IMG/VR virus record: IMGVR_UViG_3300047276_000213
Location: 1 to 42,227 of that record
Direction: 5' to 3' (one strand)
Length of the DNA stretch: 42,227 bases
From: a virus
Below are positions 1 through 42,227 of the stretch, piece by piece; within the stretch, counting starts at the first letter, position 1, and each line of letters starts with the position of its first letter. The position numbers were made by a program, and so were the translations under genes. The notes under the pieces were generated by a model that was not told the origin of the DNA, ran no database searches, and was given only the letters and a program-made list of their open reading frames with translations.

Positions 1-2
1 GT

Positions 3-1313
3 GCAGACCTGATGATTCTTGATGACATCGAAGTGCCTGGTAACTCGATGACCGAGATGATGCGAGAGAAGCTCCTTCAGCTCTGTACAGAAGCGGAGTC
101 CATCCTGACACCCAAGAAGGACAGCCGGATCATGTACCTCGGTACACCGCAGACAACCTTTACCATTTACCGCAAACTAGCGGAACGTAACTACCGACCC
201 TTTGTCTGGCCTGCTCGGTATCCACGTAAAGACAAGCTCAGTCAGTACGAGAACCTTCTAGCCCCACAGATCGTCGAAGACATCGAGATGGGTGCAGAAG
301 AGTGGACACCCACTGACCCTGACCGTTTCCAATCGGATGACCTGTTGGAACGGGAAGCAGCCATGGGTCGAAGCAACTTCATGTTGCAGTTCATGCTTGA
401 TACCACGTTGAGCGATGCAGAGAAATTCCCACTTAAGTTCTCCGATCTCATCATTACCTCCGTTAATCCGACTCAAGCGCCGGATGCTGTTGTGTGGTGC
501 AGTGACCCTCGTAATGTGCTCAAGGATTTGCCTACGGTTGGCTTACCGGGTGATTACTTCTACTCCCCGATGCAACTCCAAGGAGAGTGGGGTCCATACA
601 CAGAGACCATCTGCTCCGTAGACCCCAGTGGTCGTGGTAGTGACGAAACAGCAGCAACCTATATCTCCCAAAAGAATGGCTTTCTCTACGTTCACGAAAT
701 ACGAGCGTATCGCGACGGTTATAGCGACAATACACTTCTTGACATCCTTCGTGGGTGTAAGCGGTACAATGTTACTAAACTCCTTATCGAAACCAACTTC
801 GGTGACGGTATCGTCGCAGAACTGTTCAAAAAACACCTTCAACAAACCAAGCAACCCATAGACGTAGAAGAAGTCAGAGCCAATGTCCGTAAAGAAGACA
901 GGATCATTGATGCTCTAGAACCAGTGATGAACCAACATCGTCTCATTATGGATCGTGGGGTGGTGGAATGGGACTACAGCTCCAATAAAGACGCAGCACC
1001 AGAAGAGCGTCTCCTGTACATGCTCTTCTACCAGATGAGTCGCATGTGCCGGGAGAAAGGCGCTGTTAAACATGACGACAGATTGGACTCCCTAGCTCAA
1101 GGCGTCAAATACTTCACCGATGCCATGTCCATCAGCGCCTACGAAGCCGTTAAAGCCCGTAGACAGGAAGACTGGCAAGACTTGCTTGAGACATTCTTGG
1201 ATGACCCTCAGAGCGCCACAGATCACCTTGTCTTTGGGATGAGCCTAGAGCAACGAAAAGCTGCTAGAGGGGGCGGTAAACGGGGAGGTGTTCCCACTTG
1301 GGTCTCTAAATAA
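3..1313 (+). CDS. terL: Terminase large subunit, 5'-truncated by window edge
   Basis: This is the packaging motor ATPase/nuclease of the T7 gp19 type, which cuts concatemeric DNA and pumps it into the prohead. The reading frame is open to the left edge, so the gene begins outside the window; about 436 codons remain against roughly 580 in T7. The first visible residues, ADLMILDDIE, are the Walker B motif, so the Walker A part is missing. YLGTPQ (about 45 residues on) fits the ATPase coupling motif. The RuvC-like nuclease half follows, with acidic motifs CSVDPSGRG and, near the C-terminus, DDRLDSLAQ. The presumed start of terS is at the other end of the window, which supports a circular map. 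Confidence 0.93.
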   Translation, partial: ADLMILDDIEVPGNSMTEMMREKLLQLCTEAESILTPKKDSRIMYLGTPQTTFTIYRKLAERNYRPFVWPARYPRKDKLSQYENLLAPQIVEDIEMGAEEWTPTDPDRFQSDDLLEREAAMGRSNFMLQFMLDTTLSDAEKFPLKFSDLIITSVNPTQAPDAVVWCSDPRNVLKDLPTVGLPGDYFYSPMQLQGEWGPYTETICSVDPSGRGSDETAATYISQKNGFLYVHEIRAYRDGYSDNTLLDILRGCKRYNVTKLLIETNFGDGIVAELFKKHLQQTKQPIDVEEVRANVRKEDRIIDALEPVMNQHRLIMDRGVVEWDYSSNKDAAPEERLLYMLFYQMSRMCREKGAVKHDDRLDSLAQGVKYFTDAMSISAYEAVKARRQEDWQDLLETFLDDPQSATDHLVFGMSLEQRKAARGGGKRGGVPTWVSK

Positions 1314-1643
1314 GACACAAGCTGTAGCAAGGGGTCTGACCGATGGCGGATTAAAAGCGGGGAAAGGGGGAGTCGTGTCTCACGTAGACGTGATCCCCAA
1401 CTCCCCTCCCTTAATGATGTCCCCGTGAATGGACATCCCTTCACTAATGACACAAAAACAACTAAAGACACAATTTACTGATGTCCTCAGCGAACGAAGT
1501 GAGCGGGTGAATGGACATCTCTAAATAACTACTACTACTTTCTTTTAGAGGAGAAGGAATCTAGATCATCTGAATGGCCTCTTGATTGGCCATCTGAATG
1601 ATACAGGATTCATTTCTTGTAACTTAAACTTCATCAACTACTA
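1314..1643. other. Hairpin-rich gap between terL and thyX
   Basis: No credible gene lies in these 330 bases. Four inverted repeats are visible: GGGGAGT/ACTCCCC at 1367-1373 and 1400-1406; GATGTCC/GGACATC at 1416-1422 and 1431-1437; the same arms again at 1480-1486 and 1512-1518 around an inner CTCA/TGAG stem; and ATGGCC/GGCCAT at 1574-1579 and 1588-1593, extended by ATCAT/ATGAT at 1565-1569 and 1598-1602. Only the third is followed by a loosely T-rich stretch, so none is a classical terminator. In T7-like genomes this interval follows the last late gene and often carries terminators or the packaging end. Confidence 0.6.
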
Positions 1644-2285
1644 ATGCACTCCGTATCACTCATCCACATCACACCTGAAGCAGAGAACCTCATTAGTTAC
1701 ATGGCTAGGGTGTCTAACCCATCTAATCAATCAAACACTGAGACCAGTGCTAAGCTAATTAAATACCTTATTGATCATCAACATTGGTCTCCCTTTGAGA
1801 TGGTCAATATGTGTGTAGAAATCAATACCACTAGATCCATAGCAGCTCAGATCCTTAGGCATAGGAGCTTCTCCTTTCAGGAGTTCAGTCAACGGTATGC
1901 AGATGTAACCACTATTGGTACTCCAATCATCCCAGCACTACGCAAGCAAGACTTCAAGAACAGACAAAATAGCACTGATGACCTGGATACAACAAAAAAA
2001 CAACAGTTCCTTCGTCGTATCCAACAACACTTTGCAGAAGCTGAGGATCTCTACCGTGAGATGGTGTCAGCAGGGGTAGCAAAGGAATGTGCAAGAGATG
2101 TTCTTCCGTTGAGTGCTCCTTCTAGGATTTATATGAATGGGACAGTTAGGTCTTGGTTACATTATTGTGACTTGAGAACTGGGAATGGGACACAGAGAGA
2201 GCATGCTGTTATTGCTGGTCAGGTTCAGGATCTTCTTTATCAGTATCTTCCTAGTGTTTGTGAGGCGATGTGGGGTAGGGATTAG
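1644..2285 (+). CDS. thyX: FAD-dependent thymidylate synthase ThyX
   Basis: ThyX makes dTMP from dUMP using methylenetetrahydrofolate and FAD/NADPH, acting as a tetramer in the cytoplasm. The protein is 213 residues, normal for the family. The diagnostic RHRx7S signature is present at residues 72-82 (RHRSFSFQEFS) and is followed by QRY. The C-terminal substrate region SAPSRIYMNGTVRSW is also intact. The gene stands alone downstream of terL and before the long non-coding region, so it may be transcribed with the late genes or from its own promoter. It complements the phage ribonucleotide reductase, supplying thymidine nucleotides from degraded host DNA. ThyX is common in cyanobacteria and cyanophages. 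Confidence 0.95.
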   Translation: MHSVSLIHITPEAENLISYMARVSNPSNQSNTETSAKLIKYLIDHQHWSPFEMVNMCVEINTTRSIAAQILRHRSFSFQEFSQRYADVTTIGTPIIPALRKQDFKNRQNSTDDLDTTKKQQFLRRIQQHFAEAEDLYREMVSAGVAKECARDVLPLSAPSRIYMNGTVRSWLHYCDLRTGNGTQREHAVIAGQVQDLLYQYLPSVCEAMWGRD

Positions 2286-2888
2286 ATGATCGTTAGAGGC
2301 ATCTAGAAGGCCCTAGAAGGCGTGTGTAAGTGTTGTTGCGTGTGTTTGTACGCTTAACTCATTTAACACGTCTTCCTGGGGCTTGTAGAGGGATCTTAGA
2401 TTTATAACAAAAATTTCTTAAGTCAATACGCTAGGGCAGGGGCGCAGTTCTACCCCCATGGCCCCTCTTTGGTCTGGAAATGGCCGCGCTAGTTACGTTA
2501 TCTAGTCGATACCACTAGGGTTTGGGCTCTGGTGGCCACTATATATAGGCGCTTTGCCTTATTGCGAACGCTTCTCAATAGGCTTCGATCTGGTGTGATC
2601 TGTGCGCGATAGTGTGCCAACTGCCAAACCGTCACACAACCTGTGCACAAGTGCCACGATCCTGCTGTAGGTTGCATGCAACGGGATGAGACCGGAACGC
2701 CACCGGACAGACTCAAACCGTTAGGGGGCATCGATGCCACCGCTTCAAACCTCAGAACCTAGACAATCAAAGAACCGCGAGCAAGCCAATTAGGGCAATG
2801 CCGCGTTGCAACCTATCGGGCGGGATCCTAGGTGCAACGGTTAGGGCATCCTCAACGGGCCTCGCCTTGCTGCCACTCACAACCTAAT

Positions 2889-2938
2889 GGCCAGCACTCT
2901 AGTAGCGCGACGCTATGGGATCGACTCCCTGCCTGGCC
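2889..2938 (+). other. tRNA-mimic-like branched fold
   Basis: An outer stem GGCCAG/CTGGCC (2889-2894 with 2933-2938) encloses two small hairpins: TAGCG-CGA-CGCTA (2903-2915) and GGG-ATCGACT-CCC (2917-2929). The second resembles a tRNA T-arm with a seven-base loop. It is too short for a tRNA and lacks D and anticodon arms. It could be a tRNA remnant or a processing signal in the leader of the early transcript. Confidence 0.35.
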
Positions 2939-2940
2939 TA

Positions 2941-2959
2941 TTCTCTCATCGTGAGAGAA
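2941..2959. promoter_or_regulatory. Perfect 8-bp inverted repeat before first early gene
   Basis: TTCTCTCA and TGAGAGAA are perfect complements around a three-base TCG centre. It lies 40 bases before the first early start codon and four bases before the first copy of the CCACTNGTCA element. It could be an operator for a phage or host repressor, or an RNA hairpin protecting the early message. No T-run follows, so it is not a standard terminator. Confidence 0.45.
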
Positions 2960-2962
2960 CCT

Positions 2963-2975
2963 TTCCACTAGTCAA
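2963..2975 (+). promoter_or_regulatory. Early leader element, copy 1 (CCACTNGTCA)
   Basis: TTCCACTAGTCAA sits 24 bases before the start codon at 2999. The core CCACTNGTCA recurs at 3158, 3623, 6396 and 7831, each time shortly before a plausible start codon. Function unknown; promoter, operator or translation leader are all possible. Confidence 0.5.
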
Positions 2976-2998
2976 CAACAACAGGGACGCACCTAGCT

Positions 2999-3151
2999 AT
3001 GGCATTCACTGCACTTTATTCTGACGGCTACAAGCGCACAATTGCCGGGCCAATTCATTCAATTGAAGTGGCAATTCAATACGCTCAACGTCTTGAGGCA
3101 TGGTTCAACAATCCAGAGCGTAAGCTTGTTTCTGTTGAGCCTAAGCAGTAA
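2999..3151 (+). CDS. Small early protein of unknown function (50 aa)
   Basis: A 50-codon frame starts MAFTALYSDG and ends with the basic, polar tail RKLVSVEPKQ. No family is recognised. The start is supported by a GGGA-containing leader (ACAGGGACGC, 2981-2990), which also precedes the gene at 4458. It is the first gene after the long non-coding region, the position of T7 class I early genes that remodel host metabolism. Its brevity, its position and the conserved leader argue that it is real; there is no sequence evidence for what it does. Confidence 0.55.
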   Translation: MAFTALYSDGYKRTIAGPIHSIEVAIQYAQRLEAWFNNPERKLVSVEPKQ

Positions 3152-3157
3152 TAACAC

Positions 3158-3170
3158 ATCCACTAGTCAC
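3158..3170 (+). promoter_or_regulatory. Early leader element, copy 2
   Basis: ATCCACTAGTCAC shares ten consecutive core bases with copy 1. It is followed directly by AAGGAG and then the ATG at 3184, so the element abuts the ribosome binding site. Confidence 0.5.
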
Positions 3171-3183
3171 AAGGAGACACACA

Positions 3184-3363
3184 ATGTTCCGCATCATCCA
3201 AACAGTTCACCACGACAACGGAAACAAACCAGTTCGTTATTGGTACACATCAACTGACACACAAGCTGAGGCTACTGCTATTGCTGATCGATTGAATGAC
3301 CGTAACAAGTTCGCTATCGATGATCCTCGATTGATTCTTGTTACCTACCACGTCGAACAGTAA
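3184..3363 (+). CDS. Small early protein of unknown function (59 aa)
   Basis: This 59-codon frame begins MFRIIQTVHHDNG and has a strong AAGGAG ribosome binding site about eight bases upstream. The middle holds an alanine-rich, probably helical segment (QAEATAIADRLNDRN) flanked by likely beta strands, a compact alpha/beta pattern typical of small phage inhibitors. No catalytic motif or membrane segment is seen and I do not recognise the family. It lies 32 bases after the previous gene and 25 before the next, in an apparent early operon. Confidence 0.6.
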   Translation: MFRIIQTVHHDNGNKPVRYWYTSTDTQAEATAIADRLNDRNKFAIDDPRLILVTYHVEQ

Positions 3364-3388
3364 CCCATCCACACATCAAACAAACATC

Positions 3389-3610
3389 ATGGAATCACTC
3401 AGCCTGCGCTTCACACTTGATCGATGCGCTGATATTGAGGACTTACTTGAATCTGATTCAATTGATTCAGTGCAAAGTCTTGATGATACTTTTGTTGTTA
3501 TTGTCACGGACGTAGATGAAACTCTTGTTGAATCACTTAACCCCGATGAATTGGCAGAATTCTACGGTATTGATTCAGAGTTTCTAATTGCTGTTGAAGT
3601 TGAAGATTGA
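3389..3610 (+). CDS. Acidic early protein of unknown function (73 aa)
   Basis: From the ATG at 3389 the protein is 73 residues and strikingly acidic: runs such as DIEDLLESDSIDS and DELAEFYGIDSEF give it a strong negative charge. It lacks cysteines apart from one near the N-terminus (DRCADIED) and has no membrane segment. Small acidic phage early proteins often mimic DNA or bind host polymerase or nucleases, but that is inference from charge alone. The leader carries a degenerate copy of the recurrent early element (ATCCACACATCAA) but no clear Shine-Dalgarno sequence. A longer frame starting with TTG at 3338 would overlap the previous gene and is less likely. Confidence 0.6.
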   Translation: MESLSLRFTLDRCADIEDLLESDSIDSVQSLDDTFVVIVTDVDETLVESLNPDELAEFYGIDSEFLIAVEVED

Positions 3611-3622
3611 TTCAACCAACCA

Positions 3623-3635
3623 ATCCACTTGTCAA
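3623..3635 (+). promoter_or_regulatory. Early leader element, copy 3
   Basis: ATCCACTTGTCAA lies 19 bases before the ATG at 3655 and is followed by CAAGGAG. It starts 13 bases after the stop of the acidic gene. Confidence 0.5.
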
Positions 3636-3654
3636 ACAAACAAGGAGTCCACCA

Positions 3655-4368
3655 ATGACTAAACCCAAAGGCTTCATCATCGACCGTGGTCTATCACCTA
3701 TCGACGGTCAACCTTACGTTGCTATTCTCACCCTTGAAAGCAACAATAGAAAGACTGGTAACATGGCACAAGTTTGGATCTTGTGTGAAGATATTAACCC
3801 TGTGGAAGCTGTCAAGACTGGCAAGGATGTCACGATCTGCGGCAATTGTCCACACCGTAAGCAGCAAGATGGCAGCCGCTCTTGTTATGTGAACGTAGGC
3901 CAGGGACCGAATAGTATTTGGAAGGCATACAAACGTGGATCTTATATTGACGCTACATCATGGGATCTCAAACAGTATGCACGCATTGTTGGCAACAAAC
4001 GAATTCGCTGGGGTGCCTATGGTGACCCGAGTGTGATTAAACCTGGCATTGTGAATGCTTTGTCTGCCTATTGTCAGGGACACACCGGCTACACTCACCA
4101 ATGGCGCAGTGAGTTTGCACAAGTATTTAAGGGTATCTTTCAAGCCTCATGCGATGGCTTCCAAGACTACCTAGACGCTACTGCTCACGGCTGGAAAACA
4201 TTCACTGTTGTCCACAAGAACGCAACACCAAACTATGCAAAACAATGCCCCGCAACTGTTGAGAATAGTGCTGCCCAGTGTGCAACTTGCAAGTTGTGCG
4301 ATGGTGCTCGGGTTGATGTGTTTGTCCACGCTCATGGTACTGGTGCCAAGTATGTAACTGTTGCTTAA
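3655..4368 (+). CDS. Cysteine-rich conserved phage protein, unknown function
   Basis: The 237-residue product starts at ATG 3655, which has AAGGAG upstream. Ten cysteines are present, six of them in two clusters: ICGNCPHR (C62, C65) with C77 shortly after, and C198 followed by C209-x2-C212-x2-C215. That arrangement suggests a zinc site or iron-sulfur cluster. Between them are SCYVNVGQGP (76-85) and KRIRWGAYGDP (115-125), which I recall as conserved in a phage family annotated only as a domain of unknown function. It is the largest early gene and ends just before a terminator. No enzymatic role can be assigned from sequence alone. Confidence 0.75.
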   Translation: MTKPKGFIIDRGLSPIDGQPYVAILTLESNNRKTGNMAQVWILCEDINPVEAVKTGKDVTICGNCPHRKQQDGSRSCYVNVGQGPNSIWKAYKRGSYIDATSWDLKQYARIVGNKRIRWGAYGDPSVIKPGIVNALSAYCQGHTGYTHQWRSEFAQVFKGIFQASCDGFQDYLDATAHGWKTFTVVHKNATPNYAKQCPATVENSAAQCATCKLCDGARVDVFVHAHGTGAKYVTVA

Positions 4369-4389
4369 ACCTATCCACTAAGCAAAGCA

Positions 4390-4415
4390 AAGGGGTCACA
4401 CTGCCCCTTCTTTTT
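4390..4415 (+). terminator. Rho-independent terminator
   Basis: AAGGGG (4390-4395) and CCCCTT (4404-4409) form a six-base-pair stem with an eight-base loop, followed by CTTTTT. It starts 22 bases after the cysteine-rich gene and would end the first early transcript. Confidence 0.8.
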
Positions 4416-4457
4416 GTGCCCACCAAATTCGTTACGACATCACAGGGACGCACCCAA

Positions 4458-4808
4458 ATGTTTGAACCTTCACGCTTTGAGATTCTTTTGCGTACACAGC
4501 GACTCATCCACATGGGTGAATGGCTAGAACGTAATGAATCAATCTTTGCAGCCTTAATCGAAGGTCTTTCAGATGCAGTAGACCTCCATCTTATGGATGA
4601 AGAGATTGACACATGGGTCGCTGATGAATTCCACCAACTATCAAGCGCCCTTTCTTCGTGCATCCGCAACCTTACTGATTACAAGGATTCACTCACCAAG
4701 ACAGAGCACAACTACAAGCTCATTCTCAATTATCCAAGACACCCGCACGTCAAAAAGCCCACCGTCATTCTTGACGAACAGCAATCCCAAGAATCCACCA
4801 AATCATGA
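4458..4808 (+). CDS. Early protein of unknown function (116 aa)
   Basis: The frame from ATG 4458 encodes 116 residues. It is largely helical in appearance (RFEILLRTQRLIHMGEWLER; EIDTWVADEFHQLSSALSSC) with a polar, proline-containing tail, and has no membrane segment or known catalytic motif. The leader ACAGGGACGC at 4442-4451 is identical to that before the gene at 2999, which decides this start over a GTG at 4416 lying in the terminator T-run. Its stop overlaps the start of the next gene by four bases. Function unknown. Confidence 0.65.
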   Translation: MFEPSRFEILLRTQRLIHMGEWLERNESIFAALIEGLSDAVDLHLMDEEIDTWVADEFHQLSSALSSCIRNLTDYKDSLTKTEHNYKLILNYPRHPHVKKPTVILDEQQSQESTKS

Positions 4809-4957
4809 CCTTCTTCAAACAAAAGAACACAGTCAGAATCACCATCACGATCCCTGGATACATCCATGATCGCATGATTGCTGTCTCTAACGATCAGGGA
4901 CGCAGCATCTCTAATCTTTGTGCCTTCATCTTGGAAAACCATCTCAAGGACTCATGA
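4805..4957 (+). CDS. Ribbon-helix-helix (CopG/Arc-like) DNA-binding protein
   Basis: This 50-residue protein has the layout of a ribbon-helix-helix repressor: a beta strand of alternating residues (NTVRITITIP, 8-17), a first helix (IHDRMIAVSND) and, after a Gly-Arg-Ser turn, a second helix ISNLCAFILENHL. Dimers of such proteins insert the strand in the DNA major groove. The start overlaps the previous stop (ATGA) and its own stop overlaps the next gene. In a phage with an integrase it could control early or lysogeny-type promoters, or regulate its own operon; the repeated elements and palindromes nearby are candidate targets. The family call is by pattern only. Confidence 0.7.
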   Translation: MTFFKQKNTVRITITIPGYIHDRMIAVSNDQGRSISNLCAFILENHLKDS

Positions 4958-5103
4958 ACAAAACACACATCATCATTGAAACCGCAGCCTTCTTTCTGTT
5001 CTCGGTGTTGATCTCATCGATGACCGTCTTAGGTGCTCTGGGTGTTGATCCCTTTGTTGCCACTGAAACCACCTACCAACACCGGGAGGCACAGCAGCGA
5101 TGA
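4954..5103 (+). CDS. Small single-span membrane protein (49 aa)
   Basis: The protein has one clear hydrophobic segment, roughly residues 10-31 (AAFFLFSVLISSMTVLGALG), after a short polar N-terminus and before a polar C-terminal tail of about 18 residues. Start and stop both overlap neighbours by four bases, so it is translationally coupled in the cluster. It might act on the host membrane early in infection, for example in superinfection exclusion, but nothing identifies a function. An upstream extension exists in the same frame but would run into the preceding gene. Confidence 0.6.
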   Translation: MNKTHIIIETAAFFLFSVLISSMTVLGALGVDPFVATETTYQHREAQQR

Positions 5104-5306
5104 ATGGATGGGTCGCCACGTTTGGGATCAAACAACCCCAAGGAGGTTGGCTGGTTACTGAGCAAACCATTGTAGAAGCTGTTGACTATCCATCAGCTTT
5201 TAAATGTGGCATTGCCTTGTGTCCACGAGGTGAGTCAGTCATGGATGTACAACTCATCCCTGAAGATAAAGATCCGCTTGACTATGACGCCATTGATGTT
5301 ATCTAA
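5100..5306 (+). CDS. Small early protein of unknown function (68 aa)
   Basis: The 68-residue product has an N-terminal stretch suggestive of beta structure (MNGWVATFGIKQPQGGWLVTE), two cysteines (FKCGIALCPRGE) and an acidic tail ending DPLDYDAIDVI. No family is recognised. The ATG overlaps the stop of the membrane-protein gene by four bases and the next gene overlaps its end by eleven, consistent with a tightly coupled early operon. Confidence 0.55.
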   Translation: MNGWVATFGIKQPQGGWLVTEQTIVEAVDYPSAFKCGIALCPRGESVMDVQLIPEDKDPLDYDAIDVI

Positions 5307-5451
5307 CAAGCACGCTTATGTCATCCTCGATATGTGGATGCACATCGTCGCGATCTTCTACGACAACAAAAAGGCTCTGGCCTACGCAGAAGTCTTAAGA
5401 CGAGAGGCACCTGATTCTATGTTCACCGTAGAAGAACACCCAATCATCTAA
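5296..5451 (+). CDS. Small conserved-looking cyanophage protein (51 aa)
   Basis: From ATG 5296 the 51-residue protein reads as a compact alpha/beta fold: strands YVILDMWMHIVAIFYD, a helix KKALAYAEVLRREAP, then a strand FTVEEHPII. This strand-helix-strand pattern recurs in tiny cyanophage early proteins, but I cannot name a family. The start overlaps the preceding gene by eleven bases; there is no strong Shine-Dalgarno sequence, so translation probably relies on coupling. A downstream ATG in the same frame is possible. GGGC followed by six T lies just after the stop and may be a weak terminator. Confidence 0.5.
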   Translation: MLSNKHAYVILDMWMHIVAIFYDNKKALAYAEVLRREAPDSMFTVEEHPII

Positions 5452-5521
5452 TGGTCGGGCTTTTTTCTATCTTTTATCCGCCTACCAGAGAATAACAACA
5501 ATGCCTGTGGCCTCAAAACTA

Positions 5522-5563
5522 CAGGGACGCTCACCACCTAAGTGGTAAGTGGGTGCGTCTCTG
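5522..5563 (+). promoter_or_regulatory. Long imperfect hairpin in intergenic gap
   Basis: CAGGGACGC (5522-5530) pairs with GCGTCTCTG (5555-5563) through eight Watson-Crick pairs and one G-U pair; inside, ACCAC (5533-5537) pairs with GTGGT (5542-5546). The left arm is the same ACAGGGACGC word that precedes the genes at 2999 and 4458, but here it is sequestered in a stem. It lies 42 bases before the next ATG and could regulate it. Confidence 0.5.
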
Positions 5564-5604
5564 CTTTCCACTGGATCGCAAGATCTAGTCAACTGTTCCT
5601 ATTG

Positions 5605-5787
5605 ATGTCTTCAATCAATGAGCTAACTCTTCTTGATGCACTGCTGCTGATGTGTGAGCACTATCAACAGTTGCTAGCACAAGATCCTTTGGATCCATCA
5701 CTCATGGATGCACTCAACTGTATCCATGACTGCGAACAACGACAGATGAGGCTGACACATGGCAAGGAAAGATCCATTTCCCAATGA
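5605..5787 (+). CDS. Small early protein of unknown function (60 aa)
   Basis: This 60-residue protein is mostly helical in appearance: NELTLLDALLLMCEHYQQLL, a short proline/aspartate break (DPLDPSLMD), then ALNCIHDCEQRQMRL and a basic tail. It has three cysteines and no membrane segment. The ATG at 5605 is chosen because upstream GTG starts fall inside the hairpin at 5522-5563. Its last 29 bases overlap the next gene. No function can be assigned. Confidence 0.5.
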   Translation: MSSINELTLLDALLLMCEHYQQLLAQDPLDPSLMDALNCIHDCEQRQMRLTHGKERSISQ

Positions 5788-6055
5788 ATGGGAGGAAGTT
5801 CACAATCTCAAGGACGCTGACATCGAAACAGCTACGGCAGAAGAGGTGCTGGAAGAAGTCATGACTTGGCATCTACCCGAACCTTACTGCGCTGTCATTC
5901 GTGTTTACGACCGCAAAGAAAACAAGCTGCGTGAGTATGCATACAAGATGGAATCCAAAGCCCATCAACGTATTAAGGACGCAGCCTCTTCTGATGATGA
6001 GGTGACCATCCTAACCAATTCATTGATTGGTACAGTTAACTATTTACCTGAATGA
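5759..6055 (+). CDS. Early protein of unknown function (98 aa)
   Basis: The 98-residue protein is acidic in its first half (residues 8-40, rich in E and D, including ETATAEEVLEEV), with a central strand pattern CAVIRVYDRKENKLREYAY and a C-terminal helix KAHQRIKDAASSDDE. No known domain is recognised. Its start lies within the end of the previous gene and its stop overlaps the next start by four bases, indicating coupled translation in the early cluster. Confidence 0.55.
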   Translation: MARKDPFPNEWEEVHNLKDADIETATAEEVLEEVMTWHLPEPYCAVIRVYDRKENKLREYAYKMESKAHQRIKDAASSDDEVTILTNSLIGTVNYLPE

Positions 6056-6198
6056 CTGATCTTCTCCAACTTCCTGGTGAGCCTGCATTCAAGGGTTCAC
6101 AGTTTACAGCCCAAGAGTACAGCGATGCGTGGGGCGATGACTGGCACACCGTCTTTATGCAAATCTTGCATCCTGAGGATACCGAGTTGCCAGACTAG
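6052..6198 (+). CDS. Small acidic protein of unknown function (48 aa)
   Basis: The frame encodes 48 residues beginning MTDLLQLPGEPAFKGSQ, with an acidic, aromatic middle (QEYSDAWGDDWHTVF) and an acidic end. The ATG overlaps the previous stop (ATGA), the arrangement used throughout this cluster, which is the main support. Function unknown. It is the last gene before a 180-base gap in which I see no convincing feature. Confidence 0.5.
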   Translation: MTDLLQLPGEPAFKGSQFTAQEYSDAWGDDWHTVFMQILHPEDTELPD

Positions 6199-6379
6199 TA
6201 ACAACGTACTATCCTAGACCCCTGCTCCTTCTGCTCTATGACTTTATTCGACCTCTTTGGTTTATATGTTGGCTGGGATCCTTGTGGTGCAGCATGGTCG
6301 ACTCATATCTACAGCAGATCTATACAAATTCAAGCCGGAAGGCTGTTGCTAGGATGCGACTGGTTCTTCAAGCCTCCTC

Positions 6380-6748
6380 ATGGCCGAAACATCGACTCCA
6401 CTTGTCAAACCATTGACAGACGAGGTGATGTGGAAAATCTGCCGCATTCACGAGTTGTTTCGCACCAAGGACGTTGAAGTACCGGGTCAATTGGTGTCTG
6501 TCTTCTGCTACATCGCCTCTCACAATCCCTGCAATCTGCAATCCATAGAAGCTGAGTTGGGAATGAGTCCGAATAGCACAAGTCGCAACACTGATTGGCT
6601 GAGTTCTCACCACCGTCTCGGTAAACCTGGCATGGGTCTGATCACCAAAAAGCGCGACCCTCTTAATGGTCGTCGCCGCATTGTGGAGCTGACTGATAAA
6701 GGGTACGAGATGATTGATCAAATCAAGGAGATCCTCGATGGTCACTGA
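6380..6748 (+). CDS. MarR-like winged-helix regulator
   Basis: The 122-residue protein has a winged-helix layout: helices around GQLVSVFCYIASHN, a helix-turn-helix reading CNLQSIEAELGMSPNSTSRN, then a wing in which GLITKKRDPLNGRRRIVEL matches the MarR-type basic wing, and a C-terminal helix KGYEMIDQIKEILDGH. Such proteins bind DNA as dimers. It directly precedes and overlaps the integrase by eleven bases, so it may control integrase expression. Starts at ATG 6380 or ATG 6428 are both possible; the latter follows a GAGGTG and a copy of the recurrent CCACTNGTCA element, which otherwise would lie inside the gene, and would give 106 residues. Confidence 0.75.
   Translation: MAETSTPLVKPLTDEVMWKICRIHELFRTKDVEVPGQLVSVFCYIASHNPCNLQSIEAELGMSPNSTSRNTDWLSSHHRLGKPGMGLITKKRDPLNGRRRIVELTDKGYEMIDQIKEILDGH
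6396..6408 (+). promoter_or_regulatory. Early leader element, copy 4
   Basis: CTCCACTTGTCAA matches the element found upstream of other early genes. It lies inside the MarR-like frame if ATG 6380 is used, but 19 bases before the alternative start at 6428. Confidence 0.4.
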
Positions 6749-7616
6749 CTCTGTTAAGACGTGGGGTCAAGCAGTTGACTTCACCTTTAAAACCAGAGAC
6801 GCATGGAGACACGGGTCGTCTAAGCCCACCAACACCTACAACTGCCAGCATTTCACCAATGCTGTTGGCAATTCCTTTCCATTGCTCAAAATCACGCCGC
6901 TCCTGATGAATCAGGTGTGCATCGATTTGGAAGATGAGCGTGGCCTCTCCGGTTCCACTATCAACCGTGTGATTAGTGCTGTCTCCACAGTGCTCAATCA
7001 CTGCAGTGCGATGGGTGTGATTGATTTCACCCCACCAAAGTTCCAGCGCCGCAAGGAGGGGGAGCACAGGCTGACCTGGTTTACCAAAGAAGAGATCGAG
7101 ACCATGCACCAGGCCGCCTTGGATCCGTTTGCACGGGATGACATTGCCTCGATCATTGTGGTCGCCGCCTACACCGGCATGCGACAAGGTGAGCTGCTCA
7201 AGCTGCGTGTCAAGGATGTCGATCTGGGCACCAACCAGATCTATATCGGTGGTCGCGATGGCTTTGAGACCAAAGGTAAGAACTTCAGGGCTGTGCCCAT
7301 CCATGGACGCATCCAAGAGTTAATGCATAACCGCTGCGAATACGGTCGTAGGGACACCCTCATCTTTGGTGATGATTGGCCGTGTGGAAAGGATCAACTG
7401 ATCCGTGCTTTCAAAAAAGTAAGGAATTACGCCGTTAAGAAAGATGACAAGTGGACTTTCCACTCCCTGCGCCACACGTTCGCCACTTGGTGCGCCGAAT
7501 CCGGTGTGCCGATACGCACCCTCATGGGCCTGATGGGGCACGCCAATGTCGAGACAACATTACGTTATGCAAAAGTTACGGACCAAGCCCGTTACGACGC
7601 AATCAACTCGATATGA
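6738..7616 (+). CDS. int: Tyrosine-family site-specific integrase
   Basis: From ATG 6738, preceded by AAGGAG, the protein is 292 residues. The N-terminal half is a SAM-like core-binding domain. The catalytic domain shows the tyrosine recombinase residues in order: Arg in TGMRQGELL, HSLRHTFAT supplying H-x-x-R, MGHANVETT supplying the GH motif, and the nucleophile Tyr in TLRYAKV. All are intact, so the enzyme is probably active. It catalyses strand exchange between attP and a bacterial attB. A half tRNA-Leu about 100 bases downstream is the likely attP. Similar integrase/attP pairs are known in marine T7-like cyanophages such as P-SSP7, although stable lysogeny is rarely seen. A TTG start at 6714 is less likely. 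Confidence 0.93.
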   Translation: MVTDSVKTWGQAVDFTFKTRDAWRHGSSKPTNTYNCQHFTNAVGNSFPLLKITPLLMNQVCIDLEDERGLSGSTINRVISAVSTVLNHCSAMGVIDFTPPKFQRRKEGEHRLTWFTKEEIETMHQAALDPFARDDIASIIVVAAYTGMRQGELLKLRVKDVDLGTNQIYIGGRDGFETKGKNFRAVPIHGRIQELMHNRCEYGRRDTLIFGDDWPCGKDQLIRAFKKVRNYAVKKDDKWTFHSLRHTFATWCAESGVPIRTLMGLMGHANVETTLRYAKVTDQARYDAINSI

Positions 7617-7721
7617 CTCCGTTTAAGCGCCGACTAGGCGTGTCTAGCAACCCCCTCTGCTACGCTCTTTGAGCACCCAGCGGACAGGTTTCTCACCTGG
7701 ACTCATCGCTGGAATCCCCAC

Positions 7722-7760
7722 GCGGATGTGGCGGAATTGGTAGACGCGCTAGTTTCAGGT
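7722..7760 (+). other. Putative attP core: 5' half of a tRNA-Leu gene
   Basis: The sequence reads as the 5' half of a cyanobacterial tRNA-Leu: acceptor strand GCGGATG, TG, D-arm GCGGAATTGGTAGACGC, a junction base, then anticodon stem CTAGT and loop TTCAGGT with anticodon CAG at 7756-7758. The following bases do not complete the stem, so no functional tRNA is encoded. Placed about 100 bases after the integrase stop, this matches the known pattern in which a cyanophage attP copies part of a host tRNA gene so that integration restores it. Confidence 0.82.
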
Positions 7761-7792
7761 TCGCTTCAGGACTGATCACGCGAGTGGACAGG

Positions 7793-7818
7793 AGCCGGGT
7801 CAACGCCCGGCTTTGCTT
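7793..7818 (+). terminator. Rho-independent terminator after attP
   Basis: AGCCGGG (7793-7799) pairs with CCCGGCT (7806-7812) around a six-base loop, followed by TTGCTTT. The seven-pair GC-rich stem would stop transcription from the integrase region before the RNA polymerase gene. Confidence 0.75.
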
Positions 7819-7830
7819 TAGGAGACAAGG

Positions 7831-7843
7831 TTCCACTCGTCAA
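7831..7843 (+). promoter_or_regulatory. Early leader element, copy 5
   Basis: TTCCACTCGTCAA lies just after the terminator and 46 bases before the RNA polymerase ATG. It links control of the polymerase gene with that of the small early genes. Confidence 0.45.
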
Positions 7844-7889
7844 AGGATCTATATCGGGATCTAGCGACAACCATTCCATTTGAGACAAC

Positions 7890-10229
7890 ATGGTTTCACC
7901 TGCTCTCACCGAGCAACAGATCGAACTGGAGAAGCGTGCCATTGCCTACGGGCGGGAGCGGCTTCTCGATCAAACACGCAAGCTGGAAGAGCGCTCCTAC
8001 GGGTCGGCAACGGTCTATGGGTCCGCCAGCATCCAGGCGGCCCTGGGAGCGGCCTCACGGGTCATCGAGGACACGCTGAACCGCATCCACGAAGGTAAGA
8101 ACGGGGTGGAGTTCGCCACCATCCACCAGTACCTCGCCGAGATCGAACCAGAGGCAGCAGCAGCCATTGCGTTGAAGCTGACCTTCGACAAGGTGTTCAG
8201 CCCAAAGGACAAAGCCAATGAGATCGCCAATGTGATCACAGCCATTGGCCAGGCTCTGGAGCAGGAGTGTCAGCTCCGCTGGTACGAGTCACAGGATCCT
8301 GAGCTGTATGACCGCATCAAGCGTCAGTACTGGCACAGCGCCTGTGGCACCCAGCAGAAGGCCACGGTGGCTCGCACGATGATGAATCGGCACGAGCATC
8401 ACTGGGACAACTGGCAAACTGCCACAAGGGCGAAATTGGGTGGCTGGCTTCTTGACTGTGTGATGAAAGCCACTGGCTGGTTTGACAAGCACATGGTTGC
8501 TAGAGACAAAAAGCGCCTAACGCTGATCGTTCCAAGCCTTCTCTTTGCAATGCAAAAGGAGGAGCTGATGAAGGATGCGTTGATGTTTGCTCCAATGGCG
8601 TGGCCCATGTTGGTCCCACCACGAGACTGGAGTCCTATCAAGGCTGGTGGGTACTTACTGAACGAGGTCATGCATGGCCATGAGATGGTCCGCAGGGGCG
8701 ATGGCGGATTAGTACAGGGGAACACGCCACTCCTGTTTTTGAACAAGCTCCAGAAGGTTGCCTACACGCTCAACGAGTTCATCGTCGACGTGGCTGAGAC
8801 CTTGATGGAGCATCAGTACAAGGTCGGTAAGTTCTTGCCGATCATTGAGCTGCCCCTCCCCAACAAACCGTTCGACATCGCGGAGAACGACGAGGCTAGG
8901 CACGAGTACAGACGGCAAGCAGCAGAGGTGTTGAACCACAACGCTGCGTCATTCAAACGGTCCTGCCGTACACGAATGACCATGGAGACCGTCAAGATCT
9001 TCAAGGGGAAAGACAAGTTCTATCTCCCGTGGTCCTTTGACTATCGAGGTCGCACGTACCCGATCCCAGCCTTTCTCACCCCACAAGACACTGACTTCGG
9101 TAAGTCTCTACTGAAGTTTGCTGAGCCGTCGTTCATGACGGATGAGGCAGAAGCGTGGCTGGCATTCCAAGTAGCAACTTGCTACGGAAATGGGCTGGAC
9201 AAAGCCACGATGCAAGAGCGTCAGGATTGGGTTCTTCAAAACCAAAGCCTGATTTCTGCTGTTGCAACCAATCCACTTGGCAATTTGTCTCAATGGGAAG
9301 TTGCGGATGAGCCGTGGCAGTTCCTCGCTGCATGTGAGGAGTACAACGCTTGTGTCATTGAATGCACAAGAAGTTGGACAAATCTGCCGGTTGCTATTGA
9401 CGCTACGTGCTCAGGACTGCAAATCCTGGCTGGTATGGCGAGAGATCAATCAACTGCAAAGTTGGTGAATGTCTTTCCGTCAGATACACCGCAGGATGCT
9501 TACAAAGTTGTGGCAGAAACGGCTAAGCCAAAGCTGCCAGATCACCTAGCTGTTCTTCTTGATCGGAAGGTCACAAAGAGAACAGTGATGACCATTCCAT
9601 ACAACGCCACCAAGCATTCCAACAGGGCTTACATCCGTGAAGCTTTGAAAGAAAAGGGTGCTGAGTTCACACCAGATGAACTCACTTTGATTGTTAATGC
9701 AGTCAGAGAAGCGATGTATGAGGTTGTCCCCGGTCCAATGCGTGTCATGGATTGGATCAAACAAGAAGTTGGCGCAGCGTTCAAACGCGGCGTAGATCAC
9801 CTTACTTGGGAGACACCTTCAGGGTTCATCGTCAAACAAAACAGACGTAAACGCAAGGTATCAACGATCAAGTTACAGATCCTTGGTCGTTGTGAAGTGA
9901 ACCTAACTACAGGTCACGAAGGACCAGATGTTGCTGGTCACAAGTCCAGCACAGCTCCCAATCTTATTCACTCATTAGATGCTTCGATCTTGCATCAAGC
10001 ATTCCTGAAGTTCAACGCACCGTTCACGGTGATCCACGATTCAGTGCTTTGTCGGGCTACTGATATGGGCACATTGAATCGCGTAGTCAGGGAAACCTAC
10101 TGCGAAATCTTTTCATCCAGCAATCCTCTTTTGGATTTTGCTGACGCCATCGGCGCAGAGACAGAGCCACCAATCATTGGTGATCTCGATCTTGATTCCG
10201 TCCTTGAATCCACCTATTTCTTTTGTTAA
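7890..10229 (+). CDS. T7-like single-subunit DNA-directed RNA polymerase
   Basis: The 779-residue enzyme transcribes phage middle and late genes from phage promoters. The palm carries the catalytic aspartates D504 (AIDATCSGLQ) and D717 (VIHDSVL), matching T7 D537 and D812. The fingers motif R559-KVT-K563 continues to Y571, matching T7 R627, K631 and Y639; the glycine that follows the tyrosine in T7 is Asn here (PYN). It is about 100 residues shorter than T7 RNAP, mostly in the N-terminal part, as in marine podoviruses. It follows a terminator and has its own leader. The stop overlaps the SSB start (TAATG). Phage promoters could not be defined by eye. Confidence 0.95.
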   Translation: MVSPALTEQQIELEKRAIAYGRERLLDQTRKLEERSYGSATVYGSASIQAALGAASRVIEDTLNRIHEGKNGVEFATIHQYLAEIEPEAAAAIALKLTFDKVFSPKDKANEIANVITAIGQALEQECQLRWYESQDPELYDRIKRQYWHSACGTQQKATVARTMMNRHEHHWDNWQTATRAKLGGWLLDCVMKATGWFDKHMVARDKKRLTLIVPSLLFAMQKEELMKDALMFAPMAWPMLVPPRDWSPIKAGGYLLNEVMHGHEMVRRGDGGLVQGNTPLLFLNKLQKVAYTLNEFIVDVAETLMEHQYKVGKFLPIIELPLPNKPFDIAENDEARHEYRRQAAEVLNHNAASFKRSCRTRMTMETVKIFKGKDKFYLPWSFDYRGRTYPIPAFLTPQDTDFGKSLLKFAEPSFMTDEAEAWLAFQVATCYGNGLDKATMQERQDWVLQNQSLISAVATNPLGNLSQWEVADEPWQFLAACEEYNACVIECTRSWTNLPVAIDATCSGLQILAGMARDQSTAKLVNVFPSDTPQDAYKVVAETAKPKLPDHLAVLLDRKVTKRTVMTIPYNATKHSNRAYIREALKEKGAEFTPDELTLIVNAVREAMYEVVPGPMRVMDWIKQEVGAAFKRGVDHLTWETPSGFIVKQNRRKRKVSTIKLQILGRCEVNLTTGHEGPDVAGHKSSTAPNLIHSLDASILHQAFLKFNAPFTVIHDSVLCRATDMGTLNRVVRETYCEIFSSSNPLLDFADAIGAETEPPIIGDLDLDSVLESTYFFC

Positions 10230-10798
10230 TGGCCCCCAAAACTATCGTCACTGAAAAGCCTGTTGTCCTTGAAGGTTATCAGGCTGTGATGAAGCCCAGC
10301 AAGTTTGGTTACTCGCTTGCTACTGTCTTTACCGATGATCTGATTGAACAACTGGAAGCAGACCGCACTGAGGTTCTCAAGTGGTGTGAATCCAAGTTGA
10401 AGAATCCGAAGCGTGCAACGTTGAAGCCTGAACCATGGGAAGAAGTTTCCGATGGTAAGTACAAAGTCAAGTTCTCGTGGAATGAGGAGAACTGCCCCAC
10501 AATTGTCGATAGTGAGGGCACGGTTATCAACAACTCAGCACTTCCCGTTTACAGCGGAAGTACTGTGAAGCTTGCATTCTTCCAGAAGCCCTACATCCTC
10601 AAGGATGGTGTCACTTACGGCACCAGTCTTAAGCTAAAGGGCATTCAGATCATCAGCCTTTCCAGTAGTGCTGGTGTTGATACTGGTGACATGGATGCTG
10701 AAGACGTTGCTGAACTCTTTGGTAAAACCAAGGGGTTCAAAGCTGAGGATCCGAACGTGACCCCGGCTCCTGCAACTGAAACCGACATCGATTTCTGA
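10229..10798 (+). CDS. Single-stranded DNA-binding protein (T7 gp2.5-like)
   Basis: Position directly after RNAP and before endonuclease I is that of T7 gene 2.5. The 189-residue protein has a beta-rich body (KYKVKFSWNEENCP; LKLKGIQIISLSS) compatible with an OB fold, and an acidic C-terminal tail ending ATETDIDF. An acidic tail with a terminal aromatic residue is the hallmark by which gp2.5 contacts DNA polymerase and helicase. It would coat single strands at the replication fork and assist recombination. The ATG shares its A with the RNAP stop codon; a TTG six bases upstream is possible but weaker. Confidence 0.85.
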   Translation: MAPKTIVTEKPVVLEGYQAVMKPSKFGYSLATVFTDDLIEQLEADRTEVLKWCESKLKNPKRATLKPEPWEEVSDGKYKVKFSWNEENCPTIVDSEGTVINNSALPVYSGSTVKLAFFQKPYILKDGVTYGTSLKLKGIQIISLSSSAGVDTGDMDAEDVAELFGKTKGFKAEDPNVTPAPATETDIDF

Positions 10799-10803
10799 TT
10801 CCG

Positions 10804-11157
10804 ATGGCTTTCCGCTCTGGGTTGGAGGAGAAGGTTGCTGATCTTCTCACCAACCTGGGCGTGAAGTACGAGTACGAATCAACAAAGGTTGCATATCAGA
10901 TCCAACACAACTACTGCCCTGATTTTCTTTTGCCGAATGGAATTTACCTTGAGGTGAAAGGTCATTTGACCGAAGAGGATCGTCGAAAGATGAAGGCAGT
11001 AAAAGATCAAAACCCTGACCTTGATATTCGTTTTGTATTTCAGTCGCCCTATAACAAGATCTACAAAGGATCAAAAACTACGTACGCCAAATGGGCCGAG
11101 AAACACGGTTTCCAATGGTGTGTGTTCCACAGTATCCCTATCGAATGGCTGATGTAG
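10804..11157 (+). CDS. Endonuclease I (Holliday-junction resolvase, T7 gp3-like)
   Basis: The 117-residue protein matches T7 endonuclease I in length core and motifs: FRSGLEEKV with catalytic E8, then CPDFLLPNGIYLEVKG with D40, E50 and K52, the PD-(D/E)XK site. Later residues RFVFQSPYNKIYKGS also follow the T7 protein, which has a basic C-terminal extension missing here. The enzyme resolves branched DNA and helps break host DNA into nucleotides for phage synthesis. It starts five bases after the SSB stop. Confidence 0.95.
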   Translation: MAFRSGLEEKVADLLTNLGVKYEYESTKVAYQIQHNYCPDFLLPNGIYLEVKGHLTEEDRRKMKAVKDQNPDLDIRFVFQSPYNKIYKGSKTTYAKWAEKHGFQWCVFHSIPIEWLM

Positions 11158-11294
11158 AGCTGATCAAAGATCTAGCTACCAATCTAATCATGGCCCTTGA
11201 CAAGCATTCCTCACCGAATGACATTGTTGAGGGCTTTGAAGATGCATTGGATGGTTACGAGGAATTGATCCAACGTTTCCACACACAGAAATGA
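11145..11294 (+). CDS. Small helical protein with a DAL repeat motif (49 aa)
   Basis: The 49-residue acidic, helical protein starts inside the end of endonuclease I and overlaps the next gene by four bases. Its segment DIVEGFEDALDGYEELI has the pattern I/V-V-x2-F-x-DAL, which occurs twice more in the next gene, suggesting a duplicated small domain. No function is recognised. In T7 this interval has genes 3.5 (lysozyme) and neighbours, but nothing here resembles an amidase. Confidence 0.5.
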   Translation: MADVELIKDLATNLIMALDKHSSPNDIVEGFEDALDGYEELIQRFHTQK

Positions 11295-11500
11295 TCACGC
11301 CCAGAGATCGAATCGTCGAATACTTCTCTGATGCTTTATGTGAAGCAGAGGAGTTCATCAAGGATGGTCAGATGACGCCTGATGAAGTTGTCACTTGTTT
11401 CGCTGATGCATTGAACGAATGGCATTCGTATTTCCAGAACACCGCTGACATTTACGAAAAGCTGATCAATGCTGTTATCTCCCAATACAGAAACAAGTAG
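11291..11500 (+). CDS. Small helical protein with two DAL repeat motifs (69 aa)
   Basis: The 69-residue protein contains RIVEYFSDALCEAEEFI (7-23) and EVVTCFADALNEWHSYF (32-48), two copies of the motif seen once in the previous gene. The repeats look like pairs of amphipathic helices. The start overlaps the preceding stop (ATGA) and the primase-helicase ATG lies inside its last 32 bases. This tight coupling before the replicative helicase hints at a replication accessory role, but that is inference only. Confidence 0.55.
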   Translation: MITPRDRIVEYFSDALCEAEEFIKDGQMTPDEVVTCFADALNEWHSYFQNTADIYEKLINAVISQYRNK

Positions 11501-13058
11501 GTGCATTGCTCATGAACCTTGTCCTAATTGTGGTAGTCGAGACAATCTTGGTCGTTACGACGACGGCCATGGCTACTGCTTTGGGTGCCGCTATTGGGAA
11601 CCTGGTGAATTCAACATTGTCCAGCCGACAAAACAACGAATGACATTCCCAATTAAGGGAACGCCAGAACCACTACCTAAACGTGGCCTCAGTGAAGAGA
11701 CTTGCCGTAAGTATCGAGTCCATCGAGAAGGCAATCAACTCTACTTCCATTACTTCTCAAAAGATGGAACATGCACTGGTGCCAAGGTAAAAACCCCTGA
11801 CAAGCAGTTTCGATGGGAAGGAACCAATCCTGATGGACAACTCTTTGGACAGCAGCTCTTCCCAAGTTCTGGGAAACGAGTGGTTATCACCGAAGGAGAA
11901 CTTGATGCGCTTTCGTGTTATCAAGCTTACTCGGGGAATTGGCCGATGGTATCAATACCGGATGGTGCCAATTCGGCCAAGCGTGCGATTCAAAGGCAGC
12001 TTGAGTGGCTCCAGGGCTATGAAGAGATTGTCCTCTTCTTTGATAACGACGATCCTGGGCGTCAAGCTGCGAAGGATGCGGCAGGGGTATTGCCACCAGG
12101 CAAGGTTAAGATCGCTCACTTGTCAGATTTCAAGGATGCTTCCGATGCACTCCAGGCTGGCAAGGTACAAGCGATTAAAGAGGCAATCTGGAACGCTTCC
12201 GCATACCGCCCAGATGGCATTGTCGAAGCGAAGAGCCTTCTAGAACAGATCCTTAAACCTAACGATGATGGACTCTACGAGTACCCGTTTCAAGGTTTGC
12301 AAAAAAAGCTTCACGGGATCAGGGCTGGAGAACTTGTCACGATCACTGCTGGATCTGGCATCGGAAAGTCTTCCTTCTGCCGTGAACTTGCAACTCACCT
12401 TCTTAGTGCAGGAGAACGGGTCGGTTACTTGGCTCTTGAGGAATCCAATCGTCGTACAGCTCTCGGACTGATGTCCGTAGCTGAAGGTAAGCCTTACCAC
12501 ATTGGTGAACACTCACGCACTGAATTATCAGATGTCTACTCCAGAACCCTTGGACATTGGCCGCTTTATCTTTTTGATGGCTTCGGTAGTTTTGATCCCG
12601 ATGTTATTTATAACCGTGTGGAGTATCTTGCCCAAGGTCTTGACGTAAAGGTTGTCTTCCTTGATCACCTCAGCATCTTGTTGAGTGGTCTTGATGGCGA
12701 TGAACGCCGTGTCATCGACCAAACCATGACCAAGCTTCGTTCCCTTGTGGAACGGACTGGAATTTCATTGTTCCTTGTCTCTCACTTGCGTCGTCCTAGT
12801 GGTGACCAAAGTCACGAGGAAGGGGCACGTGTAAGTCTGGGCTCCTTAAGAGGTTCACACAGCATCGCACAACTCAGTGATGCCGTTATTGCACTTGAAC
12901 GGAATCAACAAACCAACTCCGCGACAACTGTACGAGTACTCAAAAATCGCTACAGCGGAGAAGTTGGCCCTTGTTGTGATCTTATTTATGACCTTAACAC
13001 TTGCCGTTTTATCGAGCATGAACCCGAACAAGAGTTCGACCCAACAACGGACTTCTAG
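11469..13058 (+). CDS. DNA primase-helicase (T7 gp4-like)
   Basis: The 529-residue bifunctional protein unwinds DNA as a ring and makes primers. The N-terminal zinc ribbon has C18, C21, C37 and C40 (CPNCG and CFGC). A TOPRIM primase domain follows, with VVITEGELDAL and VLFFDNDDPGR. The RecA-like helicase half has Walker A AGSGIGKSS, Walker B VVFLDHLSILL, LFLVSHLRRP, and the arginine-finger region RVLKNRYSG. All motifs are intact and length is close to T7 gp4 (566). The C-terminus EQEFDPTTDF is acidic and ends in Phe, as in T7, where the tail contacts DNA polymerase. The start codon lies within the preceding gene. Confidence 0.95.
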   Translation: MLLSPNTETSRCIAHEPCPNCGSRDNLGRYDDGHGYCFGCRYWEPGEFNIVQPTKQRMTFPIKGTPEPLPKRGLSEETCRKYRVHREGNQLYFHYFSKDGTCTGAKVKTPDKQFRWEGTNPDGQLFGQQLFPSSGKRVVITEGELDALSCYQAYSGNWPMVSIPDGANSAKRAIQRQLEWLQGYEEIVLFFDNDDPGRQAAKDAAGVLPPGKVKIAHLSDFKDASDALQAGKVQAIKEAIWNASAYRPDGIVEAKSLLEQILKPNDDGLYEYPFQGLQKKLHGIRAGELVTITAGSGIGKSSFCRELATHLLSAGERVGYLALEESNRRTALGLMSVAEGKPYHIGEHSRTELSDVYSRTLGHWPLYLFDGFGSFDPDVIYNRVEYLAQGLDVKVVFLDHLSILLSGLDGDERRVIDQTMTKLRSLVERTGISLFLVSHLRRPSGDQSHEEGARVSLGSLRGSHSIAQLSDAVIALERNQQTNSATTVRVLKNRYSGEVGPCCDLIYDLNTCRFIEHEPEQEFDPTTDF

Positions 13059-13191
13059 CTACGAATCGCTGCTTAAGCGTCCCAGTCCTCCTTCACCAGA
13101 AATGGTGGAACGAGCGCAACCCTACCGGGCAGACACGCTTCAGGAACTAGAGGCTGTCATTAAGTACCCCGCAAAAGCCATCGATGTCTGA
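13018..13191 (+). CDS. Small protein of unknown function (57 aa)
   Basis: The frame from ATG 13018 encodes 57 residues: a Ser/Thr/Gln-rich N-terminus (MNPNKSSTQQRTSSYESL), a proline-rich middle (KRPSPPSPEM) and a short helix DTLQELEAVIKYP. It overlaps the primase-helicase by 41 bases and the next gene by eight. No family recognised. A longer frame upstream exists but lies wholly inside the helicase gene. Confidence 0.45.
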   Translation: MNPNKSSTQQRTSSYESLLKRPSPPSPEMVERAQPYRADTLQELEAVIKYPAKAIDV

Positions 13192-13348
13192 CACCATCAT
13201 TGTCTGCACTCCAGATGAAATGATCGCCATGCATGAGCGTGGTGAGATCAGCAGTTCAGGTCAGGTAGTCACGCTACCAATTCTCTTTGAGTTTCTGTGT
13301 GATTACTACGGAGTGGATTCCCACTGGCAACCAAATGATGTCTACTGA
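13184..13348 (+). CDS. Small protein of unknown function (54 aa)
   Basis: The 54-residue protein starts MSDTIIVCTPDEMIAMHERG and continues with a strand/helix pattern VVTLPILFEFLCDYYGVD. It is linked by overlaps to both neighbours; its final base is the first base of the DNA polymerase exonuclease ATG (TGATG). The overlaps and absence of a gap support translation. Function unknown; position between helicase and polymerase suggests a replication-related or host-directed small protein. Confidence 0.55.
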   Translation: MSDTIIVCTPDEMIAMHERGEISSSGQVVTLPILFEFLCDYYGVDSHWQPNDVY

Positions 13349-13863
13349 TGAACCTCCTCTTCGACATCGAGACTGACGGCCTGTACGACAACCTTACCAC
13401 CATCCACTGTGTTGCTATCAAAGACCTTGGTAACAATGAGGTTTATGTCTTTAACGATGAAGGCACTCAAGAACCTATTGCTCGTGCCATCACGATGCTG
13501 GAAGGTGCTGAGACAATCATTGGTCAGAACGTAATCAACTACGACATCCCGGTCATTCAGAAGTTCTACCCATGGTTCACTCCGCCAAGGACCATTGACA
13601 CTCTTATTCTTAGTCGTCTCTATCATCCTGATCTGCTTAAGATTGATAACGCTAGGAACTGGAAACACATGCCACTCCAACTCTACGGACGACATTCCTT
13701 AGAGGCATACGGCTACAGATTAGGTGAATACAAGGGTGGTTTTGCTAAGCAAACTGACTGGAAAAACTGGTCACAAGACATGGAGGACTATTGCGTACAG
13801 GACTTACAAGTCACACACAAACTATGGAAGCACTTCCACAAATACCTGACTGGATCTTACTAG
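13348..13863 (+). CDS. DNA polymerase, 3'-5' exonuclease subunit (split gene)
   Basis: This 171-residue protein is the proofreading domain of a T7-like family A DNA polymerase. ExoI is LLFDIETDG (D6, E8), ExoII is IIGQNVINYDIPVI, and ExoIII is YCVQDLQVT. It ends with its own stop at 13861-13863, just where T7 gp5 would continue into the polymerase domain, and the polymerase is encoded by the next, overlapping frame. The two products presumably associate. Split polymerases are known in some freshwater podoviruses of cyanobacteria (Pf-WMP3/4). A sequencing frameshift is the alternative. Confidence 0.9.
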   Translation: MNLLFDIETDGLYDNLTTIHCVAIKDLGNNEVYVFNDEGTQEPIARAITMLEGAETIIGQNVINYDIPVIQKFYPWFTPPRTIDTLILSRLYHPDLLKIDNARNWKHMPLQLYGRHSLEAYGYRLGEYKGGFAKQTDWKNWSQDMEDYCVQDLQVTHKLWKHFHKYLTGSY

Positions 13864-15095
13864 AACATCAGGTAGCAGAAATTCTCACCAGACAACAGTT
13901 GCATGGATGGTACTTCGACGAACGATCCGCTCATGAGTTGGAATGCGAACTACGATCTGCATTTGACTCGCTGCAAAGATCTTTACGACAGCGGCATCCT
14001 TACGTTGCGGGAGGCGAGTTTTCTCCTCGCAGGTCTAACAAGACCAAAGGATACTTACCTGGTTGTCCTTTTACGCGCCTCAAGGATCTTAGCCCAACCT
14101 CGCGAGATCACATCGCGTGGATCATGCAGGAGTTCTATGGATGGGAACCAACCCAGTTCACAGAATCTGGAAAAGCGACTATTGACGAAGTAGTTCTAAA
14201 GGACATAGGTACTCCAATTGCACTTGAGTTCTTTCAGTGTTTGGAACTGACTAAGCAACTTGGCATGTTGTCAGACGGCAACAACGCTTGGCTAAAGCTT
14301 GTCAGAAAGGGCCGAATCCACCACAACTGTTCCGTCTCAACTAACACTCACCGATGTGCCCATAGGAACCCAAATCTGGCCCAAGTCCCATCTGATGAAC
14401 GATTCAGACGACTATTCACTGCAACTCCAGGACTATGCATGGTTGGGGCCGATCTTAGCGGCATCGAGTTGCGGATGTTCGCGCATTACCTTAGTAGGTA
14501 TGACGGTGGCCGCTATGGTGAGATCTTGCTTAATGGCGACATCCACCAAGTTAATGCCGACAAGATTGGCATTAGTCGTAAGCTCGTCAAGACCGTTACC
14601 TATGCTTTTCTTTACGGGGCTGGGAACGAGAAGATTGGACTTTCATACGACCCTCAGCTTCCAGCCGATAAGGCAAAGAAGAAGGGAGCAGAGATACGGC
14701 AAGCGTATCTTGATGCAATTGAAGGTCTTAGCGATCTTGTTGAGGCCGTCAAGAAAAAGGTTCAATCAGTTGGCTACGTCAATTCAATTGATGGACGGCG
14801 TATCACTGTTGATGGACCCCATAAAGCTTTGAACTATCTCCTGCAATCAGGAGCTGGTGTCATTGCAAAGCGATGGATGGTCATCGCTAACGACCAAATT
14901 AAACAACTAAATATTGAAGCTAATCAACTGGCATTTGTTCATGATGAGCTTCAGTTTGAATGTAACCCCGCTCATGCGGACACGTTAATGTTTAATCTTG
15001 AATTGTCAGCAGCTCTCGCTGGCGAATATTACAGGCTGCGAATCCCTATTGCAGCCGAAGCTGGAAGAGGCAATTCATGGGCAGACACTCACTAA
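13824..15095 (+). CDS. DNA polymerase, polymerase subunit (split gene)
   Basis: From ATG 13824 the 423-residue protein holds the family A polymerase domain. Motif A is GADLSGIELR (D210), motif B is RKLVKTVTYAFLYGAG (K256, Y260), and motif C is FVHDELQFEC (D374, E375). It begins at the residue corresponding to the end of the T7 exonuclease domain (LLEHQVAEIL matches T7's IEHRAAWLL region). Between LQRSLRQRH and SPTSRDHI about 40 residues replace some 80 in T7, where the thioredoxin-binding loops lie, so those loops appear largely absent. The overlap with the exonuclease gene is 40 bases in a different frame, without an evident slippery heptamer. Confidence 0.92.
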   Translation: MEALPQIPDWILLEHQVAEILTRQQLHGWYFDERSAHELECELRSAFDSLQRSLRQRHPYVAGGEFSPRRSNKTKGYLPGCPFTRLKDLSPTSRDHIAWIMQEFYGWEPTQFTESGKATIDEVVLKDIGTPIALEFFQCLELTKQLGMLSDGNNAWLKLVRKGRIHHNCSVSTNTHRCAHRNPNLAQVPSDERFRRLFTATPGLCMVGADLSGIELRMFAHYLSRYDGGRYGEILLNGDIHQVNADKIGISRKLVKTVTYAFLYGAGNEKIGLSYDPQLPADKAKKKGAEIRQAYLDAIEGLSDLVEAVKKKVQSVGYVNSIDGRRITVDGPHKALNYLLQSGAGVIAKRWMVIANDQIKQLNIEANQLAFVHDELQFECNPAHADTLMFNLELSAALAGEYYRLRIPIAAEAGRGNSWADTH

Positions 15096-15450
15096 GTGTT
15101 GTCAGTTATGTCATGAAGACAAGCCTCTGATCGCCTTCCCTGCTCAACCACGTAACAAAGATAACCTTGATTCAAGATGTAAGTCTTGCATCAGGGGTCA
15201 TAGTGCGTTGCGTAGAAAACTAAAGAGACAAAACCCACCACCTCCTCCAGGTGCATGCCCAATATGCGAAAAGCATACGGACTCCTGGGTTTTGGATCAT
15301 TGCCACGATACGGATAAGTTTCGTGGTTACATATGCAGTCAATGCAATCTAGGTCTCGGTTGTTTTGACGACCAGCCAAGCATAGTTGCTAAAGCGCTTA
15401 GTTATTTAGTTGATGAAATCCAAAACAAACCTAGCCAAGAAACAATTTGA
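15049..15450 (+). CDS. Endonuclease VII-like HNH/zinc nuclease, start uncertain
   Basis: The product resembles the recombination endonuclease VII family that cuts branched DNA. A zinc-type segment CCQLCHEDKPLIAF ... CKSC precedes the nuclease core, where VLDHCHDTDKFRGYICSQCN and the LGLGCFDD that follows it match the family's DHxHxT...GxxCxxCNxxLG signature. No ATG or GTG is available in frame at the right distance; TTG 15049 is the best start, inside the end of the polymerase gene. The frame stays open upstream, so a frameshift fusion with polymerase is conceivable. It would duplicate the resolvase function of endonuclease I. Confidence 0.75.
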   Translation: MQPKLEEAIHGQTLTKCCQLCHEDKPLIAFPAQPRNKDNLDSRCKSCIRGHSALRRKLKRQNPPPPPGACPICEKHTDSWVLDHCHDTDKFRGYICSQCNLGLGCFDDQPSIVAKALSYLVDEIQNKPSQETI

Positions 15451-15544
15451 ATCACGTGCCAAGTTCAAGCACACCCGCCAAGGAAATGGAACCCGGTCAC
15501 TTCAAAAAGGCACCAAGAAACTACGTCGAGGGCAGGGCAAATGA
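15413..15544 (+). CDS. Tiny basic protein (43 aa)
   Basis: A 43-codon frame from ATG 15413 overlaps the end of the endonuclease VII gene and the next start (ATGA). The product is highly basic: MKSKTNLAKKQFESRAKFKH, then TRQGNGTRSLQKGTKKLRRG and QGK. Very similar short Lys/Arg proteins with a TRQGN element and a terminal RGQGK occur in many phages, annotated as hypothetical. It may bind nucleic acid. It is too short for most gene callers. Confidence 0.6.
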   Translation: MKSKTNLAKKQFESRAKFKHTRQGNGTRSLQKGTKKLRRGQGK

Positions 15545-15747
15545 GAAATGAATTCTCAACGTGGGTGACAGTAACCCTCGATTGTAAGAACGGTGACCTA
15601 CCTGACTACCCATCAGTGAACAAGTACACCTTTGAGTTTGATGCTACAGACATGACCATCCAAGGCTACGTCGAACAATTCCGAACCATCTTGCGTGCAA
15701 GTGGCTTCGCTGAACAATCCATCACGGAGGCATTGGGAGAGTTTTGA
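15541..15747 (+). CDS. Small protein of unknown function (68 aa)
   Basis: The 68-residue protein has a beta-rich first half (TWVTVTLDCKNGDL; KYTFEFDATDMTIQG) and a helical C-terminus (YVEQFRTILRASGF; SITEALGEF). It overlaps the preceding tiny gene and the exonuclease start by four bases each, consistent with coupling in the replication operon. No known family is recognised. Confidence 0.6.
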   Translation: MRNEFSTWVTVTLDCKNGDLPDYPSVNKYTFEFDATDMTIQGYVEQFRTILRASGFAEQSITEALGEF

Positions 15748-16538
15748 CTTTATTGATTGACGCAGACTTCCTTGCGTACAAAACTTGTGCTGCTTGTGAA
15801 GATGAGATCGACTTCAACGACGACGTAATCGTTGTCACGAGTCGCTTCTCGGAAGTGCTGGAGATGTTCCAGAAGGAACTGATGTCCATTGCTGAATGCA
15901 TGGGTCAGTTCGATGACTTCATCCTTTTCTTCAGTAGCCCAAAGAATTTCAGGAAAAAAATTTTCCCGGATTACAAGGGTCATCGAAATAGGAAGAAGCC
16001 CTGCGGATACAAGCGCCTACTCAATTGGTGTGGTGATAATTACGTCACCATGGTGGTTGACAATCTGGAAGCTGACGATGCCCTTGGTATCTACGCCACT
16101 GATCCAATTGAATCAGAGAACGAACTGATTATCTGCTCACCCGATAAGGACATGAGACAGATACCAGGGTTGCTGTTTGATCTCAAGAATCCTGTGATTG
16201 AAATCACCAAGGAGGAAGGAGATCGATGGCATCTGATTCAAACCATGAGTGGTGACCAGACTGATGGTTACGCAGGTGCTCCTGGGATTGGTATCAAACG
16301 TGCTGATGCTCTCCTTGATAAACATGGCTGCTGTTGGGAGACAGTTGTTCAAACCTTTGAAGAACGAGGAATGACTGAAGATGATGCTCTTCTTAATGCA
16401 CGTCTCGCGAGGATTCTCCAGTACACCGACTACAACTTCGACACCAATGAACCAATCCTTTGGACCCCCACCCCCAGTGATGGAGATGACGGTGGAGCAG
16501 CAGTTCAAGATGAGACGCCTGAACGACTTGCTGCCTGA
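15744..16538 (+). CDS. 5'-3' exonuclease (T7 gp6-like)
   Basis: This 264-residue FEN-like nuclease degrades DNA from 5' ends, removes primers and helps recycle host DNA. Motifs include LLIDADFLAY at the N-terminus, FFSSPKNFRKKIFPDYKGHR (arch region), NLEADDALG, IICSPDKDM and SGDQTDGYAGAPGIG, the helix-hairpin-helix/metal segment. The start is the TTG at 15744, placing LLIDAD at residue 3, where the family begins; there is no ATG nearby. A GGAG sits about 15 bases upstream. The NblA-like gene overlaps its last 59 bases. Confidence 0.92.
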   Translation: MTLLIDADFLAYKTCAACEDEIDFNDDVIVVTSRFSEVLEMFQKELMSIAECMGQFDDFILFFSSPKNFRKKIFPDYKGHRNRKKPCGYKRLLNWCGDNYVTMVVDNLEADDALGIYATDPIESENELIICSPDKDMRQIPGLLFDLKNPVIEITKEEGDRWHLIQTMSGDQTDGYAGAPGIGIKRADALLDKHGCCWETVVQTFEERGMTEDDALLNARLARILQYTDYNFDTNEPILWTPTPSDGDDGGAAVQDETPERLAA

Positions 16539-16674
16539 AGCAAAAAAGGAGGACATCATCACTGTCCTTCTTGCTCTGCAACATCAGAACTTTGTTCTTA
16601 CAAATACCGTATCTAACTTAGTAAAGAAATGGCCACTACCAACGGACCTGCCTACTACAAGCGAGGGTCAATAG
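16480..16674 (+). CDS. nblA: NblA-like phycobilisome degradation adaptor
   Basis: The 64-residue product aligns without gaps over about 46 residues with my recollection of cyanobacterial NblA. Shared features are the N-terminal TVEQQFKMR (NblA: SLEQEFKLR), D16, E24, the long helix with L30, L33 and Q36 (NblA: LVELYRQ), V39 and the C-terminal KKW with K49. NblA binds phycobiliproteins through its C-terminal end and the Clp protease chaperone, triggering antenna breakdown. In phage it would release amino acids or reduce light input. The gene overlaps the exonuclease and DUF3310 genes. Start at 16480 or 16486 is possible. A C-terminal extension of 13 residues follows the homologous part. Confidence 0.75.
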   Translation: MEMTVEQQFKMRRLNDLLPEAKKEDIITVLLALQHQNFVLTNTVSNLVKKWPLPTDLPTTSEGQ

Positions 16675-16913
16675 AGGTTTGGGATTTTATTCGTGACCAA
16701 CAACTCGACTACCACCTTGGCTGTGCAATCAAATACATCTGCCGAGCTGGACACAAAGACGATGCAATTGCAGACCTTACCAAAGCAATCCACTACCTTG
16801 AAAACGAACGTGAGTTTCTACGAAACAGCAGCACACGAATTTCGGAGAGCCTACGAGCTGCCGCTCGGGCTGACGATTTCCTCTTTGAAGCTTCAGCAGA
16901 ATTTGATCGATGA
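16629..16913 (+). CDS. DUF3310 protein
   Basis: The 94-residue protein carries the DUF3310 pattern: YYKRGSIEVWDFIRDQQLDY, then HLGCAIKYICRAGHKDD and DLTKAIHYLENE. This family is very common in T7-like and other phages, often beside nucleotide metabolism genes, sometimes labelled nucleotide kinase without proof. The conserved part ends near residue 60; the tail overlaps the MazG-like gene by 104 bases in another frame, longer than any other overlap here. Confidence 0.88.
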   Translation: MATTNGPAYYKRGSIEVWDFIRDQQLDYHLGCAIKYICRAGHKDDAIADLTKAIHYLENEREFLRNSSTRISESLRAAARADDFLFEASAEFDR

Positions 16914-17190
16914 GGAACATCTAGAGGTAGCACATGCTTACCTAGATCTGCTTGAAGACATCACGAACAAACGCGCACGTGAGCACCTGTTGAAGGAACT
17001 TGCTGATCTGGTGTACGTATGTCATCAAATGGCTGCGTGTTTTGGGTGGGATCTGCAGACGGCACATAACCGAGTCCATGCCAGCAACATGAGCAAGCTC
17101 GGGGAAGACGGCAAACCCATTCGCCGTGAGGATGGAAAGATCCTCAAAGGGCCTAACTACAAAGAACCTTCACTCATTGATCTTGTCTAA
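16810..17190 (+). CDS. MazG-like nucleotide pyrophosphohydrolase
   Basis: From GTG 16810 the 126-residue protein reads MSFYETAAHEFRRAYELPLG at its N-terminus, followed by the all-alpha NTP-PPase core with metal-binding acidic helices (LIDEEHLEVAHAYLD and LLKELADLVYV) and the typical end SKLGEDGKPIRREDGKILKG. MazG-family enzymes hydrolyse dNTPs or alarmones; cyanophage versions are thought to tune nucleotide pools or host stress signalling. A longer frame reaching back to 16693 would lie inside the DUF3310 gene and adds a low-complexity N-terminus, so GTG is preferred. Confidence 0.85.
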   Translation: MSFYETAAHEFRRAYELPLGLTISSLKLQQNLIDEEHLEVAHAYLDLLEDITNKRAREHLLKELADLVYVCHQMAACFGWDLQTAHNRVHASNMSKLGEDGKPIRREDGKILKGPNYKEPSLIDLV

Positions 17191-17197
17191 TACTACT

Positions 17198-18583
17198 GTG
17201 AAAAAAGAACTCATCGCACGAACTGGCCGTGTACAAAGTTGGATTGATGATCCAACATCTCGTCTACCCGTGAGCTGCACTGTCTTCGTCGTTGAAGACA
17301 CAATGGAGGGTCTAAATGGAATCGAAGCTTCGTGGCGATTTGTCAGCCATGCTCTCCGCTTTGGAGCAGGAGTTGCCGTCCATCTCTCAAAGCTCCGACC
17401 AAAAGGAGCTGAGAATGGTAAGGGCCTTGTTGCTTCAGGCCCTGTCTCATTTGCAAAGATCTACTCAACACTCAATGAAATCTTGAGGCGCGGTGGAGTG
17501 TACAAGAATGGCGCTGTCGTATGTCATCTTGATCTCAACCATCCTGATGTGCTTGAGTTCATTACTGCTAGCCGTAGTGAGCTGCCTTGGGTTAAGCGTT
17601 GTGTCAACATCAACCACCACTGGTGGAATCTTGCCACGACAGAAGTCAAGGAAGCGCTGATCCTTGCCATCAAACGCGGCGACGTTTGGCTCAACAAAAC
17701 AAAAGTCGATAAGCATGGACAACGTATCTACGGAAATGTTTGCTTGGAGGTGTACTTGCCATCACGGGGCACCTGTCTACTGCAACATGTCAACCTTGGG
17801 GCATGCGAATTTGATGACATTCGATCTGCGTTTTCACGTGGAATGTCCGAACTGTGTCACCTCCACGCAAAAACAGGTGTTGGAGACAGCGGTGAATACC
17901 TCACTCCAGAGGTTGATCGCCAGGTCGGTCTCGGAATGCTTGGGCTTTCCAACCTGCTCCGTCAACAAGGGGTGAGCTACAAGGAGTTTGGTGAGGCGTT
18001 GATGCACATCGTCAACAACGAACCGCATGAACGGACTCCTGCTGCGGTGTTGGCTCACGAGCTTCACGCTGGTATCCGTGAGGCTGCAGAGATCGCTAAG
18101 GCAAACAATATGGTGCGTGCATTTGCCATTGCCCCTACTGCCTCGTGCAGCTACCGATACAAGGATCTCGATGGGTACACCACTACCCCTGAGATCGCAC
18201 CTCCCATTGCCCGTCAAGTCGACCGCGATAGCGGAACCTTTGGCGTCCAGAGCTTTGACTATGGTCCGGTTGAGATCGCGTCTGAAGTTGGCTGGGATGA
18301 TTATCTCAAAGTAGCAAACGGTATTGTCCGTCTGCTTTCTATGACTGGGCTTCTTCATGGATACAGCTTTAACTCGTGGAGTGACGTAGTTACTTACGAC
18401 GAAGCATTCATCGAGGAGTGGCTGAACAGCCCCCAAACCTCTTTGTATTACAGCTTGCAGGTAATGGGAGATGTTCAGGATAAGTCCGACGCATACGCTG
18501 CGTTGTCTCAGTCTGACATCGACGATTACCTGGACGAGTTGTTTAAAGACGACCCTGTTCCAGATTGTAATTGCGGCGAATGA
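17198..18583 (+). CDS. nrdA: Class I ribonucleotide reductase, catalytic alpha subunit (short)
   Basis: The 461-residue protein reduces ribonucleotides to deoxyribonucleotides with the beta subunit encoded next. Visible active-site residues: C27 (LPVSCTVF) and C193 (RGTCLLQHVNL), the redox pair; N180-V-C182-L-E184, the radical site; TSLYYSLQ, the tyrosine pair of the radical path; and C-terminal CNCGE, the shuttle cysteines. There is no N-terminal ATP-cone, so activity is probably not shut off by dATP, useful when phage DNA synthesis drives dATP up. Length is far below the usual 750. The start is GTG 17198 or one of two TTG codons upstream. Cyanophage P60-type enzymes have been reassigned from class II to class I. 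Confidence 0.92.
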   Translation: MKKELIARTGRVQSWIDDPTSRLPVSCTVFVVEDTMEGLNGIEASWRFVSHALRFGAGVAVHLSKLRPKGAENGKGLVASGPVSFAKIYSTLNEILRRGGVYKNGAVVCHLDLNHPDVLEFITASRSELPWVKRCVNINHHWWNLATTEVKEALILAIKRGDVWLNKTKVDKHGQRIYGNVCLEVYLPSRGTCLLQHVNLGACEFDDIRSAFSRGMSELCHLHAKTGVGDSGEYLTPEVDRQVGLGMLGLSNLLRQQGVSYKEFGEALMHIVNNEPHERTPAAVLAHELHAGIREAAEIAKANNMVRAFAIAPTASCSYRYKDLDGYTTTPEIAPPIARQVDRDSGTFGVQSFDYGPVEIASEVGWDDYLKVANGIVRLLSMTGLLHGYSFNSWSDVVTYDEAFIEEWLNSPQTSLYYSLQVMGDVQDKSDAYAALSQSDIDDYLDELFKDDPVPDCNCGE

Positions 18584-19293
18584 ACCCTTATCAGAAACTA
18601 TTTAATCGCAAACGTAAGTGGACCCCAGTGCAAACCACTGCTGGTCAGCTTGTTGAGGGCTCGGAGGAAACCATCTTCCGGGCTCTCGCCCTTCGCCATA
18701 TGGAACTTCCTGTTGGCGACTTTATCAACGATGCACTGAAGAATGAAGTTCCAGAGCTATCGCGGGACTTACTGCGATCCAATATCCAAGACGAAGTCAA
18801 CCACGACTTGGCTCTCGGTTACATCGCAGAAGCTCTCGGCACTGACCCAACTGCTGAAGCCGAAGCACTCCGACTCCGCGATGCTTGGACGGCGCATCCT
18901 GATCACACGGTCCTCAAAGCAATGGTGGCCGAGCGTGCAATTTTCTTCGTTCTATTGCCATTCTTCCGCTTTAATGGTGACGCTGGTCTCCGAACAGTAA
19001 GTGCAGACATCTCACGGGATGAACAAGTCCATGTGGCAACGAATAGCTTGGTATGTCGTGAGCTTGGTCTCACTGTATCTCCTTCTCTTGATCGCCTCAG
19101 GAAGGCAACCATTGCTTGGGTAATGCAACCACTCAAGAAGTCTGAGAACAAGTACTTGGACAAACAGTTCTGGCTTGATCAAAGTGACAGCTTGATGTAT
19201 GCAGGTAAAGCAGAAGGGTTGATCGAAACACAACGTGCTCGGATGCCTGCGTTCTTTGAACATGCAAACCCCAACCTCCCACAATATGCTTAG
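18580..19293 (+). CDS. nrdB: Class I ribonucleotide reductase, beta subunit without canonical tyrosine
   Basis: The 237-residue ferritin-like protein houses the metal cofactor that starts catalysis in NrdA. Ligands in order appear to be E42, E72-x2-H75 (QDEVNHDL), E118 (MVAERAIFF) and E148-x2-H151 (SRDEQVHV). In E. coli the radical tyrosine is four residues after the first histidine; here that position is L79, so a tyrosyl radical at the usual site is excluded. This resembles tyrosine-free subclasses that use a metal-based oxidant. The ATG overlaps the nrdA stop (ATGA). The protein is much shorter than typical NrdB (about 375). Confidence 0.9.
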   Translation: MNPYQKLFNRKRKWTPVQTTAGQLVEGSEETIFRALALRHMELPVGDFINDALKNEVPELSRDLLRSNIQDEVNHDLALGYIAEALGTDPTAEAEALRLRDAWTAHPDHTVLKAMVAERAIFFVLLPFFRFNGDAGLRTVSADISRDEQVHVATNSLVCRELGLTVSPSLDRLRKATIAWVMQPLKKSENKYLDKQFWLDQSDSLMYAGKAEGLIETQRARMPAFFEHANPNLPQYA

Positions 19294-19468
19294 CCTGCTT
19301 GAAACATCAGGCTTGCAGCTTCAATCAATACTTCAAGAACTGGAGGACAACTTCCCTTCAGTTAATCCCCACCCGGATGATCCACACGCTCTCATAATGT
19401 ACCGCTCTGGCCAACGTTCAGTGGTCGAGTGGATTAACCATCGTCTATCTGAAGAATACAATGGCTAA
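19286..19468 (+). CDS. Small conserved cyanophage protein (60 aa)
   Basis: The 60-residue protein runs MLSLLETSGLQLQSILQELE, then a proline-rich turn and IMYRSGQRSVVEWINHRL. This IMYRSGQRSVVEW block is familiar from T7-like cyanophages just before the head genes, but its function is unknown. The start overlaps the nrdB stop by eight bases and its own end overlaps the next gene by eight, so it bridges the nucleotide and head modules. Confidence 0.7.
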   Translation: MLSLLETSGLQLQSILQELEDNFPSVNPHPDDPHALIMYRSGQRSVVEWINHRLSEEYNG

Positions 19469-20216
19469 GAAGGAACAAAAAGGTCAAGGCGTCAAGCTTG
19501 CTATTCGACAAGCTGGTGAAGGTGGCATCACCAAACAAGAACTAAATAACATCACCAAGTCAACTGGACAATCTGCAGATACTGTGATCCGCAGGTTGGA
19601 TCAGGTAAACAGCAATCTGAAGTCAAATGACCTTGCTCGGATTGGCTTGAATTCTGGTGCAGCAAACATGCTGATCAATCAGAACACAAAGAATCCGGTA
19701 AGTCCATTCAGCCAAGGTAAAGGCTACGGGACTGGTCAGATTGGTAAAGCCCTTCAATCCATGATGGGTTCTCCTGGTTCTGCAGGTGGTGTGATTAAAG
19801 GCCAGCAAGTCTTTAACCAACCTGCTACCCCCGCTCAGTTGATGATTGGTGGTACGCAGATCAGGGGTGGTGGACGTGTTGCTGTCAAAGGCTTTGGTCA
19901 GCAGTACACACTACCTGAACAGGACAAGACAGTAATTAAGAATCCTGTTGGTGGTGAAGGTTATGTACCAAATCAGGTAAATAGCAATCAAACCGTACAG
20001 GATCCTGTTGTGGCAGATCCTGTGGCAACAGATCCTGTTGCTTCAACATCTGATCCCGGCTCCGGCATGTTATCTGGTGGTGGGGTTGGTGCTGCTGGAG
20101 CAAACAGATTGGGACGTGCTAAGTCACGTCTTCGTCAACTAGGCATTTACGGCAAAGGAACTGGTCTCCTTGGCCGTGGACTTCAATACGGAAACACACT
20201 TAATACTGGACGCTAA
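19461..20216 (+). CDS. Putative virion/head-associated protein before the portal
   Basis: The 251-residue protein has an N-terminal helical, basic part (KKEQKGQGVKLAIRQAGEGG; TKQELNNITKSTGQSADTVI) that could be a small DNA-binding fold, a glycine/glutamine-rich middle, a repeated Pro-Val-Ala segment (DPVVADPVATDPVAST) and a Gly-rich, Arg-containing tail. It fills the gene 7 position of T7-like genomes, directly before the portal, overlapping it by one base. Low-complexity proteins here are usually minor structural proteins. No enzymatic motif is seen. Confidence 0.6.
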   Translation: MAKKEQKGQGVKLAIRQAGEGGITKQELNNITKSTGQSADTVIRRLDQVNSNLKSNDLARIGLNSGAANMLINQNTKNPVSPFSQGKGYGTGQIGKALQSMMGSPGSAGGVIKGQQVFNQPATPAQLMIGGTQIRGGGRVAVKGFGQQYTLPEQDKTVIKNPVGGEGYVPNQVNSNQTVQDPVVADPVATDPVASTSDPGSGMLSGGGVGAAGANRLGRAKSRLRQLGIYGKGTGLLGRGLQYGNTLNTGR

Positions 20217-21829
20217 TGTCAGCCAAAACACGGTATGACTATTTAGCAAGTGACCGTTCCCAATTTCTAAACGTAGCAAGACAAGCTGCTGACCTTACTC
20301 TTCCTTATCTGAATCGTGGTGAAGAGGAGTTTGTCAAAGGCGCACGTCATCTACCAACTCCTTGGCAAAGCGTTGGTGCAAAGGGTGTAGTGACTCTGGC
20401 ATCTAAGTTGATGCTGGCTCTACTGCCTCCTCAAACCAGCTTCTTTAAACTGCAGGTAAATGACAGTGCATTGGGTACTGAGCTTCCTCCCGAAGCTAAG
20501 TCTGAGTTAGACCTTTCCTTTGCAAAGATCGAGCGCACTATCCTTGAATCCATTGCTGCTTCTAGTGATCGTGTCGTCGTACACCAAGCACTGAAGCATC
20601 TGGTGGTGACAGGTAATGCGTTGGTCTTCATGGGAGAGAAACAGCTCAAGCTGTACCCCTTGAATCGCTACGTTGTAGAAAGAGATGGCAACGGCAATGT
20701 GCTTGAAATAGTCACTAAAGAACGCATCTCTAAGAAGCTTCTGCTGAAGGTTCTACCTCAAGCTGTACCCAATACGGTTGCAGGTACTGAGGCAGAACGT
20801 AATGATGAAGCCGACATCTACACACATATCCGCCGAGACAACAATAGGTTTGTCTGGCATCAGGAATACGAAGACAAGATCATTCCAGGTTCAATGGGTA
20901 AAGCACCCATCGAAGCAAACCCCTGGCTTGTTCTTCGCTTTAATACTGTTGATGGTGAAGTCTATGGACGAGGCAGGGTTGAGGAATTTATTGGAGATCT
21001 ACGCTCCCTTGAAGCACTCTCTCAGGCCCTTGTAGAAGGCTCTGCAGCAGCCGCTAAGGTGGTCTTCGTAGTATCACCCTCAAGCACCACCAAACCGGCC
21101 ACGCTGGCCCAGGCAGGCAACGGTGCCATCGTTCAAGGAAGACCGGATGACATTGGTGTCATTCAGGTTGGTAAGACTGCTGACTTCCGAACTGCATTTG
21201 AAATGATGCAGCAGTTGGAACGTCGGTTGTCCGAAGCATTCCTCATCCTCTCAGTTAGGCAGTCAGAACGTACGACTGCTGAAGAAGTACGGATGACTCA
21301 AATGGAACTGGAACAACAGCTCGGTGGACTCTTCAGCCTACTGACGACTGAGTTCCTTGTTCCGTATCTTAACCGTAAGCTCAATGTCTTCCAAAAGACT
21401 GGACAGATTCCACGTCTTCCAAAGGACATTGTTAAGCCTACTATTGTTGCTGGTGTTAATGCACTGGGTCGAGGACAAGATCGAGAAAGTCTTGGTTCGT
21501 TCCTGCAGACCATTGCACAAACGATGGGGCCTGAAGCTCTTGCGAAGTACATCAACAGTGATGAAGTAATCAAACGTCTGGCTGCTGCTCAAGGCATCGA
21601 CGTTTTGAATCTTGTCAAGAGTGTTGATGAGATGAAGCAAGAACAAATGGATAACATGAGTATGCAGAAGGACATGATGCTTACTCAACAGATTGGTCAG
21701 TTGGCTAAGACTCCACTGATGGATCCAAGTAAAAACCCACAAGCAATGGAGATGATTAATGGACAAGGCAATCCCATCGCGGCCTCAGCGCCAGAAGAAC
21801 AAGCCGGTGCCCCAGCCCCTCTCGGCTGA
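20216..21829 (+). CDS. Portal protein (head-tail connector, gp8-like)
   Basis: The 537-residue protein has the length and sequence style of T7 gp8: RYDYLASDRSQFLNVARQAA and GARHLPTPWQSVGAKGVVTL at the N-terminus and the conserved core segments QSERTTAEEVRMTQMELEQQ, LGGLFSLLTTEFLVPYLNR further on. Twelve copies form the ring through which DNA is packaged and the tail attached. The final 70 residues are Met/Gln-rich and end PEEQAGAPAPLG. A small gene overlaps the last 71 bases in another frame. Confidence 0.95.
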   Translation: MSAKTRYDYLASDRSQFLNVARQAADLTLPYLNRGEEEFVKGARHLPTPWQSVGAKGVVTLASKLMLALLPPQTSFFKLQVNDSALGTELPPEAKSELDLSFAKIERTILESIAASSDRVVVHQALKHLVVTGNALVFMGEKQLKLYPLNRYVVERDGNGNVLEIVTKERISKKLLLKVLPQAVPNTVAGTEAERNDEADIYTHIRRDNNRFVWHQEYEDKIIPGSMGKAPIEANPWLVLRFNTVDGEVYGRGRVEEFIGDLRSLEALSQALVEGSAAAAKVVFVVSPSSTTKPATLAQAGNGAIVQGRPDDIGVIQVGKTADFRTAFEMMQQLERRLSEAFLILSVRQSERTTAEEVRMTQMELEQQLGGLFSLLTTEFLVPYLNRKLNVFQKTGQIPRLPKDIVKPTIVAGVNALGRGQDRESLGSFLQTIAQTMGPEALAKYINSDEVIKRLAAAQGIDVLNLVKSVDEMKQEQMDNMSMQKDMMLTQQIGQLAKTPLMDPSKNPQAMEMINGQGNPIAASAPEEQAGAPAPLG

Positions 21830-21986
21830 GGACAAAGAACTCTTTGATGAGTCCGGCAACAAATACGCACCACGAACCAAGATCGGCAAACCCACAGTGG
21901 GTGTTCCCAATCGTGTTGAACGAGTTGGTCTTGGTAATCTCAAAGTAATCACTACTAATGGCTACACTGACGTACGATCCGACTGA
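21759..21986 (+). CDS. Small protein overlapping the portal end (75 aa)
   Basis: The 75-residue frame begins in the end of the portal gene and runs into the scaffold start. Its N-terminus is basic and proline-rich (MDKAIPSRPQRQKNKPVPQP); the rest, ELFDESGNKYAPRTKIGKPT and VERVGLGNLKVITTNG, looks like conserved beta-rich phage sequence. It is the only frame filling the gap between portal and scaffold, which supports it. Function unknown, possibly head completion. Confidence 0.6.
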   Translation: MDKAIPSRPQRQKNKPVPQPLSAEDKELFDESGNKYAPRTKIGKPTVGVPNRVERVGLGNLKVITTNGYTDVRSD

Positions 21987-22713
21987 AGCTCAAGACGGTG
22001 AATTCTCTGCAGAAGAACTTGACTCACTTCAGGTGGGACAAGCTCTTGAAGAACAACAGCAACAACTGCTTGCTGGTAAGTTCAAAGATGCAGAGGATCT
22101 TGAACAAGCCTACATTGAGCTGCAACGCAAGCTTGGCAACCGCGACACTGACACGACTGAACAAGAACCTCAACAAGAGGAGGAAGTTCAAGAAGATGTA
22201 GATGTCGACTTCCTTGAGCGTCTATGGCAAGAAGCACAGGATGAGTATTCACCAGAGACCCTTGAGGCTCTGCAGAATATGGATCCTACTGACCTTGCCC
22301 AGATGTACCTGGAGTATCGCTCACAGGTTGAGGAAGGTGGTGCTGTTGAAACCATCACCGCTGAAGATGTCAGCAACCTTCAAGGTCTTGTTGGTGGTGA
22401 ACAACAGTATGGTCAGATGATGGCTTGGGCTCAAGAATCGTTGTCTGAGCAGGAGATCAACATGTACGACGCAGTAATGGAAAGGGGTGATCCCCTTGCC
22501 TGTTACTTCGCTGTGAATGCTCTTGCCTTTCGGTTTCAAGAAGCTCAGGGCTATGACGGCCAGATGCTGACTGGTAAGGCTCCGTCTCAGGTTCAAGGGT
22601 TCCGCAGTCAAGCTGAACTCGTGCGTGCCATGAGTGATCCTCGCTACGACAATGACCCTGCGTACCGTGCAGATGTAGCTGCGAAGCTTGAGATGTCCGA
22701 TCTTAACTTTTAA
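21958..22713 (+). CDS. Scaffolding / capsid assembly protein (gp9-like)
   Basis: The 251-residue protein is strongly acidic and glutamine-rich in its first third (EEQQQQLL; TTEQEPQQEEEVQEDVDVDF) and helical afterwards, ending in a more basic segment near DPAYRADVAAKLEMSDLNF. This composition and position between portal and capsid match T7 gp9, which directs capsid protein into a prohead and then leaves. Short segments AGKFKDAEDLEQAYIELQRK and DPRYDNDPAYR are typical of phage scaffold proteins. Confidence 0.9.
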   Translation: MATLTYDPTEAQDGEFSAEELDSLQVGQALEEQQQQLLAGKFKDAEDLEQAYIELQRKLGNRDTDTTEQEPQQEEEVQEDVDVDFLERLWQEAQDEYSPETLEALQNMDPTDLAQMYLEYRSQVEEGGAVETITAEDVSNLQGLVGGEQQYGQMMAWAQESLSEQEINMYDAVMERGDPLACYFAVNALAFRFQEAQGYDGQMLTGKAPSQVQGFRSQAELVRAMSDPRYDNDPAYRADVAAKLEMSDLNF

Positions 22714-22760
22714 ATGATGTTGGAAGAGTAAGCAATATAAAAGTCCTTTGCAATGAACTC

Positions 22761-23066
22761 ATGCTTACTCTGACACTCACTCTCGCTTCTCTTGCATCAT
22801 GGTATGGCTATCCATATCACGGTAATCGCACCGCCTCCGGTGAGATCTATAACATGCATTCCATGACTGCAGCACACCGCACCCTTCCATTTGGAACAAA
22901 GGTGCGGGTCTGCAATGCCTCAAACAAACGCTGCGTTAATGTCCGTATCAATGACCGTGGTCCATTTGACTATAGTCGTGATATTGATCTTAGTCGTGCT
23001 GCTGCTGAGGCAATTGGATTGAGAAGTGCAGGTGTTGGTCAAGTCACTATTCAACGAATTAACTGA
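22761..23066 (+). CDS. RlpA-like double-psi beta-barrel protein
   Basis: The 101-residue protein is almost entirely an RlpA-like domain: ASWYGYPYHGNRTASGE, MTAAHRTLPFGTKVRV, VRINDRGPFD and RDIDLSRAAAEAIGL follow the bacterial family closely. RlpA proteins cleave or bind naked glycan strands in peptidoglycan. The catalytic-type residues E28, H39 and D65 are present, while the usual Asp after the Glu (GExxD) is Asn31. A short hydrophobic start (MLTLTLTLASLA) is not a convincing signal peptide. Its place inside the head module is unusual; it may be a virion wall-degrading enzyme or a moron. Confidence 0.88.
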   Translation: MLTLTLTLASLASWYGYPYHGNRTASGEIYNMHSMTAAHRTLPFGTKVRVCNASNKRCVNVRINDRGPFDYSRDIDLSRAAAEAIGLRSAGVGQVTIQRIN

Positions 23067-23067
23067 C

Positions 23068-23244
23068 ATGGCAAAAGCAAATCCCTTTGATCCGAAAGTC
23101 TCTTCGGTGACTGTGCAATACGTAACCCCTACTGCCGATAGCCGGGCATTCATTAGTGCCTACGGTGAAGCCAACCAAACCCTGACTGAACTGAGCCCGA
23201 AAGGTACGAAGGTTCAAGCCGGTGGTGCTGCCTGGCCTGCATAA
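23068..23244 (+). CDS. Small protein of unknown function (58 aa)
   Basis: From ATG 23068, one base after the RlpA stop, the frame encodes 58 residues: MAKANPFDPKVSSVTVQYVT, then DSRAFISAYGEANQTLTEL and a glycine-rich end VQAGGAAWPA. No family is recognised. A small gene here in the head cluster, followed by two further tiny genes, suggests a virion or assembly role. Confidence 0.6.
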   Translation: MAKANPFDPKVSSVTVQYVTPTADSRAFISAYGEANQTLTELSPKGTKVQAGGAAWPA

Positions 23245-23246
23245 TC

Positions 23247-23294
23247 ATGAAAGGTAAAGGTGGCAAGGGTGGCGGCGGTAAGAAAGGCTGCTGA
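23247..23294 (+). CDS. Possible 15-residue Gly/Lys peptide
   Basis: A 15-codon frame reads MKGKGGKGGGGKKGC and ends in TGATG, sharing its last base with the start of the next gene. It begins two bases after the previous stop. Its exact fit between neighbours suggests at least translational coupling. It could equally be a leader with no functional peptide. Confidence 0.35.
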   Translation: MKGKGGKGGGGKKGC

Positions 23295-23437
23295 TGAAAC
23301 CCGGTCTCTACGCCAACATCCACGCTAAACGTCTTCGCATCAAGAATGGTTCTGGTGAGAAGATGAGAAAGCCTGGATCGAGTGGTGCGCCGACTGCGGC
23401 ACAATTTAAGAAAGCAGCAAAGACTGCTAAGAAATAG
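23294..23437 (+). CDS. Small basic conserved phage head-region protein (47 aa)
   Basis: The 47-residue protein starts MKPGLYANIHAKRLRIKNGS and continues GEKMRKPGSSGAPTAAQFKK with a Lys/Ala end. Proteins of this type (GLYANIxAKRxRIxxGSGEKMRKPG) are widespread in phages close to capsid genes and remain uncharacterised. The high positive charge fits DNA or prohead interaction. It is too short for most gene callers; its coupling to the preceding frame and the recognised sequence make it credible. Confidence 0.75.
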   Translation: MKPGLYANIHAKRLRIKNGSGEKMRKPGSSGAPTAAQFKKAAKTAKK

Positions 23438-23476
23438 TTCCCGCTAACTCGGGCTGAAATCCACAGCAATGTGGTG

Positions 23477-23547
23477 TCTTCCATAGTCCAGTGGTCAGGA
23501 CATAGGCGACATGCCGAAGAGTTCGGGTTCGATTCCCGATGGAAGAA
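23477..23547 (+). tRNA. tRNA-like element with shortened anticodon loop
   Basis: Most of a tRNA cloverleaf is present. Acceptor arms TCTTCCA and TGGAAGA pair over seven bases; D-stem GTCC/GGAC encloses AGTGGTCA with A14, G18-G19 and A21; T-arm TCGGG-TTCGATT-CCCGA is perfect; the variable loop is AGAGT. The anticodon arm is odd: TAGGC and GCCGA pair at four of five positions around only five bases, GACAT, instead of seven, and lack the usual U33. No CCA is encoded. It may be a degenerate tRNA, or a tRNA-shaped RNA signal for processing between the small head genes and the capsid message. Confidence 0.65.
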
Positions 23548-23625
23548 TTGACTATTGGCCTTCTACGGAAGACAACCTTTAGTCATGACAGTCGGAGAGA
23601 CGACACAACAACAAACTTTAATGAA

Positions 23626-23663
23626 CACATGGTTGCTCATGTGATTCTCTAAGCGCTTAGAGA
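23626..23663 (+). promoter_or_regulatory. Two hairpins in the capsid gene leader
   Basis: CACATG/CATGTG (23626-23631, 23638-23643) and the perfect 18-base palindrome TCTCTAAGCGCTTAGAGA (23646-23663) stand side by side 30-60 bases before the capsid start. The capsid gene lacks a visible Shine-Dalgarno sequence, so these may stabilise or cut the message (T7 uses RNase III sites) or mark a promoter region. Confidence 0.5.
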
Positions 23664-23693
23664 GAAAGAACACAAACTTCTCTCTTTACTATT

Positions 23694-24713
23694 GTGGCTA
23701 ACACTCTTGTTACTCCTGTAGGTCGCGTAAATAATACGTCGGCCACTCCTCTTGCTCTTGGTACTGCTTACGATACCAAGTATCAAACTTATCTTCGCCT
23801 GTTCTCGGGCGAGATGTTCAAAGCCTATGAATCGGCAACGATTGCAAAAGGCACTGTGCAGAGCCGTACCCTGAAAAATGGAAAGGCGATGCAGTTCATT
23901 TTTACGGGCCGTATGGAGGCTTCGTACCACGAACCCGGCACTCCGATCCTGGGTTCTGGCGATCCCCCGGTGGCTGAGAAGACCATCGTCTGTGACGACC
24001 TGCTGGTTTCCAGCGCGTTCGTCTATGACCTTGATGAGACTCTCGCCCACTACAGCCTGCGTTCTGAGATTGCCGCTAAGATCGGCCACGCTCTTGCTGA
24101 GGCTTACGACAAGAAGATCTTCCGTCAGATCGCTAAAGCTGCTCGTGAAGCTCACCCGATCACTGCTGCTCCTGGCCCTGAGCCCGGCGGTAGCATCATC
24201 CAACTGGGTGTGCAGAAAGAGTACGACGCTCAAGCTCTGGTGGATGCCTTCTTTGAAGCTGCTTCCATCATGGATGAAAAGAACCTGCCCAAGCAGGGTC
24301 GTATGGCTGTGCTGTCCCCTCGTCAGTACTACGCACTGGTGAGCCAGGTTGACAGCAACATCCTGAACCGTGACTTCGGCAACAACTCCGGTAGCCTGCA
24401 GTCCGGCGAAGGCCTGTATGAGATCGCTGGTATCCCCATCAAGCGTTCTAACAACCTGCCCTTCCTGGCTGGCACTGTTTCTGCTGTGAACGGTGAGAAC
24501 AACGATTACTCTGGTAACTTCAGTACCCACTGCGGTCTGATCTACCACAAAGATGCTGCTGGTGTGGTTGAGGCCATTGGTCCTCAAGTGCAGACCACTG
24601 GTTCTGACGTTCGCACCATGTATCAAGGTGACATCATCGTTGGTCGTCTTGCCATGGGTTGCGGCACCCTGAACCCTGCCTGCGCTATCGAGCTGCAGTC
24701 TGCACGTGCTTGA
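23694..24713 (+). CDS. Major capsid protein (gp10-like)
   Basis: The 339-residue protein forms the icosahedral shell with the HK97-type fold. T7-like landmarks include the N-terminal LYLKLFSGEMF-type segment (here YLRLFSGEMFKAYESA), LKNGKAMQFIFTGR, DDLLVSSAFVYDLDE, RMAVLSPRQYY and the C-terminal YQGDIIVGRLAMGCG. The start is GTG 23694. Codon choice shifts towards CTG, GGC and AAC compared with neighbours, as expected of a very highly expressed gene. No Shine-Dalgarno sequence is evident in the leader. Confidence 0.96.
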   Translation: MANTLVTPVGRVNNTSATPLALGTAYDTKYQTYLRLFSGEMFKAYESATIAKGTVQSRTLKNGKAMQFIFTGRMEASYHEPGTPILGSGDPPVAEKTIVCDDLLVSSAFVYDLDETLAHYSLRSEIAAKIGHALAEAYDKKIFRQIAKAAREAHPITAAPGPEPGGSIIQLGVQKEYDAQALVDAFFEAASIMDEKNLPKQGRMAVLSPRQYYALVSQVDSNILNRDFGNNSGSLQSGEGLYEIAGIPIKRSNNLPFLAGTVSAVNGENNDYSGNFSTHCGLIYHKDAAGVVEAIGPQVQTTGSDVRTMYQGDIIVGRLAMGCGTLNPACAIELQSARA

Positions 24714-24731
24714 TAACTAGAGGTACTACCG

Positions 24732-25061
24732 ATGGCTGCTCAAGCTTTTGACGGCGTTGGAGTTACCACTAGTACGACGTTCTACCCTCGTCCTCCGATT
24801 GAACCCGGTCGCGAGGGTGGGACTGTTGCAACTGTAACTCGACTCACTGCTGGTACTGGCCAAGTCGCTGGTACTAAAGCTACTACTGCCGATAATGGAA
24901 ATGGTAGTGGCTGCACTATTACCACTACTGTGACTGATGGTGCTGTCACTGGACAGACCGTTGCAGTTGGTGGTGATGGTTATCGTGTTGGTGACGTGTT
25001 GAGCGTTGCTGGTACGACTAGTGCAACGTTCCGCGTTGACACTGTAAACTATACCAACTGA
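24732..25061 (+). CDS. Small Thr/Gly-rich capsid-linked protein (109 aa)
   Basis: This 109-residue protein is rich in Thr, Gly, Val and Ala and lacks helices, suggesting an all-beta fold. The end VAVGGDGYRVGDVLSVAGTT contains a GYxVGDVLxVxG pattern often found in phage structural proteins. It sits directly after the capsid gene, with AGAGGT upstream of the ATG, and before another small protein and a terminator, so it should be co-expressed with the capsid. A head decoration role is plausible but unproven. Confidence 0.7.
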   Translation: MAAQAFDGVGVTTSTTFYPRPPIEPGREGGTVATVTRLTAGTGQVAGTKATTADNGNGSGCTITTTVTDGAVTGQTVAVGGDGYRVGDVLSVAGTTSATFRVDTVNYTN

Positions 25062-25072
25062 GGTAACATATC

Positions 25073-25252
25073 ATGGCTGTTTCTGTAGCTGCTGGTAACG
25101 GCGGTGCTTGCACCACTGATGCCGTTCGTATTTCTGTAGCCAAGACTCGTTTTGGTTATGGTTCTGCTGTCGCTGACTCTGCTGTGGCTTCGACCACTAA
25201 GGGTCTGCGTACTGCATATCCTGGCGTTGAGTGCAACATCGCTAACGTCTGA
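25073..25252 (+). CDS. Small Ala/Val-rich protein after capsid (59 aa)
   Basis: The 59-residue frame starts MAVSVAAGNGGACTTDAVRI and ends LRTAYPGVECNIANV. The TGAGGT sequence upstream supplies a ribosome binding site and also contains the previous stop. It is the last gene before a strong terminator, so it is transcribed with the capsid gene and may be a second decoration protein. Its size puts it just below common gene-calling limits. Confidence 0.65.
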   Translation: MAVSVAAGNGGACTTDAVRISVAKTRFGYGSAVADSAVASTTKGLRTAYPGVECNIANV

Positions 25253-25260
25253 TTCTGTTG

Positions 25261-25290
25261 GGGGGATTCTTCGGAGTCCCCCTCTTTTTA
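25261..25290 (+). terminator. Strong terminator with UUCG tetraloop (Tphi position)
   Basis: GGGGGA (25261-25266) pairs with TCCCCC (25277-25282); TTC and GAG extend the stem to nine pairs (one G-U) closing a C-TTCG-G tetraloop, and TCTTTTT follows. It lies between the capsid group and tail tubular protein A, exactly where T7 has its phage-polymerase terminator Tphi after gene 10. Confidence 0.88.
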
Positions 25291-25314
25291 TCCATTGCAT
25301 ACAACATAACTGTT

Positions 25315-25923
25315 ATGCCGTTCCCTACCACTAACGCTCAGACCGAGCTTCAAGCTGTTAATGAAATTCTGGCGTCAGTTGGTCAGGCGCCTGTAACCAC
25401 TCTTACTCAAACCAACCCGGACGTTGCGATTGCATACGACACCCTTCTGCAGGTGTCACGGGAGGTTCAGGCAGAAGGCTGGACATTTAATAAGGAGTAC
25501 GACTATCCATTTACTCCTGACAATACCAATCAAATTCAGATCCCAAACAATGTTCTGCAGATCGATCTGACTCCTGATTACCGAGATCGGGATGTTGTAC
25601 GTCGTAGTGGCAAGCTGTACGACCGTACTGCTCACTCGTATGAATTCACTGAGCAGGTCAACTGTGATGTGGTTTGGTTGTTTGATTGGGTTGATCTTCC
25701 CATTCCCATCAAAGACTACATCGTTGCACGAGCAGCAACTATCACATCCAGCCGGATTGTTGGTGACAGCACTCAATACCAGATGCTTCAACAACGTGAA
25801 GCGTATTGTCGAGCAATGGCTCTTGAGTATGAATGCAACCAAGGTGACTACACCTTCTTTGGTCATCCTCGTGGAGCTAATTACTACAACAGCTATGAAC
25901 CCTATAAGGCACTGTATCGCTGA
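25315..25923 (+). CDS. Tail tubular protein A (gp11-like)
   Basis: The 202-residue protein matches the T7 gp11 family: LQAVNEILASVGQAPVTTL at the start, REVQAEGWTFNKEYDYPF in the centre and the conserved DYIVARAATITSSRIVGD helix. Twelve copies join the portal to the nozzle. The start is ATG 25315; an earlier in-frame codon lies within the terminator. Its stop overlaps the next ATG (TGATG). Confidence 0.93.
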   Translation: MPFPTTNAQTELQAVNEILASVGQAPVTTLTQTNPDVAIAYDTLLQVSREVQAEGWTFNKEYDYPFTPDNTNQIQIPNNVLQIDLTPDYRDRDVVRRSGKLYDRTAHSYEFTEQVNCDVVWLFDWVDLPIPIKDYIVARAATITSSRIVGDSTQYQMLQQREAYCRAMALEYECNQGDYTFFGHPRGANYYNSYEPYKALYR

Positions 25924-28361
25924 TGGCAAGTGTAACTCAACGGATACCAAGTGTAACTCAACGGATACCAAGTTTTCTTGGTGGTGTCTCTAAGCAACCT
26001 GATGACAAGAAGATTCCAGGACAAGTCAGAGAAGCAATCAATTCTTACCCTGACCCGACCTTTGGTTTAAGCAAACGACCTGGCACAAAGTGGTTAGGCA
26101 ACTTGTCCTCCACTGCAAACGAATTCCAGAACGGTAAGTGGTTCTACATCAACCGTGATAACACTGAGAAGTACATCGGTGTGATCTACGGTACTAGTGT
26201 CAAGATCTGGAATGTCAACAACCCTGCTGCTGCAGTAACCGTCACTAATAACGGTTCTAGCTACCTCAGCTACGGTACTTCAAATGCAAAGGACAGCCTA
26301 CAAGTGTTGACTGTCCAAGACACAACGATTGTTGTCAACAACCAAAAGGTCGTCACAACACAAGCTGCTCCTAGCTACACGGCTAAGGCACGAGCAACCA
26401 TCCGTCTTTTTAGTGCTGAGTACGGTGCAAGCTATTCAGTGACCATTGCAGGCTTTACAACGTCTGCTTACGTCACCAAAAACACTGAAGACCCAGCTCT
26501 TAATAACACAACCAACACTCAGGTGTTGAATGCTGAGGAAGTACTGACTCAGATCAAGACTCGTATTGACACACTAAATAGTGCAAACAGTCTTGGTCTT
26601 ACTGTCACCCAACTCAAGGGTTGCATTGAGATCAGTCGTTCTACTGCATTCACCATCACTGCCAAGGGTGGTATCAGTGGTGAAGAGTTGACTGCATTTC
26701 AGGATGAGGTTGAGAACTTCTCGATCCTCCCTGCACAGTCCGTACACAACCGTACGGTAAAGATCAACAATACTGTACTCAAAGAGGATACCTACTACGC
26801 CAAGTTCATTGCAGAGAACGGTGTGTCAGGTAAAGGAAGCTGGGAAGAGACCGTAGCACCAGACGTATCCAAAGGTCTGACTGCATCGACCATGCCTCAT
26901 GAGCTGGTCAACACTGCACTGAATACCTTTGAACTAAGACCAATCACTTGGGAAGAGCGTCTTGTTGGTGATGACATCACGAACGAACACCCAAGCTTTG
27001 TTGGTAAAACAATTCAACAAGCATTCTTCCATAACAACCGTCTTGGCTTCTTGACTGAAGACAATGTGTCCATGAGTCAAAGCGGTGAGTTCTATAACTT
27101 CTATCACGTCTCTGCTCTTACCCAAGCTGATAACGATCCCATCGATATTAGCTGCTCTAGCTTGAGACCTGCAGTTCTTCATGCAGTTCTACCTGCTGCA
27201 CAGGGTCTTGTGTTGTTCAGTAAGGCGCAGCAGTTCCTGATGTATTCAGATGACGGTATCTTGACACCCAAGACTTCCGTGATCAGAACGATTGCCAACT
27301 ACGAGAACGATCCAAAGATCGATCCGGTAGACGTTGGTACAAACATGGTATTCCTGAGTAAGTCTCCAGGATATACACGCATCTATGCCATGGCCACACG
27401 TGGTCAACAGGAGAATCCAGATGTCCTTGATATTGGCCGCATTGTTTCTGAGTGGGTTCCTGATTCTGTCACTGATCTGATTGCATCACCACAGAACTCA
27501 TTCTTCACCATGTATGGCCCAACCAGTCAGTACTTGTACTTTTTCCGTACGTACGTGGTTGGTGAAGAAACTGCTATGCAGACCTGGTTCAACTGGAAGA
27601 TGCACGGCAATGTGAACTTCTTTGCTGTGGATAGTGATGACACATATGTTGTCACGTACCAGTCAAACCAATACACCCTAGTCAAAGCAAACCTCACTCA
27701 GACCCCCGACGATGCCATTCTGAGGGCCGATAGCGGTCAAGTGGTACAACTATGCCTGGACTGCTATGCAACGCCTCTGAGCGTCTCCTACAACAGTTCT
27801 ACGAAGGTTAATCGTTGTTACCTCCGCTATAAGGATATCACCGCTCTGAGTCCTGCTGTCATCATTGCTGATCCAAATAATACTGGTGAGTCTGGTTTTA
27901 CTGTTACCCCCACCCGTGGTAGTGATGGTACTGGACCTTACTTTGAGTTTGTTGGTGATGACTATTCTGCACAGAGTTCAAAGGTTTACCTTGGCTTCAA
28001 GTATGACTTTGACATCCAACTGCCCCGCTTCTACTACCAAGCTGGGGAAAACAATTCTGACTACACGGCAAACCTAACGATTGCTCGTGTCAAATTCTCA
28101 GTAGGTCTATCCAGCAACGTTGGATTCAAACTCCAATCACAAGGTCAGTCTGAGTGGAATGATGTGCAGTCGATTCAGGATGCTGACTACTACTTGGCTA
28201 ATGACGTTCCTTTGAACGAACAGACTGTGTACACACTACCTATTCATCAGCGCAATACAAACTTTACCTTACGAGTCTTTAGCGACTCACCATTCCCGAT
28301 CTCTCTTACTTCGATGATGTGGGAAGGAACTTATTCACCACGATTCTATAGGAGGGCGTAG
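25923..28361 (+). CDS. Tail tubular protein B (gp12-like nozzle)
   Basis: The 812-residue protein is the nozzle of the short tail, similar in length to T7 gp12 (794). Typical pieces are PSFLGGVSKQPDDKKIPGQV near the N-terminus, GLSKRPGTKWLG, and QQAFFHNNRLGFLTEDNVSM with the following SGEFYNF. Near the start the seven residues SVTQRIP are exactly duplicated (residues 3-9 and 10-16) by a 21-base tandem repeat. The fold is beta-rich. The last base of its stop is the first of the next GTG start. Confidence 0.95.
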   Translation: MASVTQRIPSVTQRIPSFLGGVSKQPDDKKIPGQVREAINSYPDPTFGLSKRPGTKWLGNLSSTANEFQNGKWFYINRDNTEKYIGVIYGTSVKIWNVNNPAAAVTVTNNGSSYLSYGTSNAKDSLQVLTVQDTTIVVNNQKVVTTQAAPSYTAKARATIRLFSAEYGASYSVTIAGFTTSAYVTKNTEDPALNNTTNTQVLNAEEVLTQIKTRIDTLNSANSLGLTVTQLKGCIEISRSTAFTITAKGGISGEELTAFQDEVENFSILPAQSVHNRTVKINNTVLKEDTYYAKFIAENGVSGKGSWEETVAPDVSKGLTASTMPHELVNTALNTFELRPITWEERLVGDDITNEHPSFVGKTIQQAFFHNNRLGFLTEDNVSMSQSGEFYNFYHVSALTQADNDPIDISCSSLRPAVLHAVLPAAQGLVLFSKAQQFLMYSDDGILTPKTSVIRTIANYENDPKIDPVDVGTNMVFLSKSPGYTRIYAMATRGQQENPDVLDIGRIVSEWVPDSVTDLIASPQNSFFTMYGPTSQYLYFFRTYVVGEETAMQTWFNWKMHGNVNFFAVDSDDTYVVTYQSNQYTLVKANLTQTPDDAILRADSGQVVQLCLDCYATPLSVSYNSSTKVNRCYLRYKDITALSPAVIIADPNNTGESGFTVTPTRGSDGTGPYFEFVGDDYSAQSSKVYLGFKYDFDIQLPRFYYQAGENNSDYTANLTIARVKFSVGLSSNVGFKLQSQGQSEWNDVQSIQDADYYLANDVPLNEQTVYTLPIHQRNTNFTLRVFSDSPFPISLTSMMWEGTYSPRFYRRA
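25929..25970 (+). repeat. Perfect 21-bp tandem duplication in the nozzle gene
   Basis: Two identical 21-base units (25929-25949 and 25950-25970) encode SVTQRIP twice in frame, right after the first two codons. The lack of any mismatch between copies indicates a recent slippage or recombination event, or an assembly artefact. Confidence 0.9.
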
Positions 28362-29221
28362 TGGCTGTTATTGATCCATTTTCAGCCGTTGTAGCTGGTG
28401 TTACTGGCATCTTTGGTGCTGTCTCTGGTGCAAGCGCTCAAAGCCAAGCAAGGGCAGCAGAGCAAGCTCGTATTGATGCACAATACAAATACGACAGACG
28501 GAACTATAGGTTCAATTGGAACCAGACACAACGTGAGTTCCGATACAGAACAAAAGAGACAGATATTGCCCGCCAGAATCAAGAGGGCAATCTTCGGTTT
28601 CTTGAGCAAACCGCTCAGAATGACTACAAATATAACTTAGCAATCCGAGACTTTGATTACGCTAACCAGATTCGTCAGTTTAACGAGTCTGAACGTATCT
28701 ACGGAATACAGAAGGGCTTCAATGCCATGGCAGCGATGCAAGCCCAAGCTAATGAAGACAGACGTTATCAAGAAATTCTAACTGGTATGGCTTTTGATCA
28801 GCAGGATATGTTGGTCAAGATGCTTCAGGAAGACGGCGCTGTAACTGCTCGTGGTGTTTCTGGACGATCTGCTGCTAAGAGTCTTGGTTCTGTTCTTGCA
28901 GGCTATGGCCGTAATCAGGCTATTGCCGCAGAAAGCCTGCTAAGTGCTCAACGTGAGACAACAGCAGCCTCTCGACAGATTGCTCTAGATCGCTACGGCG
29001 CTGACCTTGCTGCTGAATCGCGTCGCATGCTTAAGCCGCTTAAGGCTCCTGATCCTGTTGCACCTCTGGCAATGCCTCGTGCAACGATTCTCGATCCGCT
29101 TAAGCCTAAGAAGCCGCCGAAGCCTCGCAAGGGTGTCAACACAATGCCTGCTTCCACTGGCCTTTCTATTGCCAATAACTTTATCACTTCCGGCTTGGGT
29201 TCGCTCAAGTGGACAAACTAA
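28361..29221 (+). CDS. Internal virion protein (gp14-like)
   Basis: From GTG 28361 the 286-residue protein has an N-terminal hydrophobic, glycine-rich segment (AVVAGVTGIFGAVSGASA) and a long helical, Gln/Arg/Asn-rich body, ending in a Pro/Lys-rich tract (LDPLKPKKPPKPRKG). Position after gp12 and the membrane-seeking N-terminus match T7 gp14, which is ejected first and forms the outer-membrane part of the DNA channel. Direct sequence motifs are few, so the assignment leans on gene order. Confidence 0.8.
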   Translation: MAVIDPFSAVVAGVTGIFGAVSGASAQSQARAAEQARIDAQYKYDRRNYRFNWNQTQREFRYRTKETDIARQNQEGNLRFLEQTAQNDYKYNLAIRDFDYANQIRQFNESERIYGIQKGFNAMAAMQAQANEDRRYQEILTGMAFDQQDMLVKMLQEDGAVTARGVSGRSAAKSLGSVLAGYGRNQAIAAESLLSAQRETTAASRQIALDRYGADLAAESRRMLKPLKAPDPVAPLAMPRATILDPLKPKKPPKPRKGVNTMPASTGLSIANNFITSGLGSLKWTN

Positions 29222-29232
29222 TGAGTTTTTAA

Positions 29233-32200
29233 ATGGAGCAAATCAGGTATCAAGGGTACGCCCGAGATAGAGGATTCAATCCAGTTCAGCTCAGCACTGC
29301 CAGCGTTGATGCAATAGGTCAACAAGGCAACTCAATGCTACGGCAAATGAGGGAAAACCAAAGTGCTGAGCGTGAAACACGGAATGCTTACCTCTCTGGG
29401 ATGCAAAATGCCCAGCAACTGGAACAACAAAATAGAGCTGATAACTTTGCGTTCATGCACCGTAGTAGTCAGCGTTACCAAGATGCTGTCCAACAACGCA
29501 TGGGACAGAATGTCGAGGACGCGCGGCTGGCTGCAGCAAATATTGATAAGCAAGTCACTGCTCTCAGTCTTCTTGCTCCTCTTTCTGGAACCATTGCTCA
29601 GGCTGTGGTCAATTGGAAAAAGCAGAAGGATGAAGATCAAAAAGCAGAAGGTTATCGCGATACACTGATCAATGGGCCTGATCCTGTTGAAGTAGCAAAA
29701 GCAGAAGCTGGTCTTGCTCAACTAAAGCAGTCTGATGAGCTTATTCAGACAACTGCTGATCAACTACAGGATTCAGGAGCAGCACCAGAAACTGTTCGCT
29801 CTGTCAAGAAGCTCTCCAAGATGTATCTTGTTGGGCGTGCAATGGCTATGGCCGATATGGCTGTGCCGATGTACTCTCAATATCTTGAGGATCAATACGC
29901 CAACAATGATCAGCTACAGGTTCAGTTTCTAAATCCAGATACAGGTAAGGTTGAGATCATCACGCCTAAGACCCACATGGGTCCAGATCAGCGTGCTGCT
30001 GTCAACAAAGAACTTTTCAAAGCGTTCGTAAAACAGCAAGGGTTGCTTGATGTAAACCCAGCTCTGATTTCTAAATCTCTGCTTGCAATGCGTCAAGCGG
30101 AGATCAAACTGCTTGATCAAGAGCGTACTGCATTTGAAAAAGCTGAGAACGAGAATGCTTTAGCTGAAGCTAATTTCAAACTTGAGGCTGGTCTCAACAC
30201 TGACCCTGTAACTGCAATCAGCGATACCTTACAAGCTTACCGACACTTACGTAATCCCACGACTGGTGAGCGCTTTAGCCCTCTTGGATCGTTCAACGCA
30301 GTTCTTGATCACTTAGTTAAGTTAGGGAATAGAGCCGCCATTGATGCATTCAGCGCGTCTGAATCGTATATGCCTGGTGTGCCGTGGGGGGTGGCAAGAC
30401 GTGCTGAATTCACCGAAGCTTTCCGTAAGATGGATTCTCAGCAAGCTGCTGATGAAGATCTGCAGGACCGTATTGAAGCTCAAAGTCAAGAGAACTGGAC
30501 GGATTCTGCGCTTAACGAACTTTTCGCCGCACCAGAAGGTGCTGATGTCTCAATTGTTGATAAGGTAATCGAGAAGTCTCGTCAGCTTTACAATGGTAAG
30601 GTTGATCAAAGGTTGCTTCAGTACCGAGAGAATTCCACACTTCAGGCAAGGACCGCTGCAGAGCAACGAGAACATCTGACCGCTCTTCAGGTAAAAGAAC
30701 AACTCACTGTCGCAGAACTCCGTTCTGGCAAATATACGCCAGACGTTGTGAAGGACTTTCTTGGTGCTGCCAAGGAGCAAGATAAACTCCGCACTGCTGA
30801 ACTTGCTCCCATTAAGGAGCAGTATAAAGCTGGCATTACTGCTCAGCTTCTTAAGGAGCTTCAGTACTCTGGTCTTGGGCCTAAGCATCCAACTTACGCA
30901 TTTGCTGAGGCGCATGCTCTTGCTAGGCTTGATACGTATGCTCGTACGTATCTTGCTAGTGGTGGAGCAAATATGTCTCCACAGGTTGCCTACTCTAAAG
31001 CAGCTCAAGACATCATCACTGAAATCAAGAACGATAACCTTGATAAAACTAAGACACCTGGAACGTACAGCGTAAGGTCAGACGGATTCTATCGCTGGTC
31101 AGAAGGTAGCTCTGGTGGACAAGGTGGTCTTTCTAAAGCCAAAGAGCGTGTTAGCAGAATTATTTCTCAAGTCTCTAATGGTGGACAAGCTGCTGTTTAC
31201 AGTCGTGAACTAATTACTCGTCAAGAGGCAGAGTCACTTGTTAATCCTGACTCGCCTATTCCAGATAGCATCCGCATCATCCAGAACTCCCTACCTCGTG
31301 GTAAGGAAATGAGTGAGTTTGAGATCATTGATGCACAGCTAAGCAAGTTCAATCTTCCACCACGTCAACGTCCCTACGTTCAGCGTGTTGTTGAGTCGAC
31401 CATGAGTCCACGGCTACAAGAGCTGCTCAACCGCACACCCACTGCTGCACGTACTAGCCGAGCTTTGACTGGTGCCGGCCTTGTTGGCCCTGGTCAAGAG
31501 CGTCAGGCTATCCAATACATCGCATCTAATCTTGGTGTTGACCCTGTCGATGTTGCCACTTTCATCAACTACGAAACTGCTGGATCTCTTGTCTCCGGTA
31601 GTTATCGTCGCGGACTTGACATCATGGGTGGTGATGGCGGCAACTATCTTGGCTGGATTCAGTTCTCCCCTTATAACCAGCAGAAGTACGGTGTACAAAA
31701 AGGTATGAATGCCATGCAGATGGCAGATGCTGTTACTAGATACCTGAAGGATGCTGGAATCAAGCCTGGTGACGGTCTGGAGATGCTGTATCAAGCGGTC
31801 CAAGCACCTGCCTATCTAGGTCGAGCACGTGCTCAGGGACGTGTCATCGGTGCCGATAGCAATGGGACACTGACCCAACACATCAAAAACATGCGTTCTC
31901 AGCATCGTAATCGTGCTGGTGCATGGTTGATGGAAGGTGCTGCTGCTGGGGGAACTACGTCTGCATGGCGTGACTCCCGCTTGATGTCTGCCCCTGCTCA
32001 GCGTCTTCTCTCACAACTCCCGAAGACTTCCAGCTTCATGCAACAGGAAAGCTTCCGCAAAAAGCCTCACGAGGGTAATGACTACGGAGCTGCTACTGGT
32101 ACAAAGCTTAGTTTTAAACAGGCAGGTACTGTTCTCAAAGTCGGTTCACCTGACAAGGATAACGGTGGTTATGGAGGATTTGTTGACATTCGACTTCAGG

Positions 32201-32421
32201 ATGGCAACATTGTCCGCATTGCTCACTTGTCTCAGGTCAAAGTCCAACCCGGTCAACGCATAGGTGCAAAGCAAGTCACAGCACTATCTGGCAATACTGG
32301 ACGCTCTACTGGCCCTCACATTCATATTGAACACCTCTCTGGTCCTTCAGGTATCCAAGAAACAACACGAGGTAAACGTGATCCATCGTGGATTGCTTCT
32401 CAAATCTACGCTGACATCTAA
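29233..32421 (+). CDS. Internal virion protein (gp15-like) with transglycosylase-like and M23 peptidase domains
   Basis: The 1062-residue protein is mostly helical and occupies the T7 gene 15 position. Two wall-degrading domains lie near its C-terminus. Around residues 770-870, VDVATFINYETAGS (E781) and YLGWIQFSPYNQQKYGV resemble a lysozyme/lytic transglycosylase fold. From residue 940 an M23 (LytM) metallopeptidase shows HEGNDYG (H946, D950), IAHLS (H998) and GPHIHIEH (H1029, H1031), the complete HxxxD and HxH zinc/catalytic set. T7 keeps a transglycosylase in gp16 instead. The enzyme would open the cyanobacterial wall during DNA entry. Confidence 0.88.
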   Translation: MEQIRYQGYARDRGFNPVQLSTASVDAIGQQGNSMLRQMRENQSAERETRNAYLSGMQNAQQLEQQNRADNFAFMHRSSQRYQDAVQQRMGQNVEDARLAAANIDKQVTALSLLAPLSGTIAQAVVNWKKQKDEDQKAEGYRDTLINGPDPVEVAKAEAGLAQLKQSDELIQTTADQLQDSGAAPETVRSVKKLSKMYLVGRAMAMADMAVPMYSQYLEDQYANNDQLQVQFLNPDTGKVEIITPKTHMGPDQRAAVNKELFKAFVKQQGLLDVNPALISKSLLAMRQAEIKLLDQERTAFEKAENENALAEANFKLEAGLNTDPVTAISDTLQAYRHLRNPTTGERFSPLGSFNAVLDHLVKLGNRAAIDAFSASESYMPGVPWGVARRAEFTEAFRKMDSQQAADEDLQDRIEAQSQENWTDSALNELFAAPEGADVSIVDKVIEKSRQLYNGKVDQRLLQYRENSTLQARTAAEQREHLTALQVKEQLTVAELRSGKYTPDVVKDFLGAAKEQDKLRTAELAPIKEQYKAGITAQLLKELQYSGLGPKHPTYAFAEAHALARLDTYARTYLASGGANMSPQVAYSKAAQDIITEIKNDNLDKTKTPGTYSVRSDGFYRWSEGSSGGQGGLSKAKERVSRIISQVSNGGQAAVYSRELITRQEAESLVNPDSPIPDSIRIIQNSLPRGKEMSEFEIIDAQLSKFNLPPRQRPYVQRVVESTMSPRLQELLNRTPTAARTSRALTGAGLVGPGQERQAIQYIASNLGVDPVDVATFINYETAGSLVSGSYRRGLDIMGGDGGNYLGWIQFSPYNQQKYGVQKGMNAMQMADAVTRYLKDAGIKPGDGLEMLYQAVQAPAYLGRARAQGRVIGADSNGTLTQHIKNMRSQHRNRAGAWLMEGAAAGGTTSAWRDSRLMSAPAQRLLSQLPKTSSFMQQESFRKKPHEGNDYGAATGTKLSFKQAGTVLKVGSPDKDNGGYGGFVDIRLQDGNIVRIAHLSQVKVQPGQRIGAKQVTALSGNTGRSTGPHIHIEHLSGPSGIQETTRGKRDPSWIASQIYADI

Positions 32422-32423
32422 TT

Positions 32424-35400
32424 ATGACTTCATCATACAATCCTTCATGGGCTGAGAAAAGCTCATCTTATGACTTCCTGCGGCAACAGCAAGCAGAAGC
32501 GGATAAAGCTGCTCTTGATTCATTGGATGATGATGAAGAGTATCGCAAGCAACAGGAAGCACGTGCTGCTGAGATCCAAGCTCAGGAAGCTCAGAAACAA
32601 CAGCAACAGCAAAACAAAGCTGTAAACGCTGCTGATCAGGCAAGTCCTCCTAATCCCATTCAAGAGGTAGGTACTGCTGTTGTCGGTGCTGGCATCGATG
32701 CTGTGGAAGGCATTGGTGCTACTGCAGAAGCAGCTCTGACTGGACAGATGCTGAATCCTGACTTCAAGCCGACTTGGCTTCAGGTTTCTGATGAAACAGA
32801 ACCTATGAACCGTACCGTCTGGGGAAACCTCCTGCGGGGCATTGGTGAGTATGCAGTCCTGACTGGCATCCTTCGTGGCGCTGCAAAAGGTGCCAAGGCA
32901 GTTCGTGTTCCTGGAACTAATCGCCTAAGTCAGGCTCTGGCTTCAGATTCAGCTCAGACAGTCAAGGGTCGTATTGTCCGCGATGCTACTAAAGGTGCCA
33001 TTATTGGTGCTGCTGCTGACTTTACAAGCTCGTATTCAGAAGGTGAAACACTTTCTACTGAAGCTAATAAGCTGATACCTTGGCTTCCTGACTGGCTTGT
33101 TACTGAAGAGAACGACTCCCCACTAGAACGTAAGGCCAAAAACGTTATTGAAGGTCTTGGTATTGGCGCTGTAACTGATGTCTTGTTTGGTTGGAGAGCT
33201 GCTGCCAAAGCCGCTAAAGAGGCAAAGGTTCCCGCTGAAGATGCTCTCAAGTCTTTTCAAGACACCGAGAAGGCCCTCAATGACGTACAGCAACGATTAG
33301 TTACTAAGGCAACACAAATCAATCCAGATGGCAAACTGACTGCTGATCAGACTGCATTCCTACGTGAAACTGATCCTGAGTTCAATGCTTTAGAGCAGGC
33401 TCGTAAGGATCTCACAAAGCAGTACAAGGAGATTCACGACAGCTTAGATCCCAACGCCATCGCTGAAGCAAAGATCAAAGACAGTGCTGATCGTCGTCAG
33501 GCTAACTTCGATGAAAAGGTAAAGACAGCTATCGAGGATGATCCTGATGGGTTGGAGCCTAATGCATGGGTTAACTCCCCGCTTTATGACCGACCAGACA
33601 AGGGTCTCTTTAGTCCTGCTGGTAAAGGTGGTTACTACAAGTCGCTTGTCAATGCATACAAGATGGAGACTGACGGCATCCTGCGTAATGGACGCCGCCC
33701 TTCTGTCTACACAGAAGCTGCCCTTGAAAAGCGTCTTTCTCAGTTTGATCCAGCTCGACGTAAGGTCATTGAATCAGTAGCTAAGAACCTTGAAATTGAG
33801 TTGAACAACGCTAAGAGTGTTGAAGGCAAGGCAAAGGTAATGGGTGGCTTTAACGTCGAACAACTCAAAGCCTTATCAACTGCTCGCTACATCGACATTC
33901 TTGATGAAGTAATCAAAGACCCTTCTGACATTGAGAAGCTCAAGCAAGCTGTTGCAGAATCTGATAACTACTTGAAACGTGGTGATCCCTTGACCGGCGA
34001 GTCTCGGTTTATGGGTCTGATCGATCATCGTGCTGTTGAGATGCTCATCAACACAACTGCTGGTGAGATCAGCGATCTTGCACAGGCAGGGCGCTCTATC
34101 GACGGCATCATGTCCAATGACCGTCAGGTTGAAGCCCTCATGAACCGTATGGAGTTCATGCTGATGGAGACTGGTCGTTCTAAGTATGTTCGTGGTTTTG
34201 AGCTGAATGGACTCAAGACTGATCCTGCTGCTTTTGCTGCTGGTATCCGCCAAAAGGAGGATGATGTCAAGAAGTTTGTTACTGGTCTGAAGGATCTATT
34301 TAAGAATGATCCTGAAATGATGCGTCATTACCTTGATGTACTAGCCATTGCCGATGGTAATGTCAAGGCACTTGATGAGATGTACAAGTTTGCTAAAGAC
34401 CAGATCTTTAGTTGGGAGTCTCTCAAAGGTGGGAAGCGCAGTGCTTTCATCGATGCCCTCACCAGCATCATGTATAACAGCGTTCTAAGCGGCCCTAAGA
34501 CCATCATAAGAGCTGCTATGGGTAACACACTCACGACCTTCATGAGGCCCATGACAGTCGTCCTAGGTGGCGCTCTGAGTGGTGATGTGAAGGCTACCGC
34601 AATGGGTATGTCTCTAATGAAGTCATCATTCCAATCCATTGGTGAAGCTTGGACAATTGCGAATAAAGCCTTTGTTGCAGGTAAGAACAATTTGCCGGAT
34701 ATTCCTTATTTGGCCAATCAACGTATTCCGTTGACAATGACCGACCAATGGAAGAATGTTGGAGCTGTTATTGAAAAGCAGGGAACCGTGAACGAAAAGT
34801 TCATGTACCACCTAACCACTACCCTGTACGATTTCAATAATTGGATTGGAGTCAAATATCCGATGACCACTATGTCGGCTATTGATGCTGGCACTAGTGT
34901 GATCATGGGTCGCATGGATGCCAAGATGCAGGCATTCAGTAAGGCGTGGGATGAGACTGGGGGCAAGAATATGGGTGAACTTGTCAAGAAGTACGAGAAA
35001 GAGTTTATTGATCAGGTCTTTGACCATAAGAAGCAACTCATCAAATCAGAGTACGCGGTCCATATGGCAGATGAAGCAGGCTTGAAACTTCCTCTTGGCC
35101 CTAACATTTCTCGTATTGAAAGCTTTGTCCAGAACCAACCACTTGTCCGTCCGTTCTTCATGTTCATGCGGACTGGTTGGAATGCTCTTGAATTGGTTCA
35201 GAAGCACACTCCTGTACTTGCGCGCTTTAACGAGGAAGTAAAAACGGTTCTAGGTGCTACTGCTGACAATCTTGAGCGTGTTGCACCTTACGGTATCACC
35301 AATCCTGCTCAGCTTATCGAAGCTCAGGCGATGATGCGTGGTCGTATTGCTGCTGGCTACCTGACTGTTGGCTCTGCCATTGGTCTTTACTTTACTGGTG

Positions 35401-36419
35401 GCTTGACTGGCAATGGTCCTGCTGATCGTGAGCAACGCAACGCCTGGATTCAAGCTGGTTGGCGCCCTCGTTCCATCAAATTAGGGGATAACTGGCTGAG
35501 CTATGACTCTCTTGAGCCGTTCACATCGTTCCTTTCGATGGTGGCTGACATTGGAGATAACGCCAATCTGCTTGGTGAATCTGCAATGCAGAACTGGTAT
35601 GCAAAGCTTGGTTACCTGATTGGCATGAATGTGAGCAATAAGTCATTCCTTGCTGGCCTTGGTCCTCTTAACGAAGTCCTTTCTCTAAACCCAGCACAGT
35701 CTGCTGTGTGGGCAGGAAATCTAGCAAACAATCAGTTGCCTTGGGCTGGTGTTCGTAATGAACTTGCCAACATTATGAATCCCGGTATGCGTGAATTGGA
35801 TAAGGATTTCCGTAAGGGACTCCAAACTATCGCTAATCGCAACCCAATTCTCAAGGACACGCTTCCTCAGAAGTTTGATATTCTTGATGGCTCTGTTGTC
35901 CGTGAGTTTGATCCGATGGTTCGACTGTTCAATGCAGTTTCTCCTCTTCAGATTAACTTCGTTGACAACCCCACTCGACGCCTTCTTCGTGAAAGTGGCT
36001 TTGATGTTGTCCGAACTCTATCCACCGATAGTAGCGGCAACCGTCTTGACGCCAAGACACGTTCTCGATATCAAAACTTGATTGGTCAGCAGAACATTGA
36101 AGCACAGCTTAACAAGCTATTCAAAGAGCCTGCGATCAAGAAGGAGATGGAGACATACCAAAAGATCCGTGACCTAGGCATTCGTAGCGCCACTGGTGAA
36201 GACGCTGACCCTCAGAATGGACTTGATGTCCAGAATTCAGAGTTCTACCGTCGCATCAAGCAAATCTTTAACCAGGCTCAGCGTGTGGCTGAAGCCCAGC
36301 TTTATCAACAGTATCCAGAGCTTCGCAATGCGGCCATTAATCGCAGCGCCAAAGAGGCTCTTCAGAAATCGAACCGACCCGATGTCGCTCTTGAGCGCAT
36401 CCTTTCTATTTCTAAGTAG
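32424..36419 (+). CDS. Internal virion protein, large core subunit (gp16-like)
   Basis: This 1331-residue protein has the size and position of T7 gp16 (1318). It begins with a Gln/Glu/Ala-rich coiled-coil region (KQQEARAAEIQAQEAQKQQQ) and has several hydrophobic, glycine-rich helices such as EVGTAVVGAGIDAVEG and AAGYLTVGSAIGLYFTGGLT that may cross the membrane during ejection. No transglycosylase signature is seen at its N-terminus, in contrast with T7 gp16; the preceding gene carries those domains. It starts two bases after the previous stop. Confidence 0.85.
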   Translation: MTSSYNPSWAEKSSSYDFLRQQQAEADKAALDSLDDDEEYRKQQEARAAEIQAQEAQKQQQQQNKAVNAADQASPPNPIQEVGTAVVGAGIDAVEGIGATAEAALTGQMLNPDFKPTWLQVSDETEPMNRTVWGNLLRGIGEYAVLTGILRGAAKGAKAVRVPGTNRLSQALASDSAQTVKGRIVRDATKGAIIGAAADFTSSYSEGETLSTEANKLIPWLPDWLVTEENDSPLERKAKNVIEGLGIGAVTDVLFGWRAAAKAAKEAKVPAEDALKSFQDTEKALNDVQQRLVTKATQINPDGKLTADQTAFLRETDPEFNALEQARKDLTKQYKEIHDSLDPNAIAEAKIKDSADRRQANFDEKVKTAIEDDPDGLEPNAWVNSPLYDRPDKGLFSPAGKGGYYKSLVNAYKMETDGILRNGRRPSVYTEAALEKRLSQFDPARRKVIESVAKNLEIELNNAKSVEGKAKVMGGFNVEQLKALSTARYIDILDEVIKDPSDIEKLKQAVAESDNYLKRGDPLTGESRFMGLIDHRAVEMLINTTAGEISDLAQAGRSIDGIMSNDRQVEALMNRMEFMLMETGRSKYVRGFELNGLKTDPAAFAAGIRQKEDDVKKFVTGLKDLFKNDPEMMRHYLDVLAIADGNVKALDEMYKFAKDQIFSWESLKGGKRSAFIDALTSIMYNSVLSGPKTIIRAAMGNTLTTFMRPMTVVLGGALSGDVKATAMGMSLMKSSFQSIGEAWTIANKAFVAGKNNLPDIPYLANQRIPLTMTDQWKNVGAVIEKQGTVNEKFMYHLTTTLYDFNNWIGVKYPMTTMSAIDAGTSVIMGRMDAKMQAFSKAWDETGGKNMGELVKKYEKEFIDQVFDHKKQLIKSEYAVHMADEAGLKLPLGPNISRIESFVQNQPLVRPFFMFMRTGWNALELVQKHTPVLARFNEEVKTVLGATADNLERVAPYGITNPAQLIEAQAMMRGRIAAGYLTVGSAIGLYFTGGLTGNGPADREQRNAWIQAGWRPRSIKLGDNWLSYDSLEPFTSFLSMVADIGDNANLLGESAMQNWYAKLGYLIGMNVSNKSFLAGLGPLNEVLSLNPAQSAVWAGNLANNQLPWAGVRNELANIMNPGMRELDKDFRKGLQTIANRNPILKDTLPQKFDILDGSVVREFDPMVRLFNAVSPLQINFVDNPTRRLLRESGFDVVRTLSTDSSGNRLDAKTRSRYQNLIGQQNIEAQLNKLFKEPAIKKEMETYQKIRDLGIRSATGEDADPQNGLDVQNSEFYRRIKQIFNQAQRVAEAQLYQQYPELRNAAINRSAKEALQKSNRPDVALERILSISK

Positions 36420-36421
36420 TA

Positions 36422-38296
36422 ATGGCTGTCACTCAGAATACCTACACAGGGGACGGAACTACCGTCCTCTTTTCTTTTACCTTCCCATACCTTGAGACTA
36501 CCGACATCAAGGTTTCCTTGAACGGTACAATTACAACTGCATACACCTTAGCCAACGCTACCACGATCCAATTCAATACAGCTCCTGCTAATGGAGCTGC
36601 TATTCGGATTTATCGGGTGACTGATGATGCAGCACTTGCTGCTCAGTTCTATCCGGGTTCTGCTATCCGCTCTCAGGATCTGAATGATAACTTCACTCAG
36701 AACCTATATGTGACGCAGGAGTCGAATAGGGATGCTACGTCTGCTATCTCAACGGCTAACAGCGCTACGACAACGGCTAACACCGCTCTGAGCACCGCCA
36801 ATGCAGCTACTGCAACGGCTAACACTGCGTCTACTAATGCTTCGGCTGCTGTAACCACAGCTAACACGGCTAGCACCAACGCTTCGGCTGCTGTGTCTAC
36901 TGCCAATAGTGCGGCTACAAACGCTGCAACAGCTATCAGCACGGCCAATTCAGCTACTACCACGGCTAATACAGCCCTTGCTAACGCTGCTACTGCCATT
37001 AGCACGGCTAACAGTGCTGTGTCTACAGCTAATACTGCCTCTTCAAACGCAACGAGTGCAGTTAACACTGCTAATTCTGCTTCTAGTGCGGCTTCCTCTG
37101 CTGTTAGTACAGCTAATACGGCTTCTACCAGTGCGGGTAATGCGGTTACTACGGCTAACACAGCTTCAAGTACTGCCTCTACAGCTCTCTCCACCGCCAA
37201 CACAGCTAACAGCAAAGCTGATCAGGCCATTGCTGCTGTGTCTAATAGCATTAACTTCCAGCTTAAAGCTAATGTAGCTGCGATCCCTGCATCTCCTGCT
37301 AACGATACTTACATCGAAGTGCAGGATTCAACAGGATTGGAGAGCTTCACTCCTCTTGCTGGTAAACCTGCTGGATTTGTTGGAGACTCTGGTCTCAGTG
37401 TTCGTCTTCGTTATACCACTGCTGGCTCTACGTGGAACTGGCTGAACTACTACGCTAATAACGCTGAGACTCGTTATCTTAAGCTTACTGGGGGTACTCT
37501 TACTGGAAATATCACTCTTGCTGGAGCACCATCTAGCAACCTCCATCCAGCTACCAAAGCGTATGTTGATGGGTATGTAAGTTCTATTAACGGTGATATT
37601 GGCTCTCTGTCTAGCACTAAGCTTGATTCAGCTACTGCTGCAAGTACCTACCAGACACAAGCTGGTATGTCGTCGTATTTGACTACGGCTAACGCCGCAT
37701 CGACGTATCAAACCCAGTCCGGCATGTCGTCTTACTTGACGACCACTGCTGCTGGTACGACTTATGCACCGCTTGCTAGTCCGACATTTACAGGTACGGT
37801 CACGATCCCTGCTGGTGCTTCCATTAGTGGTTACTTGACTTCTGCTACGGCTGCTAGCACTTACCAGACCCAAGCTGGTATGAGCAGCTATGTACCAACA
37901 AGTGCTATTGGTACGACCGTTCAGGCATACAACGCTAATAACGCTGTTACTGACACTGCTCAGACGTTTACCAAAGCTCAACGCGGCGCCTACGTCACCC
38001 TCACCGATGCAGCAACGATTGCCACGGACCTGAGCCTTGGCAACCAGTTCCAGGTCACCCTTGGTGGCAATCGCACCCTTGGTGCCCCAACGAATGTTGT
38101 CGCTGGTCAGAGCGGTGTGATCCGTGTGGTCCAGGACGGCTCGGGAGGCAGGACACTCGCCTTCAACAGTGTCTTCAAGTTCCCTGGGGGCACGGCACCG
38201 ACGCTCACCACAACGGCCAATGCCGTGGATTTACTGGCTTACCACTGCGAGACAACGACTCGTATTGCGGTCCGCTTCATCGGTGACGTGAAATGA
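36422..38296 (+). CDS. Tail fibre protein (gp17-like)
   Basis: The 624-residue protein begins with the T7-tail-fibre N-terminal domain that attaches to the tail (TYTGDGTTVLFSFTFPYLET; SAIRSQDLNDNFTQNLYV). Residues 109-269 are 23 consecutive seven-residue repeats of the ISTANSA type, likely a trimeric coiled-coil stalk. Then come a beta-rich segment with PATKAYVDGYV, three AASTYQTQxGMSSY repeats and a C-terminal domain (NQFQVTLGGNRTLGAPTNVV) typical of phage fibre tips. From about base 37,975 the DNA is visibly richer in G and C, suggesting the tip was exchanged. Confidence 0.92.
   Translation: MAVTQNTYTGDGTTVLFSFTFPYLETTDIKVSLNGTITTAYTLANATTIQFNTAPANGAAIRIYRVTDDAALAAQFYPGSAIRSQDLNDNFTQNLYVTQESNRDATSAISTANSATTTANTALSTANAATATANTASTNASAAVTTANTASTNASAAVSTANSAATNAATAISTANSATTTANTALANAATAISTANSAVSTANTASSNATSAVNTANSASSAASSAVSTANTASTSAGNAVTTANTASSTASTALSTANTANSKADQAIAAVSNSINFQLKANVAAIPASPANDTYIEVQDSTGLESFTPLAGKPAGFVGDSGLSVRLRYTTAGSTWNWLNYYANNAETRYLKLTGGTLTGNITLAGAPSSNLHPATKAYVDGYVSSINGDIGSLSSTKLDSATAASTYQTQAGMSSYLTTANAASTYQTQSGMSSYLTTTAAGTTYAPLASPTFTGTVTIPAGASISGYLTSATAASTYQTQAGMSSYVPTSAIGTTVQAYNANNAVTDTAQTFTKAQRGAYVTLTDAATIATDLSLGNQFQVTLGGNRTLGAPTNVVAGQSGVIRVVQDGSGGRTLAFNSVFKFPGGTAPTLTTTANAVDLLAYHCETTTRIAVRFIGDVK
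36746..37228 (+). repeat. 23 tandem 21-bp units coding for a heptad stalk
   Basis: The frame reads as 23 uninterrupted heptads such as ISTANSA, TTTANTA, VSTANTA and STNASAA, with Ala at the seventh place throughout. Units are diverged at DNA level, so expansion is old. The period of exactly seven residues favours a trimeric coiled coil whose length can change by whole repeats. Confidence 0.9.
37632..37900 (+). repeat. Three AASTYQTQxGMSSY repeats in the tail fibre
   Basis: The fibre contains AASTYQTQAGMSSYL, AASTYQTQSGMSSYL and AASTYQTQAGMSSYV, the first two nearly adjacent and the third after an insert containing ASPTFTGTVTIPAGA. These are probably shaft beta-repeats and may recombine among phages. 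Confidence 0.8.
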
Positions 38297-40695
38297 GCGC
38301 TTTGAACAACAGCCTCTTGTTGGGGCAGGAAGGTGGTGGTGGGTACGCCATCTCACGTTCACTCAGGTTCAACAGTAGTGACAGTGCCTACTTGTCCCGC
38401 ACCCCCGCATCCGCCGGCAACCGCAAGACGTGGACCTTCAGTTGCTGGATGAAATTGTGTCAAGTTAGCGGCACAGGCGGCATATGGACAGCACCTTTTC
38501 AGGGTGGATCGGGAGTGTTGTCGGATACGTTTGAAATCTGGTACAGCTCGGGCACGATTCATTTAACAGATTACGGTAGTTATTATTTCACTTCGGCAGA
38601 AAAGTTTCGAGATCCATCTGCTTGGTATCACTTGGTTATTCGATGCGACACCACACAAGCCTCAGCGGTAAATCGAATAAGGTTATACATGAACGGTCTG
38701 CAGCTCACGAATACGGCTGCAACTTCAATCACTCAGAATTTAGACACGGCTATCAATAGCAACGTGCCCCACCGCATAGCGGACTGGAGAGCTACTTATT
38801 CCAACTTGTATTTAGCCGAAATTCAGCACGTTGATGGTCAAAGTCTTGATCCGACTTCATTCGGTGAGTTCTCCACCACCACCGGCGTGTGGATGCCTAA
38901 GGCGTACACCGGAACATACGGTACGAATGGATTCCACCTTGATTTCTCAAATAATGCCTCTGCCGCCGCATTAGGGACGGACGTTAGTGGGAATGGGAAC
39001 ACGTGGACTGTCAACAACCTATCCGTCACCGCTGGTGCAGGCAACGACAGCCTCGTAGACGTTCCCACTAATGGCAGCGAGGTTGATACGGGTGCTGGTG
39101 GGCAGGTAAGGGGGAATTACTGCACTTGGAATCCACTTGCATCCAGCGCCAATCCTACAATACGCAATGGAAATCTTGACATTCTGTTTAGCGTTGCCGG
39201 AACCGTTTTAGGATCAATAGGTATAACCTCCGGCAAATGGTATTGGGAGATTACCATTTCAGACACAAACCCAATGATCGGGCTTGTCAAGCAAGGATGT
39301 AATCTTGCTAGCTACCCTGGTTCGGATTCGCTTGGGTGGGGATATAGTACTGCTGATGGATACAAGTACAACGCAGCGGGGGGGACATCTTATGGAGCGA
39401 CTGCTACGATTGGTGATGTCATTGGTGTTGCCTTTGATGCCGATGCTGGCACATTAGTTTATTACAAGAACAATGTAAGCCAAGGCACTGCATTTACTGC
39501 TCTCACATCTGGACCGTATTTTCCCGCTGTTGGTCGGGCGAATGGGGCTCCGAGTATTGTTGCCAACTTCGGCCAACGCCCCTTCGCCTACACCGCCCCC
39601 AGCGGGTTCAAGGCGCTCTGCACGGCAAACCTGCCCGCACCAGTAGTCACGAAGCCTTCGACGGTTTTTGATACATACTTATGGTCTGGCAATGGTGGCA
39701 CTCAAACAATATCAACCAGCTTTAGTCCAGATTTCGTCTGGGTCAAGCAACGCGATAATACCAATGTCGCATCTCATGTTCTTGTTGACATCGTGCGGGG
39801 CAACAACAATGTGCTTCGAACAAATGGCACTGATGCCGAAAACGGTGCCGCTATTGATCCGGCTCTTTACGACGGCATCACCAATCTCAGCACCGCTTCT
39901 TTTGATGTAGTCAAAGGATCCAGCGGAACATACAACGGAACCAACGGCTCAGGTAAATCGTATGTGGGCTGGACCTGGGACGCCGGCAGCTCCACCGTCA
40001 CAGATAACACGGGCTCCATACAAAGCAGTCGCCGGACTAATGCTTCGGCAGGCATATCTATAGTCAGCTATACCGGTACGGGCTCTAACGCGACAATCGG
40101 ACATGGGTTAGGTGTTGCCCCAGCGTTGATTATTGCCAAAGCCAGAACCGCTGCTGAACATTGGCAAGTTGGACACACGTCTATTGGATGGGGCGCACGC
40201 TTGTTCCTTAGTACTACAAACGCGACGGACACTACATCTGCAGCCTGGAACAATACGGCCCCAACTTCTACAGTGTTCAGTGTTGGCAATTCTGGAAACA
40301 TTAACAATAACGGTACTACCTACGTCGCCTACTGCTTCGCCCCAGTAGCCGGGTACAGCGCGTTCGGCAGTTACACCGGCAACGGCAGTGCGGATGGTCC
40401 GTTTGTATTCTGTAATTTCCGCCCGAGGTGGATTATGGTCAAATCCTCTTCCTATTCAAACAACACAGTTGCATATTCTTGGTGTGTTCTTGATACCCAA
40501 AGGAACACTAGCAACGTCATGACAAGCCTGTTGCTCCCAAACGCTAGCGACTCTGAATACACGGTAAGCGCAATCGATGCGCTTTCAAATGGCTTTAAGT
40601 TGCGTGATGCTAATTCAAGTCGCAACGAGTCCGGTGTGACATATGTCTACGCCGCCTTCGCAGAATCGCCCTTCCAATACGCCCGCGCACGATAA
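38293..40695 (+). CDS. Putative adhesin: LamG-like and SPRY-like tail fibre protein
   Basis: The 800-residue protein overlaps the tail fibre gene by four bases. The N-terminal third looks like a concanavalin/LamG-type sandwich (SLRFNSSDSAYLSRTPASAG, TWTFSCWMK, WYHLVIRCDT, IRLYMNGLQ). The middle (about 290-440) resembles a SPRY domain: SGKWYWEITISD, GDVIGVAFDADAGTLVYYKN, FGQRPFAYTAPSGFKALCTA. The C-terminal third repeats beta segments beginning SPDFVWVKQRD and APALIIAKAR, a pattern frequent in cyanophage and pelagiphage fibres and known only as a domain of unknown function. It probably binds host surface sugars or proteins. Confidence 0.85.
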   Translation: MSALNNSLLLGQEGGGGYAISRSLRFNSSDSAYLSRTPASAGNRKTWTFSCWMKLCQVSGTGGIWTAPFQGGSGVLSDTFEIWYSSGTIHLTDYGSYYFTSAEKFRDPSAWYHLVIRCDTTQASAVNRIRLYMNGLQLTNTAATSITQNLDTAINSNVPHRIADWRATYSNLYLAEIQHVDGQSLDPTSFGEFSTTTGVWMPKAYTGTYGTNGFHLDFSNNASAAALGTDVSGNGNTWTVNNLSVTAGAGNDSLVDVPTNGSEVDTGAGGQVRGNYCTWNPLASSANPTIRNGNLDILFSVAGTVLGSIGITSGKWYWEITISDTNPMIGLVKQGCNLASYPGSDSLGWGYSTADGYKYNAAGGTSYGATATIGDVIGVAFDADAGTLVYYKNNVSQGTAFTALTSGPYFPAVGRANGAPSIVANFGQRPFAYTAPSGFKALCTANLPAPVVTKPSTVFDTYLWSGNGGTQTISTSFSPDFVWVKQRDNTNVASHVLVDIVRGNNNVLRTNGTDAENGAAIDPALYDGITNLSTASFDVVKGSSGTYNGTNGSGKSYVGWTWDAGSSTVTDNTGSIQSSRRTNASAGISIVSYTGTGSNATIGHGLGVAPALIIAKARTAAEHWQVGHTSIGWGARLFLSTTNATDTTSAAWNNTAPTSTVFSVGNSGNINNNGTTYVAYCFAPVAGYSAFGSYTGNGSADGPFVFCNFRPRWIMVKSSSYSNNTVAYSWCVLDTQRNTSNVMTSLLLPNASDSEYTVSAIDALSNGFKLRDANSSRNESGVTYVYAAFAESPFQYARAR

Positions 40696-40700
40696 CTATT

Positions 40701-41183
40701 ATGTTCTTACTAAACGGAAAGCCCATCCCATTGGATGCGGCATTTACAACTGAAGATGGAACTCAGTACCCCTCTAATTGGTTACGACTGGCTACGGTAG
40801 AGGAGCGGGCAGCACTTGGTATTACCGAGACCGAAGATGAGCCTTGGTACGACCAAAGGTTCTATTGGGGTGTAGGCAATCCAAAGGACCACGCTCAACT
40901 TGTGGAACAGTGGACCGCTCAGGTCAAAGCAACTGCTGGCTCTCTGCTTTCCCAGAGTGACTGGTTCATTGTGCGTCAAGCTGAAACTGGAAAGCAAACT
41001 CCAGGTTCTGTTCTTCTGTATCGCCTTGCTGTTCGGGACATGTCCAACACCAAGGAGGACGCTATCAAAGCTACCACCAGCACTGATGAACTTGCAGCTT
41101 ATGTGACCAGCTCGTTATTCGGCGAGTGGCCTACTGAAGATGAACCCGTAACACCTGCTGCAGACCAACCTCCTACTGAATAA
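40701..41183 (+). CDS. Tail-associated accessory protein (160 aa)
   Basis: The 160-residue protein starts MFLLNGKPIPLDAAFTTEDG and contains YDQRFYWGVGNPKDHAQLVE and SLLSQSDWFIVRQAETGKQT, patterns seen in small proteins that follow tail fibre genes in cyanophages. The WxxLATxEERAALGI-like segment (NWLRLATVEERAALGI) resembles fibre-assembly proteins that describe their own position on the tail. It starts five bases after the adhesin. A chaperone or a minor tail role are both possible. Confidence 0.65.
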   Translation: MFLLNGKPIPLDAAFTTEDGTQYPSNWLRLATVEERAALGITETEDEPWYDQRFYWGVGNPKDHAQLVEQWTAQVKATAGSLLSQSDWFIVRQAETGKQTPGSVLLYRLAVRDMSNTKEDAIKATTSTDELAAYVTSSLFGEWPTEDEPVTPAADQPPTE

Positions 41184-41188
41184 GTCCA

Positions 41189-41398
41189 ATGATCACCATT
41201 CTTGGGGTCAAGGTTTCTTATGAGACCTTGGCCTTTTTTATTCTCTTTATTGCTTCTGAGTACCTTGGCATGACCAAGAAGCGTCGCTCCAACAGCGTTA
41301 CTCAAGCAATCTCCATGCTGGCTGCAACACTCGCTAAGTATCGCACTGAAGATGATGTAGTCCGCCGTTACCGTCGTGCATTAACCAAACGGAAATGA
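41189..41398 (+). CDS. Small membrane protein, holin candidate (69 aa)
   Basis: The 69-residue protein has one hydrophobic segment (about residues 10-28, SYETLAFFILFIASEYLGM) followed by a basic C-terminal part rich in Lys and Arg. A single membrane span and a charged tail directly before the endolysin gene fit a class II-type holin like T7 gp17.5. The stop overlaps the endolysin ATG by four bases. Membrane topology and pore formation cannot be judged from sequence alone. Confidence 0.55.
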   Translation: MITILGVKVSYETLAFFILFIASEYLGMTKKRRSNSVTQAISMLAATLAKYRTEDDVVRRYRRALTKRK

Positions 41399-41958
41399 TT
41401 AAGCTGACTGACGTAGCTCGTTACTACAAAGGTCTGCCTAACCAAGTTAAAGCCCTCCAACTCCTTGAGAAACTTCTTGGAGAGGAGGGCCTTTCTGAAG
41501 ATCAGGAATGGGTAAAGCTATGGAGACAACCTCCTGCTAAACCCCCAACTCAAACCTTCTCTAATTCCTGGGATGGTATTGAAGCAGCAGCAGCAGCGGC
41601 TGGAGCTAAATTTCCTGAGGTTGTGGCAGCACAGTGGGCATTAGAGAGTGCATATGGCACTGCCCTATCTGGTAAGAATAACTTCTTTGGAATTAAGGGA
41701 CCGGGAACGGTTAAGACTACATGGGAAGACTACGGTAATGGTCCTGTGACCATCAAGGCTTCCTTCCAAGATTTTGCTACACCATACGATTGCGTGGCTC
41801 ACCTTGTCACTCAATGGTACAAAGATTACAAAGGCTACAAAGGTGTCAACCGAGCAGCTACTCGTGAAGACTGTGCGTATCTACTGAAGCGTGAAGGATA
41901 TGCGACTGATCCTGTCTACCCGCAAAAGCTTATTCGGTTGATGGAGCAGCATGATTGA
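41395..41958 (+). CDS. Endolysin, glucosaminidase family
   Basis: The 187-residue enzyme has a short N-terminal helical region and then a glucosaminidase domain: FPEVVAAQWALESAYGTALS with the catalytic Glu at residue 84, followed by GKNNFFGIKGPG, and later FATPYDCVAHLVTQWY and LLKREGYATDPVYPQKLIRL. This family cuts the glycan strand of peptidoglycan. It replaces the amidase lysozyme of T7, which is not found in this window. It has no signal peptide, so it needs a holin. Confidence 0.93.
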   Translation: MIKLTDVARYYKGLPNQVKALQLLEKLLGEEGLSEDQEWVKLWRQPPAKPPTQTFSNSWDGIEAAAAAAGAKFPEVVAAQWALESAYGTALSGKNNFFGIKGPGTVKTTWEDYGNGPVTIKASFQDFATPYDCVAHLVTQWYKDYKGYKGVNRAATREDCAYLLKREGYATDPVYPQKLIRLMEQHD

Positions 41959-42184
41959 AGCCATTGTATCGGGCACAGTTGCCGTCTTTACTGCAGTAGT
42001 TGCACTACATTCACGTATGCATAACCGTATCTCTGAAGTCGACAAACGCATCGATCAGGTTGAACTGCGTATAGCTGAGAAATATGTGCAACGTGAAGAA
42101 CTCTCCTCAGCACTTCAAAAGATGGAGGATCACATGATCCGCATCGAGAATAAGCTGGATCAAATTGTTTTAAGAAATGGCTAA
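41951..42184 (+). CDS. Membrane-anchored coiled-coil protein of the lysis cassette (77 aa)
   Basis: Residues 3-19 (EAIVSGTVAVFTAVVAL) form a likely membrane anchor and the rest is a charged coiled coil (RISEVDKRIDQVELRIAEKY; ALQKMEDHMIRIENKLDQIV). Proteins of this shape are common next to endolysins in cyanophages and may be holins, spanin-like linkers or inhibitors. It overlaps the endolysin by eight bases and the terS start by eight. Confidence 0.65.
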   Translation: MIEAIVSGTVAVFTAVVALHSRMHNRISEVDKRIDQVELRIAEKYVQREELSSALQKMEDHMIRIENKLDQIVLRNG

Positions 42185-42227
42185 AAAAGCTAAGGCCACA
42201 GAAGATACTTTTAACGAACTCCATAAC
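42177..42227 (+). CDS. terS: Probable terminase small subunit, N-terminal 17 codons only
   Basis: The frame starts MAKKAKATEDTFNELHN and runs off the right edge. The TFNELHN element near the N-terminus is typical of T7-like gp18 small terminase subunits, which recognise DNA for packaging. The gene would lead into terL, whose 3' part opens the window, so the two edges are neighbours on a circular map. Confidence 0.7.
   Translation, partial: MAKKAKATEDTFNELHN

Follow-up and report, generated by a model that had tools for sequence, protein, structure and literature searches.

The locus studied here raises the question of what a short word that recurs ahead of early genes and of the RNA polymerase (RNAP) gene of a phage is for, and which protein may read it. 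The word was found in IMG/VR record IMGVR_UViG_3300047276_000213, the whole 42,227 nt of which were analysed (hereafter, the window). The window is a T7-like cyanophage with the gene order terminase, ThyX, small early ORFs, MarR-like gene, tyrosine integrase, attP, terminator-like hairpin and phage RNAP. T7-like cyanophages integrate into their hosts, but lysogens have not been recovered, and a search for homologues of the known repressors of the lytic cycle was negative (Shitrit et al., PMC8776855). For comparison, we used ~120 RNAP-bearing loci from IMG/VR as well as Synechococcus phage S-SRP01, which is the closest named isolate (82% RNAP identity), and five other named phages from an annotated collection. 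A scan of GTDB for prophages returned a single distant match.

A search of the whole window located exact copies of the 10-mer CCACTNGTCA on the + strand at 2965, 3160, 3625, 6398 and 7833. Thus, all five exact cores listed in an earlier note on this DNA are real, at positions two nucleotides higher than given there. The degenerate forms that it had placed at about 3365 and 4373 are likewise real, at 3369 and 4375, with copies at the same places in the relative L009 (4375 also in L040 and L138), and a variant at 9273 inside the RNAP gene was absent from its list. A reversed control pattern of the 10-mer gave 0 matches in the window, and a whole-window search for the 10-mer with one mismatch revealed no enrichment (14 found vs 12.9 expected); the signal of the 10-mer is that of the exact word together with its position and clustering. 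When the 12-mer TCCACTNRTCAM was searched with up to one mismatch, the early region, that is the 6.9 kb from -5.4 to +1.5 kb around the RNAP start, contained 9 matches as compared to 0.67 in shuffles, and the other 33 kb contained 2. The features of the window are as follows.

2964..2975, + strand: site 1 (TCCACTAGTCAA), 24 nt ahead of the first early ORF (ATG 2999); kept in L009
3159..3170, + strand: site 2 (TCCACTAGTCAC), in the gap ahead of ORF 3184-3363
3368..3379, + strand: site 3, degenerate (TCCACACATCAA), in the gap ahead of ORF 3389-3610; L009 counterpart TCCACTCATCAA
3624..3635, + strand: site 4 (TCCACTTGTCAA), in the gap ahead of ORF 3655-4368; identical in L009
4374..4385, + strand: site 5, degenerate (TCCACTAAGCAA), past the stop of ORF 3655-4368; counterparts in L009, L040 and L138
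6348..6353, + strand: GCTAGG box, putatively promoter-like, counterpart of the relatives' CTAG-like box ahead of the MarR-like gene
6380..6748, + strand: MarR-like winged-helix regulator, candidate binder (gp0.7 family, phrog_9665)
6397..6408, + strand: site 6 (TCCACTTGTCAA), within the coding sequence at the 5' end of the MarR-like ORF; upstream of the gene in other lineages
6738..7616, + strand: tyrosine integrase (PF00589, E 7e-29)
7722..7762, + strand: attP core, formed by the 5' part of a tRNA-Leu gene; other Int+ relatives use the same segment
7777..7788, - strand: inverted attP-side site (TCCACTCGCGTG), 16 nt from the attP core
7794..7819, + strand: hairpin with T-rich tail, terminator-like, between the attP-side and RNAP-side sites
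7832..7843, + strand: site 7 (TCCACTCGTCAA), putative operator in the RNAP leader
7860..7865, + strand: TCTAGC box; site 7 starts 28 nt ahead of it
7890..10229, + strand: T7-type single-subunit RNA polymerase
9272..9283, + strand: site 8 (TCCACTTGGCAA), at codon 461 of the RNAP gene

Four copies are located 4-12 nt past a stop codon, three of these also lying 10-19 nt ahead of the next start, and several reach into the ribosome-binding region. Placement in leaders, as the earlier note had described it, applies to several copies in stop-to-start gaps some tens of nucleotides long, but not to that at 6398, which falls within the first codons of the MarR-like ORF (ATG 6380). In the window, the supported early sites are all on the + strand and the attP-side copy is inverted. 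The single exact - strand match to CCACTNGTCA, at 7445 within the integrase gene, was left uncounted, as it lies in a protein-conserved stretch of the integrase and is weaker in L009. A sigma-70 promoter scan was uninformative (7 found vs 8.7 in shuffles).

Some other elements of the window were recorded as observations in their own right. A second recurring word, (A/G)GGACGCA, is present at 2982, 4443 and 5522 as well as in L011, L040, L046, L077 and L081, often just ahead of start codons; it also occurs in Int-less relatives and probably represents ribosome-binding context. The long noncoding stretch at 2286-2963 is kept in L009 and contains repeats of the GTTGCATGCAAC type, the hairpin TTCTCTCATCGTGAGAGAA and, near 2917, a T-arm-like GGGATCGACTCCC; its last 103 nt fold at z -2.0, and Rfam applied to 2286-2970 returned a weak chance match and no convincing family. 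Within this stretch, a block at 2399-2472 with AAAAATTTCTTAAGTCAATACG and a GGGGCGCAG..CCCC hairpin (also in L001, L009 and L011) is conserved between phages with different early regions. In the late region, ARAGORN predicts a tRNA-Cys with anticodon aca at 23477-23547, where Rfam also scores a tRNA, the only match in the Rfam scan, and a tail-fibre-like ORF (36422-38296) carries ten overlapping copies of a 69-nt Ala/Thr/Asn-rich repeat at 36752-37219.

Absence from related phages had been named beforehand as an observation that would count against the element. Most relatives indeed lack the exact word, most exact copies being common to L009 only, but the equivalent places hold a lineage-specific counterpart: TCCACTNGTCAA in the window, TSCACWWGTGSA in class B (form TCCACTAGTGGA), TGCCCTAAGCAM in class C (form TGCCCTAAGCAC; S-SRP01 and its kin), TCCACTWGRSCA in class D, and further words in other relatives. 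Own-class sites in the early region number 4-9 vs 0.05-0.7 expected, and the patterns of the other classes are mostly at about background in the same phages, with the exception of L041; since classes and patterns were drawn up from the same data, these within-class counts are partly circular, which applies less to the RNAP scan and the covariation with MarR described below. Some class B sites are perfect palindromes of 12 bp, as is expected for a protein that binds as a dimer, and class A sites are only half-palindromic. S-TIP37 harbours six matches (two mismatches or fewer) to its own leader word TGCCTAGCTGCA vs 0.45 expected. Marine relatives further removed from the window show clear sites at three places only: the RNAP leader, the MarR-like gene and the attP side. 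L041 has kept an integrase and a class C MarR-like protein (91% identical), and its operator sites are degenerate and its attP core is altered (GTATACG); it is perhaps a decayed, virulent-like derivative.

The RNAP leader of the Int+ relatives presents attP, a terminator, the word and a CTAG-like box in this order. The spacer is variable, and in 40 of 42 phages the word starts 28 or 29 nt ahead of the box, so that it stands where the -35 region would lie relative to the box. This arrangement persists down to ~53-58% RNAP identity to the window and is ambiguous by eye in P-SSP2 and S-CBP3; in Int-less relatives, an ORF abuts the RNAP gene and no such leader arrangement is seen. The idea that the word forms part of an early promoter was thus half right, as far as its fixed place at the -35 position of the RNAP leader is concerned.

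Which protein goes along with the word was assessed by Mantel tests, which work on pairs and remove shared ancestry only partly. Across 22 phages, similarity of the leader word correlated with similarity of the MarR-like protein (rho 0.55, p 0.0003) and of its recognition helix (0.59), as compared to 0.16 for the integrase and -0.01 for RNAP. Partial correlations were 0.54 for MarR given integrase and -0.12 for integrase given MarR, and RNAPs that are 95% identical can carry different words. Taken together, these phages display sites of lineage-specific sequence at recurring positions that covary with the MarR-like protein. The previous proposal of a shared operator, to be bound by either a MarR-like or a ribbon-helix-helix (RHH) protein, is well supported for the former; the RHH protein was rejected, with rho 0.03 as compared to 0.69 for MarR across an identical set of 13 phages, and with L040 keeping the sites in spite of having no detectable RHH gene.

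The candidate binder comprises 122 aa in a single winged-helix domain and is a gp0.7-family protein like those of P-SSP7 and other T7-like cyanophages; phrog_9665 (transcriptional regulator) matches it at 1.5e-34. By Foldseek, the solved structures nearest to its AlphaFold model (pLDDT 90.7) are MarR repressors; the matches include MarR, AbfR, MexR and MepR at E <1e-3, among them DNA-bound AbfR and MarR. As it remains under the Pfam MarR cut-off (PF01047, 14 bits vs 24.6), the regulator is MarR-like by its predicted fold and not a Pfam MarR member by sequence. Its gene is located directly upstream of the integrase gene. A site lies upstream of the MarR-like gene in most Int+ lineages and just inside the gene in the lineage of the window, which suggests self-regulation; the spacing between site and box at this gene differs between lineages.

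The word also occurs within the RNAP coding sequence. When the own leader word of each of 30 close phages was compared with all 2297 ungapped codon-alignment positions of RNAP, codon 461 alone matched each phage's own word (z 15.1, next 4.7; 0/100000 permutations), and the peak was also present in a set of 27 phages with RNAP DNA identity <95%. Similarity of this site correlated with that of MarR (rho 0.48), but not with that of RNAP itself (-0.01). Of 777 residues, 20 distinguish the RNAPs of the window and L008, and 9 of these fall in the 18 codons around site 8. TCCACT is partly due to conserved Asp-Pro-Leu codons, and the informative bases are hence those of the right half and the class C form. 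Equivalent scans of the integrase, MarR and SSB genes revealed no comparable position (best z 3.2-3.6), and the site was not found in the RNAP genes of marine relatives.

At the other end of the leader, an inverted copy lies 16-17 nt from the attP core, at the same offset in most Int+ phages, and fits each phage's own word better than those of others (own vs cross, 7/20000 permutations). The tRNA-Leu segment used as attP has been described for S-TIP37 and P-SSP7 (PMC8776855). The constant distance hints at a second role of the MarR-like protein, possibly in recombination.

We consider it likely that the word is a putative operator of the phage's own MarR-like regulator, which would act, probably as a dimer, as a repressor with dispersed sites. 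L041, with a 91% identical MarR-like protein and degenerate sites, speaks against the operator reading, as do the more distant marine relatives with their smaller set of sites and none inside RNAP. Furthermore, the rigid distance of 28-29 nt to the CTAG box could suit an activator equally well. As an activator, the protein would occupy the -35 place of promoters whose -10-like CTAG box is poor, and would bring host RNAP to phage genes; lambda cII is an activator of comparable action. Besides the spacing, kept in 40 of 42 phages over a variable spacer, it is in favour of activation that the MarR protein of P-SSP7 has been considered to redirect transcription to the phage (PMC12753301). However, activation leaves unexplained the sites 10-19 nt ahead of starts, inside RNAP and inverted at attP, and the spacing at the MarR-like gene varies among lineages, all of which makes it unlikely.

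The inverted copy next to attP, constant in distance and favouring the own word, raises the alternative that the words serve recombination, either as arm-type sites of the integrase or as excisionase sites with the MarR-like protein as directionality factor. Apl of phage 186 has such a dual role (PMC7498355). Nevertheless, most copies are up to 5 kb away from attP and the integrase adds nothing once MarR is controlled for (-0.12), and we regard this explanation as quite improbable; the MarR-like protein may rather serve recombination in addition. That the word precedes early genes and RNAP would also fit a promoter element of the phage RNA polymerase, which we hold to be very improbable given the lack of correlation between word and RNAP similarity (-0.01), the different words that accompany 95% identical RNAPs, and the small share of matches (2 of 11) in the 33 kb beyond the early region. 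There is just as little probability in an RNA-level element of early leaders, that is a target for translation control, as the earlier note had also suggested, or ribosome-binding context: several copies do extend into the ribosome-binding region, but others are located in the middle of RNAP, upstream of promoter-like boxes and inverted beside attP, and the class B palindromes and the covariation with a DNA-binding protein argue against it as well.

If the MarR-like protein is such a repressor, the sites at the -35 place of the RNAP promoter would allow abundant regulator to block the start of RNAP transcription, and the site at or near the regulator's own promoter would limit its synthesis. 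Sites in the short gaps between early genes and inside RNAP would impede the elongating polymerase in the early operon and along the RNAP gene, and the lytic programme may thereby be held back around the time of integration. In this scheme, what we infer from the genomes compared is that the protein binds and represses, that its sites act as roadblocks and that it takes part in a lysogeny-like state. A more far-reaching proposal would be that these phages possess a full immunity system of the stoperator type, based on a repressor of MarR fold and divided into heteroimmune classes, with an RNAP-internal operator maintained at the cost of amino-acid changes and the same protein acting at attP; it is possible, but we put it forward tentatively and with more doubt than belief.

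The putative operators point to a repressor-operator system in phages thought to have no repressor. A named regulator with a defined set of sites makes the question of lysogeny testable, also in S-TIP37, for which a genetic system exists, and the site inside RNAP, if true, would clearly exemplify how a regulatory DNA word can remodel the coding sequence of an essential enzyme. We found no description of dispersed sites of this kind in cyanophages in the open-access literature. A close parallel is provided by cluster A mycobacteriophages (L5 gp71, Bxb1, TipsytheTRex), which possess many short intergenic stoperators, mostly oriented with transcription and one at the repressor gene, whose sequence diverges together with the repressor (PMC6550527, PMC9283540). 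Multiple dispersed sites in short gaps, their orientation with transcription and co-divergence of site and regulator are common to both systems. In contrast to L5 gp71, the protein described here has no Stoperator domain and consists of a single winged helix of MarR fold, probably acting as a dimer on palindromic or half-palindromic sites. Moreover, the sites are fewer (~5-9 vs 20-30 in cluster A), belong to T7-like phages, and include one inside the RNAP gene.

P2 Cox is a small protein that binds early control sites and the attachment site alike. Similarly, phage 186 Apl serves early control sites and the attachment site as one small protein, but both belong to other protein families and use other site types, the Apl sites being direct repeats one helix turn apart (PMC7498355); in our case, the dual role is only suggested by the attP-side site. 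Among T7-like phages, the authors of the LUZ100 study describe a MarR-integrase operon and cite the model of Boeckman et al. 2022, in which MarR represses RNAP via sites in the promoter (PMC10134795). In LUZ100 and temperate-like T7 phages, as in the window, the MarR-like gene is thus directly upstream of the integrase gene, whereas the accessible part of that paper describes neither dispersed sites in early genes or inside RNAP nor covariation. Control of the RNAP promoter by MarR has therefore already been proposed for other temperate-like T7 phages, and what is new here is a dispersed, co-diverging and partly intragenic set of sites.

Follow-up and report, generated by a model that had tools for sequence, protein, structure and literature searches.

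A half tRNA-Leu beside the integrase of a T7-like cyanophage and the integrated state of its relatives in picocyanobacterial genomes

The window, that is, the whole stretch of 42,227 bases analysed here, is a T7-like cyanophage record (IMGVR_UViG_3300047276_000213) from a virus of ocean and lake cyanobacteria. T7-like traits are all present, namely a single-subunit RNA polymerase (RNAP), a T7-type terminase, a Gp10A-like capsid protein and a portal assigned by similarity. Both by DNA and as a whole genome, the window is closest to S-SRP01, with 81.6% identity across 68% of the first 25 kb; S-CBP3 is also near. The terminase ORF at 12-1313 encodes 433 aa against 573 aa in the prophage of AG-670-B23 described below, so the window probably begins within this gene and the genome is incomplete. 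The DNA polymerase lies in two overlapping frames (13348-13863 and 13791-15095); the S-TIP37 record remarks on a possible two-frame translation of its polymerase, and the polymerase of the AG-670-B23 prophage is one ORF. ARAGORN also reports a tRNA-Cys with the unusual anticodon ACA just upstream of the capsid gene (23477-23547), which may be spurious.

The locus of interest lies on the plus strand and begins with a small winged-helix/MarR-like regulator gene (6380..6748; PHROG 9665 “transcriptional regulator,” E=1.5e-34), which overlaps the tyrosine integrase gene directly downstream (6741..7616, with 6714 as the other possible start; PF00589, E=7.4e-29; PHROG_1 integrase). The R, K, HxxR, H, and Y positions of the integrase, which we take to be its catalytic residues, are all present in our alignment (A1). 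The regulator gene is 37-41% identical to the gene preceding the integrase in S-TIP37, S-CBP1, and S-SRP01, and by eye a winged-helix gene takes the equal position in the G363 prophage (see below); it is possibly a regulator or an excision partner. A half tRNA-Leu (7722..7760) starts 105 bp after the integrase stop codon, which ends at 7616, and is followed 32 bp downstream by an intrinsic terminator, a T-tailed hairpin at 7793..7819 with its stem at 7793-7812, and then by the adjoining T7-like RNAP gene (7890..10229; PF00940, 2.7e-67). The original prediction had placed a half tRNA about 100 bases after a catalytically complete tyrosine integrase and just before a terminator, and this arrangement is confirmed.

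The half tRNA reads GCGGATG TG GCG GAATTGGTAGA CGC G CTAGT TTCAGGT. It spans cyanobacterial tRNA-Leu(CAG) from the 5′ strand of the acceptor stem through the anticodon loop, of which it includes the final base, and matches these 39 nt exactly. Past 7760 the host genes mostly continue with ACTAG and the window with TCGCT, so the match does end at the anticodon loop, as first proposed. The exact 39-mer was searched in two collections, genome contigs and viral contigs; the 120 stretches listed from each are samples, and totals are therefore lower bounds. It occurs in at least 120 genome-contig stretches, and 113 of the 120 matches listed carry titles that we read as cyanobacterial. Among these 120 genome contigs the whole tRNA is present in 118, the two exceptions being L031, which ends too early to tell, and L064, a host-phage junction. 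None of the 120 viral contigs among the matches listed holds the whole tRNA; all carry the half only. An integrase-like ORF lies upstream at 102 of 121 sites (the 120 viral matches listed plus the window), and most of the 19 sites lacking one are near a contig end; at L132, L154, L156, and L185 an upstream ORF is present that failed the integrase motif filter. Thus the exact cyanobacterial tRNA match that the original prediction called for was found in at least 113 records titled cyanobacteria. The same abundance defeats its further claim that the site gives a way to name the host, and we rejected host naming from the 39-mer, since at least 113 such records share the sequence and it is also found in Alkanindiges/Moraxellaceae. 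At best it indicates picocyanobacteria, and the nearest isolates by DNA, S-SRP01 and S-CBP3, are a better hint. One metagenome contig (L211, IMGVR_UViG_3300033058_000047) opens with a 15-nt leader of the host type seen in L010 and L094; the half tRNA comes next, and then phage DNA like that of L193. It is possibly an attL, too short for certainty.

Further elements frame the half tRNA at both sides. Upstream lies TGCTACGCT (7658..7666), an extended -10 promoter-like element of the pattern TGnTAnnnT, which recurs 20-85 nt upstream of the core in 76 of the 102 distinct phage sites with enough flank among the matches listed (shuffles: mean 3.07, maximum 9). Between this element and the half tRNA the window folds into a leader hairpin (7677..7712; -15.1 kcal/mol for the leader). 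Against shuffles, the 45-nt leaders among the matches listed have a mean z of -1.93 in phages (n=96) and -0.94 in hosts (n=114), with z < -1.5 in 66/96 distinct phage leaders versus 30/114 host leaders. Downstream, 79/101 phage sites among the matches listed have a T-tailed hairpin no more than 110 nt from the core (shuffle mean 1, maximum 4), and control scans of the phage sites listed gave 1 upstream and 6 on the opposite strand. Conversely, the exact extended -10 is missing in 26/102 and the terminator, as we define it, in 22/101 of the sites listed, and a general consensus scan with its own thresholds returned neither a promoter at 7658 nor a terminator at 7793, both of which were found by the comparative scans. 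Outside these elements are two candidate integrase arm sites, CTAGGCGTGTCTA upstream (7634..7646) and TCTAGCG downstream (7860..7866), the latter proposed from motif enrichment: among the phage sites listed TCTA[AG]{1,2}CG occurs upstream in 52/99 (shuffle mean 3.1), downstream in 58/99 (shuffle mean 2.9) and on both sides in 33/99, a distribution that fits integrase arm sites. The upstream copy of the window itself begins with ACTA and so falls outside this expression. We considered CTAGGCGTGTCTA as a promoter of the phage RNAP and rejected it, as the window holds just one exact copy. Since related phages share ancestry, none of these site counts represents independent events. By eye, several phage sites, including the window at 7820-7890, also have a TATAAT-like element between the terminator and the RNAP gene, which suggests that the RNAP has its own host-type promoter.

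This type of site is known in T7-like cyanophages, and the site itself is not new. Shitrit et al. (PMC8776855) describe an attP of half tRNA-Leu in P-SSP7, S-TIP37, and others, in 11 of 13 integrase-bearing genomes, as a type in print since P-SSP7, and define the module by 39 bp that agree perfectly with the 5′ half of a tRNA-Leu from cyanobacteria. The window has the same composition, with a catalytically complete tyrosine integrase, a 39 bp tRNA-Leu half directly after it and a T7-like genome. S-TIP37 is identical to the window over 58 bp (7706-7763), the region that holds the S-TIP37 attP, and RNAP follows in both; the integration experiments are those of S-TIP37, whereas the window is known from sequence. 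S-CBP1 is likewise identical over 7705-7762, and in S-CBP1 and S-SRP01 the half tRNA also lies between integrase and RNAP. The flanks of S-CBP1, S-SRP01, and S-CBP2 are unlike those of the window, S-CBP2 matching at 78% over a stretch of 115 bp and S-SRP01 having a leader of another type. The integrase of the window is only 39.5% identical to that of S-TIP37, 47% to S-SRP01, and 52% to S-CBP1, and with the site identical over 58 bp in S-TIP37 and S-CBP1, it appears that the site is kept while the enzyme diverges. Integration of S-TIP37 occurs and needs both int and attP, and P-SSP7 integrates too, as Shitrit et al. show (PMC8776855). Given this requirement, the 58 bp identity to the S-TIP37 site and the natural junctions of relatives at tRNA-Leu, the proposal of a probable attP can be strengthened: the half tRNA is almost certainly the attP core for the adjoining integrase. 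That 39 bases right behind an integrase should match a host tRNA exactly is far beyond chance.

The first such relative is a T7-like prophage in tRNA-Leu(CAG) of the Synechococcus single-cell genome AG-670-B23 (contig QCSL01000012.1, 52,265 bp; coordinates on the reverse complement). Host genes for EPSP synthase, an aminotransferase and a Mur-ligase-like protein on the left lead into attL, where a terminator comes after the half tRNA-Leu(CAG) (4142-4180). In the prophage there follow genes related to those of the window for single-strand binding, primase/helicase, polymerase, ribonucleotide reductase, portal, tail, terminase, ThyX, RNAP, and integrase, several of them named by similarity to the window and its annotated relatives. 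The integrase (48516-49559) lies beside attR, a whole tRNA-Leu(CAG) at 49656-49740 with TGCTATATT as the upstream element, and host DNA with a fasciclin gene lies beyond. The distance from attL to attR is 45.5 kb, enclosing a T7-like genome whose portal is nearest to those of S-TIP28 (66%) and Syn5 (64%). The two repeats differ by one inserted base in attR only, which places the crossover 3′ of this base, towards the anticodon arm. No further tRNA-Leu(CAG) was found in the assembly, and none of the 120 genome loci listed is an empty site with both flanks; the left flank is 88% identical to MU1642 (L089).

The second relative comes from G363, a 1.2 Mb genome of the same family that we infer to be Prochlorococcus-like, where a T7-like prophage built like the window locus lies in another target, tRNA-Leu(UAA). 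Contig C8 runs from a dnaA-like gene to pyrC, half tRNA-Leu(UAA), a terminator, an RNAP 57% identical to that of the window, and on through tail genes, and contig C25 from tail, terminase, transaldolase-like and winged-helix genes to integrase, whole tRNA-Leu(UAA), ndhL-like gene and trpA (several of these gene names are our own reading). The pattern is present in 31/41 genomes, and in the loci of 12 taken for comparison pyrC-tRNA-ndhL-like is uninterrupted in all 12, with trpA next in 11 (L283 ends early). A third case is the metagenome-assembled genome (MAG) G002, in which contig CANCJV010000068.1 (L092/L250) holds, at about 7700-8100, a whole tRNA-Leu(CAG) with a phage-type leader; this leader scores 76 against phage L168, the best host leader 34 and the best shuffled one 42. 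Upstream of the tRNA, 29 aa remain of the C-terminus of an integrase (52%; E=4e-4, weak), beyond which the contig has neither an intact integrase nor window-like phage ORFs, and one tRNA-Leu(CAG) copy was found in the assembly. The locus, in one MAG and with a remnant of weak E-value, is probably a decayed prophage that left its promoter behind.

Classical temperate phages with a tRNA attP use lambda-type integrases and resemble the window in having an integrase, a tRNA core and candidate arm sites on both sides, although such an attP more usually carries the 3′ half of the tRNA. The attP of the window holds the 5′ half, so that integration would cut the host tRNA off from its promoter and the phage must supply one. 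We propose that the integrase would recombine the half tRNA and the tRNA-Leu(CAG) gene of the host; the crossover would most likely fall within or close to the anticodon stem-loop. The resulting attL would consist of host promoter, host 5′ half and then the phage terminator, and attR of phage promoter, leader hairpin and a hybrid tRNA gene whose 5′ half is from the phage and whose 3′ half is from the host. The tRNA gene would thus be rebuilt at attR under a phage-supplied promoter, and the phage terminator would shield the prophage from transcription started at the promoter of the host tRNA. Promoter-like element, half tRNA, and terminator would likely work as a cassette, restoring the tRNA at one junction and insulating the prophage at the other, and we consider the proposal as a whole, an attP core recombined by the adjoining integrase and framed in this way, highly probable. 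Core, integrase, framing elements and the natural junctions of relatives are read from sequence, from which we infer promoter activity, insulation and integration by the window phage itself, no integrated copy of which was seen. RNAP precedes the integrase in the AG-670-B23 prophage, so insulation does not concern RNAP there.

How often such phages integrate was addressed by searching 400 genomes from the AG-670-B23 family with the integrase alignment (E<=1e-20) and the portal (E<=1e-15), which gave 9 and 8 matches, respectively. Close portals (47-73%) occur in four genomes, of which AG-670-B23 (G001) and G363 are integrated, and G028 and G069 lie on contigs where phage genes were the only ones recognised and gave no integrase match. 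More distant portals are found in G050, G224, G345, and G355, the first three also with an integrase-like gene. Seven of the nine integrase-bearing genomes have no tRNA-Leu beside the integrase and hence were not counted as tRNA-Leu prophages. The genus searches gave 1/34 and 2/41 genomes, the second of the latter (G209) showing no T7-like neighbours within the 20 kb read. As observations apart, an integrase with a diverged T7-like RNAP (25-27% identical to that of the window) is present in G037:C1 (920106-925913), G126:C1 (530337-535204), and G001:C48 (3223-8081) (L263, L266, and L251); G037 and G126 are large single-contig genomes, and the elements of G037, G126, and AG-670-B23 have no other close T7 genes. 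They are perhaps “relic prophages” in the sense of Flores-Uribe (2019). G345:C17 (44.8 kb; L298-L300) carries an integrase, RNAP, portal and terminase all distant from those of the window, possibly a divergent prophage in a 3.5 Mb genome.

The integrated relatives may be lysogens, or they may be snapshots of rare, transient integration during lytic infection. Transient integration has a substantial chance of being right, if clearly short of even. According to PMC8776855, the fraction of infected cells in which S-TIP37 integrates is 0.3-1%, the work yielded no stable lysogens, and intact prophages are stated to be absent; plate AG-670 is included in the single-cell data set, whose description (PMC6122165) cautions about infected cells (“virocells”). 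A classical repressor was not recognised; the candidates are the winged-helix gene (window and G363) and, in the AG-670-B23 prophage, a gene of the ribbon-helix-helix type (L247:8159-8491, minus strand). The latter has no relative among 50,697 phage records, but a ribbon-helix-helix gene near the G037 element resembles it at 51% similarity over 75 aa. However, a side reaction of 0.3-1% would leave free integrase-bearing phages far outnumbering integrated ones, and among the 400 family genomes both close T7-like genomes with an integrase are integrated and none free, with G028 and G069 lacking an integrase match; these numbers are small, and binning may remove free phage contigs. The probable scar in G002, moreover, requires heritable integration. 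Searches of open-licence papers for AG-670-B23 and for T7-like prophages in picocyanobacteria, at the level of listings and the openings of abstracts, gave no report of the prophages described here.

An assembly artefact joining host and phage through their shared tRNA repeat, of 43-49 bp, is very unlikely to explain the junctions. Both ends are consistent in two genomes with the phage order circularly permuted, and the inserted base in the AG-670-B23 attR leaves identical stretches far below the final k-mer of SPAdes in single-cell mode, 55 by default. SPAdes --sc was used for this data set (PMC6122165). There is similarly little chance that promoter, half tRNA and terminator are mainly a small RNA gene yielding a tRNA-half RNA in lytic infection, with attP secondary: with the structured leader these would indeed yield a discrete RNA of ~145 nt, but an attP explains both the position next to the integrase and why the host match is exact as far as the end of the anticodon loop. 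Least credible is the reading of the half tRNA as a neutral leftover of an earlier tRNA capture, no longer a functional attP. No lysogen of the window phage is known and the lab phages of this group behave as lytic (PMC8776855), but the framing elements are conserved, relatives are found integrated and the 39-mer is exact where flanks and integrases diverge (an exactness that exists by construction, the sites having been chosen by it).

The interest of the finding lies in the integrated relatives, known from two genomes and one scar and in neither case from the window phage itself, rather than in the window feature, whose own novelty is low. Many T7-like phages of the most abundant photosynthetic cells carry integrases, and in the laboratory integration was seen without lysogeny (PMC8776855). 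We put true lysogeny of T7-like cyanophages in nature at about an even chance. The fuller picture, in which these phages are truly temperate, the cassette keeps the tRNA expressed and insulates the prophage, and lysogens decay to scars such that a phage-derived promoter would drive the only assembled tRNA-Leu(CAG) of the host, falls only just short of that. The cassette would explain how host translation can continue when the tRNA whose 5′ half the phage uses is an essential one, and the two prophages and one scar in public genomes are addressable cases for testing lysogeny in the sea.

What the first reader, a model, noticed from the sequence alone, without database searches (positions are those of the whole stretch)
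23477..23547. tRNA-shaped element with a five-base anticodon loop before the capsid gene
Acceptor, D and T arms and the variable loop are canonical, yet the anticodon loop is GACAT, two bases short and lacking U33, with one mismatched stem pair. Such an RNA should not decode. Preservation of everything else suggests selection for tRNA shape, for example as an RNase P or CCA-enzyme recognised processing point that separates the small head genes from the capsid message, or as a fresh deletion in a tRNA.
Basis: partly seen in the sequence, partly recalled or inferred. Interest (0 to 1): 0.72.

Follow-up and report, generated by a model that had tools for sequence, protein, structure and literature searches.

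The report
tRNA-derived element before phage capsid gene
Viruses of ocean and lake cyanobacteria carry, exactly in front of the capsid gene, either a tRNA that has lost its decoding end (sometimes everything but its acceptor-T half) or one particular other RNA hairpin, which suggests that the tRNA shape is used to cut out or mark the start of the capsid message rather than to read codons.

Summary
In detail: 23477-23547 is tRNA-shaped (Rfam tRNA, 50.6 bits) with a 5-nt GACAT loop, 146 nt before the capsid gene of a T7-like cyanopodovirus. It is not a fresh deletion: 11 other contigs carry the identical arm, and relatives keep a GACAW loop on other stems. At the same spot related phages carry intact tRNA-Gly or tRNA-Trp, D-armless tRNA-Gly, or minihelices reduced to acceptor plus T arm (P-SSP7 and Syn5 among them); the rest carry an unrelated hairpin X with a nearly invariant 15-nt loop. 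In unbiased scans every leader has one of the two (50 tRNA-like, 89 X, 0 neither). The T-loop ends 13-14 nt before a newly recognised, covarying capsid leader: the tRNA acceptor/T stack plus discriminator. The two elements swap between matching flanks, and the window's element also occurs joined to another lineage's leader. Decoding cannot be the conserved function. Best explanation: an exapted tRNA acting as punctuation, cut after the discriminator by host RNase Z (perhaps also RNase P), so that the capsid mRNA starts at its structured leader. Cleavage is inferred, not shown.

The parts
23477..23547 (+). tRNA-like element (TLS), window type: acceptor 23477-23483/23540-23546, D arm 23486-23501, anticodon-like arm with 5-nt loop GACAT 23503-23517, variable 23518-23522, T arm 23523-23539, discriminator A 23547
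23508..23512 (+). five-base loop GACAT at the anticodon position (GACAA in relatives with other stems)
23528..23534 (+). T-loop TTCGATT; its 3' end lies 13 nt before the leader, as in 64 of 83 related elements (14 nt in the other 19)
23548..23609 (+). capsid-leader RNA motif: P1 (23549-23554 with 23580-23585), P2 UACG-type hairpin (about 23559-23572), 3' hairpin (23591-23604); begins directly after the discriminator with UUG
   Evidence: covariation in 70 relatives; fold; not in Rfam
23646..23663 (+). perfect palindrome TCTCTAAGCGCTTAGAGA between leader and capsid start; relatives have different perfect palindromes here
23694..24713 (+). major capsid protein gene (GTG start), the message downstream of the element
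   Evidence: PHROG 267 major head protein, E 3e-78; 91% identical to S-SRP01 and DSL-LC07 capsid
23295..23438 (+). small basic ORF (MKPGLYANIHAKRLRIK...), last ORF upstream of the element; its DNA is conserved in cyano- and pelagiphages
   Evidence: read from sequence; blastn hits over 23297-23438

Best explanation
The element is an exapted tRNA gene that works in cis as a punctuation signal in the long late transcript of a T7-like cyanophage. Its acceptor-T half folds as in a tRNA and is recognised by host tRNA 3'-end processing (RNase Z, cutting after the discriminator, with RNase P possibly cutting at the 5' side). This frees a capsid mRNA whose 5' end is the start of the conserved P1/P2 leader, with the closing helix almost at the terminus, which would stabilise or tune the most needed late message. 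Because only the acceptor-T stack and its distance to the cut matter, the anticodon and D arms are free to shrink, change or vanish; in other phages hairpin X does the same job by a mechanism still unknown. Shown here: element, conservation, ruler, leader covariation, swaps. Inferred: cleavage, enzymes, effect on the message.
For: (1) In scans not chosen for the element, every capsid leader long enough to judge has a TLS or X directly in front: 50 TLS, 89 X, 0 neither. (2) T-loop end to leader start is 13 nt in 64 and 14 nt in 19 of 83 TLS, and mostly 13-14 nt in the Syn5 clade, whose leaders differ. (3) Graded reduction at one locus: full tRNA-Gly (NATL1A-7) and tRNA-Trp, D-armless tRNA-Gly, 5-nt-loop forms, minihelices. 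(4) Acceptor helix fully formed in 41 of 74 unique elements against a mean of 9.8 (maximum 16) after dinucleotide shuffling. (5) The GACAW loop sits on three different stems (GGC/GCC, GCG/CGC, GCC/GGC). (6) TLS and X swap between otherwise matching flanks; in L211 the window-type TLS with its upstream flank is joined at the discriminator to an S-CBP2-type leader and capsid gene. (7) CCA is not encoded; U follows the discriminator in all leaders aligned. RNase Z cuts just after the discriminator (PMC8549757) and B. subtilis RNase Z is stimulated about 200-fold by a U within 2 nt of it (PMC10100781). Cyanobacteria have RNase P and Z (PMC10989914), and bacterial RNase P tolerates extensive truncation of tRNA (PMC4919922). 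(8) Syn5 has only two phage promoters, one serving over 37 kb (PMC3950665), so the capsid message there needs post-transcriptional tuning; no Syn5-like promoter or repeated promoter family was found in this window.
Against: No RNA data: no 5' or 3' end has been mapped. X lacks a clear T-loop and cannot be explained by RNase P/Z, so if both elements do the same job, the job need not be tRNA-type cleavage. UU at the leader start is kept with X too, so it cannot be credited to RNase Z alone. About a third of T-loops have G at position 55 (TGCRA), unlike tRNA. Taken singly, only 30 of 74 acceptor helices beat shuffles at p<=0.05, and minihelix L027 folds little better than shuffles (z -1.0). Some window-type copies have a mismatched first acceptor pair. 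This phage may have a promoter of its own that was not recognised.
Confidence: 0.6

Rival explanations
1. Uncut structural domain: TLS and X are alternative 5' domains of one capsid-leader RNA (ribosome road-block, decay barrier, or binding site for a host or phage protein), with T-loop or X-loop contacts to the leader or a protein, and no cleavage.
For: X and TLS are interchangeable at fixed distances; X has an almost invariant 15-nt loop on a covarying stem, which looks like a recognised loop; the leader is structured.
Against: A mere barrier would not need a T-loop at a constant 12-bp distance, nor an unpaired discriminator. The same TLS stands in front of two different leaders, so a dedicated leader contact is unlikely.
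Confidence: 0.22
2. RNase P acts alone: only the 5' side is cut and the TLS stays on the capsid mRNA as a base-paired 5' cap.
For: Bacterial RNase P accepts strongly truncated tRNAs (PMC4919922); a paired 5'-monophosphate end would resist RNase E (general knowledge).
Against: In several minihelix loci the stop codon of an upstream ORF lies inside the element (stop ends 31-44 nt before the leader), so a 5' cut would create a non-stop message; the fixed point is the 3' end, not the 5' end. These ORFs are mechanical calls.
Confidence: 0.1
3. Ordinary phage tRNA genes at an insertion hot spot, some functional (Gly, Trp), others decaying; the window copy is a decaying tRNA.
For: Intact tRNA-Gly(TCC) and tRNA-Trp occur at this spot.
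Against: Copies without a usable anticodon are widespread and keep T arm, acceptor and spacing; minihelices without an anticodon arm are kept over distant genera; loop stems change in a paired way; a non-tRNA element replaces it at the same base.
Confidence: 0.06

Closest known systems
tRNA punctuation of mitochondrial polycistronic transcripts
   Same: tRNA-shaped RNAs lie directly between messages of a long transcript, and the downstream message begins at the tRNA 3' end
   Different: Here the element need not be a tRNA any more (5-nt loops, armless minihelices), is seen at one gene, in a DNA phage, and alternates with a non-tRNA hairpin; cleavage not shown
mascRNA/menRNA-type tRNA-like structures of MALAT1 and MEN-beta (cut by RNase P and RNase Z; PMC4919922)
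   Same: Non-decoding tRNA-like fold with intact acceptor-T half, thought here to set an RNA end
   Different: Bacterial virus, 5' end of a coding message rather than 3' end of a long non-coding RNA; no homology tested or expected
Phage RNase P substrates: C4 antisense RNA, M3 RNA, T4 tRNA precursors (PMC11143913)
   Same: Phage RNAs handled by host tRNA-processing enzymes
   Different: Those are small RNAs or real tRNAs, not a cis element of the capsid message; C4 (RF01695) is in Rfam and was not matched
T7 gene 10 (capsid) upstream region with the phi10 promoter
   Same: Same genome position; sets capsid expression in T7-like phages
   Different: T7 uses a dedicated promoter there (general knowledge); no such promoter was found here, and Syn5 has only two phage promoters (PMC3950665)

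Membership tests
Functional elongator tRNA | cloverleaf with 7-bp acceptor, D and T arms | tested here: met
   Rfam RF00005 50.6 bits over model 1-71; ARAGORN
Functional elongator tRNA | 7-nt anticodon loop with U33 | tested here: not met
   loop GACAT, 5 nt; the alternative 7-nt reading CGACAUG has G33 and only 3 of 5 stem pairs
Functional elongator tRNA | aminoacylation and decoding | not testable with these tools
   needs RNA from infected cells
tRNA-like substrate of RNase Z / RNase P | T-loop on a 12-bp acceptor/T stack with unpaired discriminator | tested here: met
   (stem counts in 93 are on elements selected for having a stem)
tRNA-like substrate of RNase Z / RNase P | no encoded CCA, U just after the discriminator (RNase Z) | tested here: met
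   T1 invariant and T2 over 90% in 70 leaders; rule from PMC10100781
tRNA-like substrate of RNase Z / RNase P | cleavage at acceptor start or discriminator | not testable with these tools
   no reads or enzymes here
tRNA punctuation | tRNA abuts the downstream message without spacer | tested here: met
   leader motif starts right after the discriminator, 13-14 nt after the T-loop, in 83 of 83 elements
tRNA punctuation | released mature tRNA and separate mRNAs | not testable with these tools
   needs RNA-seq or northern blot
Decaying tRNA pseudogene | unconstrained drift of all arms | tested here: not met
   T arm and spacing kept, loop stems changed in a paired way
Rfam structured RNA families (for leader and X) | match to any of 4227 models | tested here: not met
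   only the tRNA itself matches; leader and X give no relevant match at E up to 10

The most novel reading that the evidence does not exclude
Cyanopodoviruses mature their capsid mRNA with a one-slot cassette that accepts two unrelated RNA devices: a tRNA remnant cut by host tRNA enzymes, or hairpin X, a new recognition or self-cleaving RNA of about 36 nt. Both deliver the same new leader RNA with a defined 5' end, in place of T7's capsid promoter.
Probability: 0.35. Interest if true: 0.87.

Novelty: new variant of a known kind. Interest (0 to 1): 0.76.

Why it matters
It would be tRNA punctuation of a protein-coding phage transcript, with an evolutionary series from working tRNA to bare acceptor-T minihelix at one locus, which shows directly what part of a tRNA selection keeps when decoding is irrelevant. 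It offers an answer to how cyanopodoviruses with few promoters set capsid expression, in abundant marine viruses and two model phages (P-SSP7, Syn5) where it can be tested at once. It also warns that some 'tRNA genes' annotated in phages may be processing signals, and it exposes two structured RNAs absent from Rfam.

Tried and rejected
Sequencing error or fresh deletion: rejected, identical arm in 11 other contigs. Functional tRNA-Cys(aca): rejected, artefact of loop register. Decay of a tRNA gene: rejected. Syn5-type promoter before the capsid: none with up to 3 mismatches; no repeated promoter-like family, though a private promoter is not excluded. X or leader as a known RNA: no Rfam match. 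X as a T-loop mimic: an inner CC/GG pair would give a 12-bp-like length, but the A58-equivalent is U in 17 of 83 unique loops, so left open. Closest tRNA relative of the window element: blastn of the 71 nt against phages gave only partial tRNA-type matches, so its donor is unknown. Papers: no description of this element found (the library lacks most subscription journals). Leader in cellular genomes: six contigs, one a Prochlorococcus assembly and the rest marine MAGs, probably phage contigs, not followed. Pelagiphages and P-RSP2 show a leader-like core but no TLS or X by eye.

Full report
What is there. The window is a T7-like cyanopodovirus genome: single-subunit RNA polymerase, portal, scaffold and capsid genes all on the + strand, with a capsid protein 91% identical to those of Synechococcus phages S-SRP01 and DSL-LC07. 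At 23477-23547 lies the only tRNA-like gene of the window. Acceptor, D and T arms are canonical; the anticodon position is a 5-nt loop, GACAT, on a stem with one A.G mismatch.

It is old, not a fresh lesion. The same element, with the same GGCGACATGCC arm, occurs in 11 other contigs, and 18 contigs carry the same 5' half. Among these the loop is GACAT or GACAA while the stem changes from GGC/GCC to GCG/CGC to GCC/GGC (the last has an alternative fold).

The site, not the tRNA, is conserved. Immediately downstream, with no spacer after the discriminator base, begins a structured leader of the capsid gene (TTGRC...GCC-hairpin-GAYANC...). Seventy diverse leaders show covariation in helices P1 and P2: 95.6% of cells paired, covariation score 0.45 against 0.20 in shuffles and at most 0.095 when the partner strand is slid. 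The leader is not in Rfam. Directly before this leader, other phages have: complete tRNA-Gly (NATL1A-7, annotated as such) or tRNA-Trp; tRNA-Gly without a D arm; window-type elements; or minihelices with only acceptor and T arm, sometimes with one small extra hairpin, as in P-SSP7, P-SSP2, S-SBP1, S-TIP37 and S-CBP3. Syn5, P60, S-CBP42 and S-CBP2, whose leaders have diverged, also have a T-loop ending about 13 nt before TTG. The remaining phages carry hairpin X: CACCTCAGAGTCGGA or a close variant on a covarying stem of about 9 bp, its loop ending 11 nt (75 cases) or 12 nt (8) before the leader.

Numbers. Among 83 distinct T-loop elements, the distance from T-loop to leader is 13 nt in 64 and 14 nt in 19, the length of the tRNA acceptor/T stack plus discriminator. 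One scan was selected for a T arm, so I recounted only loci found by capsid protein or by leader sequence: 50 leaders have a TLS, 89 have X, none has neither, and six are too short to tell; among isolates with this leader the split is 6 TLS and 5 X. The acceptor 5' strand was found fully paired in 41 of 74 unique elements, against a mean of 9.8 and a maximum of 16 after dinucleotide-preserving shuffles; a second scoring gave 30 of 74 individually at p<=0.05. T-arm-like hairpins are otherwise rare in these genomes (two in the 42-kb window).

Swaps. Window and L023 share their flanks on both sides (...CCACAGCAATGTGGT | element | TTGACTATTGGCC...), one with the TLS and one with X. In L211 the window-type TLS, with its upstream flank, is joined at the discriminator to a leader and capsid gene of the S-CBP2 type (capsid 76% identical to S-CBP2, 55% to the window). 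So the element moves as a cassette, stands before two different leaders, and can be replaced by a non-tRNA. Decoding therefore cannot be the conserved function.

Mechanism. What stays fixed is what tRNA end-processing enzymes need: a T-loop, a 12-bp stack, an unpaired discriminator, no CCA, and a following U. RNase Z cuts right after the discriminator (PMC8549757) and the B. subtilis enzyme is stimulated about 200-fold by a U within 2 nt of it (PMC10100781). Cyanobacteria encode RNase P and RNase Z (PMC10989914), and bacterial RNase P accepts strongly truncated substrates (PMC4919922). I favour the 3' cut, because the leader begins exactly there and because in several minihelix loci the stop codon of an upstream ORF lies within the element. 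The result would be a capsid mRNA starting at a closing helix. Syn5 transcribes over 37 kb from one promoter (PMC3950665), so capsid supply there cannot depend on a phi10-like promoter; none was found here. Cleavage, enzyme and effect on the message are inferred.

Limits. No transcript data were available. Hairpin X has no clear T-loop and must work differently or share only part of the role; this is the strongest argument for an uncut structural domain, which I keep at 0.22. The UU at the leader start is present with X too. Searches for prior description found none, but the library is partial.

Noticed in passing
window 23646-23663 and the same place in relatives: A perfect palindrome lies between leader and capsid start: 154 of 184 distinct loci have one of 10 nt or more (19 of 184 after shuffling), but with many different sequences (TAAGCGCTTA, CAAACGTTTG, TTCAGCTGAA, TAGGATCCTA ...), the centre always self-complementary. 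A hairpin would not need a self-complementary centre, so RNA kissing dimers or a symmetric DNA site are possible.
   Followed up: partly
L083:4812-4848 (S-SRP01), L084, L086, L087, L219, L224 and 89 viral-contig leaders: Hairpin X: almost invariant loop CACCTC[AG][GA][AT]GT[CA]GGA on a covarying stem of about 9 bp, ending 11-12 nt before the capsid leader; no Rfam match and, apart from one weak hit, only cyanophage or marine hits in the phage collection.
   Followed up: partly
window 23548-23609: New structured capsid leader (P1/P2/3' hairpin) with covariation, absent from Rfam; a similar GCC-hairpin-GAYANC core seems present in P-SCSP1d, a roseophage and pelagiphages.
   Followed up: partly
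L211:6628-6720: Window-type tRNA-like element fused at its discriminator base to an S-CBP2-type leader and capsid gene: cassette transfer between lineages.
   Followed up: yes
L093, L126, L178, L145, L303 and others, 31-44 nt before the leader: The stop codon of a small conserved upstream ORF (...YRGVxY...) falls inside the 5' acceptor strand of minihelix elements, so ribosomes ending there would cover the element: possible coupling of upstream translation and processing.
   Followed up: partly
window 23440-23474: Two short hairpins (CCCGCTAACTCGGG and CCACAGCAATGTGG) directly upstream of the element, kept in both TLS and X carriers.
   Followed up: no
L095, L111, L114, L130, L131, L166, L172, L278: tRNA-Gly(TCC)-like genes without a D arm but with an intact 7-nt anticodon loop, resembling D-armless mitochondrial tRNAs; could still be charged or used.
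   Followed up: no
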